From assembly GCA_015227615.1 (NCBI GenBank), contig JAALGZ010000045.1, positions 233,603 to 297,602 of the forward strand: a stretch of 64,000 nucleotides of DNA, given 5' to 3'. Below, piece by piece: positions 1 to 64,000 of this stretch. Positions within the stretch are counted from its first letter, which is position 1. The number at the start of each line of letters is the position of its first letter. The notes under the pieces were generated by a model that did no database searches, was not told where the DNA came from, and saw only the letters and a program-made list of their open reading frames with translations. The stretch comes from Labyrinthula sp. Ha (Eukaryota > Sar > Bigyra > Labyrinthulida > Labyrinthulaceae). Position numbers and translations under genes: made by a program.

Positions 1-2385
1 AAATTACTTAGGTCATCCACTACTATATTTGAAAATTTAATAAAACGGCAACAAAAAAAATAAAATAAAATAAGGTCTTGTATTCTAAATACCAATCGGT
101 CTGAAGCTGCTTACGGACAAAAAAATAACCATCCTTAATCCCCTAGAAGAGTAGAAAAACATCTTTCGACAGAAACTTAAGGCCTAAGACCCATAAGAAA
201 CTTGTTACAAAATTTAAAGTTGAAAAGAGTTATCAGAGCTAATAGTATAAGTTCCAAGGTTAAGGTTTATTTCTGGGGCAAAATTGGGGATTTCAAAAAT
301 TAATCATGAAATTTTGATTGATAAAATTGAATTTTTGAAGACGCAATTTATTTTTTCTTCTTCATCGATGAGGTCAGAGTCGACAAACTATATCCCTTCA
401 AGAATAAAATATTCAATCTACGAGTCTTTATCAAAATATACGAACTGCTAGAAGAATGAAAAAAAAAATCTGCAACAAAGAGAGAACAGTTTAGAGCTTG
501 GGAAAACAGTCTTATTCTTAATAATAAAAGAATTATGTGAAAGCATGTCAAGAAAACACAAGTAGTATTCTTAAATGATTTTTATAACGCACATAGTGGA
601 CACCAATCTTTAGGTTGTTAAACAATTAGGAAATATTAAACTTGTTCTACTATTTTCTCTTAATTAATTTCCTGCTCTTTACTTTTTAGAACATGCTAGT
701 ACTCAGTTTTAATATTATCATTGAACGGCATATGAGTCCATCTTGATTTTTCCCTTTTCATACTGAACAAAATAGATAATGTCATTTCTTAAAGACATAC
801 AGTGAATATTATTTAGGAAGTTTGGTTTTGTATATTTCTAAAAATAGTCATCTTCTATCACATCGTGTTAACTATTAAACTGAAAAAACTTGATCTCAGA
901 GACAGAAAGAAACTGCATGACTAGATAGCTCTCCAATAATGCAAAGAAATTCTAGGTGGCAAGCTAGTTAAAGATCAAAATTAAGATGAATAATATAATC
1001 TCGCCAACATAGCAGTAGCTACATTAAGACTCTTTGCATCTTAAATAAACCAGCTGATGCACCATTTTGTGATTGAAATATTTCAGAGTTCTTAATATAT
1101 GGCTTAGAATCCATCAAAATTGACTTTTACCAGCTGATGTAAACCCGATTGATCTTAGGCGATGCTTATTGAAATATAGTGAAAACTTTAGAGAAAACAT
1201 TTTTTGATATTATTGCAAGTTAATGTGAATTGAATGATTATAGCTTCACCGTTGAGATTGTTTTTAAAGCCAACTGTTTTACGTGTAATTTTGAAAGCCA
1301 TGGATTTATATAGGAAATATCATCGTTTGGAAATGTCCAGGTTTCACTTAATAAAACAAACCAATTCAGCGATTCTAATGCTGGAATAGGTCCTTTAGTA
1401 TAGATTTTATGCCAACGATGGCAATAGACAGATTACATTTCTGCAACTTAATTTTCATTTTTATCCCTATCAAAGAGTCTTCTTAGATTTTTTTCCTTTC
1501 CATGCTCTACCGTGTTGTTAAGAATATCATAAAAAAGATATTTACAAGAATTTTCCCATTTTTACCGAAATGATACTTGAAGTACTTAAACAACCTATTA
1601 ATACATTCTTAGTGAGGCTTATACAACCACAAAGCTGTTTATAACGGGCGAAGAAGACGTTTTCAATACTATTTACGTAAAATCTATCAACAAACTCCAA
1701 CCTATGGGTATGATATATTCAGTCTTATGCTTTCAAACATTTTCATATAATCCAAGTAGATTGATCTAGGGTCTTCTTCTTTATCGCAGACTTATATCTT
1801 AAATTGAACTACTAATAGCTAGAACTTACTAAGTATTTCAAGGGCCTATTGTTAATCTATAGCACATCCCAATAGCTTGGCAGCCTAATCCACATAGGGT
1901 GCAAAACCAGCAACGTCTAACAAGATTTATAAATGAATAATTGATGTTTGACCAGTTCTGAGCATTCTCTTTTATGTTTCAAAACCCAATTAGTTTTTCT
2001 TTAAGACTCATTTGTAAGTTGCTAATGATCAGTTGAGTGGTCTCTTCCCTATATATTTGTTTGCAAGAAGAAATAAGGATTACTTCCTAATTATTGTTGT
2101 AATACACTTAGCAAAGTGCTTAAACAGGTAGACATGAAATTACAATCTTCGTGCGAAACTTCATTATTTTTACGTTTTCTGGGTGATTAAATCAATATTT
2201 AGTCAAAAAGCTTTTTTTCGATGAAAAATAACGCGTTCCACATTCATAACTCTAAAAATCTGTTTAACAAGTTTTGAATAGATTAAAATATTTCGAATCC
2301 GTTACAAACCTAATCTATAAAAGATATTAGATAAAAACTATTTTTATTATACTACTAAAATATCTACATATATAATTTGATGAAC
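1..2385. other. gene-free flank
   Basis: No open frame longer than about 70 codons looks coding on either strand, and no known motif was recognised. The composition is AT-rich with scattered homopolymers. It lies downstream of the first member of the cysteine-rich cluster. Confidence 0.6.
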
Positions 2386-3213
2386 TTATATAACTGAAAA
2401 ACCAATAGACTCAATATTCCCATCATCGTCTTCCTTTTTTGTTTCACTCTTCTTATTGTTACCTATAATATTTTTTCCATGTTCTATAGGAACTTTTTTA
2501 TGTTGAAATATTTTTAAAAATTCAGGAACTTCTTCTTTTTGTCTTTTTATTCCTTTATCCATATCTTTTTTTAACTCAGTCATACTATATTCCTTCTCAT
2601 TACTGATAGAATACTCAATTGGTACAGAAACTTCTTTACCATCTAAATTGACTGGAGTAAAACTTGCAGATAAAGATCCAAATTTTGAAATACCAAATTC
2701 TTTTGATACTTCTTCACTACTTTTTTCTACTCTTCTTCTTCGTAAGAAAAATATGATACTAAATATAATAATAATAACAAATACTGATATTCCTACAAAT
2801 ATAAAAGTGAGTTTATTGTTTCTATTTTTTTCCTTTGATAAACTAGTTGGTGTATATGTAGATAAAAATATTTCTGAACAGTCTAAATTATCTCCCAAGG
2901 GTTCAAGAAAGAAATCAGAACTCTGTTGTGGATCAAAAACACAACAAAAAGAGTTTTCAGAATGTATTTCTGAATCTCCATTATAAAATTGTATTCCTGT
3001 ATTTTGACATAATTGAATAACTTCTTCTTGATTTCCATCTTGTCTTGTGCAATCGTCATCACAACCTCTAATACAAGATATATAACTATCATCGTTTGGG
3101 TTATTTAGTATGTCGTCTGCTGGAAATAATTCTCGACAACATAATCTACAGCATACATTATCATCATCACCAACTGTTAATGAAGAATCTAGACATGTAT
3201 TAAATGTTGACAT
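2386..3213 (-). CDS. 12-Cys membrane protein, long-tail type (paralogue 1)
   Basis: 275 residues. The N-terminal domain (about 1-112) carries the cluster's cysteine signature: TC at 6-7, CCRLCC at 21-26, SCIRGC...C at about 46-55, a single C near 69, FCCVFDP at about 89-95 and a last C near 112. One strongly hydrophobic helix spans about 134-157 and is followed by RRRR, so the C-terminal tail of about 118 residues should face the cytosol by the positive-inside rule. The tail is charged and rich in K, E and S. There is no N-terminal signal peptide; the domain begins right after Met. The start is set by alignment with the paralogues (MS-x-TF-x-TC). The tail is the longest of the family. I do not recognise the domain, and function is unknown. 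A surface receptor or adhesin-like role is only inference. Confidence 0.85.
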   Translation of the reverse strand: MSTFNTCLDSSLTVGDDDNVCCRLCCRELFPADDILNNPNDDSYISCIRGCDDDCTRQDGNQEEVIQLCQNTGIQFYNGDSEIHSENSFCCVFDPQQSSDFFLEPLGDNLDCSEIFLSTYTPTSLSKEKNRNNKLTFIFVGISVFVIIIIFSIIFFLRRRRVEKSSEEVSKEFGISKFGSLSASFTPVNLDGKEVSVPIEYSISNEKEYSMTELKKDMDKGIKRQKEEVPEFLKIFQHKKVPIEHGKNIIGNNKKSETKKEDDDGNIESIGFSVI

Positions 3214-3288
3214 CTTTCAAATGAGTTTTTGTTTGTTTTTGTTTTCATGTTGACATTTATATTCAACATATATGGGACATTCAAAATA

Positions 3289-3302
3289 AGATATTGAGAG
3301 TA
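3289..3302 (-). promoter_or_regulatory. shared upstream motif of long-tail genes (copy 1)
   Basis: The plus strand reads AGATATTGAGAGTA. The same 14-mer lies upstream of paralogue 4 and a close variant upstream of paralogue 5, at 50-80 bp from each start codon. In gene orientation the core is ACTCTCAATATCT. This is a candidate promoter element or shared leader, not proven; retained paralogue ancestry is the alternative. Confidence 0.35.
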
Positions 3303-3625
3303 TATTTAGGAAATAGAAAATGAGAAATATACTGTTGTTAACGATATTTGATTAAGACTTTTAGAATCCGGGAATAAAATTATTCAGTTATTTATATTGG
3401 ATATATTCAAAATATGATAATTTTATACAATGTCATGGCACAGATTTAATACTATATATATTGTATGTTTGTATTTTATAGCATAGATTTGAAAGAATTT
3501 CATAAAATATAATTGTATGGGAAGATACATAAAAAAAATTAAAAGAGAATAGTTGTATTCTAGAAGAAGATTTTAACTATTTTTTGTTGATAAAACTAAG
3601 TAAATGTATAAATGGTGTTTATATC
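3303..3625. other. intergenic, AT-rich
   Basis: Spacer between two minus-strand paralogues. It contains no ORF or recognised site. It must hold the upstream sequence of paralogue 1 and the 3' end of paralogue 2. Confidence 0.5.
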
Positions 3626-4423
3626 TTACTCAGTTCTTGGTTGAAAATATGAAAAGATGATTAATAGAAGTAGAACGAAGAGTGAATATAAGAATAATAT
3701 ATCTTTTTCTCTGGAAGTTATTCTTTCTTGTTCTTGTAATTCACTATTACTTATTCCTATTGTTGGATATAATGTAGGATATTCTGTTGGAAAGCTAGTT
3801 GGATAAAACGAAGGAAAGGGTGATGGTGCTCTCGTTGGAGAACTTGTAGGAGAACTTGTTGGAAATTCAGTAGGAAAGAGTGTTGTAGGAAAAAGTGTTG
3901 GAGAACTTGTTGGAAATTCAGTAGGAAAGAGTGTTGTAGGAAAAAGTGTTGGAGAACTTGTTGGAAATTCAGTAGGAAAGAGTGTTGTAGGAAAAAGTGT
4001 TGGAAAACTTGTAGGAGAAGTTGTTGGAAATAGTGTTGGATAGCCTGTAGGTGAGCTTGTAGAAGAAATTATAGGAGATAGTGTTGGAAAGTCAGTTGGT
4101 TTTGGAGTTGGAAACTTTGTAGGTGAAAAAGTTTGTTCATAAAGAGGAATTCTTGAACAAGCACCATTTCCACCTAACTCTTTAATAAGAAAAAGAAATT
4201 CTTCATTTGGATCAAATACACAGCATAAGTTTTCTTCAGGTGTAGAATAAGGTAATCCAGTACGTAAGAGTATACCAGGTTCACATCCACCAGAAGTACA
4301 TAAACCTGCACAACCTTTTCTACATAAAGTACTTTCATCTCCAATAAATAATTGTAAACAACAAGTTTCACAACAAGTTTGTATTTCTGTTGAATCTATA
4401 CAAGTTTGAAAAGTATCACTCAT
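3626..4423 (-). CDS. 12-Cys protein with P-T stalk and C-terminal helix (paralogue 2)
   Basis: 265 residues. Residues 1-95 form the 12-cysteine domain (TC, CCETCC, C-x3-C-x3-C, GGC, LCCVFDP, AC). A stalk of about 125 residues follows, made of repeated FPT, SPT and YPT units and likely O-glycosylated if extracellular. A hydrophobic helix at about 239-259 is only a few residues from the C-terminus. The segment IL-x2-Y-x2-F at the start of this helix is also seen in paralogues 6 and 7. There is no N-terminal signal peptide, so the protein looks tail-anchored or N-out. The stalk contains a recent tandem duplication. The leader just before ATG is A-rich (CAAAACCAAAAAC), as in the sister genes. Function is unknown. 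Confidence 0.85.
   Translation of the reverse strand: MSDTFQTCIDSTEIQTCCETCCLQLFIGDESTLCRKGCAGLCTSGGCEPGILLRTGLPYSTPEENLCCVFDPNEEFLFLIKELGGNGACSRIPLYEQTFSPTKFPTPKPTDFPTLSPIISSTSSPTGYPTLFPTTSPTSFPTLFPTTLFPTEFPTSSPTLFPTTLFPTEFPTSSPTLFPTTLFPTEFPTSSPTSSPTRAPSPFPSFYPTSFPTEYPTLYPTIGISNSELQEQERITSREKDILFLYSLFVLLLLIIFSYFQPRTE
3858..4010 (-). repeat. 51-bp coding minisatellite, 3 copies
   Basis: Three near-identical 51-bp units start at 3858, 3909 and 3960. Each encodes a 17-residue block of LFPT, TLFPT, EFPT and SSPT. The period is a multiple of three, so copy-number change keeps the frame and alters only stalk length. Confidence 0.9.
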
Positions 4424-5183
4424 TTTTTGTTTTTGGTTTTGATGTTAATATAAGACTTTAATAATAGACATACAAATATTTCTACGCCCGGGTATTATAT
4501 TAAAACATACCATGGAACTATATTTTATATAGTAATTATATTATAATTAGTTCCATAATACTTTTTGCATGTTTCCAATGAATATTATAGTATAGAACAA
4601 AACAAATACATATATTTATATAAAAAACTAACTCTATATATTAAGTTATCCTATTATTATAACCTATAAAACAAGAAATATCTATTACCTGAAAGATATA
4701 ACTTCTAGTATACTTGTCAGACTGTTTGATCACCACTTTTTTAATTTCAGAGATTAACTCAACTAAGAAGCTGTACTATGTAAAAAGATACCAATATTCA
4801 AATAACGAAAAAAAAATAATTTACCTAGAATCTCTTTAAGCTTTCTTTTTGACAAAAAAATAATAGCAGAGTGCGTGATTTGCTTCACGGAGGTTTGGCT
4901 CCGTCAAAGAAGAGTTAACCAACAGGTTTTAAAGTTATATTATGAGAAACATGACGTATCGCAGGCATCATATATTTCACTTTTGTTTGCTTAGTTGATA
5001 TTAAAAGTTATATAAAAATATAGATATATTGAGTTTCTATTTTACTGTTCAGTATATTCCAACAAGATATAGAATAATATATATTGTATTAGTTTTGTAT
5101 AGAGAAGTAATTGTTCAAGAACTCCAAGATCAAAGAAGGAAAACTATGAGGAGAAATATGGTATAAAATGATAATATACTTTG
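4424..5183. other. intergenic with a GC-rich hairpin
   Basis: AT-rich spacer. The region just upstream of paralogue 2 holds a palindromic CCATGG at about 4510, with a TATAAAA-like run beside it. A small GC-rich inverted repeat lies at 4887-4904: ACGGAG, a six-base loop, then CTCCGT. A frame open from 5005 to 5163 on the plus strand has no clear start and is not called as a gene. Confidence 0.4.
4887..4904. other. short hairpin ACGGAG-loop-CTCCGT
   Basis: A perfect 6-bp stem with a 6-base loop (GTTTGG) inside a locally GC-rich stretch, in otherwise AT-rich DNA. It could be a structured small RNA, a relic of a repeat or chance. Confidence 0.3.
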
Positions 5184-5303
5184 AATGCTAGTCCATATGG
5201 ACGTTTTCTTATAGGATATATATTTGAAATAGCTTTACTAACAGGTTTAATATATGGTTTTCTACATTACGCAGAAAGATCTAAACAGTTTTCCCAATCT
5301 TGA
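5184..5303 (+). pseudogene. orphan coding-like membrane segment
   Basis: A frame of 39 codons ending in TGA encodes a small hydrophobic, aromatic peptide. It begins NASPYGRF, contains a clear helix-like stretch rich in I, L, G and F, and ends YAERSKQFSQS. Its composition looks like real protein. However, it has no ATG, and stops lie just upstream in the same frame. It may be the last exon of a small membrane-protein gene whose other exons I cannot place, or a gene relic. It overlaps nothing else and is convergent with paralogue 3. Confidence 0.3.
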
Positions 5304-5384
5304 TACTGTGTATTAGATGGATTCTTAAGAAAAACAAGACATTGAGTAAAATAAGTACTTAACTTATATTTGAAGAAATATAAA

Positions 5385-6071
5385 CTAATTTCTTGTATTC
5401 GTTCTTTTCCAAATATAAAATCCAATACAAATTGTAATACCAAACATACCCAAGATAACTTCTTTATCAACTCCCTTTTCGTATGTATTATTATTTTTTA
5501 TATTCCATACATTTTCTTCACTTATATAACTTGTAGGAAATTCTGTTGGATATAATAATGTAGGTTCTTGTGTTGGTGATTGACTTGTAGGAAACTCTGT
5601 TGGATATAATAATGTAAGTTCTTGTGTTGGTGATTGACTTGGTTGTTCTGTAATTATATTTGTTGGATAATCTGTTGGATAATTTGTTGGAAAACGAGTT
5701 GGATAAATAGTTGGATATCCAGTTGGATAACTTGTTATATCATAAACTGTTGGTTTTTCTGTTGGAAAAGAAGTTTCTTCTTCAAAAGGAATATTTGAAC
5801 AACTTTCACTATCCATTAGTTCTCTTATAAAAAATTCAGTTTCATTATCTTCATCAAATACACAACATAATTTATTTGGTCCATTAACGATTGGAAGTCC
5901 ATAAAGAAAACTCAATCCATATTTACACCCCCCAGAGTCTGAACTATCACATATTAACTCACAACCTTGTTCACAATCTTCTTGTATACCTATATATAAA
6001 TAAGAGCAACAGCTTTTGCAACAAGCTTGTTTTTCATTTGATTCTAAACAACTTAAAAATGTTTCGTTCAT
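5385..6071 (-). CDS. 12-Cys protein with P-T stalk and C-terminal helix (paralogue 3)
   Basis: 228 residues. The cysteine domain spans residues 1-95 (SC, CCKSCC, DCEQGC...C, GGC, LCCVFDE, SC). It is followed by a YPT/FPT/SPT stalk and a helix at about 203-221, then a short basic tail (KRTNTRN). The first cysteine pair is SC where most members have TC. The tail helix differs from the IL-x2-Y type of its sisters and includes an extra Cys. An 18-residue stalk unit is duplicated in tandem. The upstream region has TTCCATGGAA at about 6128-6137, near an AT-rich TATAAAA-like run, comparable with paralogue 2. Function is unknown. Confidence 0.85.
   Translation of the reverse strand: MNETFLSCLESNEKQACCKSCCSYLYIGIQEDCEQGCELICDSSDSGGCKYGLSFLYGLPIVNGPNKLCCVFDEDNETEFFIRELMDSESCSNIPFEEETSFPTEKPTVYDITSYPTGYPTIYPTRFPTNYPTDYPTNIITEQPSQSPTQELTLLYPTEFPTSQSPTQEPTLLYPTEFPTSYISEENVWNIKNNNTYEKGVDKEVILGMFGITICIGFYIWKRTNTRN
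5533..5640 (-). repeat. 54-bp coding tandem duplication, 2 copies
   Basis: Two 54-bp units start at 5533 and 5587 and differ at very few bases. Each encodes 18 residues with SPTQE, LLYPT and EFPT. It has the same in-frame behaviour as the 51-bp repeat of paralogue 2, but the unit is different. Confidence 0.85.
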
Positions 6072-6223
6072 TTTATTTTTTATTTTGTTCGTAAAATAGG
6101 AACATTTCTACACACACATAATGTTTTCCATGGAAGTTTTATATTAGGTATTAATACAATAAGTATGTTACCACAGCAAAAGTTTGATTCAGCACATATA
6201 TATGTAATAAAGTAAAACTAAAC

Positions 6224-6838
6224 TTAAAGAATAGATTTATTAAATGACTGAATATCTTTTCTCTTTAGTGCTTCTTGAGGAGAAGGTACACTTAAAGCAA
6301 CTAATTTTCTTTCATCCTTCTCTACTTTCTCTTCAAATAACTTTTTCACTTTTAACTTTCTTTTCTTTTGTACAATAAGAAAAGACAAAACAACAAGTAC
6401 AAATAAAACACTAAATCCACTTCCAACAATAACCATATCTATCTCTTCTTTCTTTTCAATCTCATTCCCCAGTTCAACTATTGTTGGGTTCTCAGTTATT
6501 AAACTTATTGTAGGTGCTTCACTAAATACAGATTCAGCAGCTAATAAACAACTATCAAATCCCTCAATATTAACAAACTCAAGATCAAACACACCATTTC
6601 CATTTTCTGTTTCTACACAACAACGACCATCTCCATCAACTTCTCCACGAAGAAAAGGTAAACCGTGTGATGAACAAGAAGAGGATGGGAGTAGAATACA
6701 TGTACCGTCACAACCAAGTTGACAAGCAGCTTCTGATACTTCATCTGAAGAAAAACGAAGAGAACAACAAGTAAGACAACAAGCAGCTTCATTTTCTTCT
6801 AGTTGATTACAAGTTGCTAATAAATTTGGTTCTGTCAT
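6224..6838 (-). CDS. 12-Cys membrane protein, long-tail type (paralogue 4)
   Basis: 204 residues. The twelve-cysteine domain spans about 10-97 (TC, CCLTCC, AC-x2-GC-x3-C, SC, RCCVE, SC). A short linker has only two PT units. The membrane helix is at about 133-156, followed by KKRKLKVKK, which predicts a cytoplasmic tail of about 48 residues. The tail contains RKLVALSVPSP (177-187), nearly identical to the tail of paralogue 5. That conservation, in tails otherwise unlike each other, suggests a sorting or docking motif. There is no signal peptide. The start Met is set by the family alignment and is preceded by an A-rich leader. Function is unknown. Confidence 0.85.
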   Translation of the reverse strand: MTEPNLLATCNQLEENEAACCLTCCSLRFSSDEVSEAACQLGCDGTCILLPSSSCSSHGLPFLRGEVDGDGRCCVETENGNGVFDLEFVNIEGFDSCLLAAESVFSEAPTISLITENPTIVELGNEIEKKEEIDMVIVGSGFSVLFVLVVLSFLIVQKKRKLKVKKLFEEKVEKDERKLVALSVPSPQEALKRKDIQSFNKSIL

Positions 6839-6887
6839 TTTTGTGCTTTAGTTTAGAATTGGGGTGAATATGCTTTATATTTAATAT

Positions 6888-6901
6888 AGATATTGAGAGT
6901 A
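6888..6901 (-). promoter_or_regulatory. shared upstream motif of long-tail genes (copy 2)
   Basis: An exact second copy of AGATATTGAGAGTA (plus strand), 50 bp upstream of paralogue 4. It matches the copy 76 bp upstream of paralogue 1. Candidate cis-element. Confidence 0.35.
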
Positions 6902-7140
6902 ATTTATCATAAATATATAGGTGATATTATATATTGATACTGGTTATATATGGATACAGTAGTATAATGCTGAACCGATCATATTCAGAACACTTTCCGC
7001 CGGGTGTATTATGACATCAACGAAAAAGTCGGATGATCGATATTTACTGGGATAATTAGTGTAGATTACATAGTCGATGTTAAAATTGTCGTATAGTATT
7101 TAGTCAAAAGATTCAAAAACATATATATATATACATATAC
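6902..7140. other. intergenic
   Basis: A spacer with a short, less AT-rich patch around 6990-7060. No ORF or RNA gene was seen. Confidence 0.4.
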
Positions 7141-7683
7141 TCAACTTCTACTTTGGATAGGTGAAGGTACACTTAGAGCAACTAAACTTCTTGCTGCTAT
7201 TGTAGGTGAAGGACTTTCCAAAATATTTTGTCTCAAATCCACAACTCTAACTCTCTTTTTAATTAAAAACACAGTGAAAACACTGAATATAAATAATATA
7301 CTTGAAATACTTCCAACTAATACACGTATTAAAAATATATCACTAGAGTTAACATTCTCACCAGCAACTTCTATAGCTTCTTGTATACATCCAACATCCC
7401 CATTCACTTGAACCAACTCCAAATTTTGTTCTTCTAATTCTAAAGCTGTACAACAAAGTTTTTGTTGGTTAAGTTCAAAAGGATCACCATTAAATAAAGG
7501 TATACCAATATTTTTACACTCTATAGAGTCAATTTGACAATTACCTTGACATCCTCCTATACAATTTGCTAAAGAAATACCTTGTTCAGGAAAAACTAAA
7601 TTACAACAAGTTTGACAACAAGATATTTGATTATCTGTAAAGTTTAGACAAGTAAAGAGTGTTGATGAAGTTTTTTGAGACAT
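7141..7683 (-). CDS. 12-Cys membrane protein, long-tail type (paralogue 5)
   Basis: 180 residues. The cysteine domain spans about 12-99 (TC, CCQTCC, NCIGGC...C, EC, LCCTA, GC) with no P-T stalk. The helix at about 116-141 is followed by KKRVRV and a tail of about 39 residues. The tail ends RSLVALSVPSPIQSRS, sharing the nine-residue LVALSVPSP block with paralogue 4. It also has an earlier ESPSPT. The usual VFDP after the CC pair is replaced by TALE, the most divergent version in the cluster. Ends in TGA. Function is unknown. Confidence 0.85.
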   Translation of the reverse strand: MSQKTSSTLFTCLNFTDNQISCCQTCCNLVFPEQGISLANCIGGCQGNCQIDSIECKNIGIPLFNGDPFELNQQKLCCTALELEEQNLELVQVNGDVGCIQEAIEVAGENVNSSDIFLIRVLVGSISSILFIFSVFTVFLIKKRVRVVDLRQNILESPSPTIAARSLVALSVPSPIQSRS

Positions 7684-7742
7684 ATATTTTTTTCTGTGTA
7701 TATTTAGATATAACCGATAACTCTTAAGTGAATAATTGAAGA

Positions 7743-7755
7743 GGTATTGATAGTT
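7743..7755 (-). promoter_or_regulatory. variant of the long-tail upstream motif (copy 3)
   Basis: The plus strand reads GGTATTGATAGTT, a near match to the AGATATTGAGAGT of paralogues 1 and 4, and lies 60 bp upstream of paralogue 5. It is weaker than the other two copies. Confidence 0.25.
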
Positions 7756-7956
7756 GTTTTAGGAGAAATATAATGGAAGTTATAGTGGCGATAGTCTTAG
7801 ATATTAATTTGTATCGACAGCTGGGAATGGAATATTTCAGAAAGAAAGTAACTTGTTTGAAAAAAGAAGAAACTGGAAAATAGTTGAAAGAATACAGTTT
7901 CAAGTATTTGTTAGAGGTGTGTTTAAAATATTAAGTCAGAGTTATGTTATATTTGT

Positions 7957-8511
7957 CTATTTGTTTGAAAGAGTTTGGGAATGAAAGAAAGAAAATAGTA
8001 AACTCAAACCAAGAAGAAATATAAGATAGAATATTAAAATATCCTTTTCACTATCTGAAATTAAACTTTCTTTTTCAGTAGGTGGTGTAGTAGGAAAGAA
8101 ACTAGGTGAAATTGTTGGTGTTTCTGAAGGGAATTGAGTTGGAGAATTAGTGGGAAAGTCTGTTGCGGATGTGGTTGGTGTTCTTTCAAGAGGTATATCT
8201 GTACAAGTGTCTGAGGTATCTATGGGTACAAGTTGAAATTCCCCATCAAAACCAGGTTCAAATACACAACATAATTGTTCTCCATCAATATCTACAGCTG
8301 TTCCATTGAAGAAGCTAATGCCTATATTAAGACACTCGTTAACTTGGTTTATGTCGTTGGCACAAACTCCATCACAACCTGCAATACACCTCTCCAGTTG
8401 ATCTCCAGAAAAAGTAAGTTCACAACAGGTTCTACAACATGTATTTGGGTCATTTACTCCAATTGTCTCAAGAATTGAGTCTTCACATGTATCAAATGTT
8501 GACATTTTCAA
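7957..8511 (-). CDS. 12-Cys protein with P-T stalk and C-terminal helix (paralogue 6)
   Basis: 184 residues as drawn. The family alignment favours the second Met (MSTFDTC), so translation probably starts at 8505. The cysteine domain spans about 9-104 (TC, CCRTCC, RCIAGC...C, EC, LCCVFEP, TC). A short FPT/SPT/PPT stalk leads to a helix at about 156-176 beginning KDILIFYLIF, then a ten-residue tail. Its N-terminus closely resembles paralogue 1, while its helix resembles paralogue 2. That mix suggests recombination or gene conversion within the cluster. Function is unknown. Confidence 0.85.
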   Translation of the reverse strand: MKMSTFDTCEDSILETIGVNDPNTCCRTCCELTFSGDQLERCIAGCDGVCANDINQVNECLNIGISFFNGTAVDIDGEQLCCVFEPGFDGEFQLVPIDTSDTCTDIPLERTPTTSATDFPTNSPTQFPSETPTISPSFFPTTPPTEKESLISDSEKDILIFYLIFLLGLSLLFSFFHSQTLSNK

Positions 8512-8938
8512 AGTCTTGTTTGTCTCTTTTTAACCATTAGTTATTGGAAGACGGAACATTTAAAGTACCAGAAAAGAAATTACCAAAAAAAGACATATTT
8601 ATATATTCTTTCAATGGGCTTTTTAGAATACACATTATATTTATTATAAGTTTAGATTATAGAAAAATATATTTCAAAGATACAAAAACAGAATATATTG
8701 AGGTTTTTTAAAAGTTATACTGAAGAAACAAATATATATATATGAATAGAGGTTCTTTAAGACAATTCTGTTTTTAAAAGACAAGCAAGTATTGAAGAAT
8801 GTTTTTCTGAAATAAAAACTATGAAGCAGTATCTATTTCTTAAACTCTGTTCACGTTTTATATTTTGCATTCATCTGAAAGATTTTGTAAAAATAGACTT
8901 ATTATTCATTCAAGATTAATGTTCTACTTATACTATGT
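8512..8938. other. intergenic, AT-rich
   Basis: A spacer of about 430 bp with homopolymer runs and an AT dinucleotide tract near 8735. Nothing recognised. Confidence 0.4.
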
Positions 8939-9397
8939 TTATATTTTTCCATAATGATATGAATAGAATATATTCAACAACAATAAAAATAATACATAAT
9001 ACCATAAAATATTTCTTCCTCTCTCTGACAACTCAATCTTTATTCTTCTTATTCCACTTTCTTCTAATTCTCCAGCTGGAATATCTGCACAACTATTATT
9101 TCCTTCAAGTGGAAGTAATAAGTATTCTTCTTTTTCTTTTCTTGGATCAAATACACAACATAATGGATTTTGTGTATGTTGATCACTTCCTCCATTTAAA
9201 AATTGAATACCTGTTTCTCTATAAAACTGACTATCTAAAGTTAGATGACAATCACTATCACAACCACCTAAACAATTATTCAACTTTTCCTCTTGTTTTG
9301 AAAAAGCTTTATGACAACAGGATACACAACATAATTTATCATCATCTTTTTCAACAAATATTGTTGAGTGTATACAAGTATTTAATGTTATTGACAG
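8939..9397 (-). pseudogene. 12-Cys family member lacking its ATG (paralogue 7)
   Basis: The family domain can be read from 9397 down to a stop at 8939, 152 codons. It includes TC, LCCVSCC, NCLGGC...C, LCCVFDP and SC, then a helix with ILWYYVLF and a short tail YHYGKI. There is no stalk. Where the paralogues have ATG followed by a Ser codon, this copy has CTG TCA, and an in-frame TAA precedes it. No other in-frame ATG precedes the cysteines. The seventh single cysteine (normally C-x3-G-x2-F) is also absent, leaving eleven, an odd number for disulfide pairing. It may be a young pseudogene by start loss, or it may initiate at CTG. The rest of the frame is intact. Confidence 0.7.
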
Positions 9398-10466
9398 TTA
9401 GTTATGCTTAATATTAAAATATTGTTCATATTGTGCCCAAATAAGCTATTCTAAAGTTTCCCATATATATATAAATAAAATGTTTCACCCATTATCTTTT
9501 AGACTGATTTTTCTATTTGAGTTTTAAATTAAAGTATAAGAAAATATGTTGAGTTATATTATATATTTTAAATTAGTTTAGTATATATAAATTGTTGAAT
9601 TTAATTCTAGTGTTAATTAAGGTGGTTAAAAGTGTTTTTTGAGTATATATATATTTTAAACAAACTATATCCAAGAATAGTTTTTCTAATTGTTTGATAA
9701 TTGAATGTTTTACTGTAAGCCTTGAGTCAATCCTAAAGATCATTCGCTATTTTCAAAAGAAACTCTGATTGAATATTCAATAGAATCGGTTCAAGAACAG
9801 TTTTTGAGTATACCATGGTAGAAAAAGTGTTGTGTTAGTATTTAAAAACAATTTTATGGTTATTCCATATATTGTAAAACCTAATTCAGATACTCTTTGT
9901 AGTGTTAAAAGCAAGAATAAACACTCAACTTAATAGTAGAGATCAAACAATAATAAATAAGTATTTTTGTAACTAAGAATATAATAAAATGATGGTTTAA
10001 GATTTTTTGCCTTGTAGTTTAAACAATGCAAAGGATACAAAGTTACTTTAGCATAATCAAAAAATGTTTCATACCTGGGTGGAATTATTCTTCTCACTAT
10101 ATTCAATAAATAAAACAAGTAAATAACAAAGTTATTTTATATTTTGTTTTTATCTTGGGTACTTTTTTAAAGTTTATTTTTGTAATTTATAGTATTCATA
10201 ATGTACCCAGATTCGAAAAACAACAATTATAATAATCAACTATAAGAAATACCACAATATAAATAGATGAAAGAATATTTGAACTAAAAAGAAATATAAC
10301 AAGAATTTTTTATTTGATAAGTTGCATAAATTTTAAATATCATGTTTATATATGAACAAAATATATTTGATACTCTTGTGTTCCAAGAAAACAAAAGTCA
10401 AATAAAGACCTTGAAAATAAAAGAAGGCGATATAAAATTCAAAACCAAAATAACTAATTCAAAAAA
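9398..10466. other. intergenic between divergent family members
   Basis: A spacer of about 1.07 kb between paralogue 7 (minus) and paralogue 8 (plus). No further domain copy was found. A CCATGG lies near 9814. The region is AT-rich with many runs of A and T. Confidence 0.45.
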
Positions 10467-11030
10467 ATGAGTCAATCTGAAACTCTACTTACTTGTGAAG
10501 ATTCAGCAGTCCAATCAGGAGACAAACCTTGTTGTAGGACATGTTGTGAAAGTATATTTGGCTCTGGGGAAAACAACCAGAACTTTATTGATTGTGGAGC
10601 TGGATGTGACAACGAATGCAGAGCACCTATAAATTTAGATATTTGTGAAGATTTGGGATTAAACTTTTCTGCTGGATTACCAGGAATAAATCCTCTTTCA
10701 GATATAGAAGAAGCTTTATGTTGTTTATTCCCAGAAAATGATGAAAACGCTGCTTTTGTACAATCTGTACCTCTTAATAGCCAATCCTGTACACAAACAA
10801 ACTCACCAACAGAATCACCAACTGAGTCACCAACAGATTTTCCCACTAGATTACCAACTAAATCATCAACGGACTTTCCAACAAGATTACCAACTGAATC
10901 ACCAACACTTGAAATATATTCCCAATATTTTCTACTCGAAAGAAAATTTGAAATTATCCTCTACTATATAGGGTTTGTTCTTGTACTTGGGTTTTCTTAT
11001 CTTGCTTTAGCAGCAAAAATTAAAAACTAA
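10467..11030 (+). CDS. 12-Cys protein with P-T stalk and C-terminal helix (paralogue 8)
   Basis: 187 residues and the only plus-strand member. The cysteine domain spans about 10-108 (TC, CCRTCC, DCGAGC...C, IC, LCCLFPE, SC). A stalk of SPTE, FPTR and LPTK/E units follows, then a helix at about 160-182 containing IILYYIGF and a very short tail (KIKN). The start follows the family rule (MS...TC) and is preceded by an A-rich leader (CAAAACC, AAAAAA). Its base composition is slightly less AT-rich than its neighbours'. No signal peptide. Function is unknown. Confidence 0.85.
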   Translation: MSQSETLLTCEDSAVQSGDKPCCRTCCESIFGSGENNQNFIDCGAGCDNECRAPINLDICEDLGLNFSAGLPGINPLSDIEEALCCLFPENDENAAFVQSVPLNSQSCTQTNSPTESPTESPTDFPTRLPTKSSTDFPTRLPTESPTLEIYSQYFLLERKFEIILYYIGFVLVLGFSYLALAAKIKN

Positions 11031-14000
11031 AGTAAAATCTTTCAGCGCAATAGAATAGCCAAGATAGAAAATCGTTCTAAATATAAATATGTCACACTGA
11101 AAACTTGTTTAACCTTTAGCAATGACTGCAGATTATCTTCAACGCGTTAAAATATTACTATTTATCTTGAAGAGAATTTAAGAACTAGTTTCATTCTGTA
11201 TAAATCAGATTTGAAAAATCTGTTTATTTAAAGAAAAATATCACTTCTTGGAAAAACTACAATCTGCCATTGTAACCAAGTATATGTTGTTGCCGTTTCT
11301 TTAGAATAAGTATGATCCCTCTAATTAACTATATTTCAATACAGCCTTTCATACTGAAAACTAGGTAATATCAAGTTACACTAAAGTTAAACTTATTTAA
11401 CACTTAATTTCTAAATAAATAATAACACAAAACCCTCTCCTTGGATAAAGATTGTGCAGTTTCTGCTAGCTCGCAACATGCCATCCCAGAAATATGCATA
11501 AATAAAATAGTTAAAGCAAATTTCATCACATTCTTGTAAAACAGAAGATTCCTTGAAATACAAGAATTTTCTTTTCTTAGTACTACTATATGTTCATCCG
11601 TACTCTATAGGTTCATGGTCTTAAACCAATTAATATGAACTCAATATTAATATTTATAACTGTATAGACCAGGCTAACATTATTTAAAATTAATAGGTCA
11701 AATACTTAGACATTTTAAAAAAATAAATAGTAAACATAAACAGTTCAATATTAAAAGTATATACACTAACAATTATACGGTTAAAAGAGTTCATTTTCTT
11801 CATACCAGCTGTTGCACTAAGAAAATAAGGAAACAAAAGGAAAAAATGAATTACTATCCATATAAAGATCTTTTGCACTGTTGGTATTTCAATTAGATCC
11901 CTTAGTTTCCCTCAGTAGTTCACACTATTACCAGCCTTTCGTAAAACGTTGACAATTTTTTCTGTACTAAGGACAACAACCACTCCTTAGTCGTATTTTC
12001 TGTTTCAGTACGTGGATACCTTTTTACACATCGACGTTGCTCAGTCTCTTAGCCTGTGCTTGGATAATTTAAATGGGGTGAATGTTGTTACTAATTGGCT
12101 GATTAATCGCGGAGAGAATGCGGCCATAAGGTTGAGAAGAACTTATGTGGTGGTCTGTGCTGATTCGTTACTTACGCGAATACAGTAATTGAGCAATGTG
12201 TTACTAATGGCGTTAGAAGTTTGAACATCACGGGAGTTTCTGGAATCCATTTCTATTTATTTTTGTATATTTTGCTCACGGGAATCTCTTGTCAGCAATA
12301 AAAGTTGTTTGCATTTAAGGATAATCTCTAGTTTTTCAGCTGTTGCTTGCTCTCCATACAAAATGGACATCTAAGGTATTTTTTGACCCAATTTTCCATT
12401 TGTTCTAATTTGGTTATTTCCTGACATTATTTTGTAATAGACTGTAATTACAGTAGCTAAGATCTTTCACAACAGACAGTGTCGAAGTTAATCCTGAAAC
12501 CCTTTAATTATAGAATTTCAGGTATAGCGCGAGGTCATTACGAGTTATCAAACTCTTGGTGTAAACCCCACTCGCGCCTTCTAACAAAGAACTAGGGTAT
12601 CTGAAGTAGCTTAGAAAACCACTAAAGCTAGTCTGTGTTAGTGCAGGTGGTCTTAGCGCTACAAAAAAGCTGCTTACTTACTCTCACCTACCAAGAGGAA
12701 GAAGGTCTTATTGGTTCAAGAACATTAAAAGAATGGCTTTGTAAAAGTGAAGACAAGAACCTCTGTTAGCCCAAATTTGGCAGGTGGATTACCTAAAAAC
12801 CGACTCTTAAAGGGTAGGACCTAGGCATTGTGTTTACTTAAGGAATTGTTTTACAAGTAATGGATGCTAAGATTCAGAGAGACAGGATCTCGGAACTCGC
12901 AATTGCACACTGCTGAAAACGTAAGATACTTCTTGTGAGCGGCTAGGCTTCATACATTAGCTATGAACATATAATCTACTCAAAATTTCTAAGAAAGTTG
13001 GAGAAGGCAATGGCGAAAAAGAAGAAAAGAAGACAAATAAAGAAGAAGCAGAGAACAAACGCATCCTATCAAGCACCTCCAAATCGCTTCATGTCGTCTA
13101 GACAACCTCAATGATGTCCAATAGACCAAGCCCAATCTCCAAAAGACGTCAAAATGAGGTAAATAAATCCTCTTAATCTCTTCTATATTACTTTTAATTT
13201 CTTTTTCTTTTTTTTTTATTATGTTTTGGACTGAAGCCCAAGGAATTCACAAATATCTGCCAGAAAATTATGAATACCCAATGAGATTATAGAAAACTTT
13301 CGCAGGTATCAACAAGAATAGCCATATTGAGTAAATAGTTAGATACTAAAATCACACGGATGTCAAGAGGTAAGATCATGTAGTCGAGTTTAAACCTTAA
13401 GCATATCTATCTATGAATCTCACAGAGGTGGCCAGAAAGTTTTCTCCTTCTATGACAACACTGAACTCTGCCAATGAATATTTTCTGAAGGCTAATAGTA
13501 CTGCAAATTCCAACTATCACCTACAGATCCACTACAGTCCAGAATATGGAACTTAGAAAAACTTATATGTGAAATTTATGTAGCCCGAGTATAAAATATT
13601 AGATAATTGAGCTGAAGTACTTCAAACTAATGCACAGTAGGACTAAACTTGGATGATATACAGCGTCGATTGAAGTGTAAATTTTACTTTCTGTGAGGTG
13701 TAACAAGAGGTGGGGTTAGATTTATTGATAATTTGTCAATAAAGATTTCGCCTGTGTTTTTCTTATTGATTGGTTCTGATAATTTCAAAACCATTTATGT
13801 TGATTATTCATAATCAATTGATTGTCAATACAAGGCTGCGTCATAAGGCCTTAGGCATACAACCAAGAAATAAGTTTTTTACATCGTGCCCAAAGCTTCA
13901 AAAAATTAGCCTAACTCATCACTCATATCTTATTGCCCGATTGTTCCCATTAGTTTCCCTAGTTTTTAAAGGCTTTCATACGGTGGAGAAATTGCGTAAA

Positions 14001-14100
14001 AATTTTGAGCAATTTGAAACAGAGTCATGCACCCCATCTTTATTTTGATTACCAATTGATACTTAAAATTTTACCAGAATCATTTGATAAGAATAAAAAT
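11031..14100. other. gene-poor region
   Basis: About 3 kb with no convincing gene. Short open frames (for example 13770-14048, plus) show no family resemblance. Around 13720-13830 the sequence becomes rich in TTGATAAT-type words resembling the MITE/hAT ends that follow, so a non-autonomous element may begin near 13715. Confidence 0.4.
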
Positions 14101-14246
14101 TGAAATTCTTATGTTGATAATCAGATTCGAAATGATTATCCAAATATTATTGATAATTTTTAGCTGGTGCCAATTCTCTTACCGATAAACAGATTCAAAA
14201 TGAATATCAAATAATAGTTAATAATTCTTATTAAATCCCAGCCCTA
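14101..14246 (-). repeat. hAT/MITE-like terminal segment, outward copy
   Basis: Read on the minus strand from 14246, this begins TAGGGCTGGGATTT and continues with alternating TTGATAAT and ATTTTGAATCTG words. It closely matches the plus-strand sequence starting at 15984, in opposite orientation. It is probably the right end of a non-autonomous element extending leftwards to about 13715. I could not confirm an 8-bp target duplication. Confidence 0.5.
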
Positions 14247-15983
14247 GAAACTAACAAAACATGTACTACCCATGAATTGTACAATGCTCTCTTAAGGTTC
14301 ATACGGAGAGCAATTAAGAAAAGTTGCACACACTTGGACAAACCATTGCTACCGGAGTAAATACATGTCAATAATACCTTCATTAAATACGTCAAAAAGA
14401 CATAACCACTATTCAATGTTATGTTCTTCTCTGCACGATAACTTAAATTATCAAAAATTTTTACTTATATATTTTCTATATGTATATACCGTAGTTAAAA
14501 GCACTAGGGTGCTTTTTTTGAGCTGGTACCTTTCTTGATAAGAAAAGCAGGCTACTTTGCTTTAGCAACGGTATTTATTTACAAAGAGATGAAAACCATT
14601 AATAGCAACACTTCATTTATTGCTTTACTTTGCTAGTTAGAAACCAGTGAAATCTATTTTGAACTGAAAAAATATGTCTAACCAAGTATGATAGACATTT
14701 AAAAGCTGTCAAGATACATTTTAATATCTCTCAATTTCTTTTTGAGGCTGCAACCAAGGCTTGGATATGAATATAGTTCTGAGATGATGTATACTACAGC
14801 CATTTGATTGAGATATATCGTTAAGATTGTAAAAAAAATCGAACGTACTCTACAATTAGCATAAATTTACATATGTGAAGCTCGGTAAGACTTAGGTTAA
14901 TATCTCCCGTGGTCTCAGAAATAAAATTTTGCAAACTAATGATTATCTGAAGACTACTTGCATACAAAATTCTATCATAGTGACGTTTTTATGTTTTATG
15001 TTAATATCACCCAAACATCTTTCATATTATTTAGTCCAAATTTGAATAGTTCTGATAAACAGTTTTGACCATCGGAGTGAACTGATGTCGTATTGTGAAT
15101 GTAGAAGTTCTTTATATTCAAGAAGTTTGCTGTCTATAGGAAAGGAACACAAAGTAATGAGAAATGGTTGTATTTTGCGGATAATGAGGAATAAGAGGTA
15201 GAAGTTGAGAAACAAGTTCAAATCGCGTTTCTCCGGCGAGCAGTGAGGAATCCCAATTAACAACTCTATGGCGCGAAACTCTTTCCAGGGATTCTAGAAA
15301 CTAATGTATATATCTTAGTTGTTGTGAACTGAATGTCCAGGTTGTGCAAACTAAGTCAAGCCAAAAACAGTATGGGGATCTTATAGGTTAAAGTAATACT
15401 GACTGTACAAGATATCTACTGATATTACTTTGAGCTCCATATTTACAGATACTACAAATCCCTGTTAGGGTTTTGCTTAACTATGTCAGTGGAAAACAGA
15501 GAAGAGAAAAGTGTAATAAACAAATATTTCAAATTAGTGATAGTTCGAGGTTAGGGGGATATAAAAGATTTTTTCTTGGGTGACGAACCAAAATAGAACC
15601 TGAGGAGAGAAAGAGATGACCAGGCGGAATATATATTTATATCTCAATACAAAATCCCGTCTCAGTGACTGCGAGATGAAATTATCATGTACAGAGTTGG
15701 GTGTATTAGTATCTCTTAGTAGTCTAGTCGACCGCTGAGATCCATTCGAAAAATAAAGCAATATAGTTTATGTCTAGTCCGTGTTTCATCTTAAGGAAAA
15801 CTGGATAATGACAGTACGAGCTTTCTGTGAGAGATAAAGCATATATCTTTACCCTTGTGGCAAGAACTTTTTCTTGAATCATTGTTCTAGCTTCTCCCAC
15901 GAAAACTGGTTATGAGCAAGAAGCCAGAGTTAGAATGCTTATGTGGTCGAGTCTAAGCAAATTTCTATGGTGATACCAACATG
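14247..15983. other. gene-poor spacer between two inverted terminal repeats
   Basis: No coding frame was recognised; the short frames at 15027-15263 and 15534-15761 look random. A TATATGTATATACCG run lies near 14480. Confidence 0.4.
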
Positions 15984-16130
15984 TAGGGGTGTCATTTGAT
16001 AAAAATTATCAATAATTATTTGATAATCATTTTGATTCTGATTATCAATAAAAGAATTTCATTTTTGATTGATTATCAATAAAAGAATTTTCATTTGGAT
16101 TATCAAATAATAATCAAAAATAAATTGGGC
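15984..16130 (+). repeat. hAT/MITE-like terminal segment
   Basis: Starts TAGGGGTGTCATTTGATAA. It contains inverted and direct repeats of GATTATCAATAAAAGAATTT and TTGATAATCA. It is homologous to 14101-14246 in inverted orientation. Confidence 0.55.
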
Positions 16131-16669
16131 ACTATGGCCCAAGTCCTGGGAACCCCATTTTAATTCAAAATCCAACTATTAATTGAACTGTACCTTAAGT
16201 TTTACGTGTTTGAAAAAAAAAGAAATAACTGGACAAAACTAATGAAAGACATTGACATTGCAAGATTCGTGTTGCTGACGATATTTGCCGCGTTATTACG
16301 GCACTTGATGGTAGATGTATGCAGAGGGAGAGACGTAGACATGAGAATGATCTAGAAGAACACCTTGTACAGGAAATTTAACGTTTGTTTCGTACTTTTT
16401 AGTTTCTTTTCTAACCTCAATTTGAGGCAAACTAAGCTTTAACGTTCTGAACTCGAAGTTACTGTCTACATTTAATAGGTATTTTTAAGTTTTTAGCATA
16501 AAATTCACAAGAATCTTCACATTAATATCCCATCTTCACCGTAAGTTTTAAAACTAAAAAAGTAAAGGAGGGAGATAACCCTGAGGGAAAAGAACCCTAC
16601 TTGACTACAATAAAATATTTCTTTAAACGTTAACTTCTTTATGCTAATCATCTTTCCCCTACATTTGCT

Positions 16670-19055
16670 TCAGGCTCCGACACAACTCAGGATACAGATA
16701 AAAGTAGTATTCTCTTGAGTTCATAAGAGTCGTAAACGTTTCATCCTTCAGCGCTTCTTTGCCAACAAACGTTTTTTAGCATGGGAAAAACTCAGCTCAG
16801 AATCACCGCTGCTTGTCTGGATGCTAAGATATCTTCTAGCTAAAACTTCAAGCAATGGATAAGTGAACCTCTTCTACCTCCAAAAGTCCAGTGTCGAATA
16901 TTTTTTTGGCAATATTTTTTCAGCTAGAAAATTCTCCACTCTTTTGGAGTCCTCCATATCCAAAGCAAGTATAGCTTCAGCATCTCAATCCGAAAAATCA
17001 TCCAGGCTTCGTTCCGCCACCATAGGCTGCACTCACTTCCTGACTTGCGACTTTAAAACTTCTTTGTCGTGAACCGTGTTAATAAAATCCATAAAACCAT
17101 GCTGTGGTTATCCGCTTTATTCACCTCTTTAACTAATTGTGTGTACTTGAATTCGTATTTACTTTTAGTCATATTTTAGACTGATGGATATATACCAAAA
17201 TTTAAAGGAGAAAATAAAGACTCACTTTAAGTCTTACATTATTGCGATAACAAATATATCTAAATTGCTACAAGGTTTCATAACATGGCAAAACAACTTT
17301 ATGCTCCTGTCAAGTTGAAGATCCAGTGTCTCCCCAGTGGTTTTATAGACCTTCTTACTCAATATTTCTGTGAGCAAAAACAGCTTTGGAATCAACAAAC
17401 GTGTTTTGATATGCAGCTACCTTTTTCCTCAGTACAGACTCAATTCCAGTAGCCAAGTCCTCCAATACTTTTAGAAATTCATCATCAAAATGCTCAGCAA
17501 CTTCATAGGGAGGATGACTACACTTCTGCTTTATTTCCCTTAATGACTTAGATAGAGCTTGAAACATCTTTCTTCTGTAACAAAAAGTCATCTGTGTGCT
17601 AATCGAAGCCTGCGTCGTTACCAGATATCTCGGCTTCAACATATCTGCAATAAAACTCATGATATGAAACTCGGACTCATTAAGCTTTACCATTGTAAAC
17701 TCTCTATCAGTTGACATCTTTTCCTGAACTTTTAAGATGATATCTTTCTTTTTCACCAAACCTTGTAGAAAAATGAACATGATGTTCCATCTTGTAGCAA
17801 CATCAATACTTGACAACTTTGCATCGTCTTTACCCTTGAAACCACATGCTTCTACAGCTGCTTCCCATAGCCCTTATCTTAATGTTCCGTTAAAATAAAG
17901 CCTGAACCTTCTAGCTCGATACAACTGTTTCTTGTGATGCTTTAATACTTCTTTTGTAATCAAGTTGTTCACATGAGCCATGCAACGAAAATGAAAGTCA
18001 TCCAGCTTCAAAACAGGAACAATAGGTGCTTTTCCTTCGCTGGTTGATTTTTCCTCTTCTTGCAACAATACACTATGCAACCTTTTACCAGCAGAGAGCA
18101 TGTTGCTTCCGTTATCCGATGTAATGCTAACAACGTTATGTTGGATCCCAAACTCCTTCAACGTAGCCATGATCAAATTGCAGTTTGCCCCACCATCGTG
18201 TTTTCCTCTGTGTTTGTCAAAAGAAAGCCCCAACCTTTTCATCTGAAAGATTTCAGTTATCCAATGCAGAGTCAACATCATATAGCCTTTGTAACATGTT
18301 GAAGACCAGTTATCGCATGTTATACTGAAACTTCCACTCTTGACCTGCTTCATCAAATCCACTGCTACAATCTTCTTAACCTTCTTGTAATCGTTCATAA
18401 TATCCTTCTTGAAGCATTGTCATCCAACAGGTTTGTGCTCAGGATGAAGGGCTCGAACAACGTCCACAATGCAGGGTTTACTCCAGAATCCAAAACTTTG
18501 CTTCAGCATGACAACAGCCTTCCTCTGAGCTTCATAAACTGCTTTATATGCATCATTGGCACTTGAACTTCCCTTCACTCCAAAGGCATGTTGACCCCTA
18601 GCCTGAGTAGAGCTCTGGTTCAAAAGAAATTTTGAAATTCCGCCACTAATCTTCTTCCGAGACTTTTCCTTTTCTTTCAATATAATATTCTGGCGCTTTC
18701 CCATATGATTAATCATCGCGGTCATGTTCTTGTTCGTATAGTTAACAGAAACTCCACACTCGTTGCATAACATCTGAGTTTCATCCACTTCATCTAACTT
18801 AAAATATTCATAGACCTTCCTCCTTTTCACCTTTTTTCTGCTCCGTTTGCTTGCTGGAGGTGTATCTTGCTTTCCTGAAGATCTTCCTGCATAATCCTGA
18901 AAGTTCTTCTTCCATGCTCCAGCCTTATTCTTGATCTTTTGACGCTTGGCTTCTGGCTGTTAATTTGAAATAGAAGAAGTAGTTGAAGTTCTTGTAGCAG
19001 AGGCAGATATAATGCATGGAGTGGAGGTCTGAGTCGCGTCAATTTCTTTATCCAT
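16670..19055 (-). pseudogene. hAT transposase (BED zinc finger), inactivated
   Basis: One reading frame runs from ATG at 19055 to 17355 and is broken by in-frame stops at 18960-18962 (TAA), 18420-18422 (TGA) and 17874-17876 (TAA). It carries a BED-type finger (LCNECGV...MINHMGK, about 18700-18780), the first catalytic region (SITCDNWSS), the second Asp (ITSDNGSNM), a C-x-AH-x-NN block, and the ATRWN motif near 17780. After another stop at 17355 the C-terminal dimerisation region reappears at about 16750-16930: STLDFW, then YPLLEVLARRYLSIQTSSGD. The canonical SER of this last motif reads SEL. A frameshift follows before the final PELCRSL block at about 16680. Family placement is secure; the gene is dead. 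Confidence 0.85.
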
Positions 19056-19744
19056 ATTTTCTTTCTTCTTCGTTTTTGATACTTATTTCAGTATTTTTTG
19101 ACCTAAGAATAAATAATAAGACGGAAAAGTACAGTTTTGTGAGTTTTTGTTACTTTACAGTTCAGTTTATGACTATTTCCGGTAGTCCCTAAAGAACAAT
19201 AAGAAGAAACCGGCTGTTTTTTGTCCTTCTTCATTTTACGACGTCTTCTTTTTTTGTTCAAACTTTGTTTTTTCCTATGCTAGTTAACCAATACACTTGT
19301 TTAGCTGTCTGTAAATATTAAATTCCACAAAAGCTTCTGAGTGTGCAAGTTTTCTAGTGCTACTTAATGAAATAGTTAAAAGCTTGCACATATTTTAACT
19401 GTTGAGTCCAGAGTAGTGTTAAATACCACAAGGAGTTGTGACTCAACCAGAGACCAGGCCCAAGCTGTAGGAGGAAAGTTAACAAACTTACCGTTAGAAG
19501 ATGATATAGGAGAAACCAAGGTATATTGGATTCCAATAACTTGTTGATAAGTAGTTTGGTTGTTCTAAGAAGTTTGTCTAAGAATATAGGGATGTTAACG
19601 TTAAGAATAGTTTTAGCATAAAAGAAGGTTGTTTTCTCTGCTACAGCAGGGACACAAATAAAATGACAATAAATATAAATACATATGAAGATAGAAAATA
19701 CGAAAAACAATTCTTATTTAGTTAAAGCTTATACAATATTAAAT
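19056..19744. other. spacer, no recognised gene
   Basis: Contains an open minus-strand frame (19360-19710, 116 codons) that is hydrophobic and leucine-rich but has no recognised motif; I do not call it a gene. May include the missing hAT end. Confidence 0.35.
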
Positions 19745-19981
19745 TTATCAAAATCTTCTAAAACAGAGTCAGGAATTTCTTTTACAAACTTTAGAGCTTT
19801 CAATTTCTCCTGTTTTTTTTTCTGAATTTAAATTTCCTTTGATCTCAATTCTACTGTAGAATGCTTTCCTCGCTCTTCTCTGATTCTTCTTCAACTTCAA
19901 TCTTTTCTCTACTTCAACTTCTTCTGCTTCTAACTGAGAAGACCTTTCCTTTTCCGGAGGCTCTTTACCAGTTGCTTGCAT
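19745..19981 (-). pseudogene. charged coiled-coil gene fragment
   Basis: A 70-codon frame from ATG at 19981 encodes a very charged helical segment (EEVEVEKRLKLKK). At an A-rich run near 19815 a second frame looks more coding and ends KEIPDSVLEDFDKFNIV before a TAA near 19740. The pattern is that of a small gene or gene relic broken by an indel at a homopolymer. I do not recognise the family. Confidence 0.35.
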
Positions 19982-22900
19982 AGTTCGTCCCTTTATCCTC
20001 TTATTTGATGTGTTTCAGTTGGTGTGTATTTTGGGCTCTTATTGCATTTTTGAGTACTTCAAGAATGTATTTTTAATGAAAAGTTTGTGACAGAATAGGT
20101 AACTTCTGATCAAAAATCAAAGAAAACTATTATATTAAAAAACATATGATTTTCCTCTTTAAAATGATATCAATCACGTTTTATAAAAATAAGATTAAGG
20201 AATTTAACTTGTAAAAACAAAAGTATCACTTTTTTTCCATAAATACGTCAGAAAAACGACCACATAACGACTTTTTTCAAAATTTAAAAACGTAGATCTT
20301 CTTTAATTTATGGTGGTGTTTTCCATGCTAATTTATTTGTGCTCTTAAGCATTTATCATATGTAAAAGTTAAAAAAAATATATTCTTATATATGAATTTG
20401 CAATTATATGATAGATATCTGTATAATTAAAATGAATAAAAGCTTCAACATTTATTATTCCCTTTTTAAAGCTACTGTAAATTGATCTTAGATAAGGTTA
20501 GAGTCAAAGTTTTTTATTTTTGACCTATTAGGAGCTTAGTTTTGGCTATTTTAAAGTTGAGTTTGGAGTAAAGTTAAATTAAGCCAAATAACTATTGTAG
20601 AAATGAATAGGGAAGTTCTTGGAGTTTCCTCGAAAAAAACTCAGAGAAACCCTAAATCATTCATACCTCTGGGTGACTACCATTTTTCAGAATGCTTTGT
20701 TACTTGGTATCACCCATTCAGGAATATTTGACATTTAAGGGTATCCTTTTTCAGAGTTTCTTAGATCTTGGAAATAGGATACATTGTTAGGAAATCTATA
20801 CAGAATACTCCAATTCCCAAATAAAATAGTTTCTAGACCTAAATTCACCCATTCTTTCGACTGGTGTAGTTTGTTTAGGCTCTAGATGAGTATTTCTCAA
20901 AGTATTAGCCAGATTGAAGTTTAGAAAAACAGCATTTTAGCCCGAGACCGACTTTTCTTAAAAAATATTAAAAATACCCTAAAACACAGAATTAAAGGTT
21001 ACAGGTCGTGTTTTTTAGTTGTTTGGGGCTAACTAGTACAAAAATTTAGAGGATTATAGCAAAACTGAGTGATTTCGCATTTTCAGTTGTGCAAATTTTC
21101 ATCATTTGACTTTTCTGAGTGAAGTTTAGCTCAGTTAAAACTAACTAGAGAAGAAAAATCCTAAGAAATGGTTTCAGAAGTTAGTTATGGTGAATACCTA
21201 GGGTATGAGATGAATCAGATCATCTATAGAGTTGTCCTTCATGATGTTACGTTTTAATGTATGTTTTTCTAGAGATCTGTAAACTTGGTGAAAAGGACCC
21301 TTAAAATTAGCCTTTTTTAGGGTTTAAGTGCTCATCCTTATCAGATAACTTAACAAGATCCATGATTAAATGGTTTTTTCAATGTGAATTACTTTGTGGG
21401 TGATTATATTGTATTTGAGGAATATTTCGTGACAAAACCTAGCAAATACTATATGCTTTGTTTTCAGTAATCGTGCTTCTTTTTATAACCTGTTTTTTAA
21501 CACTCCACTGTCGCATTAAAAACTTGTTCTCCGCTGGTAACTCGAAAGAAACCAAAGTATGCATAGTTTCTTCCTTTCCGGGGATCACTAAGCGCTTTTC
21601 AGGTAACATTGGATTGTTTCAAAAGGATCTGTTTCTTTATCGAAGACCGTTTCCTCTGTATTATCTAGTTGGTATTGTCTAGTATTATTGGAATTGTCAT
21701 GTATTGTGGAGAATTGGAAACTGTGTTGTACTTGGTCTAACCTTGGTTTCAAAGAACATATTAGGTATCTGATATCTTAATATGTTCATATTATAGCAAG
21801 CTGCTGGTAATGTGTTTTGTGCTACGTATATTGTATATTTTCTTACAATGGAAATATCAATATTGTGTTGGATGAAACCCGAATCAGGAAGAGATAGATG
21901 AGTTATTTGAATTACACTCAGATCCTCGCTACTAGTCATACAGCATCACCTCTTGGAAAATGACGTCATTAGACTGGTAGCAGTGATTAGGGATTTTGGA
22001 ATTGGTTTCCAAGACAAATTCAAAACCAAGATAATTTCCCGATTTGTTTGTAATCTGTGCTAATTCGAGATATCCTGAAGCCAGCTCTTGTAATCTCGGT
22101 ACCCTAGCTTCTTTCTTGTTCAAAATGACATCCCCACGGGCAGTAAGAATATCATTAAAGGAATGAGCGGGTATCAAGAATTACGTGCTGTATGGAGAAA
22201 TAATATTTTAAAGCCATTTCTAGGCATTTTATTAGCTACATTCTACTGCAGCTTTCATGGTGGAGTTTAGCAATATGAATATATTGTCATTTTGATCTAA
22301 GTTGTTCTTCAAGATTCATGACAAAACAAGTAAATACTATCGAAAACGTTAGTTCTTGGAATATATGTCAGTGAGGATGACCAACAGAGACCCGTTGATA
22401 TTCACTCTCCTATGCTTGCTCAAGCGAAAGTGGCGAATGTTCTTCGCAAGTTGTTATTACAATAGAACATTATATACCTCCTTCCGACTGAACTAGATGG
22501 GTTAAATATCAAAACCTAGGTTCTGACCCCAGTCAAATGTCATGAGGTTTAATAAGAAGAACAACCCTGTTGCAAGGAAAACCTTAACTCTTATTGAAAT
22601 TGTTTAACAGCGTTAGAAACCGTCCTTTTTATTTCCTGAGTTTCTCGCTGATGACCGTGGTTCATTTTCACGGTAATTGTTAAGAACTATTTTACCTGAC
22701 TCTGGTTGTTAAGAATATAACAACAAAATAGGATACAAAAACCACTTAGTACATTATATTACCTTAAGGAAATACAAAGTGGATTCTCAATATTCGTTTC
22801 TTTGGTTTATTTTCTAAAAATTATTTTTCAAGAAAAGGATATCTTAATTGAGAATAAAATCCAATTCTCATTAAATTAATTCCAATAAAACTCATATATA

Positions 22901-23236
22901 CTTTTTTAAAAGTATCAAACTATTCTCTTACCATATTTTCTTTCTTAATTATTATTATCCGAAAATATTTCTGTTTTGGGATTTAAATATAATTTTATAT
23001 AGTATATACTATAAAAAATTAAACATAGGAATATAATAATTGTATAAAGTTGTCAATTGCCCAAAATAACATCGGGAAGAAATTAATAACTACCATATAT
23101 ATACGTTACAAAATAAATTGATTCGCCCAATCAATCTTCTGAATCTATTTAAATTGACCAATCAAATTATACCTCCTAAACTAAACCAGAACTAAAAAAA
23201 GTCACTTCTTTATAGAAGAACATTTGTTTATAAACA
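19982..23236. other. gene-poor region
   Basis: About 3.2 kb. Minus-strand frames at 21697-21939 and 21932-22177 abut each other in different frames and have balanced composition, but match nothing I know. A run of short homopolymers at 20600-21350 looks like old repeat DNA. The last 400 bp before 23237 become very AT-rich, typical of host gene upstream DNA here. Confidence 0.4.
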
Positions 23237-24046
23237 ATGTTATATGATATTCTTTTACCTTTAACATTTCTGAGTACAATATTTATAATAAGTTTAGCTG
23301 GATTACCATGTGCAAGAGGAAGAAATAAAAATGATGAAATAAAAATAGATAATACCGAAAATAAGGCAAATGATACAACTCAGAACCCAAATCCAGATCT
23401 AGAAGCCGGTCCACCAGGAGGACCTCCACCACCGGGTTCCACAGCACCTGTACCAGTTCCAGTTCCAGCTCCATCGGCCCCTCTTGAAGCACCAGAATTA
23501 ACAGAAAATAACCAACGTTTCAATCAAGCTTCTGTAAACTTTGGTAATTTTAAAGATTTAAGAGGATCAAATACTCCAATAGTAAATGGACGAGTTAGTT
23601 CAGCTATTACACCAGTTGGAGCACCTCTTGTACCTATTGCACCAGCAGGAGCATCACCACTTCAAATGGAGGAAGATAAAAGAGCTACACCAGTAACAAG
23701 TGAAGAAAGTGGATTAGAAGGAGAAGAACCAAAAAAAAAGAAGAAAAAAAAAAGAAAGAATAAAAAGAAAAAAAGATCAGGTGAAGAAGTTGAAAAAGAA
23801 GTTGAATTTGAAGGTGATAGAATGGAATCTGTAGGAGGAATGACAACTGCAGAGATGAAAAAAGTAAAAAAGTTTGGTGTTAGTGTTTTACCACCAGATG
23901 CAGTAAATGGTGTTGAAAAAAAGAAAACACGAAATGGAGAAAAAAGAAAAAAGAAAAAAAAAAGAAAAAGAAGTAGAGCACCACAAGATGCTTCTGGAAA
24001 TATGGTGACAAATTTAGAACAGGAAAGAATGGAATCTCAACTTTGA
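23237..24046 (+). CDS. lysine-rich protein with N-terminal membrane anchor
   Basis: 269 residues. Residues 4-22 form one hydrophobic segment followed by Cys25 and basic residues (RGR), so it is a signal anchor or signal peptide. Then come an acidic/Asn-rich spacer, a proline-alanine block (59-95, including GPPGGPPPPG and PVPVPVPAP), and two lysine/arginine tracts at 166-180 and 228-247 that look like nuclear-localisation or nucleic-acid/phospholipid-binding stretches. The phrase RMES occurs twice (195-198 and 264-267). The protein is largely low complexity and probably disordered. The gene is the first of three closely packed plus-strand genes; 74 bp separate it from the next. No family recognised. 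Confidence 0.75.
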   Translation: MLYDILLPLTFLSTIFIISLAGLPCARGRNKNDEIKIDNTENKANDTTQNPNPDLEAGPPGGPPPPGSTAPVPVPVPAPSAPLEAPELTENNQRFNQASVNFGNFKDLRGSNTPIVNGRVSSAITPVGAPLVPIAPAGASPLQMEEDKRATPVTSEESGLEGEEPKKKKKKKRKNKKKKRSGEEVEKEVEFEGDRMESVGGMTTAEMKKVKKFGVSVLPPDAVNGVEKKKTRNGEKRKKKKKRKRSRAPQDASGNMVTNLEQERMESQL

Positions 24047-24120
24047 AAGTGTAATTTTTGTGAAAGAAAAAAGTAAATCTTAAAGGTTTATATTTTATTT
24101 TTTTGGTCGGTTTGTTTAAA

Positions 24121-25326
24121 ATGATGAGTTTAGCATATGGAAAAAGAAGAATATCAAAACTTGTCGAAAACTTACCAAAAGATATTCATATATTAATAGA
24201 AGAATGTAGTGATCCAAGTATTTTTTTAATAGGGATTTAGTTTATAGTTAAAGTAGAAGAAACATTAATAAATGGAGTATTTGATAGAACTTTGGAAATG
24301 GTTCAATCAGTAGAAGAAAAAATAAAAAGTCAGATTATTAAACTATGGGAGAAATTAAGTATAAGTTTTGTAGGAAGAAAACATATTATAGATAAAGAAT
24401 TGATTGATTTTTGTATACAAAGAGAAAAAAGTTTTGAGTTTTCTATTTTAGCAAGTTTTTTATCAAAGGTTATTTCTTCTTATCAAATATCAAATTCTCT
24501 TGATAAAGAATTAATGACAAAGATAATGATAATATGTATAACAAAACTCAAAGATAAAGATGAAAGTGATAAAATGTCTTCTCTAAATCTTCTTTCGAAC
24601 TTATCTTCTATAAGACAATTTAGTTCACTTGCTCTAGATAACAAAATAGATCTGATTTCTATTCTTTCAAGTTATTCACAAGATTTGTTTTCTTGTAAAT
24701 TTAATATTAAATATAAACTTGTAACAAATATTTTATGGAATACATCAGAAAATTTTGATATTAAAACAGAAATATTAAACCAAGATATACTTATAAAACT
24801 TTTATTTCTTTGTATTTTATTTGATTTGCCTGATTATGAACAAGTAGTTGCAAATGCACTTGGAGTACTTGCTAATCTTGCTATACTTAAAGGTGGAAAA
24901 TATTTGTTTAATGACAATGATTCCATTATTAAAAAACTGATTTCTCTTTCTTCTGTGGAGTTTCAAGCTATTCAATTAAACTCAGAAAATCTATTAAAGA
25001 GTATTGCAGAAGTACCTGATATAAGAAAAGACGTTGTAAAATTCATTATGCAATCAAGAGAAGAAAAACTTGCTTTGAGAGTTTTTGGAGTTTCTATCGT
25101 TCGTGAAGTTGTAGATTTATTAGATATAACTGATGAATTAAGGGTAAAAGAAGGTTGTGTATTATTCTTGAGTTGGATTTGTAAAGAAGAAAAAGGTGTA
25201 AATGCTTTGAATATTTCTTTTAAACCAAAAAATAGAATAGAAAAAATATTAAAAGAAAAAAATAATGAAAATATAAATGATATAGCGAATAAAATTTTAG
25301 AAGTTTTAAACAGAGTTAAGACTTAA
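24121..25326 (+). CDS. helical-repeat (ARM/HEAT-like) protein with in-frame TAG or 30-nt intron
   Basis: A frame from ATG at 24121 is interrupted by TAG at 24238-24240 and then runs open to TAA at 25324. If translation restarted at the Met at 24292, the product would be 344 residues, but coding-like sequence clearly continues upstream in the same frame. The protein is rich in amphipathic leucine/isoleucine helices of the ARM/HEAT type (for example ANALGVLANLAILKGG), with no enzyme motif. A GT...AG segment of exactly 30 bases (24218-24247) spans the TAG and keeps the frame if removed. Alternatives are a nonsense mutation or a sequencing error. It is a likely protein-protein scaffold, by fold only. 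Confidence 0.7.
24218..24247 (+). other. candidate 30-nt mini-intron
   Basis: Begins GTATTTTTTTAATAG and ends TTTATAG. It is 30 bases long, AT-rich, and contains the in-frame TAG. Its removal fuses the two halves of the frame without a shift. Shorter GT-AG choices in the same stretch (15 or 23 nt) either leave the stop in or break the frame. Confidence 0.4.
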
Positions 25327-25377
25327 CGAAAATATTTTTGTATTCTATAATATATAAATGTCTGTTTTGTACATTTC

Positions 25378-26409
25378 TTGTTTTGGGTAAAAAAAAACGA
25401 AATGAATGAAAAAACTGCAAAACAAGAAAATAAAATGAATGATGTTGAATTATATTTAAAGGATTATAAAATTCTAATTGATATGGAAGTATTTTATTTA
25501 TTAGATATGAATATTGCTGAACCTTGGAGTACATCAGAAATAACTTCATATTCACAACTAGAAGAAACAGATTTGAAACAAATTCGTGAACTTGTTGTTA
25601 CAATAAAAAAACCAAACAAACAAGTAATAAAAATGATTCAAATATTAGTAAATAATACTATTCATATAAATTCTGCAACAATTAATTTGCAAAATCATAA
25701 AGAAAATAAAGAATTCTTATATAGTTTGTTGAGAAGTTTATCAAAAACTCAACTTAACTTCAATGCTTTAAGAATATCAAAAGGATTTGATATTAATTTT
25801 AATATTTTGAAACTATTAAATAAACTTAATAATTTAATTTACGTTATTTCTGATATTTGGATATTATTTGAAAGAGATAGATCTATCTGTGAAGAGGGAA
25901 CATTTACTGATATGATAACTTCTTTTTCAACAGAGAAAGATTTTGGTGACAAAGAAATAAATTACTTTAAAATATCAAGAATTCTTAATTTAAAAAACCT
26001 TGTTAATCTGAGATTACGTTTTAGAGAAAGTAATGCTGCAATAAAATATTTAATAAAATTTTCTTCAAGTGTTTATTTACAAAATAGTCTTGAATATGTG
26101 AACTTTGATTTTTCAGAAAAACTTTGTAAGGATATATTCAATACAAATATTTTATCTAAATTAATTAATAACTCTAGAAAACTTAAAAAAGTTGAAGTTT
26201 TTTTTTCTCTTACGAAATATAACAGTTTCGGAGGATTTAAGCTATTATTTCATTCAATTGTTACTTATAATAAGTTAAAAACTGTAATGCTGCGAGATTC
26301 TGTAAATATTAATTTCTCTTCAGGCGTAAGTTCTGAAAGATCAAAACTGTTTCAATTTATAAAAAATGCAGGAACTACTTGTAATAAAATATCTGTTGAA
26401 TATGAATGA
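25378..26409 (+). CDS. leucine-rich-repeat-like protein, C-terminus altered by LTR insertion
   Basis: 343 residues, starting 51 bp after the preceding gene. Several later segments follow an LRR-like beat (for example LKNLVNLRLRF, NSLEYVNFDF, YNKLKTVMLRD). No signal peptide or membrane helix. It is Asn/Ile/Lys rich, like other host genes here. The last codons and the stop lie inside the left LTR of a copia element (LTR starts at 26394). Joining the DNA on either side of the 5-bp target duplication shows the older allele had a stop just three codons downstream, so the insertion only swapped a couple of terminal residues. A second protein of similar style lies at 62155-63132. Function is unknown. 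Confidence 0.75.
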   Translation: MFWVKKNEMNEKTAKQENKMNDVELYLKDYKILIDMEVFYLLDMNIAEPWSTSEITSYSQLEETDLKQIRELVVTIKKPNKQVIKMIQILVNNTIHINSATINLQNHKENKEFLYSLLRSLSKTQLNFNALRISKGFDINFNILKLLNKLNNLIYVISDIWILFERDRSICEEGTFTDMITSFSTEKDFGDKEINYFKISRILNLKNLVNLRLRFRESNAAIKYLIKFSSSVYLQNSLEYVNFDFSEKLCKDIFNTNILSKLINNSRKLKKVEVFFSLTKYNSFGGFKLLFHSIVTYNKLKTVMLRDSVNINFSSGVSSERSKLFQFIKNAGTTCNKISVEYE

Positions 26410-26539
26410 GATATTATTTTTAGTTATTAAAATCTGCTTGGTATTTTAACTTAGTACTTCTAGTACTTAAATAGCAACCTACTTAAGCAACTCAAGTTAC
26501 ACTACTCAGTACAACCAACTATACCATCCTACTTTAACA
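26394..26539 (-). repeat. 3' LTR of copia element
   Basis: 146 bp, TGTTGAATA...TTTAACA on the plus strand, with short inverted ends TGTT/AACA. It supplies the stop codon of the 25378 gene. Target duplication ATATC is at 26389-26393. Confidence 0.93.
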
Positions 26540-26545
26540 CAATAT

Positions 26546-26562
26546 ATATTTTTCTTTTTCTT
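26546..26562 (-). promoter_or_regulatory. polypurine tract of copia element
   Basis: Pyrimidine-rich on the plus strand (TTTTTCTTTTTCTTTAC), hence purine-rich on the element strand, a few bases inside the 3' LTR. This is the expected place for plus-strand priming. Confidence 0.6.
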
Positions 26563-28189
26563 TACTCTCTCTTGTTCTCATCCTTTTCTTCTTCCATTCT
26601 TGTATCATACAACCATCTGTCACGATTTTTAATGAGCCAGTGCTTAGCAACTGGTTTAGTAAAAACATCTGCATCATTGAACTCCTTTCTAACATGCTCT
26701 ACCTTCCATTTTTCTTTTTGAATAATATTTTTACAGAAAAAATAATCGATCTCCATTTGCTTGATTCCAGAATACGACTGCTTAATTCCCAACTAGTTTA
26801 CTGCACCCTTATTGTCAGTTTTCAATACTACCTCTTTTAATTCAATATCCATAAACCTTAAGTTAATTTGTAGCCATTTTAACTCTTTCATTGTCAAACT
26901 GCAGGCCATTATCTCAGCTTCAGTGGAACTTGTTGCTATACACTTCTGTTTTTTCGTTTTATATAATAACGTCGATTCGTTCACTTTTATTATGTACCCG
27001 GTCATAGAAAACCTCCCACTAAGTGACGCATTTGACGCGTCACTATACGCAACAGCCTTGAAGTCTTTTACATCTTTCTTGTATCTTAACCCTAAAGAGT
27101 AGGTATTTAATAAATATGCAATAATTTTCTTTCCAGCTTTCAAGTGCGCTACTGTAGGTTTGTTACTGCATTGGGCCAACATGTTCGTTTGAAAAGATAT
27201 GTCGGGTCTACAGACCCGACATATATAAGTAATGGATCCAACTAACGACTGGTACTTCTTTTTCATATCTAGGAACTTGCTGTTGTCGTTCTTGTCAATA
27301 TAGTGATTCACAATATGTGGGATGCTTTGTAATTCACTTTCACTTATTTCAAACGTTTCTGCTAATTTTTTAATATAACCTTCAGCTGTAAGATATATCC
27401 ACTCCTTGTCTTCACTAATCTCGAATCCCACATAATTATTAATTCTCATAGTGTTTTTTACATCATATACTTCTTTTAGTTTTCTTAAAGTCCATTCCAG
27501 GTTTTCATATTTTGACGATGCAAATAAAATGTCGTCTACATATAATAATCCAAGAATATTTTTCTCCTTGTTATAAAATATAGTATTTTCTTTGATATTT
27601 ACTGTAAATTTTAGCTGTATTAGGGTCTTAGTGATTTCTTTACACCAATAAAGCGGAGCTTCTTTTAATCCATATATCGCCTTCTCTGATTTCCATATCA
27701 TATCTGGAAACTTTGCCCTAAGTTTAAGTGGAAGTTGATAAAAATATTCTCTGTTAAGCTTTGCATTTAAGAATGCATTGCCTATGTCGATTTGCATCCA
27801 CTTCATATTCTTACTGGAAACAACAAACAAAAACAATCTTATCAACTCCAATCCGGCCGTCGGTGAGTAAAACTTCAGGTATTCTTCTTGCAGGTCTCCT
27901 CTCGCAACGAATCTACATTTACAGATATCTTGGTTCGTAATATTGTGTTTTTCTTCGTATAGAGTTCCATGATCGGAATCATCACCTCTTCTTTTATTTC
28001 CGCTTTATTGACCAACTTCATTTCTCCAATAGTGATAAGTTTATTTAACTCCTTTTCATATGCTGTATACCACTTCTCTGCCATAGGCTTTGTTTTTATC
28101 TGGAAATACGTTTTTGGTATGGTTTTATCCTTGTTTATAGCTGATGCTGCATAGTCCATTAGATTATGATGCTGAAAAATAAAGTCCAA
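26562..28189 (-). pseudogene. copia reverse transcriptase and RNase H
   Basis: The RT starts in the 27875-28189 segment (AEKWYTAYEKELNKL, then INK/NKAEIK), shifts frame near 27860, and continues through 27851-26793. That part has QIDIGNAFLNAKL, the AIYGLKEAPLYW block and the catalytic LLYVDDILFA. RNase H follows with AYSDASNA, TSSTEAE and KTDNKGAV. An in-frame TAG at 26793-26795 separates the last segment, which reads VEHVRKEFNDADVFTKPVAK, the standard copia RNase H end. Catalytic residues look intact; the breaks are one frameshift and one stop. Confidence 0.9.
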
Positions 28190-28464
28190 GTCTTCATAGA
28201 GATATAAAATTCACTCTTAGCCACATCACAATAAGTAAGCCTCTCTGGTGCCTTGATCTTTCTGCTGGATCTTCTTATATATTCTTGTTTAGGCAGTAAC
28301 TGTGTTTTTCTTTCATCCTTTTCTTGTTCTTTTTCTTGAGCTGTATTTTCTTTTTCCGGTTCTGTGTTTACTTGAATAGTTTCACAGTTTTCTGGTACAT
28401 AAGGGACTTTTGGTAAAGTTTGTATTTCAGTTTCCTGTTTTTGTTCTTCAGTTCTTCTTGACAC
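28159..28464 (-). pseudogene. copia integrase-RT linker segment
   Basis: A charged, Glu/Lys/Gln-rich linker between the integrase and RT domains. It ends with RRSSRKIKAPERLTY, the usual basic stretch ahead of copia RT. The frame is offset from its neighbours, so the polyprotein is broken on both sides. Confidence 0.7.
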
Positions 28465-28558
28465 CTTAAATTTTCTTGTTTTGATTAGTTCTCTTTTATT
28501 TTTCGAAAGTAGTAAAGCTTCTCCAGTAACATAATTTTATCCTAGAAAATAAGCTTCA

Positions 28559-29337
28559 TCACCACGTTGTTCCACTTTTTTTATACTTTTCTAAATATAT
28601 CACCATGCATCCAAATACTATAAGCTTCTTTTCATCTGGCTTCTTTTTAAATACCTTTTCATAAGCAGTTATTGTTTTCAATCCTTTAGTTGTTCTGTTC
28701 GTCAAAAATACTGTGTAATACGCTGCAAAATCCCAGTACATCGAGCTGTTTAAATTAGTAGCGTTTAGAATAAGTCTCATTTTTCGTAGAATATATTGAT
28801 TACTTCTTTCTGCTAATCCATTGTGTTCAGGTACCCAGAGGTGGATACCGAAAAATATATACCATGTTCTTCATAATAATTAATAATTTCTATATTATAT
28901 ATTTCTCTTCCTTGGTCTGAATGAATTCGTTTTATTTTTATATCAGTAGCAACTTGAAACCATCGGAAAAACTTTATAATTTCAGTTGTAATATCACTTT
29001 TCTTCTTGTAACAAAATATAAAACGGTATTTACTGCAAATATCTGTGGCCAAAATAAAGCCAGAGTTCCCTGCACGACTACTTTTTAAAACGTCAACTGA
29101 ATCCAATACGAAAAATTCACCATCTTGTCCTTTGAAACCAACTGCATCTTTTCCTTGGATTATACTATTTTTAATGTTATTATCTTCACAGATTTTGCAT
29201 ACAAAATTCTTTAGTTCTTCTTGATTCACCTCGTAACCATAGTAATTTAAAGTGAGTTTGAAAGCCTCTATACCTTGGTGTCCAAATTTATTATGAAGAA
29301 ATTCTACTTTGCTTGTATTTGATTTAGTAATTCCCAC
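28559..29337 (-). pseudogene. copia integrase
   Basis: The first segment (28813-29337) has the zinc-binding HHCC domain (FLHNKFGHQG and CKICED) and the catalytic core (FVLDSVDVL, then IHSDQGRE). The PEHNGLAERSNQ block with the catalytic Glu follows in another frame near 28790-28830, so a one- or two-base indel breaks the core. The second segment (28559-28780) holds the downstream helix region. A TA dinucleotide run at about 29348-29366 is the likely site of a second frameshift relative to gag-protease. Confidence 0.85.
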
Positions 29338-29365
29338 TAAAGTTTCTGTATATATATATATATAT

Positions 29366-30571
29366 TTAAATGTCTATTATTCTTGTTTTCATTAGTCTTA
29401 TACTTGATTTTAAACAAATTATTATTCTCCTTCTTTGCTTTATAAAGAGTAATTGAATTTTTATAATAGTTACTTTATCTTTTTCTGTCATGATTGATAT
29501 CCCTTTTGACATAAGTGCAGCCATTGGTACTAAAAAGACTTGTAAATCTTCAAAGATATAAACATCATATAACTTTATTTTTATATCATTATCTAGAAAG
29601 GCCTCAAACACTCCTTTCTTCGTAGATGTATATATTTCACCTCCTTCTGCTCCAACTAGCTTTGGTGTTTCCAGATTTACTATATTTTTTAGAAATTGTA
29701 TGTGTCTTATTCCACAGCAATGATAACTATCTCCTGAATCAATTATTAAACTCTTTTTATTCTCTTGAGTTTTCATGTTGTAAATATTAAAATCAGCTTT
29801 AAGCATTCCAATAAATGTATTAACAAAAGTATTATTCTGTTTCTTGTAATTGTTTTCTTTCTTATTTCTATCGTTGTGAATACATCTGTAACTTGAATGT
29901 CCCTGTTTTTTGCAAATGGTGCAATGCCACGGATTATGACAATTAATTTTGAAATGAACTTTTTGATTATATTTATAACAAAGAAGCGCTGATCTCTCTC
30001 TGTGGACATTGGATTTCTTAATGAACTCTTCATGTTGTTTCTCTGGAATTACATTCGTATATACTTGGATCTCTTTTTGAAGTAATGATACTGCTAAGTT
30101 GTTTGGAGCTATTGAAAAAAGCTTATGGATTGCCTTCTCATCTGATAATTTTCCACGTAGTATCATCATATCTCGATATGACACGTTGAAACTCTTGATT
30201 TTTTCTAAAAAATATCTTCCCTCTGGATTTGACAAACTATCCTCTAACCTCAAAATCCTCTCAGTCTTGTTTCCTATGCAGTACTTTTCAATGATATTGA
30301 TGACTTCACTTGGTTCTCTTATCCCATGGATAAGATAGTGCAAGCTAATGTCGAAATAATTTCTGATGATCGTAAGTACCTTGGCCTTTTTCTCCTTGGT
30401 ATTCGTCTCAGTTCCTGATTCTGTTTCAGATTCTGAGTTATTATTATCTTGCTTGGTTAATATACTCTCTAGTCCTTTATTTTCAATCAATATGGTTATG
30501 AATTCTTTTCACTGTATAAGGTGGTTCTTGCTTGATAGGATTAAATTTCCTATATCCTTGTCTTGAGTCAT
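29366..30571 (-). pseudogene. copia gag and protease
   Basis: The reading frame starts at ATG 30571 and has an in-frame TGA at 30509-30511. Gag then runs to a single CCHC knuckle, CTICKKQGHSSYRC, at about 29880-29930, followed by the aspartic protease motif IIDSGDSYHC at about 29730. The frame leaves the coding register near 29450 and ends at 29366. It encodes the virus-like particle protein and its processing protease. Length and order are normal for copia. Confidence 0.88.
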
Positions 30572-30635
30572 GATTATTCTTTACTTGGATCGTGGTTCTT
30601 GGGAACTTCAACAGTTAAGATGCTTTTGATATTTT

Positions 30636-30652
30636 GCTTTCGGCTGTTAACC
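30636..30652 (-). promoter_or_regulatory. primer binding site, tRNA-Asn anticodon arm
   Basis: Directly inside the 5' LTR the plus strand reads GCTTTCGGCTGTTAACC. From general knowledge this matches the anticodon arm of eukaryotic tRNA-Asn(GUU) (GC-x-TTCGGCTGTTAACC) at nearly every base. The element strand is therefore complementary to the middle of that tRNA, not its 3' CCA end. This implies a cleaved half-tRNA primer, as known for Drosophila copia with initiator tRNA-Met. Confidence 0.7.
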
Positions 30653-30798
30653 TGTTGAATACGAATGAGATATTATTTTTAGTTATTAGAGTCTGCTTGG
30701 TATTTTAACTTAGTACTTCTAGTACTTAAATACCAACCTACTTAAGCAACTCAAGTTACACTACTCAATACAACCAACTATACCATCCTGCTTTAACA
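30653..30798 (-). repeat. 5' LTR of copia element
   Basis: 146 bp, same ends as the 3' LTR, with six base differences by eye. Followed by target duplication ATATC at 30799-30803. It must carry the element promoter. Confidence 0.93.
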
Positions 30799-30803
30799 AT
30801 ATC

Positions 30804-33800
30804 CTTGTGCTAAGCTAAAGGATTCTTGTTGAATAAGATAAATATGGACTTATGAGTTTATATGCACATCCTTTTCATATGCACACTTTTTTGTTTTTTA
30901 ATGAAATGCTTCTGTGTTTGACACTTTCTTCGTATATTTTCTACTTATCTCTTTTCGTAAATATTTTCCGGAAATTAAAATCTAACATTCATTTTCTAAC
31001 TTAAAATACTTTTACTGTTCTAATTATTCTTATCTATGTTAGTACCTATAAATAATTAGAAAATAAATAGTCAACATTCTAGTTTGGTGCCGAAGAAGTT
31101 TTTAGGGGTATTTTAGTCCGTGTTTATTTTAATGGTTCAAGCAAGAGAGATTTTGTCAATAAAAAACAACACGAACAAAATACTTTTGAACCACATAAAC
31201 TTACCCTCTGAGCTACTGAGCAGCACTAATTCTTTTCCAAAAGTTTACCTCTGTCTAGTTCTTAATCTGTTTTGCCATATTCGGTTCGAGTGTATTTTTT
31301 TCAAAAATTTAATCAACCCTTCAGATGAGTTTTTCATATTTCTTTTAAGCAAGAACACTGCAAGGAAAGTTTTTTTGCCTTCCAACCACTTCACCCTATT
31401 CTGGTGTTTACATAATTCACTTGTTATAATTCGTAAAAAATGAAAAAAGTCGTCTAATATTAAACCAAAGAGTGATAATTTAGTGATTCCAAAAGAAACC
31501 CTGTTCTATTTTATGTTTCATTTCAACTTAGAGAATCCATAGAAGCATACATTAGTCAAGTACTATAAATTCGAATACTCTCAAAGACTTTAGATAAACA
31601 GGAATTTACCGTAGCTATTCGCGTTCCTAGTAAACAGTTGCAAAACTAAACTTTAAATTTAAGATTCTTGCTCGTATTTTTTTCAATAAAATAAGTTGAT
31701 TTGATTCAATGAATACTTGATTTGGTTGTTTATACTTTATATCAGTGCTGCAGTTGTTTAACATGTAAGTGGTCATAAATCCTTAACCATTCAATGTCTA
31801 AAAAACCTGAATGCTTGAAATGAAAATAATTTTGTAAATAAAAAAATAAATATTATACACTTAAAGCAAATATTTATAATCTAACAGTTAGTATTTCCTC
31901 TTTCTGATTCTAAGCATGTAGTTAATTGACACAGTGATGATACCTGTGCCTAGAAGACACATGTTACTCTTCTACTAAGTAAATTACCATTATATCTTAA
32001 AGAACACTTCCGTATTTTTCCATAATTGCGGTTTTGTATGTCAGCTTGTATATTATATATATATTCACGGATTGCAGTCGGGAATCGAGAAATAAACCCA
32101 TAACGGGAAGTCTTCATGGGAATTCGGGAAATGAATTCCGATTGCAGTGCACGAAAATGGAACAAACAATAATCGCGTTTATTTATTAGTAGAGGAAGAT
32201 AGAAAGCTTTTATAACACGAGAGTAAACAAGAAAATTTACCTCATAGTCTGAGGGCAGGAAAATTTTGAATCTGAGAATTGGTATGGGGATTATGAAGTT
32301 TTAAATGAGTCATGCATTAGTAAATTGTAATTATATGCATTAAAAATATTATGTATTACGATTTGTAGAAAAATCTCTTTCTTGCTACTCATTTAGGAAA
32401 TTATTAGTTATATTTGGAGTATAATGGTTATTCAAAAAACAGTACAATAGTAGAATAGAAAAGTTTCTTTTACCTCTCAAACAAGTATTAAGAAATTCTT
32501 ATGAAGTGGAGCGGCGAAGCTTTTTTTCTGTCAATAGTTAACACATGGGGAAAACAAGATATAAAGAAATCTTAAGTGAAAGCGCTTGCGGTGATAGAAA
32601 AGTGCAGGAAGAACGAGCATTAGAACTAGCCACTGTATTTAATCAGTAATGCTTTTCAGGGGCCAATAACATTCTATAGTGCAAAAGGCTCGATTTTTCA
32701 TTAAATCAAAATAAGCTAGAAAAATTTGTTGGCAGCCTCTGCTTCAAGTAGTATTTTTCATAAATCTATTAACCGCAATTAGTCAATTATAAGCATCTGA
32801 AAAACTTCTTAGCAATAGCGCAGAGTATTCTTTAAGCAAAGTAAATACACTGGTGAAGATAAACTTTAATAATCAATCCCGAATTACCTGTAAAGACAAA
32901 TAGGATTATTTGGCATGATCTATAAAGAATTAGAAAGTATTATGTGTGACAATGGAGATTCAGTAGTATAATAGATAGAACTGCACCATGAGCACAAGAT
33001 TTCAGTAGAAACCAGAGGTATGCTTAGCTTATAATAAAATAAATAGGCTGAACCATACTTTGGTTTTGCTAATTATCAACAAAATTTTAGGTATTAATTT
33101 CTTTAATTACTATTGACTCTACAGTGATAAACGGCAATAACAAATATATATTAAATTTAGTTTCAGGATCAAATACAATAATGATAAAGTGCCATTTCTG
33201 ATATAGTTATGCATAGATTTTCAAGTTCAGGCTAATCCCCGATGAAATGTAACTCAGCAGCTGATTGGGAAACTTGATCTCAAATAATCTCTGTTAGTTG
33301 CTAAACATCACCTAATCCAGCTTAGAAAGTCTTATAGTTCATGCTGGTACTCCAGAACGATTTCACGTAACCTGAAACATAAAATAGAGAATATGGTACA
33401 GATAGGACAATGTGATATTCTATCTCTATAAGGAAAGCAGCATATACATATATTACACAAAGTACTATCTTGTTTTACAAAAAAGCATGTAATTGTGTAA
33501 TATACGAATATAAATATAGATATTGGGTTAGGGTAATACCTGTATGGTTTCTAGTAAAAACTTAGAGGATGTATTAATCTCTTAAAGTTCTCACAGAACA
33601 GATTGGAGTCTAATATGCCAGTTGTGTTATTACAGTATCAATACAAATATGAGCGCAAACTAAACTAGAAATCTAACTTTAAATTTGATTTATTTTCACA
33701 CACCATGATCTAATAACTATCTCATTAAATAATTTATACAAACACCAATTTGATTCAGCCTTGAGCAATTAGAGTAGCTTGAAAATATTTATGTTTTGTT

Positions 33801-36800
33801 TATTTCTTGAGATTTAGATGGTTTATAAAAATATCCAAATAAAAATAGGATAGCTAGAATGAATTATAAGAGTTAAAGTATTGTGACATAGAGTGCTAGT
33901 ATTTCTAAAAAACAGTCAATTCTTTTATTCCTTTTCAAATTATCTATTTTTTCTCTATTAATGCCTAACATTGGTACAATCTTTGTGCCTACATCAATAC
34001 ACTCTCTTAAGAACATAAATTTTTTGTAATTTTTTTCTAGTGCCCTAAACATGACATATATATTAATTTTTATCTGGAGCATTAATAGTTACAATCTTCA
34101 AAGAGAAGTGACACATCTCGCACCAAAATTATCTTTAATCAGTCGGATTATAAGGTGCCCCCATCTTCATTTAATGCAAAATTTAAATATTTGCTTAATA
34201 GAGATAAACATTTCCTGGAGAACCAAGAACTTTCTTCTAAGATATTAAGATCATTATGGTTCCAATACTTGCTCATTGAATAATGATTAGAGATATCTAT
34301 CCTGAAGTTTGCTGATTTTAAATTTTTGTGATAATGTTGAAAAGAAACCGGGTTCTAGGTATTCCAGGCTTTCAAAGATGTCTTTGTTTCTAGGACTTAA
34401 GGACAATAGTTTCTCGAAATCCATTTGGAACCCCAAACGATGTTCACTAATCATTACCTAAGTAGAATTGAAACCCATGGATATAGATAAAGCTGGATAT
34501 CTAGAGTTCCTAGCAAAGAAACTTGCTTTGCTACTATCTCAGAATATCTTTGCATCCCGTTAGCTCTTCTACCATATTACAGGTATTATGACGCAATCTG
34601 TTGCTCCATATAATATGTGTACTGCGAATGAACATAAAATTTTTCTCAAACATTTCTTAGTTAGGAGAATGAGCGATATTAGCCCCCATTTAAGGTAATT
34701 AAGAGTTCACGACTTGGTACAAAATACAGTTTAGTTCAACATAAACCTAGAGCTACCTAAGATCTCAAGAATTAATCAGCAATGAAGTGTCTTGAAATCA
34801 CTAACTGCTGTGATAACAGAGAAAGAAGACTGAGAAAATTTTGCTCAAAATATCAGGTGCATATCCCTATTCTTGATCTCCTATTCTTAACAAACAACAT
34901 TTAAACTAGAAAAAGAAGCTTCTAGTTCTTACAATCATTTGATATCTAATTTTTTTTCACTATTGGAATTATGAAAGCAAATTAAGTATGTAAACTATAT
35001 CCTATGATTTCAAAAATATACTCTCTCAACATATTCGATCAGCAACATTTTTTTCTATCTTAACCAAATATATAACGCCAGATTCCATATTTTATATAAA
35101 AATTAGAAGACATCTTATCAATAAAACTTCTTAGTGAAGTTCTCCTAATGATATTTAAAAGAGTATGTAATACACAAATTATAGGATTAAAGCACCAGAA
35201 GCTCCGTTCGTAGACATAAATCTTAACAGCATGAGCTTACTTGTGTTATCTTTTAGTAAGAATTTTGCTAAGGGTCAATTAATAGATAGAAAAATTTGAA
35301 ACTGGATGGGACTCAAAATTTTGCCCAGAAATACCAACGTTCTACAAAACGAATATAGAGGGGATATCTAGAATCAAGTAACCACATAGTAATAGTATTT
35401 GCCAAAATAGTATTATTGGCGGTCCCATTCGATTGTTAACAATAACACTTATTAGCAGCAGTTATTGTCCAGTGGTTTGACTAAACGGCAAGGACCTTTT
35501 TTCAATAAGAACCTTGGGCGCCGTTGCTTTCCAGTTTTCAGAATTGGCCAATGTTGACTTACTATGTTCTCTAAAATCAAAATTATACAGATGCCAGGAA
35601 ATTATAATAATTTTACTTGCTTAGAAGGGGAAATAAAAAAACAAAAGATTCAGAAGAAGCAATTCCGGGAAGCAGATAATAATAATTAGCTGAACCATCT
35701 TATAGCCTTATTCTCTGTTGCTATATCTATGTGTTTTTAAATGATGTTTGCAACTAATGTAATTTTCTTGTGAGAATAAGTGTTAAATATAAAGTTAACA
35801 GGATATGTAAATAATAGAAGCTTGGAAACGATATTGAAACTTATAAGTTATGAGACCAAAAGACTTTTGCCTTAAATTTCTATTGAGAAGGATTTATTGT
35901 GCTTGCTTTACTCAGTAAGAAAGTAGAAAATACGGTAAAATAGTTTTCAACTATAAGATATAAGAATAAATTTGCGCTAACAGGTAAAGGAAAGAATATT
36001 CTAATTACATATTTCTTCTGTGTCTTGCCTCCTTATGAGTTGACATCTCTATTGATTTGTATTATTTAATGAATATTCCCAGATGATAATACTTTGATAC
36101 GACAGCGAGGTGGCTATAGCACTTTGAAAAAATTAATATTATCAACTATAATATCAGCTATCTTTCCAGTTTTATCTGAAAAGGATTCTTAGATGATCTT
36201 GATACCGGTAATTACTATTTCTCACAATAACAACCCATACAGAGAGTAGAGAAAGGTAAAATGTCAATGAAAAATGTCTCAAGTCTTAATACTGATGCTT
36301 ACCCCAAGCCCGACATTTTCATATACCTTCCAATATATAATATTTGAAATTATCAGATTAAATGATGAGAATAATACACACTTGCAGCAATAAAGATATA
36401 GATTAATGAAGAATTGTTTATGCAATTAGCTTTATTAGGGCTAATTCAAATAATATAAATTACTTGTCTAGAGTATAACCACATGAATAAAAATAACACA
36501 ATGAACTTTATTATATAATTTGGGATAAGAGAGAGAATAACCCGTTGAATAAAGTATTGTTATTGCTTTAGTCTTGATGAGAACAGTTATGTTGTCGGGT
36601 TATTAAAAATAACATATACTACTTAGTGATAGGAAAATTTATTTCTTAATTAGTACAATAATAACATTCTAAGAACACCAAAGATCCCATGTTCATCCAT
36701 TAATTATCACTTGACAAAATAGGTGACCTCATTTGCTGATGCCAAGTTACTGGGACATGATTGGTCCTATGCCGTTGCTAGAGATTAAATCTTCTAGAAA

Positions 36801-38683
36801 AGAGTAGTACCTAGGAATTCTAATTCTTATTTTCCTGTAAAAACCTAATATACTTGTTATTCTCATCGAAAAAGGTAAAGTCTTTTCTATTGTAATAAAT
36901 GTCACAATATTTGAGCTCAGAAACAACACAATGACTAAAACATCTAAGTGGGGAGATCAAGAAAATAATATATTCCCAGTGCATTTGTAATATGCACTAA
37001 ATCTCCCAGTTATTTAGAAAATACTGCTTTAAGTAAGCATATAAGTATAGCTGGTACAAACTCTTAAATGTTTAGATGCTATACAAGAAATAATTATCCC
37101 TTTCCCTAAGTTTGAATGATTACTTAAAGCTTAAATTTAGAGTTAACTGGAACTGTATTTTGATTAGAAATATTAAGAACACATTTATTATGAATAACAT
37201 CATTCTAAAGGTTAGTGAGTTTATATATATATATGTAGAAGGAAGTAAAAATATGTATTTGTAGCGATAACAAAGATGCTTATATAGTGAAGGAAACTGT
37301 TCCCTATTTCTTTGAAGAAAATCTTGGTACATCTTCTTTCATGGATTTAGTCAGTAGCTCGGAAAATTTGCCATTTTATGCTGTTTTACATATGTTATTT
37401 TGGAACTAAGTTCCCCCTGTGTTTTGATGGTTAAACAAATCTCCCGACTTTCTCCCAAAAGGGAAAGAAATCTGATATTAAATTCTATTATATATTTATC
37501 TACAAAGTTACGCTTACTGAGACTCATTTGCTAATGCTTGAATAAGATGTATCTGATTTGGCTTCAAAACTCTCAAAAATATTGCTCTGGTTCAAAATAA
37601 GATATTTGTTTTGAGCGTATTTGGAAAATTTGCTTAATAACCTTGAAATACATCTCTAGTATTAATCTTGGCATAATTCTAATTCAAGTCAACTAATGAC
37701 CCATACCCACCAAATTGGTTACAATTTGCCTTATTGTAAAAATTTCAAGCCAACGGAGAAAATTGCTTTGAATGAGACCTGGTAATGTAATCTTACATAT
37801 CCGAGTTCTCAATTTTTGAGAATAAAAAAATTGCTTTTGTTCTTCTGAAAAATTCTTTTACAAGAAAACCTTCCTATTTCACCAAACCCACAGGAATATA
37901 ATACTCTAGTTGTATTCTTTATTTATTTCTTCTGAAAACTACTATGTCAAGTATCACATTCTCTAGAACTCAAGGTTCATTTCAAAATTTCTACGAGCTT
38001 TTATCGGCACAGACTTACTAGCAATTCTCTCAGTATAAACCCTAAACTCGCTCTCACTTCTTACGCCCTTTCATTGACCACAGTACAAAGCTAATTAGCT
38101 TAATCACTAAAATGGTTCCTAATTTGCTTATTGCACACTTTATGGAGACGAATGATTCAACGCAGACAATGTCTTTCTCGACAAAGTTCCCCAGAAACAT
38201 CATGGGAAGTTCACTTTCCAAAAGTATATCTTTTTTCATTTACAAGGAAAATAGTATGAGCTTCAAGCTCAGTTACACGAAAATAAAATGCACTCATATT
38301 ATGGACAGTCACCTTGTTATCACAAATGCGTAATAGTATACAGGGTTGTTCTGAGGTTTAAACCACCTAGAAAAAGGTCTCCACTAAAACATCAACAATC
38401 CTTCTTAAGGTGATAGTGTTTTATATCATATATGGTACAATAATACTTAAAGTATAAAAGATCTTTCTTTTTTTGTATATTATATATAATATTTATATAT
38501 ATATATCATCAAGTACTCTATAGACCATTCTTATAATATTATCAGATATATATTAGTTTGTTTTCAACCCAGTTTATTCATATTGTCCCTGTATTATTTA
38601 CATTCTGCCACGTCATTAACTTAATCAAAGTGTTTATTCAGTTTATCCAATAAGTTATCGGTTTAATTAGTAGATGTAAAGTA
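30804..38683. other. gene-free region of about 7.9 kb
   Basis: No frame here resembles a protein I know. The longest, 31120-31443 (107 codons, plus), has no motif. Composition drifts between AT-rich and less AT-rich. The last 250 bp before 38684 have long TATATA runs and are the likely upstream region of the RING gene. Old transposon sequence could make up much of this but cannot be recognised by eye. Confidence 0.45.
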
Positions 38684-41600
38684 ATGAGTAAAAGAAAAAC
38701 TTTAGTTGGATCACCACCAGATGATAGTTATGAAGATTCATCAAAAACTAATTTATTTAAATTAAATAGTTCATCTGGAAAGATTAAAAGAAGTACAGAA
38801 CTATCTAAAAAATCAAGAGCGACGGAAGCATCTTCTCTTTTAAATAAAGTAAAAAACAGCAAGAAGAACATACTTGAAAAGCCGAACACGAATATAGAAA
38901 CTGCACAAGTTGAACCTTCTACCCCAAGAACAAGTTTAAGACACTCCGGTTCTTTTGGTTTTGATTTGTCTTCGGAAAAACATGCGAAGAATTGGTTTGT
39001 ACAAAAAATTGCTTCTGAAAGAGGAATTGAAGCTCCAAAAACAAAGGAGGAGAAACAATTAGCAAGAAAATCTGTTCAAGAAATGATTAAAACTTTAGAT
39101 AAACCAAAAAAAATAAACAGTTCGCCGAAAGAAAAACCAGTAAGTCGTACAAAAGAACTGACCAAAAAGTTTGAGAAGAAAAAGACAAAGAAACGAAAAG
39201 TATTTAAAGCGAAAGATTCCTACACCAAAAATTTACCAGAGAAGAAGTTTCAAATAAATACAAAGGAAAAAAAAAGATTAGAAATGCTTCGTAAAAAACA
39301 TAAGAATACTTTAAAGAGAGAAGAAAATGTAAAAAAGATAAATACGCAGAAACCAAATTCAAGACAAGTTAAATCTGTTGAAATTCTTCGACCTAAGAGT
39401 AGTATTCAAAGAAAAGGAAAATTAGAAATAGGATCAAAAAAAGGTGTGAAAGGGAACTTTGTAGAAGAAGTCGTAATTAAACCAGAAAAGACAGAACAAG
39501 AAGAAAAGAAAACAAGTATTAAAAAACCTCAAGAAGAGGAAGAAGAGCAGGGGATAGTCTCTCGTTTTATGCGAACAACAATGAAACGAAAAAGAACTAT
39601 GAAAAGAGATAAAACTCTTAAAAGAAAACCTCAACTCCCAAGTTCTCCTCCCGCGACTGAAGTAGAAGTAGATTCAACTCCAAATCAAGAAGTAGTAGAA
39701 GAAAGTGAACCTGAAGTTGAAGAACAAGTTGATGATAGTGATGCAGAAACAGCTATTCCATATTTACAGATAGAAGCAGAAATAGCACGAACAAAGTCAG
39801 CTGTTTTTCTTCCACCTGAAACCGACAACTCTATTAAAAACTTTATATCAAAGATGAAACCAATAAGACAATCAAATAAAAGAGGAATAAAATCTCCAAC
39901 TATTCCTTCAGATTACATAGAGCTTTCACGTCCTCAAAGTGATTCAAAACCTCAAATGAAAGAACAAGAAGTTGAAGAATCTGTTGATGTTGGAAAACCT
40001 AATGAAGAAAAAAAACAAGCTTCATATGTTGAGAAATCTCCTTCTGAATATACACCACCACAAATAGGAAAAACTCGATCTAAACAATATTCTGCATTTT
40101 CAGCAGCTTCTACAAATCATTCTTTTTGGAATCAAAAACCTACAAGAAGATCAAAGCCAAAACAAAGACTTATTTCAAATCAATCAAGATTTTCTCTTGC
40201 GCCTCGATCTGCTCGATCAAGTACCATGGCTTCAACCGTACGTTCTTTATTGGATCCTTATGCTTATAAGTTGCAAAACCAAAAAATCCCTTCTGATACA
40301 CTTGCTGGAGGATATAGTTTATTTAATTTCTTCTCTAAGAAGAAAAGAAAAAAACAAATTGATTATATTAAAACAGCTGATGAGTTTTTTAATTATTTTC
40401 ATTATAAACCACTTGATGCACTTAATTCACCGGAGAGTTTTGAACCTGTTTTAACATATGATGTTGCACAAGGAGTTTATCCTTTAGATACAACTGCAAT
40501 TGATATATTAATAGTTTCATGTAGATTATTAGGTGCATACAGAGTTCAATTTACAGCTCTTTGGAGTGCTGTCAATAAAGTATTATTAGTCCGTCTCAAA
40601 GAACAAAGTAAATTATTAAATGATGATATAAATGTAAATATAATGTTGAGATTAAACTCACTACAAGCATCAGTTGTTTGTATGGAAGAGTTGCATTCAA
40701 TCCATAGTCAAATTCCTGCTTCTTTGTTAAGACCAAGTAGAAATTTTGTCATGGGATTCTTAGCAAAAGAAAATAATGAGTTTGAAGATAGTTTAACAAG
40801 AGCAGCTTTTGATGTAGTTAAGAAGTTGCAAAAACGATTATTTGTAATAATCAAAGTCGAAAATAAATTAAGGTCGCAAAATATTGGAGTAATTTTAGTA
40901 GAAGGAAAAGATTGGAAATGTGGAGTTTGTAAAAAGAGTAAACATCAAAATGATAAAAATGAAATACATAAAGATTATAAGTTTCAAAAAAGACTTGAAT
41001 CTTGTGAACATTGTTTTCATAAAGGTTGTATTGATGATTGGTCAAGAGAACATTATGTTTGCCCAGTTTGTAATGTCGAAATAGCAGAAACAAAACAAAT
41101 AAACTTTGAAAGTTTTACAAAAGTACGAATTTTCTTTGTTGAATTTTTATACTATATTTTGTTTCTTTATCCAATTATTTCTTTATTTTTTTCCGGTGGG
41201 ATTGTTGGAGTTAATTTACTCTTGGTATCTTTCGAAGTATTTGTTGCACTCAATATATTTGATACATTGATTTCCTATTTAGTCACATTTGTTTTTATTG
41301 GCTCAATAGTTCAATCATATTCATTGAAGAAATATTATGGGAAAAAAGAATACGAATCTCAAATATGGATTGCTGTTCCAGTTATATTGAGTTTAATTTG
41401 GTCTCCGTTTGTTGTTTTTGCTTTTTCAGGTGGAGAAGTTGCTGTTTTAGGAAGTATATGGGGAAGTTTTATTTTACTTATTATCAGTTATCTTTTTATA
41501 GTTACTTTTTTTCATTTTATTCTTTTTCGACTATTTAGAACACTTGGAACGTATTTTGTTTGGTGCTTTAGTTCTTTTCTAGATAGTTGGCAAGATAGTT

Positions 41601-42016
41601 CAACTCTTGGTATGAAATTATATTCTTGTTATTGGTGGCTTTTATGTTCACCTCTATATTTCTTGTGTTTTGGAGTTGAAGATGATGAAATTATTGATGA
41701 AGATGAAAGATATACATCTTTTGAACAGGCAGAAAGAGGTGAACCAAGGGGTGGATTAACACCAAATGGACAAACAATGACATATGATAGTTATAAATAT
41801 ACAAGAGATTCAAGAAACTTTTCAGGGTTTACTTTAGAGTTAAATCAAGAGAGAAAGAAACCAGAGAGTACTATTTCTGAAATGAGTCAAACTGTAAGAA
41901 ACTTTTCATCTGAAGATTTTGATTATGTCTTAGAAAGTGAAGACTATGATGTTGAAAAAGAACTTCAAAGTTTACAAGATAAATTACGTAGTGAAAGGTC
42001 TGGAGATATAGTTTAA
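38684..42016 (+). CDS. multi-pass RING-H2 membrane protein, probable E3 ubiquitin ligase
   Basis: 1110 residues with no break. Residues 1-330 are highly basic (K/R/S/E), ending in a repeated RTTMKRKRTMKRDKTLKRK block at about 295-316; 330-560 is acidic/Ser-rich. A folded region of about 560-740 (DPYAYKL... to VIIKVEN) precedes the RING-H2: C746-x2-C749, C774-x-H776-x2-H779-x2-C782, IDDW, C793-P-V-C796. About five hydrophobic helices lie within 812-965, then an acidic tail of about 145 residues rich in E, D and S. RING-H2 domains recruit E2 enzymes, so ligase activity at an intracellular membrane is a fair inference. Substrate is unknown. The basic N-terminus could bind membranes or nucleic acid. 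The wide gap between the second and third ligands (24 residues) is longer than usual. Confidence 0.88.
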   Translation: MSKRKTLVGSPPDDSYEDSSKTNLFKLNSSSGKIKRSTELSKKSRATEASSLLNKVKNSKKNILEKPNTNIETAQVEPSTPRTSLRHSGSFGFDLSSEKHAKNWFVQKIASERGIEAPKTKEEKQLARKSVQEMIKTLDKPKKINSSPKEKPVSRTKELTKKFEKKKTKKRKVFKAKDSYTKNLPEKKFQINTKEKKRLEMLRKKHKNTLKREENVKKINTQKPNSRQVKSVEILRPKSSIQRKGKLEIGSKKGVKGNFVEEVVIKPEKTEQEEKKTSIKKPQEEEEEQGIVSRFMRTTMKRKRTMKRDKTLKRKPQLPSSPPATEVEVDSTPNQEVVEESEPEVEEQVDDSDAETAIPYLQIEAEIARTKSAVFLPPETDNSIKNFISKMKPIRQSNKRGIKSPTIPSDYIELSRPQSDSKPQMKEQEVEESVDVGKPNEEKKQASYVEKSPSEYTPPQIGKTRSKQYSAFSAASTNHSFWNQKPTRRSKPKQRLISNQSRFSLAPRSARSSTMASTVRSLLDPYAYKLQNQKIPSDTLAGGYSLFNFFSKKKRKKQIDYIKTADEFFNYFHYKPLDALNSPESFEPVLTYDVAQGVYPLDTTAIDILIVSCRLLGAYRVQFTALWSAVNKVLLVRLKEQSKLLNDDINVNIMLRLNSLQASVVCMEELHSIHSQIPASLLRPSRNFVMGFLAKENNEFEDSLTRAAFDVVKKLQKRLFVIIKVENKLRSQNIGVILVEGKDWKCGVCKKSKHQNDKNEIHKDYKFQKRLESCEHCFHKGCIDDWSREHYVCPVCNVEIAETKQINFESFTKVRIFFVEFLYYILFLYPIISLFFSGGIVGVNLLLVSFEVFVALNIFDTLISYLVTFVFIGSIVQSYSLKKYYGKKEYESQIWIAVPVILSLIWSPFVVFAFSGGEVAVLGSIWGSFILLIISYLFIVTFFHFILFRLFRTLGTYFVWCFSSFLDSWQDSSTLGMKLYSCYWWLLCSPLYFLCFGVEDDEIIDEDERYTSFEQAERGEPRGGLTPNGQTMTYDSYKYTRDSRNFSGFTLELNQERKKPESTISEMSQTVRNFSSEDFDYVLESEDYDVEKELQSLQDKLRSERSGDIV

Positions 42017-42899
42017 GGTACTAAATGGATTTTTTTCGGCGTAGTATATGGTAGATTGTTTATAACTAGAACAAAGCAATACTTAAAGTCTCACGTATTT
42101 TATTGTTTTGCCTTTTTATATTCCATTTAATTAAGGGCAAACAAAGAAAATAATATAGGAAAGGATAATCGCAACATTAAAGTGTAGACTTCAACCTTTA
42201 ATACTCTAAAATCGTTACTATGCTATATTCATAAAAATTATTGTTCAAAGCTTGTTTTTTTCCTACAAGAATTAATATGTTCTCTTCCATGATCCTACTT
42301 TTTAAGAAAAATGACACAAGTCATTTTTTTCTATCAAGAATTGTCTATTTTCATATTTTATAAATCGAGAAGTTTTTACTTTATCACTACATATAAATAT
42401 ATAGAATAAATAATCTTTATTAAAAATCATTCTTGCAAAGCCTTTGTGAAGAAAATTTTCAATACCAAACTCTTGTAGTTGATATTTGTTTAAAAGGATA
42501 CCTGTTATAGCCAGAGTAAGCTAGTGAACTGGCAAGTAGTACTCTATGACTAACCATTTAGCAGAAAAAAATGCGCAAAACTATTTTTAAGATAAAAGAA
42601 TAGGTTAAGAGCCTAAACCTCTCCCTCGTTATTTCCGCCATTTCTTTTGATGATTAAGGCTAAAAGAATCTTTGAAGTATAAAGATATCACCTTAAGAGA
42701 TAGAATTATCAAACGCAACTTACTGTATATAAGTGTATCTATATGAGGGTTCAAATTCATTGGATATTTATATATAAGTAGTTTTGGAAATCTGATTGGT
42801 TAGAATAGAGGAATTTGATTGGATGGTATAATATGGCAAGAATAGCCATAGTAGAGAGAAACCAACAGAAAATTTTGGCTAAAGAAGAAATGACACAAG
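42017..42899. other. intergenic, RING gene to LINE
   Basis: AT-rich 3' flank with no ORF recognised. Becomes less AT-rich near 42830, where the LINE relic seems to begin. Confidence 0.4.
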
Positions 42900-42930
42900 C
42901 TGTTTCTGAGACTGAGATTACGTCGACTCA

Positions 42931-43969
42931 GTGCCTCCAGGTGCTCCCAGATTTAGCGAGCCGACAAAAGTGAACGTCGAAGTATTCTCGCTCAACCTTG
43001 ATTGTGTTGCTCAATACAAACTCTATACAATAGTAAAACTCATTTACGAACTTCCGTCACTACTGATCTTACTTCAAGAAGTTGGACAGAAATGTGTTAA
43101 AAGACTTGAGAAAGCGAGCGTAAATGCCAGCCAGAACGGGAAAGGAAGATAGTTTGTCTCACAAACCGACTCCAATTCCACTGGCGTAGGGATCTTTGTG
43201 TGTCAGGAGCCCCTTCCGGACGTAACTGACACATACAAAGTGAGTAGCATAATCCTAGATATTAAGATCAGGTCACGCAGCAAAAAGAAAACTTATTTTA
43301 ATAAATACCTACGCACTCCACAGTGGACTACTGACCCAGGAGTACAAGAAATTTCTAGAAAAGCTACAAGAAAAAGTAATGAAGAAAGTGAACCAGAGGA
43401 AGTTAATAGTTATTGGAGGTGATTGGAATACTCATGTCAAGACAAAACGCATAGATGCCAGTAACAATTATGGATTATCCTCAAGCAGAAACACTAACGG
43501 CAAGATGCTAGAAGAATTTCTGCTCAAACACACGATGGAAATAGTAAACTACAGGCACAAGACGGGAAAGAAAGGATCCAGAACACATGCAATCTTCAAG
43601 CCATGGAATAAGCAGATAAGATCATCTGAAACAAATTTCTTCGTTACTAACAAACCCATAACAATCACATCCTTCAAAGTAAATAGAAAGATCAGCAAAG
43701 ACATCTGGCAACATGAACTAAAAGACCACATGGAAACACAAATCTTCATCAACCTTACTCCCCACAACACCAAACCTAAAGATAACACAGAAAAAGATCT
43801 ATCAACCTATCTAAAAATGTGCAGCAAGAAGTTTGACGAAGCTCGTCAACGTAAATTGCAGAATACTGAACTTGAAACCAAAGAGGTGGATTACAATCAA
43901 CTCACAAAGGCAATGAGGGAAGCAGTAGATGAGCAGGTTGCGTCCAAGAAACACAAGGGCTTTCATTGA
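42931..43969 (+). pseudogene. LINE APE endonuclease, broken
   Basis: Segment one (42931-43152) resembles the start of an exonuclease-endonuclease-phosphatase domain (FSLNLDCVAQYKLYTIVKLI, then LQEV). Segment two (43198-43422) covers the next strands. Segment three (43379-43969) has LIVIGGDWNTHV, the conserved GDWN of LINE endonucleases, followed by a KGSRTHAIF block in place of the usual S-x-IDY region. Each segment lies in a different or offset frame. It would nick target DNA to prime reverse transcription. Confidence 0.75.
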
Positions 43970-44329
43970 AGCACTCTCCAGCTACTCTTGAACTGAGCAA
44001 ACTAAAAAAAACAGAGATGAAGCGAAGCTTCGGTGGAAGAAAGAAGAAGGATGTCCAGAGAAGTCAGAAATACTACAGTTACGGACAGGAATGCGTATTT
44101 GGACGAAATCTGTTCATCAATTGACACAAACTTCAGTACCAACAACTCCCGCCAAGCCTATGAAATAATGAAAATGTTCCAGAGGAAGAAAAGTGACATC
44201 AGTAGAATAATTAAAGAGGGACAAGGTAATATCGTATGGGTAGAAAAGAGACTGAAAATATTGCGGGAACATATTTGCGAGACCCAAAAATAGCCAATTC
44301 AACAATGAGAGAATATAATCGCAGAGGAA

Positions 44330-45655
44330 ATGCAACTTTACAAAAGACAACTCAACTTGAATTCTCAAACCGGCTCCACAGTTTCATATAATGTTCCAAG
44401 TAAAGAAGAAATCATCAACATCCTAAAATCAATCAAGAACAATAAAGTCAGTGGAGATGATGTTGTTGTAAATGAAATTCTCAAATATTCTAACCAATTC
44501 CAAAAACATCTAAAAAAAATCATCCAAAAATTCTTTAGGGAAGGAGAACTTAAAGAAAACGAAGAAGCAGCATTTTTTCAGGGTAAAGAAAAATTCTTGT
44601 ACAAAGGCAAAGACGGAAAACAAAATTCATCATCCTATAGGCCAATAACATTGCTTCAAACATCTTTCAAAGTGTTAACAAAAATCATCAATAATCGACT
44701 GGAAAATGTAGTTAAAAAAGACCTTCATACCAAGCAGGCTTCCGTAAACACCGTGCAACAACCCATAAGATCAAAATACTGAGACGAGTAATAATGAAAA
44801 GTGTAGCGGAGAACCTTGGACTCAAGATGCTTTTTATGGACTTCAAGAAATTCTTTGACTCTGTTTCACACAGCTTTATCTGCCTTTCGTTCAGAGAACA
44901 TAGAGTACCTAAATCATTAATGAAAGAGATTAGGTACCTCTACAGTTTAGTAAAAGTCAAAGTAGTCGAAGGAGAAAAAGAATCGAACAAAACAAGAATT
45001 CTAAATGACGTCATGCAGGTTGATAGATTATCATAAACTTTTTTATTCTAGCACTGGACAGCTTAATACATCTAAAAGATAATACATGTGAAAAAGTGAA
45101 CCTAGGAACTGACCAAGCACAACTCATGGCTTTCACAGATGATGTAGTTGCATTTGTTAAAGATGACTCTCAAGTTACAGATCTTGTCCAACAGCTTGCA
45201 AAAATTGAACACAGCACTGGTCTGGGAATAAATATCAACCAAATGAAGGTCATGTACATGGAGAAAGTACCTAAAATACAAGAAAAAATACCTGACGCTT
45301 TGATCAATAGATTTCTGTGGAAGTTTCATTGTGAAAGATGCGACCGCTTTGTTCAAACTGCAAGATCCTTAAACTGTCACCGGGCTCCTAGATACTATAA
45401 TGGGACAAAAAACTGTCCAAGAGCAAAACCCCCTTCAGTGTCGCACGTAGAGAGTATATAGACCAGTTTACCGAGGAACAAAGTTCCAAATATCGAAGTC
45501 AATGGCCAAACAACACAGGGAACAACCAAGATGAAGTATCTAGGAGCATTATTTAACACTTCGGGGTTGGATGAAGAAGCAGTCTTGGACAAAATAATGA
45601 GAGCAAAGAGTGACCTGAACCAACTCAGCTACTTTCTAAAATAAACCATCTTGAA
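44330..45655 (+). pseudogene. LINE reverse transcriptase, broken, with inserted zinc finger
   Basis: Recognisable RT blocks: KVSGDDVVVNEILK, SSYRPITLLQTSFKVLTKIINNRL, then after a frameshift near 44725 the QAGFR block, then LFMDFKKFFDSVSH (44794-45036), and the catalytic AFTDDVVAF at about 45130. After the metal-binding motif and the ININQMKVMYM strand comes an extra cysteine-histidine module (FHCERCDRF...NCHRA...C, about 45317-45420). The thumb then follows with IEVNGQTTQ and MKYLGALF at about 45495-45560. Several stops. The RT is inactive. Confidence 0.85.
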
Positions 45656-45980
45656 TAAGAAAACCAAAAGGAGAATCGAGTTTTCACTAGCACTCTCTCC
45701 CTTATTATACAATTGCAAGAATTGGAAAATCACCATCACCATCAAGAAAAGACTCAATGAACTATTCTAAAAATATAAAAAAGAAAGTAGATAACCTGGA
45801 AAACATGAACTTCAACCTGCAAGATGGGGATGTAAACGTCTGTGAACTGATAGAACAACAGATTCAAACCTTCAGTGAATCGGAAAATGTGGATGAACAA
45901 CTAGACGCAGCACGCGAAACAACTGTTCTGAAACCTGAAGCGCCACAATATCTCAGTCAAAGAATATCTTTGGAATAGGC

Positions 45981-46929
45981 ACTTCAGAAAAACACTGTCA
46001 GAGAACATCTGAAATAACATGATGAACTGGTGCCCTCTGATCATGAACCTACAACTTCAAGTTCACAAAATCCTGAAAATAGCTTTGAAAACGACACTGT
46101 GAACCTCCTACTCACCCACTTACAGCACCGAGAACCATTGGAACCTTCTTCAGCCCATTCCACCACATCGCCCAGGATAAGAGCTGGGTGATCCCTCCTA
46201 ACCTCAAACACACTCGACTGGTTTGGAATTCTCTGCACACCAAAGAACAGCACCAGGCAACTGGAAAAAGAAAACCAAGACATAATAAGAGTAGGAGAAG
46301 CCATTTCAACACGAACTTAGAACCTGGAACCATCATAACCTAAGAACACATCATCCTCTTGAATCTGGATAAAGCTTAAGAAACTTGAAATCCTGGAATC
46401 GCCAAATCGTGTAACTTCAGTCAAACAGCATAAGAATATCAACAAAAGGTATCTGACAGTCAAGATTGAACAGCTAAAAGATCAACATGCAACATAGAAA
46501 TACCCCGTGGGGTTCATAATCGGCCATCTGGAGCTTGGATGTAGATGAAAACACGTTGAGAAAGGAATAAACAGCTGGAAACGTGAACCTTGGACAATAA
46601 CTGCTGCGAATCATCTAATTGAATGTCTTGAACCATCTGGATCGATATTATCTTGCATCTGGATCACTTGAACTGTTACCTTCGGGTCTTTTACAGTCGT
46701 GATTGTTGTTTTCTTTGTTTTTGGATTGGAATTTTGGGAAATAACAAATTTTGGAAAATCGAGCACAAGATTCAAGACGTTATTGGAACAAGAGGGATCT
46801 TGTTGCTCAAGAACACGCATTAATGAAATTAACGTAATTTCAATAACAGTTTTACTGTATGGAGTATGGACAAGACCACAGGCTCGCGCAGGATTAGGTC
46901 CTCGGACGCAATTGGCACTGCCACGGAAC
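45981..46929. other. spacer between LINE and second copia element
   Basis: No convincing frame. Open stretches on the minus strand (46041-46336, 46611-46820) look like chance frames in less AT-rich repeat DNA. It may hold the LINE 3' tail and the first part of the copia 5' LTR. Confidence 0.4.
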
Positions 46930-47461
46930 TCCCTTAATATCTAGTCTAACTAATTAAGAATTTCTTAAAAGAACCTAAGACTTACTACAACAGGTTAAGG
47001 GCTTAAGTGAAATACAGAAGTACACGGAATTGCCTTAAAAAGTTGAGCTACGATCAAAATGGACAGAAGCCAAGAAATACACCACATGGGCAAAGAAGAT
47101 AAAGCTACACGTTCTTCGCACGGCAACCGGGGGGGGGTATTAACTGTTACCAGAACTATATAAGAAGATCCCAAAGAGTTGGAAATTTTTGAGATAAAGG
47201 CAACTGGAGCGTTTGGTGACCTAGTAACGTGTGTGGTGGAAGATTTAGAAGACCTTTGTCAAATGTTCGAGAGTATTGAAGAAGCTTGAAACAAACTTCA
47301 GTTTATTTTTTAGTTTCCGAGGATGTGAAACTGCAAGAAGCTGAGCGTGAGTTAGAGCATCTTGAGGCTGGACCAGATATTCTTCTGACAGTAACCAAAT
47401 TGAAAGTTTCTGTGAAGAAAATGAAGCAGACAGGGGGATTATTTCGAACTCTCAACGGGCT

Positions 47462-48234
47462 TTGAAGTGGTTTTCCTTGCTAACAACAGAGTTCAATGAA
47501 CGGGTGTTGAACATTCGTACAGAAAAGATGTTCAGAAGTGATGACAATTCTTGCGACATGAAAAAAATTCTTGTTAAAGTGATGCAAAGAGCTACGGTGC
47601 TAATTAGTCTACATGAAACTAGAGCTGTGCTGAAAGTGAAGGTTACAAGTGCTGCTCCAACTAAGCAAAGCACTAAGAAGAAAAAGTGTCCGATTTGTAA
47701 GAAGGAAAGTCATCTCAAGTTTAGATGGACATGTTGCTGTAACTGTAAGAAAACTAGCCAAAAAAGTTTCGACTGCCCTAACAAGAAAAATGAAAAAATG
47801 AAGAAAGCTTGTTCCACCAAAGAAACGGTTGATCTTAGTGGGTTATGTCCAAACGAAAAATCAGAGATTTTTTTAATTAGAGCTCATGGTTGTACTTAAA
47901 AGTCAAATGAAATCATTTTTGCTTAGATTCGGGTGCTAGTCTTCATGTGTGCTCAAGAAAAGAACTAATGACAAACTTAAGACACCTTAAAGAACCTCTA
48001 GTTGTTGAGACGTTGTCAGGATTTGTTCTTGTAAATTACATTGGAGACTTTGTAGGATTAACAGAAACTGGATTGAGTGTAAGACTTACAAATGTCGCTT
48101 TCGATGAGAACTTAAACCAAAACATGATTGTTTCCACAGGCTTGTTAGCATACAAGGGTTGGTGTACGAAGTTTCTGAAGGATCGAGCTGAGATTGTTGA
48201 TGAAACAAAAACCCATAAGTTGGTTGCTAAATGA
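47462..48234 (+). pseudogene. copia gag zinc knuckle and protease (second element)
   Basis: The 47462-47899 segment ends in a Lys/Cys-rich region (CPICKKESH and CCNCKK...FDCP) where the knuckle His appears replaced by Gln. After a break, 47915-48234 starts FCLDSGASLHVCS, the copia protease active site, and continues through the protease fold. It ends at a TGA at 48232. Confidence 0.8.
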
Positions 48235-48240
48235 GGTCAA

Positions 48241-48894
48241 AACAAGCTGTACTGGTTATCATTTACAGTAAAAACTAATGTTGTGAAGCTAGGTTCGACA
48301 CCTAACACAACCATGGAGTAGCATCGTAAGCTTGGACATCCATCTTTCAAGACAGTGATGGAGATGCCGAAGCATGGATTGGTTGATGGAGTTCCAAAAG
48401 AAATGTTCAAGAAATGGAATCAATGCTTAGAGTGTAACTTAGGAAAGTTGTCAGAAAAGATCACCCTTGGTACGACAAAAGTGCAAAAGTCTAAAGCAAC
48501 TAGAAGATTTGAAAAAGTTCATGTAGATCTTGTTGGACCGTTGCCAACCGGAAAAGGTGGGTTTAGATTCATGCTAACTCTTGTTGATGACTACACTAAG
48601 TACAAGTGGACGTTTTTCATTTGCAAGAAATCAGAAGTAACCGAGATGATTAAAGCTTGGTTGAAGAGGACGAACAATTTGACATCTAGGAAGCAGATCA
48701 ACTTTAAGACGGATCAAGGAAATAAGTTTGTTAACTCATCACTGAAGGAAGAATTTCAGAACCTGGGAGTAGTTGATGATGTGCCGCCAAAGTACCATCC
48801 CTCGATGAATGGGACAGTGGAACGTTGGAATCGCTCATTGCAGGATGGCTACAAAGTCCTGCTCATTGACTCTGGATTGACAGCTTATTACTAG
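48241..48894 (+). pseudogene. copia integrase (second element)
   Basis: The zinc-binding part has HRKLGHPSF (a TAG stands where the preceding Trp is usual) and CLECNLGK. The core has VHVDLVGPLPTG, then FKTDQGNKF and PSMNGTVERWN, so all three catalytic acidic positions (D, D, E) are visible. The frame stops at TAG 48892-48894, before the usual C-terminal region, which continues in scattered frames to about 49260. Confidence 0.85.
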
Positions 48895-49290
48895 CCTTAC
48901 GCTGCAAAGGTTTTACCTACTTACACAACAGACAATTTTCTCTTGTAACTCTGGAAGCGAAGACCCCTTTTAGGTTAATGTATCCAAGAAAACCTCAAGT
49001 TGGCCATCTCTTTGAGTTTGGAATATTGGGTGCAGCTAGATCTGGAAAACAGTAGAAGAAAGGTAAAAAAGGAATAAAGGCGATATTCTTGGGATATAGG
49101 AATATGGAGTACTTGGTATACTGGTTAGACACTAAGAAAGCGGGAACTTCATAGTCTGGTCAAGTTTTTAAACGGGTTATCAAGAATGAAGCAGTTTCAG
49201 GGAAAGCATATACGGAATTTAGCTTAATTGAGCAAAATGATATGGATGCCGAGATAAAGAACCTCAAGAAGAAGTGTAAAATGAACCATA

Positions 49291-50986
49291 TTGATCAAAA
49301 ATGACTCAACACCTCAGAGTGTCCCAATTGGATCTAGATTATCAGAAATTGATGCAGGTAACGTAGTTCAAGGGGAACGGGTTCGCAATGCTGTTGAATT
49401 TACTGCTAAAGCTCTTGAACAACTTTCTCCTAAAAAATTTGCGCAAATCACTGAAAGAAAAGACACAACTGAATGGTTAAAAGCGTACAAACAAGAAGTT
49501 GAAAGTTTGAAATGCATCGGCGAGTTTGATGTTGTCCAGTTGCGAGATGTTCCTGTCGGTGCGAAACCATTGCCATTGAAAGAGCTGTTCACCATCAAAG
49601 ACAGTGGGAGAAAGAAAGTTAGACTTGAACTAAGAGGTGATCTGGAGAAACCTGCTGACAATGAAGACAACCACATCCCCAACAGGTCATTTTGAGAATG
49701 TAAGGTTGTTGATCTCAGTTGCTGTATCAAAGGGTTGGAAGATCAGAAGTTTGGATGTGAAGAATGTATACCTCTACGGAAAGTTTGAGAAAGCGGTTTA
49801 CTTAAGACTTTCTGCTGGACACCCTAAGATCAATGGTAGCATCTGTTGAAAAACCAAATCCTCAATCTACGGTCTTCGAAGTTTACCTAGGAATTAGAAT
49901 GTTCGCATTGATGAGTTTCTAAAATATCTTGGATTCGTAAATTACCCCGTAGCTCCATGTCTGTACAAACGAAACAAAATGTTCCTGTGTTTGTTTGTGG
50001 ATGACATCCTACACATTGGAAAGAGTAATATGAAGTTGGATGAGTTTGAGCAACATGTAAAAAATGATTTGAGTTAGGAAGAGAGCTAAATCCAAGGATG
50101 TTTTTTCGACTTAAGTTAAAATACACTAGAGAAGGCATCCATGTTCAGCAACGAATGAAGATTGAGAAAAGGGAAGTGGTAGTTCATCTTTAGATGAGGA
50201 TTCTAAAAGTACCACTACCAGAAAAAATAAATTAAAGAACGCCTCAGGCAAACCATCAGTATATCTTAGACCTTTTCAATCTGTTCTAGCGAGCTTTCTG
50301 CGTATTGCTTTAGGAACTAGACCTGACATTTGTTTTGCTGTTCACGCAATGAGTAGAAGAACTCCATGTGCTACAACGACTGATTTGAAGCTAGTTAGAC
50401 ACGTGTTGAAGTACTTGGTAAACACAAAGAACTTGATCCTGTTTTATGAAATCAATAGTAAGGATGCTATAAAGCTTGAAATGGAGGTTGACGCATCATT
50501 TTCAATTGGACCTAAGAAGAAATCAGGTTACGGCTACTTGATCAAGGTTAACAATGCACCTATTTTATACAGATCTAAGTTGGAACCGTTAATAGCAATG
50601 TCATCTACGGAGGCAGAGTACATCGGAGTTGCAGAAGCTACCAACCACTCAGGTACATCGCTAATGTTCTATAATTTTTTCGGTTGAAGTACACGAAGCC
50701 AAACATTGCATACAATGAAAACATGGGAGCAATCTTAATTGGAAGCCCCAAAGGAAGTATTGATAGAGCCAAGCACATTGAACTAAAATTTCATGTTTTG
50801 CAAGGGTTGGTTAACATGGGAAAGAGTAATCATAGCTATAAAAAAACTAATGAGTCGCAGACCGACATGCTCACGAAACCATTCGGATTTTCGAAGTTAA
50901 AGATTTATATAGATGTTTTAATAGAAACACGTGCTAAAAAGAATAGTACAGAAGAAGAAGAGAACGTCTTGGTTGCTACTGAGTAA
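49291..50986 (+). pseudogene. copia RT and RNase H (second element)
   Basis: RT starts in 49291-49695 (TEWLKAYKQEVESLK, ...LPLKELFTIK). After a frameshift it shows KIRSLDVKNVYLYGKFEKAVYLRL (split over about 49735-49810), then the catalytic FLCLFVDDIL at about 49980-50010. RNase H has LEMEVDASFS, MSSTEAEYIG, IAYNENMGA, RAKHIELKFHVLQ and DMLTKPFGFSK. At least four breaks. Its motifs are closer to ordinary plant/fungal-type copia spelling than those of the first element. Confidence 0.85.
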
Positions 50987-51074
50987 TTTTTAATCTTGAG
51001 TACTACTAGTTTCTTAGGGCAGAGCACCTAATCAACTACGAATTTATCTATAAAACCTAAGACTCACTGCAACT

Positions 51075-53377
51075 GGGTTTGTGTTTCTAGAAACATTTTT
51101 TTGAAATTTGCAATTTGAAAAGGTGTTTGTTCATTGAATTCAACTTGGACATCAAAAAACTTATTCCCCCACGCTTAAATATTTATCGAATATTTTATTT
51201 TCTTAAACCAAAATTCTAAACTTATGAATTGGGAGTTCTTTAAGTTTAGTTCAACAATAGCAAATGAAAATCTAATACTTCTATATATCCTGGTTTGATT
51301 ATTACAATGTCCTTCTTATTGTTCTACAACTTGGGATTTAATATATCAACAAATCCAGCTGAATGATCATTATCAGTTACTAACAGCAATTTTGTAACTC
51401 TAATCCATGGCTTCGTCTTCACATGATTTTCTTTCAGTTTATTGAGTTCTAGCTCCAAATAATGTTTCAAGGTTCCCTATTGCTCTTTCCTATGTGTTAT
51501 GTTGAATTTCAAGTGCCTTCGTCAATTCGATGCCGAGTCTACACTTGTTCAGTACATTTATTCCAATAAGGATTTCTCTCCCGTGTGAATGCTAGACAAA
51601 TAAAAAACATTATTTTATTATGACAAGCTTCAATTTTTATTAGACGAGCATATTATCTTTAACAACTATCTTTTGATTTTGCATCTGGTTTTATCAGGAA
51701 ACTTGATTTCGAACACATTTTGTGAATCTTCCACTGTTTCTGAAAACCTGGGAACAACGGAGACCGATACGATATTCATATAGAATTCGCTATCGGTTAT
51801 ACCATTGACTTTTTCATATGATTCCTTCTTAAAATTCTTCAGGCATAAGAGTAACATGTTCGCATCATGACCAACAATTCTTATTTTGATGTTCTTACCT
51901 TTGTGTTTTCGACCCAACTTTAGATTTTATTGCTTCTTACCTTTGAAACCTTTGTAGATCTAACTTATAATTTCCATTTTTCTGCAACAAAATTTCTGTT
52001 ATAAATTAATTTTTTGACATCTTTGATTGTCCACAACTGTTTACTGTAACCGGCTTCATCTGGTGATATATCAAAAAATTGCGGTAAAGCCTACGCCATT
52101 ATTTTAATTATCTCCTTGCAGTGCATTTTCTTATGTTGTGGTAAGGTATGAAAGGTACATCGATACATCATTTGCGAAAACCTCCATCTTTTCTTTACCT
52201 CCAGCTGCATTTATTGGTCAACACTATTTCTCATTCATCTGTTTTACTATGTTTTGCTTGGTTATTTACTTAGACTTTTGCCTCTGTTTTGATGACATGT
52301 CTCCAATACTCTAGAATCCTTGACATCCACACTTTTGAACTTCATTATATCATAACCTTTCTTTTTGAAAAAAGTTTATATTTTCATTCCCCTCATACTG
52401 TACTTTAAAGTAGCAACTTTTTTGCATAAACTCGGTGATATTAGCTACTTCTAGTGGAATTAACTTGTCTGGCCGAGCGAATGGTGCATATTGGCGATGG
52501 GCATCCTCCGAGGCTGGGATATTTGCTCTTGATGCTTCATTGCTAAAATCATTGCTAGCAGAAATATGATTAAATTCTCTCAATTCTTTAACTTCTTCTG
52601 TTTCTGTTGTTGGCAGGGTTCTTAGAGATTTTCCACGAGTTTTCATAAACCCATGCTTATTTCCACTGGTCTTTAACATTCCTCGCCTTTACTTTTAGAC
52701 TTTTCTATTTTTCGACCGACTGAATCTTTGCTACTGGTTGAGAGTCGGACTTAAGATTCATTTTTGTGTATATTTCTCCAAACTCTACATAAAGATATTG
52801 CTAGAGAGGAAAAGATCAGACGTGTTTTTATTCTCAAGTTACTAGTCATTGTGATCTCAGTGCCTTATTTTCCCCGTTTATTCATTTCTAATTGAATTCG
52901 TGTACCGAAAGATGATGTCCTTGCTTCAAGATTAGTTTCTTAGGAATTTTTTTCAGACTGATCAGCCGTTATTTGGACCTCACTAAGGTTAGTGCTATTT
53001 AGAAAAACTTCCTCTTCAGGATTTTCGGTATTAGGTACGCTTGTGGACTAACTACGGTGATTTATTTTCACCAATTGAGTCTTTTTCCTGCTTGAGATGG
53101 ATCCATTATCTTCCCTTTCTTCTGAGGTGCAATAAGTTGAATGTTTTTCTTCTATATAAGAAACTTTTACATTGTTCAAATAATGTCTTTTATCTAGGTA
53201 GATATTTTAAGCTCGAGGGTATTTACCTCAAAGTCTTGTAAATTAATAGAAGTAAGTAAAAACTAGGTTTTATATTTTAGATATTCTAGGGTATTATTGC
53301 AGTCTGTTTCACTTAGGGTGGGTAATATCTATCTGTTCTTATAGAAGTCCCATCGGTCATATATGTTTTATAAAAAC
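51075..53377. other. old repeat DNA with unrecognised minus-strand ORF relics
   Basis: Between the copia and gypsy elements. Minus-strand frames at 52350-52679 and 51666-51917, with a coding-like stretch between them (about 51960-52130, reading FFDISPDEAGYSKQLWTIKD), may be one decayed protein of at least 300 residues. I do not recognise it; a gag relic is one possibility. Confidence 0.4.
51666..52679 (-). pseudogene. unrecognised decayed ORF
   Basis: Three coding-like pieces in successive frames with many stops: an Asn/Ser/Glu-rich start (ATG 52677-52679), a middle part with SPDEAGYSKQLW, and a basic final part (GRKHKGKNIKIRIVGHDANM...). The order and strand are consistent, suggesting one ancestral gene. 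No catalytic motif was seen. Confidence 0.35.
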
Positions 53378-53630
53378 TATAAACTATTCGTTTAAAGTCC
53401 AAAATATAAACTGTTTTTTGAAAAATTCTACGGCCTTAAAAAGGATAGCTTAATTTTTTTGTTCTCAAGGCAGTTTGCTGTGTAAATGTATAATAAGATG
53501 TAAATTAATAAACTTTTATTTCCAAGGTTCCCAAAAACTTAACGGTTATAGTGCAGTAAATTCTATACCAAAATATTAACAGCCAGGAATAGAATATATT
53601 CCAGTTTATATTTTAAAATCAAACTAATAC
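53378..53630 (-). repeat. 3' LTR of gypsy element
   Basis: Aligns with 60180-60434; long shared words include GATGTAAATTAATAAACTTTT and CTATACCAAAATATTAACA. A pyrimidine-rich stretch (TTCCTCATTC) just inside could be the polypurine tract of the element strand. Confidence 0.8.
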
Positions 53631-53649
53631 TTCCTCATTCTTATTACTA

Positions 53650-54190
53650 GAATTTGTTTCCTATTGCTAACCATCATAAACGGAGATTATTTTTCATGCT
53701 AAATGAACTCAACTTTCTAGTTTGCTTCTCAAAACGTGCTTCAATAATTTTGTAAAACCTCTCTGGTTTACAACTGTTGCCATCCACTTCTGCAAACACG
53801 TATTCTTTACCAAAATTTCTGGTTTTTAAAACACCCGGCAACTTTCCGTAAACGCCAATTAATAAACTTTCGCTACACTTTTGAGTAAGTTTTCCAAAGG
53901 TGGACCACAATTTCCATTTAGCAAATAATTTGATCCACAACAAATGATCCATGTTTTTAATATGGTTTTTTTGAAAATATTCATAGCTAAAGATCTCTTA
54001 CTCGGAAATTTACAGAGAAAACAACAGTATTCCTGATTAATTTTGTAAAATCCAATTTCCTTAAATCATGATCTGCCATGGTATCATATAAATTAGCTGC
54101 CCCTCTGATTGGGTTCTTTGTCATAAATCGATAAGGTGGATCTAAATGAATAGCCTCAAAAATTTATTTATCAGACTTCCTAATAAATCA
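53650..54190 (-). pseudogene. MT-A70-type adenine methyltransferase domain
   Basis: Read on the minus strand. VNFYRGDVSDLLGSLINKF (about 54150-54210) leads into HLDPPYRF at about 54142, the catalytic DPP(W/Y) motif, followed by GAANLYDTM. That is the spacing of MT-A70 proteins of the phage/bacterial kind (DPPW-x..GA-x2-HY-x-TM). Then come LLWIK (53940), SESLLIGVYGK, YVFAEVDGNSCKPERFYKIIEARF and, at the end, W-x-x-IGN (53657-53675). These are the family's WIK, GVKG, KP-x2-(F/L)Y-x-IIE and GW-x2-xGN landmarks in order. The DPPY part is offset by one frame from the parts on either side, and stops occur, so this copy is dead. Aromatic Tyr replaces the Trp usual in eukaryotic MT-A70. Confidence 0.8.
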
Positions 54191-54960
54191 CTTACATCAC
54201 CCCTATAGAAATTCACTTTAGGATGTATAATCTATTGTTTCATCATAGAATTCTTCTTTTTAAACTCGTACAGGTTAGTCAACTTGTTTCTTTTTACATC
54301 AAAAACATGTTTAGAAGCAGGTATCAATTTGCCAAATTACAAGCCAGGTCTTATTTCATTAATAGTATTAGTAATCTCAACTTTCCTTCTTTTGATTCCA
54401 ATTTCAAATATACCAGTTTATCTTAATTCTCTTTTCCAACCCTGAATTTGATTCCCAACTTTAGGCCGATCCACTGAAGGAAAAGATGTTGTTTCATTTT
54501 TTTGCTTCCATAAACTCTACGAACTGTGCAATTCCATCAGTTGAACTGCAATTAAATTACCTCATTATATCAAATTTTTAAGTTCGCTCTGTATTTAATC
54601 TATGCATCTTTGCATAACGTATTATCATGAATATTCGTAACTTAACTAAATGAGTTTCCCCGTTGAATTCCTTCTCAATAAAATATTTAGCACCACGTTA
54701 TTTGATATTGTCTTTGCGTACCTTGTCCAAACCAAGCTGCAATTTTGAATAAATGGAGATTACTTGTCTGCCTACCAGATGCTGCAATTCACCATATATC
54801 TGTTTTTTCGGTCTATTTTAAAGAAAATAAGCGTGCTTTTCATATTTAGAAAACCCAAAATTCAAAATACATTGTTTCAAAACATAAACTTCAATCTTTT
54901 TCTAACTTAGGAGCGGGTTGAACATGTGGATCATAAATTGACTAGTTGGTTTGAGCCTTA
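54191..54960 (-). pseudogene. N-terminal part of the methyltransferase ORF
   Basis: Coding-like pieces continue upstream of the methyltransferase domain: RPKVGNQIQGWKRELR, ASKHVFDVKRNKL, and further up YGELQHLVGRQVISIYSKLQ and KYFIEKEFNGETHLVKLRI. They change frame and contain stops. Their place after the integrase C-terminus suggests a separate ORF or polyprotein extension of about 430 residues ending in the methyltransferase. I do not recognise the N-terminal part; a DNA-binding or target-recognition role is only a guess. Confidence 0.5.
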
Positions 54961-55309
54961 AAAATTATCCAACTCTTTATCAGTAAGATTCAAATCACGA
55001 AGATCTATATTGTATTCATCTGCATTCCATATTTCAGCTTCTGGGTTTACTAATCGTAATCGCGTTAAGTCTGTTTTATCGCTGCAGATTTATTCTTCAG
55101 TAAAAAATCAACAACTAATTTTGATAAATCCTCAAATAATTGTTGTGCCGGGTCCTGTATCGATTCTTCTAATAAGAATACTCTGCAATGAACCAGTAAG
55201 AAATATTCATCGGTGTTTTTCTTAATCTTTACCAACTTCTTAACTTCAAGTTTTTTTCTGAATCATTAAAATAACAAATCTCCGTTTTTGAAAAAGGTAA
55301 AAAATGTGA

Positions 55310-56390
55310 TGGGGGTGTAAAATATCATTCTATATGCATATACTTCTTCTTCATCTCCAAATAAATTCTTTAACAAATATAAGTACGACCCCAATTGTTG
55401 AATGATCTGAAAAGAATCTGTCTACTGAAACTTAACCTTTGAATCCCATTTCGGTTTTCTAACTAATACAAACTCTCCAGTGTGAAAATTCGCCGGAGTT
55501 AGATTATATTTCTTATTGTATAGAGCATTTTCGTATTGTCTTGGCCGCTCGGCAAATAAGAACGCCATCTCTTAGTATTTTTTTATTTTCCCTTCTAGCT
55601 CTGAATAAACTTCATTAAGCTTGCTTAATTTAATAGATGCCAGCTTCAAGTTCAGTTCCCTTCCCACAGGGTCTTTTCTGGGTTTCTTACCCAACAATAT
55701 CTGAAACGGCATGAGATTATTTCTGCTCCTCAAAGGCTTCGAGTTAAGGTATTATTGTACCTGCACTAATAACTCATTCCAATCTGCAACCTTTAAATTT
55801 TATTCCGAAATTAAAGTTCTTAAATTCTTCAAGATTTGCCTATCTTGGATTTCTGTGGCTCCATTCGTGTAAGGTTAATAGGTCATTGTAAACTTTTGAC
55901 TTGCTCTACTTTGTCTAACAAAAGCATCTACAGCTACATTTACATAATGTGATCCCTTGACAGATAGTAAAATAAAATCATCTGCTAAATCAGAGCGGGT
56001 GTGCCATTCCAATAAAATATTTATAACGTTTGTTATACTGACATCCTTTAAATTCTTCAAAATAGTAACTCTTGACAAAGCATCTATTAAGGTCAGCATA
56101 TAATCTTCCTCTGTCTAAATGTACAAATAATCTGACATCAAAACTGTTCTACATTCACTTGGAAATTAATTAATAGCCAGAGGTCTCCTTATAACCCTTG
56201 ATGGACGTTGGTAATGTAAATATTGACTTTTTGATCTCTTTGCAGCTTCTGTAAATATTTTTTTAACTTCTTTAGAATTCTTAACGTAATTAGCTGAAAT
56301 CCATTTATTTCCCTGGTCCGTTTTCCCATGGTTGAAGTGTAAATGTGTATTAACAATTACTGGCAAAATTAAACTTTTTGTCACGAACAA
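55310..56390 (-). pseudogene. gypsy integrase
   Basis: The zinc-binding region lies in 56166-56390 (THLHFNHGKTDQG..., with the usual second Cys pair lost). The core in 55875-56099 has MLTLIDALSRVTIL, then KGSHYVN where DNG-x-F is usual. Past a TAA it reads PYTNGATEIQDRQ with the catalytic Glu. The C-terminal SH3-like region is at 55320-55560 (FHTGEFVLVRKPKW). At least two catalytic-site changes and several stops. Confidence 0.75.
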
Positions 56391-56632
56391 CTTATTTTTA
56401 TATTTCTTAAAGTATTTTATTTGAAACTCAGGTCTTTACTTTGTAAATTTAGACAAAATGATTCATCCATTTCCAGCCAAGTATCTCCGTACTTTAATGT
56501 AAAACCTGCATTGCCTAAACCAACATGAACCTCACCCAACTTCTCCGAAAAATGTTGAATATTAAAGTGTTATACAGTTGCAACTCCAACTAGAACTTCG
56601 TCAGATTCCACCCTATAAAGCTCAAGGCTATA

Positions 56633-58526
56633 TCAACGAGATAATATATCGGCAGCCACATTCTGCTCTCCAGGGATGTGGGGTACTTCTAAACAAATAT
56701 CTTGAAAGATCAAAATCCAATACGTCAACCTTTCAGAATATGATTTTATAGAGGCTTTGATTGGGTTAAAATATAGTATAAGTTTTATGATCTGTAAAAC
56801 CGGTCTTTCTTTTCTCAATTGATTTCAAAAAAAAAATAGGTGTGTTTCGGCGATGTGATGACTACTTGGAATAGTTCTTTAGAAGAAATATGACAATTTA
56901 AAGAACTATTCCTATTCCTGAACGTGCCAGAAGCCATTGCGATTACATCATGTTTAGAATTCATGGGAAATTTTAACTTAATTTCTTCAGCTGTTTGACA
57001 AATAAATAGCTCCAGTAAAAATCTGGATCATCTACGAATAAAACCAGATCCAACTATTGATCATAATAATCTAGTGCGTTAGAGAAGAACAACCTAACTT
57101 CTTTCATTAATTTATCATAATTATGATTCATCTCTTCGCTCCAATCCAGAAGTACCTTCGTTCTTTCTAACTTTTATGTCTACCGTAAATATTGAATTCT
57201 CTTGTCATTCTTGTTCTTAACTCCGAAAAACCTGATAATATCTTTGAGATCAAATTTCCTAAATAAATTAACTGTGCTAACTTGTACACATAGCTAGGAT
57301 TCGGTCTCTCCATTAACTTCCTTAAATAAGTGTCATCCAAAGAATAACCACCTTTTGTCAATTTGTGTCCACAAAATACTGCACTTTGGGCAATTAGCTT
57401 ACATTTCCTTATATTCAACCTTAATCTGTTACTTATAATAAACTTTGCAAAACTTCTCAATAAAGTCATGTATTTCATCACATCCAAGGCAAATAAAATA
57501 ATATCACTGATCAATTGTAAGACATGGTTGGCCAATGATATGTCGGTGTTGAAACATATGTAATTACCCTTTGAGAAAATAAAGACAGGGTATTGCACCA
57601 AACCTTGGGGGGGGGGCTCCTCTAAACGAGTAAGCCACACCCCAAGGCAATCCAAAAGTAAATAAATGCTGCGAGTTGCGTTGCGTTGGCAAACAATCAA
57701 ACCCGATTAACAGGTCAAATGATCCAAAGACAGTGTTTCCTTTTATCTTAGCGACCTGTAGATCAATATTCGGTAAGTTGTTCACAACTTTTTGAGTGAT
57801 TGCGCTTAATAGCCTGAAATCAACTACCATTAGATATTTTTAGGTCCTTTTATTGGGACTGCAAGAGCTCTCATGCATGTTGTTGGATCACCATTAACCT
57901 CAACAATATTATTTTTATCATCTGTTCCAATTTTTTCTTCATGAACTCATGTTTTTCAATATCAGGAAAAATGACATTAGAAACTTCTACTGGTGTTAAC
58001 TCCATTACATAACATTTTATATGTTTTAGAAGAGATAACTGTGTTGGAGGATAAATCATCACCAAAAACGGCTATATATTTTAAAGTCAAATCATCAAAC
58101 TCGTCTTTTAAATTTTTATTTTTTTCCAAATATCTGAACAGGAATACCTTTCAGCTTCTTCTTCAATATGTCTTTCAATCTGATTAAATCTGCCTCTCTA
58201 GTTGCATCTAAGTTTTCTCCAACACCAGTCAGCTCCTCTAATTATGCATCATGACTAGAACTAAATACTACAGGCTTCGGCCACGTGTCTTCTTCTTCAA
58301 AATTTATTTTATTTACCTCTACTGCCAACACTTCAATTATTTCTTTCTGCAATTCCATGGGATTTTCAAATCCAGATTCGCTAAAGGTGTATGAGCTAAC
58401 CGTCGTTGCATTAGTGAAATCATATTCAACATCTCCTAACACATTGCTCTTTAACCAGCTTGCTAAATAAGCTCTTTCCATTGTAATAAATTCATTAGCA
58501 TCATTCATTTCTTTAAAGGGTTTCAT
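56633..58526 (-). pseudogene. gypsy RT and RNase H
   Basis: The RT entry region is at 57871-58065 (PPTQLSLLKHIKCYVMELTPVE...IEKHEFMKKKLEQM). The palm follows with VVDFRLLSAITQKVVNNLPNID (57830 and below), then GLPWGVAYSF, then in 57167-57700 the strand that normally reads Y-x-DD but here is LISDIILFA, so the first catalytic Asp is gone. KLIAQSAVFCGHKLTKGG follows, as expected. RNase H ends with HIPGEQNVAADILSR (56633-56680), a classic gypsy ending. A Glu-rich piece at 58242-58526 precedes RT. A run of eight G near 57608 marks one frameshift. Confidence 0.85.
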
Positions 58527-58599
58527 CTATTTCCGAACTTTTTCTGTTAGCTTAGAAAACTTTCCATTTCCTGTGTTTTTTAATCGTCGGGATAAAATC

Positions 58600-60142
58600 T
58601 GTACAGGATTCAAACCGTGGAGTTTAAACCTCCTTTACTATTAAAAGTTTTTCCAGTTCCTTACCTGTTGAACTAGTAACCCTGCCACAGCTCCCAACGA
58701 ATAATCTCCGAAACCCGGAATTCGTACTCAGGGTAATAAATGATTAAACTTAAAAATAGGATATAAATTCCCAGAAGACACTCTAACAAATACCTTCCTC
58801 CTAGTCTCTTCTATCTTCCAACAATAATTCTCAAGTAAATTCTTTGCTCCTGAAGTTTTCTTAGCTCAGTAATTCAGGATGTCATCTACAACTATTTGAC
58901 TCTTTCTCTTTTCTAGCATCAATTCAGCTTCAACATGATTAACCTTATTCTCAACTACATCCCACACCTCTGCATTTGCAACATCAGTGTATTCATTTAA
59001 AATATTTCATCAACTGATCCCGTAGCAACGACTTTCATAATACCCGTCTCTACATCTTCGACTGTATATTCTTTAACCGACGTGATTTTATTAGATGTAA
59101 AAGTGGATCTCTCAGCCGGTCTCTTAAAACTATTTCCCCGTCCCTTTTTTTATTTTATTTCCACTTTGTTAGTCTTTTTCTTAAAATCTCTCCATCTGGT
59201 TTGGACTGCGGAGATGCCTTTTTTATTTTTATTCCTAATTAATTTCAACCACATCCAACATTTAAAGCTTTTGTGTCCATAAGAGCAGCAATGATTTCAC
59301 AGATCTGGGTCATCATTAGAAGATTGTTTTGGGAATAAGAATGAAGTTTTCTTTCTCCTTTAGTATTTACTTCGCTGATTTCAATTGAATTATACTCTAT
59401 AAGCGTCCCTAACTGTATCTTCCTGAAATTAACTCATTTTTTTCATCTGAGTTCTTACACACAATGGAGGTAAACAATTCATGACATAATTTTGCAATTG
59501 AATGTGATCAACATCGGTCAAAGCATGGTTCAAACTGAGCCTACTTGCCTCTGCCCAAGTATATTTAGGTAGTTTAACGAAGATTGCTAATGGAATCTTT
59601 TTCTTATTGAGTTTTGTAGTGGAGGATTGTAACTTAATAGTTTCCCGAACTTCACTAAAAAGAATTTTTATCACATCTTCTTCCCTTAGACTAAAATTGT
59701 ATTCTACATTTTGGGAAATTCTCACTTCAGCTTCCTACAAATCTTGTTAATTCATTTCCAGTAAAAGCATCTTCAAATAATCCATAAGATCTTCATTAGT
59801 TCCTGCAATCTCCAATCTTTCAAAGTGAACTAAAAGATTTAAATCCACGAATTGTGTCGAGTTAATTTCTCTCTTCTGTTGTAAAGACAGCATCTCGTGT
59901 TGATAAATAAACTTCTCTACACTCTTTCTTACGAGAACTTTTAAATCATCGACCTTGAAATCTTGACAAATCATCACACCTTCTTCATAATTTTACTTAA
60001 TTGCTTTTCCTTGGAACTTAACTGTAAAACTTCCATAGCCCTTCTTGTTGAATCCAAAGTCTGTTGCATACTTTCATAAAGGGCCACCATCTGCCTCTGA
60101 TTTAAAAGGCGTTTGGACTCATATTGATCTACTCCAGACATT
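58600..60142 (-). pseudogene. gypsy gag and protease region
   Basis: A start at ATG 60142 gives MSGVDQYESKR... and a Gln/Leu-rich helical N-terminus. It shifts frame near 59985 into 59747-59977 (a helical gag segment), then 59429-59725. A CCHC knuckle (NHCCSYGHKSFKC) is at about 59270-59310, with the first Cys codon changed to TGA. A possible protease relic is near 58690. Order and spacing fit gypsy gag. Confidence 0.65.
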
Positions 60143-60179
60143 CTCTAAAACTTCAAAAATATCAAGTCACAGAGAATAT

Positions 60180-60434
60180 TGATAAATATTAGTTTATAGT
60201 CCAAAAAATAAACTTCTTTTTATAAAATTCTACGAACTTTAAGAAGGACAACTGTATCGTCTTGTTCTCAAAGTAGTTTACTGTGTAAAAGAGGAACAAG
60301 ATGTAAATTAATAAACTTTTCTTTCCAAGACTTCCTTAAAACTTAACGGTTCTATTTCAATAAATCCTATACCAAAATATTAACAACTAGTAATAGAATA
60401 CATTTCAAGTTATATTTCAAACTCGAACTAACCA
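60180..60434 (-). repeat. 5' LTR of gypsy element
   Basis: Starts TG at 60180 and ends near ACCA at 60434. Homologous to 53378-53630. The primer site just inside could not be assigned to a tRNA. Confidence 0.8.
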
Positions 60435-60769
60435 AACTCAACAGTGCATTACCATTGTACTATATATATTTGTTTCAAATAATAAACTGAATCTATAAGA
60501 GCAAGTTAATACTAGCCAACAAATTCCTCCTCAATACATTTATTAATTTTAAAAACAAAGAAAACAGATTTTTCCAACCTCAAATTTCTGTAGTAAGCTG
60601 AAACCTTGAAAGTGCAGGGGCTGACACTCCATTCAAACCCACTGACTGCCGAAAGAAGAAGTAGCCAAAAAAACATCTGTAAGACAGTCTCTTGTACACT
60701 TCTCGCACCTATACATAATTTTTTGAAAAAATCTTTTAGTATTTCTATAATTTCTGGGCATTATTTTTC
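60435..60769. other. spacer
   Basis: Flank between the gypsy 5' LTR and the next host gene. A short, less AT-rich stretch near 60610-60660 may be old repeat DNA. No gene seen. Confidence 0.4.
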
Positions 60770-61396
60770 ATGAAATATATTTGCAAACTGTTTATCAGTT
60801 CGCCTAATTTAAATTCTTCTCGCACCAAGGTATTAGAAGAATTTGAAAAATTTGCGAATGAGAACAGTTTGAATTACAATATAAGTAATATCATAACAAT
60901 TTTAGGTGGAAAACGTATTTCGAGGTTTCGTTTTCAAAGATTTTTTTTTCTGATGATTATACGGACCATCTAAGAATGGATACATTTCCAGATTGTCTTC
61001 TTGATATAGTTTTTCTTCCTTTAAAGTTCATTTTTTGGTTTGCTTTTGAAGCTTATATACTATTAATATCCTTCATTTTTTGTTTTTCTTGTTTTATAAT
61101 TTTCAAGCATTTAGACTCTTCTCTTTCTGAAAGTTTATATCTTCGAATAGAATTTTATCACCAAAAATTACTTATTTTTCCTGATTCAGTATTTATTTAT
61201 AGGGAAGAACTAGAAGAAATAACTTCCTTTGAGTTTTGTAGTCAATGGCGTCAAAAATTCTTTATAGTATTTTCTTTGTGGTATTCAAAACCATTTTTTC
61301 TTATTATTAGGACAATATAGAGAGAAGAAACAACTTATTCTATTTAGAGATATTAATGGACTTGGAAAAAAAGTTAATAGAATATCAGGAGAATAA
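60770..61396 (+). pseudogene. small membrane protein gene with two frameshifts
   Basis: Three overlapping coding-like pieces join into about 208 residues. The first runs from ATG 60770 (KYICKLF...VLEEFEKFANENS). At a run of nine T (60941-60949) the coding sense moves to the frame that reads SDDYTDHLRMDTFPD and then two or more hydrophobic stretches (FIFWFAFEAYILLISFIFCF). Near a run of six T (about 61293-61298) it returns to the first frame, which reads GQYREKKQLILFRDINGLGKK and ends at TAA 61394-61396. The two shifts cancel. Either the assembly has two homopolymer errors or this is a recent pseudogene. No family recognised. Confidence 0.6.
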
Positions 61397-62154
61397 TTAA
61401 TACTATATATATCCTGATATTTCTTATTATTTACTTTTTTAAGAAGAAAAAGCTAAAATACTAGAAAGTACATATGTAAAATGTTTAGAACAAACTGATT
61501 TAGTTTAAGTTCATGTAAAACAGCTCTTTTTAGTTTTTTTGAATAGTTGATGAACTGAACATAAGTTTTTACTTTTTATTTTTTGTTCTTGAATTTTTAG
61601 TTTCCTCCTCTAAATAAAATAATTACTAGATTAATATACCCAAACCATTGAGAGATTAAGACTTAAAATTATACATGTATTTTAATATGAAATTATGGAT
61701 TAGGCAGTTGATTTAGTTTTTCGGAACTGTGAAATAAGAATTATCTTCAATGTAATGAGTAATATATATTTAAATATGAAGCTCTTATTCCAAGAGTAGT
61801 GTTAATATTCAAGAACTAGATTAGTAATTTATAAAATAATACTATTGAAACTGATTAACTCACATGAAGTGAAGAGAAAATTAAATGAATAAAGTTTTTC
61901 TGACAATTATTGAACCTTCTCAATATTCAAACCGATAAAAGTTCAGCCAGTTCATTCATTCAGGACAAACAAATACGGACTGAAAAACCAAAAGCTAATT
62001 ATGAAAATGTTTATTCTTAATTTTTTATCTACACTAGGTAAAGTATTATCTTGTGTAGTCAATAATGAACAATATCAAGAAAGCGATGCAGCAAGTAATA
62101 GAAGATTTACTGATAATAAAACCTTAATAATTCATAAGAAAATTGTTCTAATAC
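61397..62154. other. intergenic, convergent genes
   Basis: AT-rich 3' flanks of two convergent genes. No ORF or RNA recognised. Confidence 0.4.
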
Positions 62155-63132
62155 TTATGTATTATCCAAAGCAATAATCTTGGGACTTATTCCCGTATCT
62201 ATATGACCAAGATATTGATAAAATTTTAAAACTTTATCATATAAAGAACCTTCACGGAAAAAATCTTTTTCGATATTTATTTGATAGTTACTTCCTTTTA
62301 AGATATTAGAAAATAGTTTCAGTGTTGGATTCAATGTATTCCCTTTTTTTAGGCGTGATTCAATTGTTAAATTTTTCACGCAAAAAGAGTTTTGAATATA
62401 TTCTGATAGATTAAAAAGTAGTAAAATAAAATATTTATCTTCTTGGTAGCGAATGAGATTAAATCTAATATGTTTAAGAGTAGTATATTTATTCAGAGAA
62501 AAATACTTAGATAAATATAGTAAAGATGAATTAGTAAAATAAGTACAATAAAAACTAAAATTGTTTAGTTCTACCTTTGTATTTACTAAAATTAAAGCTT
62601 TAGGTTTTTCTTTTGTCAAAAAATCCGTGTCTTGAAGAATAAAAGAATCTTCCTTTTGAAAACAATCATCTATCAGTTCAAAAACTACAGGAAAATTTAC
62701 AGAAACGAAAATTTTATTTTTTTTCTTATTTTTCCAACTGATGAAAACTTTTTTCATCTTTTCAAACAGAAAAAACTTTTTTATACCAAGAAGGGTTGGA
62801 TCAACAATATCCCCAGCTGAGAACCCAAAGAATGTGAGTATTATCACAACATTTTCCTTGAGTAGCATAATACATTTTGTTAATATTTTTATTATTTCAT
62901 CTGTAAGAACTTCTCCTTTATTTATTTCTATTTCCACAGTTTGACAATGTCTATGAGATTCAAAAGCCCTTCTAAAATGTATTTCTTTCAAAAGAGGTTT
63001 TGTGTGTTTTTGCACGATAAATCTGTGAATGTAATCATATTTGTAAATAAAAGACTCTGTGATTGGATAAATATATGAACCGCTTTCATTATCCAAAATT
63101 CCGGTGTAAGGTTCTTTTCGCAAATTTTCCAT
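62155..63132 (-). CDS. leucine-rich-repeat-like protein
   Basis: 325 residues without a break, start at ATG 63130-63132. Irregular leucine-rich segments (TTLKHIRFNLI, KALILVNTKVELNNF, FCVKNLTIESRL) suggest LRR-like strands. A central Lys-rich stretch (KNKKKNKIF) follows a hydrophobic segment (ENVVIILTFFGFSAGDI) that is probably core rather than membrane. It resembles the 25378-26409 protein in length, composition and strand rhythm and may be a distant paralogue. Ends in TAA. Function is unknown. Confidence 0.7.
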   Translation of the reverse strand: MENLRKEPYTGILDNESGSYIYPITESFIYKYDYIHRFIVQKHTKPLLKEIHFRRAFESHRHCQTVEIEINKGEVLTDEIIKILTKCIMLLKENVVIILTFFGFSAGDIVDPTLLGIKKFFLFEKMKKVFISWKNKKKNKIFVSVNFPVVFELIDDCFQKEDSFILQDTDFLTKEKPKALILVNTKVELNNFSFYCTYFTNSSLLYLSKYFSLNKYTTLKHIRFNLIRYQEDKYFILLLFNLSEYIQNSFCVKNLTIESRLKKGNTLNPTLKLFSNILKGSNYQINIEKDFFREGSLYDKVLKFYQYLGHIDTGISPKIIALDNT

Positions 63133-64000
63133 TTGTATGATTTGTAATAAGAATACGGTTTATTCTAATTAATTCAAATGGGAATATTAATAAATTATTA
63201 TAAAAAACATGTAATAAATGGTATATAGCACATACATGTTTGTATAGATACAACTTGATAAACTTTTGGGCAATTAAGGAGCTATAAGAACAATATTATT
63301 CATCGTAATAGATATTTTTTTGTATACAGCACCAGAAAGTACCGGCTTCAAAAGAAATTTAAAATAGTTTTGAGATTCCAAAAACCAACACAGATATACT
63401 CATGCCATACTGGAAAAACACCGCTCAAGAAGCATGTAGAAGCAATTGTCCCAGAAATGTATATAATGATATTTATTAACATCATTTCCAAAGTCTTAGC
63501 CAAAATACTAAATTTAACTTAAGAACCAGAGATTCTATAGTCTAGGTTTCTAGTATCAAAAAGGACAAATACTATATCAACCTTGCCTTCAATTGTTATT
63601 TCATTGTATAATTTCCAGCTGAGTAAATTTAGAATACACCAACCTGTGCTACAGGAAAATCTAAATTCATTCAAATTACAACCTTTCCAAAAAGTTTTTG
63701 CATATTATTTTCCACTATTAACTTAATCACGATATTGTAACATTTTAAACATGGAACTTGGTATTTTCTAGCGTATCGAAAAAACAAGGCAATCCTAGGC
63801 TATTGTTCAGTATTCTGAAATTCATATTGTACAGAAAAAACTTCAAAACCTGATAGCTTAAAAATAATGTTTATTTTATGCTCCAAAACATATATTTATT
63901 TCACGAATTAATCCTGTCAGCCTAATGCTGACTAGGTTCTCGACTCCGGTTCATTGCTGGATGATATATTGTAATACTAGTCTGTTTGTTAATTTAAAGT
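63133..64000. other. gene-free right flank
   Basis: No recognisable frame. The first 150 bp are AT-rich, as expected upstream of the preceding gene; the rest is unremarkable. Confidence 0.5.

Follow-up and report, generated by a model that had tools for sequence, protein, structure and literature searches.

A dead Ty3/Gypsy-type retrotransposon copy from a lineage whose Pol frame ends in a p1-like Myb domain and an MTA1/AMT1-like methyltransferase domain, a module that may label element DNA with methyl-adenine

Retrotransposon-encoded methyltransferases have been described previously. In KnitGypsy-Dnmt3 from Klebsormidium (de Mendoza et al., 2018; PMC5890265, of which part of the text was available), the methyltransferase likewise lies inside a Gypsy Pol and is under purifying selection across copies, but it is a C5-cytosine enzyme of the Dnmt3 type, whereas the enzyme reported here is of the adenine type (MT-A70) and carries a fused p1-like Myb domain. 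As described in the same excerpt, DIRS elements with a Dam-type enzyme also encode an adenine methyltransferase; these elements combine Dam with a tyrosine recombinase, in contrast to the rve integrase, LTRs, chromodomain and MT-A70 domain found here. The preliminary description of the present DNA had named cytosine methyltransferases and the Dam-type enzyme of DIRS as known passengers of retrotransposons, and both are indeed published (PMC5890265, same portion). At E 0.1, a Pfam scan of five long frames from our elements listed MT-A70 and no family of cytosine methylases; it also listed no tyrosine recombinase family, with rve present in the same frame in all five.

Two further systems invite comparison. 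The ciliate MTA1c/AMT1 complex (PMC9174199 and PMC12695648, each available in part) shares with our elements an MTA1-like catalytic domain and a p1-like Myb domain, but in MTA1c these are separate proteins that act with MTA9 and p2, whereas here the two are fused in Pol, and we detected neither a p2 nor an MTA9 domain in the elements. The AlkB-type m6A demethylase of an orchid Ty3/Gypsy element (PMC9289625, partial text) is likewise a methyl-adenine enzyme captured by Gypsy, but it has the opposite chemistry (removal), an RNA target and an additional ORF of its own, unlike the Pol-fused methyltransferase described here. In the open-licence PMC literature, as far as its partial coverage extends, we found no report of an MT-A70 domain or an MTA1-p1 module in an LTR element.

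The window, by which we mean the whole stretch of 64,000 nucleotides analysed, contains an old and broken element of the Ty3/Gypsy type that spans 53379-60431 on the minus strand and is composed of the following parts.

53379..53627, minus strand: 3' LTR, matched part, 81.3% identical over 251 bases to 60182-60431
53650..54160, minus strand: MT-A70 (MTA1/AMT1-like) methyltransferase domain, frameshifted, with DPPY; Pfam PF05063 and tblastn with L044
54707..54892, minus strand: p1-like Myb domain remnant; tblastn 2e-8 with element Myb queries, the element Myb profile matching MTA1c p1
55101..55250, minus strand: chromodomain region, approximate, taken from the L021 alignment; covered by a tblastn match that aligns L021 residues 834-1283 with 56420-55071
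55878..56144, minus strand: integrase core remnant; tblastn 2e-22
56827..57009, minus strand: RNase H remnant; tblastn 2e-12
57365..57857, minus strand: fragmented reverse transcriptase remnant; its pieces match the reverse transcriptase of L061 (C88:1017223) with 79% and 60% identity, 1e-54
59183..59983, minus strand: gag remnant; tblastn with the gag pieces of L033, L034 and L037, best 1e-24
60182..60431, minus strand: 5' LTR, matched part, 81.3% identical to 53379-53627

The Ty3/Gypsy frame that the preliminary description had drawn around the methyltransferase stands: the reverse transcriptase (RT), RNase H and integrase (INT) are on the same strand, with LTRs on either side, and the element domain queries place RT at 57857-57368. 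The Myb-like domain at 54892-54707 had been missed. In the window copy, tblastn gave no separate chromodomain match at 1e-3 and, with the element domain queries, no protease.

The MT-A70 domain that had been proposed for this element is also present. The Pfam model matches the window ORF 53674-53997 (minus strand) with an E value of 1.8e-6 and 28.4 bits, above the cut-off of 23.9. As a second query we used the methyltransferase of L044, a related element (C88:1021123) with a stop-free frame of 2164 residues, which matches the window in two frames, 53991-53656 with 78% amino-acid identity and 54160-54005 with 75% (tblastn, E 3.5e-68); at the DNA level, 54219-53607 and L044 share 80% identity over 617 bases. 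The division of the domain over two frames places a break between about 53992 and 54004, so that the copy is dead, as had been stated. The window copy is absent from the 150 best-scoring MT-A70 places of the genome. A second retroelement remnant, Copia-like by eye, was noted at window positions 48280-50990 on the plus strand, with an RNase H-like frame at 50166-50687 and a weak integrase match at 48280-48885.

The genome searched is the 50.8-Mb eukaryotic assembly from which the window is taken. With clan competition, Rfam assigns its SSU rRNA to the eukaryotic model at 1272 bits, the microsporidian model reaching 602 bits, and a microsporidian source was rejected on that basis. The Pfam search yielded at least 150 MT-A70 places (the best 150 of 354 first-look candidates), and all 150 places listed pass the Pfam cut-off. 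The original claim was said to depend on intact relatives, and stop-free long frames are numerous: for 53 of the 150 listed places the open frame is 1000 residues or longer, and for at least 27 it is 1900 residues or longer. Among the matches listed, at least 124 of the 150 MT-A70 places are preceded, on their own strand, by a match to Myb or rve. With the Tetrahymena p1 segment alone as the query, at least 150 Myb places were found, at least 101 of the 150 listed having MT-A70 on the same strand 505-992 bp further downstream; in 57 of those 101 listed pairs the open-frame length is equal for Myb and MT-A70. At least 36 of the 150 listed rve places have a listed MT-A70 within 4 kb, a figure that gives no count of module-less Gypsy elements because the rve family also spans other superfamilies and only the 150 best matches of each family were compared. 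In IMG/VR, 17 stretches matched a pattern, two of which encode a relative with 28-30% identity. We also noted 57 Pfam actin-family matches in genome G000, several of which have equal scores and are clustered on C24.

For closer comparison we fetched 20 stretches: the window copy and 19 others (one of 5.9 kb, the rest of 10 kb) picked for a high MT-A70 score or a long frame. According to tblastn, the order RT-RNase H-INT-Chromo-Myb-MTase is found on one strand in 19/19 of these loci, the RT being truncated by the stretch end in two; because the domain queries came from five of the 19 loci and several copies are near-identical, these are not 19 independent cases. The methyltransferase is on the same strand as RT-INT and downstream of it in all 19, in keeping with the position behind the integrase that had been claimed for the window copy. 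A further 20 methyltransferase domains were fetched, all 20 without stops, and RT is at the predicted position in 14 of 15 further elements. A protease is present in 18 of the 19 loci, the remaining stretch stopping just past RT. We also observed that the aspartic protease lies between Myb and the methyltransferase in 14 loci (L009-L020, L022, L023) and before RT in four; such a relocation of the protease within one lineage is unusual.

Given that the window copy is dead and frameshifted, its methyltransferase might be viewed as a fragment of a host gene that landed by chance between the integrase and the LTR of a single decayed element. The same domain order in 19/19 loci, together with the 80% DNA identity of the window methyltransferase to that of another element, speaks against such an accident, to which we give practically no credence. 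Between LTRs that resemble each other, the module architecture is found repeatedly in long open frames.

The assignment of these elements to the Ty3/Gypsy type is based on several features. Flanking direct LTRs of 364-700 bp, 96.5-99.7% identical, were found in 6/6 elements tested. The integrase is downstream of RT-RNase H in 19/19 loci; in Copia it is upstream. Pfam RVT_1, RT_RNaseH and rve are found in all five long frames scanned, rve being under its cut-off in two, and Chromo is likewise found in all five, above its cut-off in two, with a chromodomain detected by tblastn in 19/19 loci. Five of six gag pieces contain a CCHC zinc knuckle pattern. Target-site duplications of 4 bp accompany five of the six elements: GCTC, CCGT and ACTT are exact, and GTGC and GAGA were read by hand once the LTR alignment had been trimmed, while none was found in the remaining element tested, C2:533077. 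We conclude that the window element is a Ty3/Gypsy-type chromodomain LTR retrotransposon, a member of a large and diverse lineage.

The start of reverse transcription in these elements deserves a separate remark. A tRNA-type TGG primer start next to the 5' LTR is absent at the 6/6 junctions examined. At the junction of the 5' LTR and the primer site we noted a perfect palindrome of 14-18 nt in 6/6 elements (L032, L033, L034, L035, L036, L037); among 2000 places drawn at random in each stretch, 12-28 have an equally long palindrome, draws that cover the junction itself being counted as well. The junction palindrome without TGG hints at an unusual mode of priming or dimerisation, and other priming modes exist in the superfamily.

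Comparison of the element methyltransferases with solved structures indicates that they are nearest to MTA1 from Tetrahymena, a DNA 6mA writer, rather than to METTL3. A profile of 17 elements scores 197 bits with MTA1, 134 with METTL3 and 78 with METTL14; the same profile gives 48 bits with 7cv6 ('Methyltransferase-like protein 2', which we take to be a METTL4 relative) and 46 with MTA9. One group of nine elements shows a narrower margin between MTA1 and METTL3 (188 versus 156 bits). When the profile is built from the last ~480 residues of five elements, MTA1 scores 161 bits, METTL3 81 and p1 46, with MTA1 and p1 matched at separate positions. As a check on the helical, p1/p2-binding domain of MTA1, the methyltransferase-only chain scores 188 bits, against 184 for a longer chain to which the upstream region is aligned as well, so that this region adds nothing to the score. 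Separately, a profile of 13 Myb domains from the elements matches MTA1c subunit p1 with 95 bits, the next protein scoring 43; the general Myb model of Pfam finds a match in only one of five long frames, just under the cut-off. The p1-like Myb domain is in the same frame as the element methyltransferase. With the methyltransferase nearest to MTA1 and the Myb domain nearest to p1, each Pol chain carries domains that resemble two subunits of one complex, the one that writes 6mA in DNA.

These comparisons bear on the target of the enzyme, which the preliminary description had left open between DNA and RNA. METTL3 belongs to the MT-A70 family and is the second-best solved match of the element methyltransferase, and an enzyme within the polyprotein would presumably be packaged with RNA; it is conceivable on these grounds that the module places m6A on element RNA, protecting the genomic RNA or aiding its packaging. 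MTA1 outscores METTL3 in every profile tried, however, which disfavours an RNA-type METTL3 origin, and the fused Myb domain resembles p1, which together with p2 builds the DNA channel of MTA1c (PMC9174199, in the part available). We regard methylation of element RNA as improbable; relatedness to MTA1 and the p1-like Myb domain favour DNA as the target.

The genome also contains candidates for host genes of this machinery. L008, with a frame of 327 residues and 250 bits to MTA1, is probably a host MTA1 gene; no Myb, chromodomain or protease match was found in the 1.5 kb upstream of it, the fetched stretch ending short of the positions expected for RT and integrase. Two p1-like genes, L038 and L039, have neither MT-A70 nor rve nearby among the matches listed. 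Together, the MTA1 candidate and the two p1-like genes suggest that 6mA is native to the organism. The p1-like frame of L039 (1336-2487, 384 residues) was seen to have a long C-terminal extension that is absent from L038 (227 residues).

The history of the methyltransferase is largely shared with that of RT. For 28 elements the RT and methyltransferase trees give a Mantel r of 0.82, which none of 5000 permutations reached (maximum 0.34). The two trees have 12 of 25 splits in common; each of them (RT, methyltransferase) also contains two splits, supported at 95 or more, that the other lacks. A support of 72 sets the element methyltransferases apart from METTL3 and from the MTA1 of the host and of ciliates, and a rerun recovered this separation in 665 of 1000 bootstrap trees; with a separation as weak as this, a single capture is a plausible reading rather than an established one.

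Selection on the methyltransferase of the module is mostly purifying. In six close pairs, three of which share members, its dN/dS is 0.20, 0.15, 0.44, 0.18, 0.06 and 1.03; the constraint is clear in four (0.06-0.20), and the values of 0.44 and 1.03 rest on ten and nine changes, respectively. The RT ratios of the same pairs are 0.03-0.39 and lie below that of the methyltransferase in 6/6. Five more distant pairs have a saturated dS, a single methyltransferase value (0.21) being the exception. Among 38 methyltransferases the catalytic motif is DPPW in 20, DPPY in eight and another sequence in ten, these ten including DPAW in five related copies; the first D is retained in 38/38.

That some families have an altered motif and that the methyltransferase is less tightly constrained leaves room for a tethering role. 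The p1-like Myb domain, chromodomain and methyltransferase fold might attach to host MTA1c or to promoter chromatin rich in 6mA and so steer integration, methylation being secondary or lost. The location of the module directly behind the integrase and chromodomain would suit such a function, as would the departures from DPP[WY] in 10/38 methyltransferases and a methyltransferase dN/dS above that of RT in every close pair. Against this, DPPW or DPPY is kept in 28/38, the aspartate is invariant and four of the six pairs show clear constraint on the methyltransferase. We consider a module that serves mainly as a tether to be rather unlikely.

In our view, the dead Gypsy copy in the window belongs to a lineage that has probably captured a p1-like Myb domain and an MTA1/AMT1-like methyltransferase, with which it would mark its own DNA with 6mA and delay silencing. 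A Pol polyprotein ending in these two domains, in that order, would constitute a captured DNA-adenine-methylation module, with which the element could supply the MTA1 and p1 functions as one protein while borrowing MTA9-type and p2-type partners from the host. Adenine, probably at ApT, would be methylated in the element's own cDNA or in a fresh insertion. Because 6mA in AMT1 organisms is a mark of open chromatin under transcription, a newly inserted copy would resemble active host chromatin and its silencing would be delayed. We infer from the sequence that the methyltransferase is catalytically active, so that such elements may be able to label their own DNA with methyl-adenine, and we infer protection from silencing as the consequence. 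The high copy number (at least 150 places) could yield much enzyme, and the module might act in trans, re-marking host chromatin genome-wide or targeting rival elements rather than its own DNA. Retroelement proteins usually act in cis, and we find action in trans highly improbable.

Our proposal of a self-marking module follows from the published roles of MTA1c/AMT1, in which p1, p2 and MTA9 take part and 6mA is found near active starts. In AMT1 organisms 6mA lies at ApT near active starts, and p1 and p2 occur only with AMT1 (PMC12695648, partial text). Two published observations count against self-marking: transposons are without 6mA enrichment in published maps (PMC12695648, same portion), and in Tetrahymena SAM binding by MTA1 requires p2, while the enzyme acts together with MTA9, which has a stabilising role (PMC9174199, in the excerpt available). 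As to the origin of the lineage, we see an about even chance that one ancient Ty3/Gypsy element took up host MTA1 and p1 as one polypeptide and then radiated into many families, its self-deposited 6mA acting as a password for 'self, active chromatin'.

According to the accessible part of a 2025 survey, the eukaryotic MT-A70 families are relatively static (PMC12695648). Here many element families carry an AMT1-type enzyme as a mobile passenger, accompanied by a p1-like cofactor. The arrangement is a natural fusion of two MTA1c subunits and the mirror image of the retrotransposon-borne cytosine methyltransferases. Should a single capture and a 6mA password prove true, these elements would encode a natural 6mA writer that consists of one chain. 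Through these elements it becomes directly testable whether a genomic parasite can forge 6mA as an 'active, do not silence' mark.
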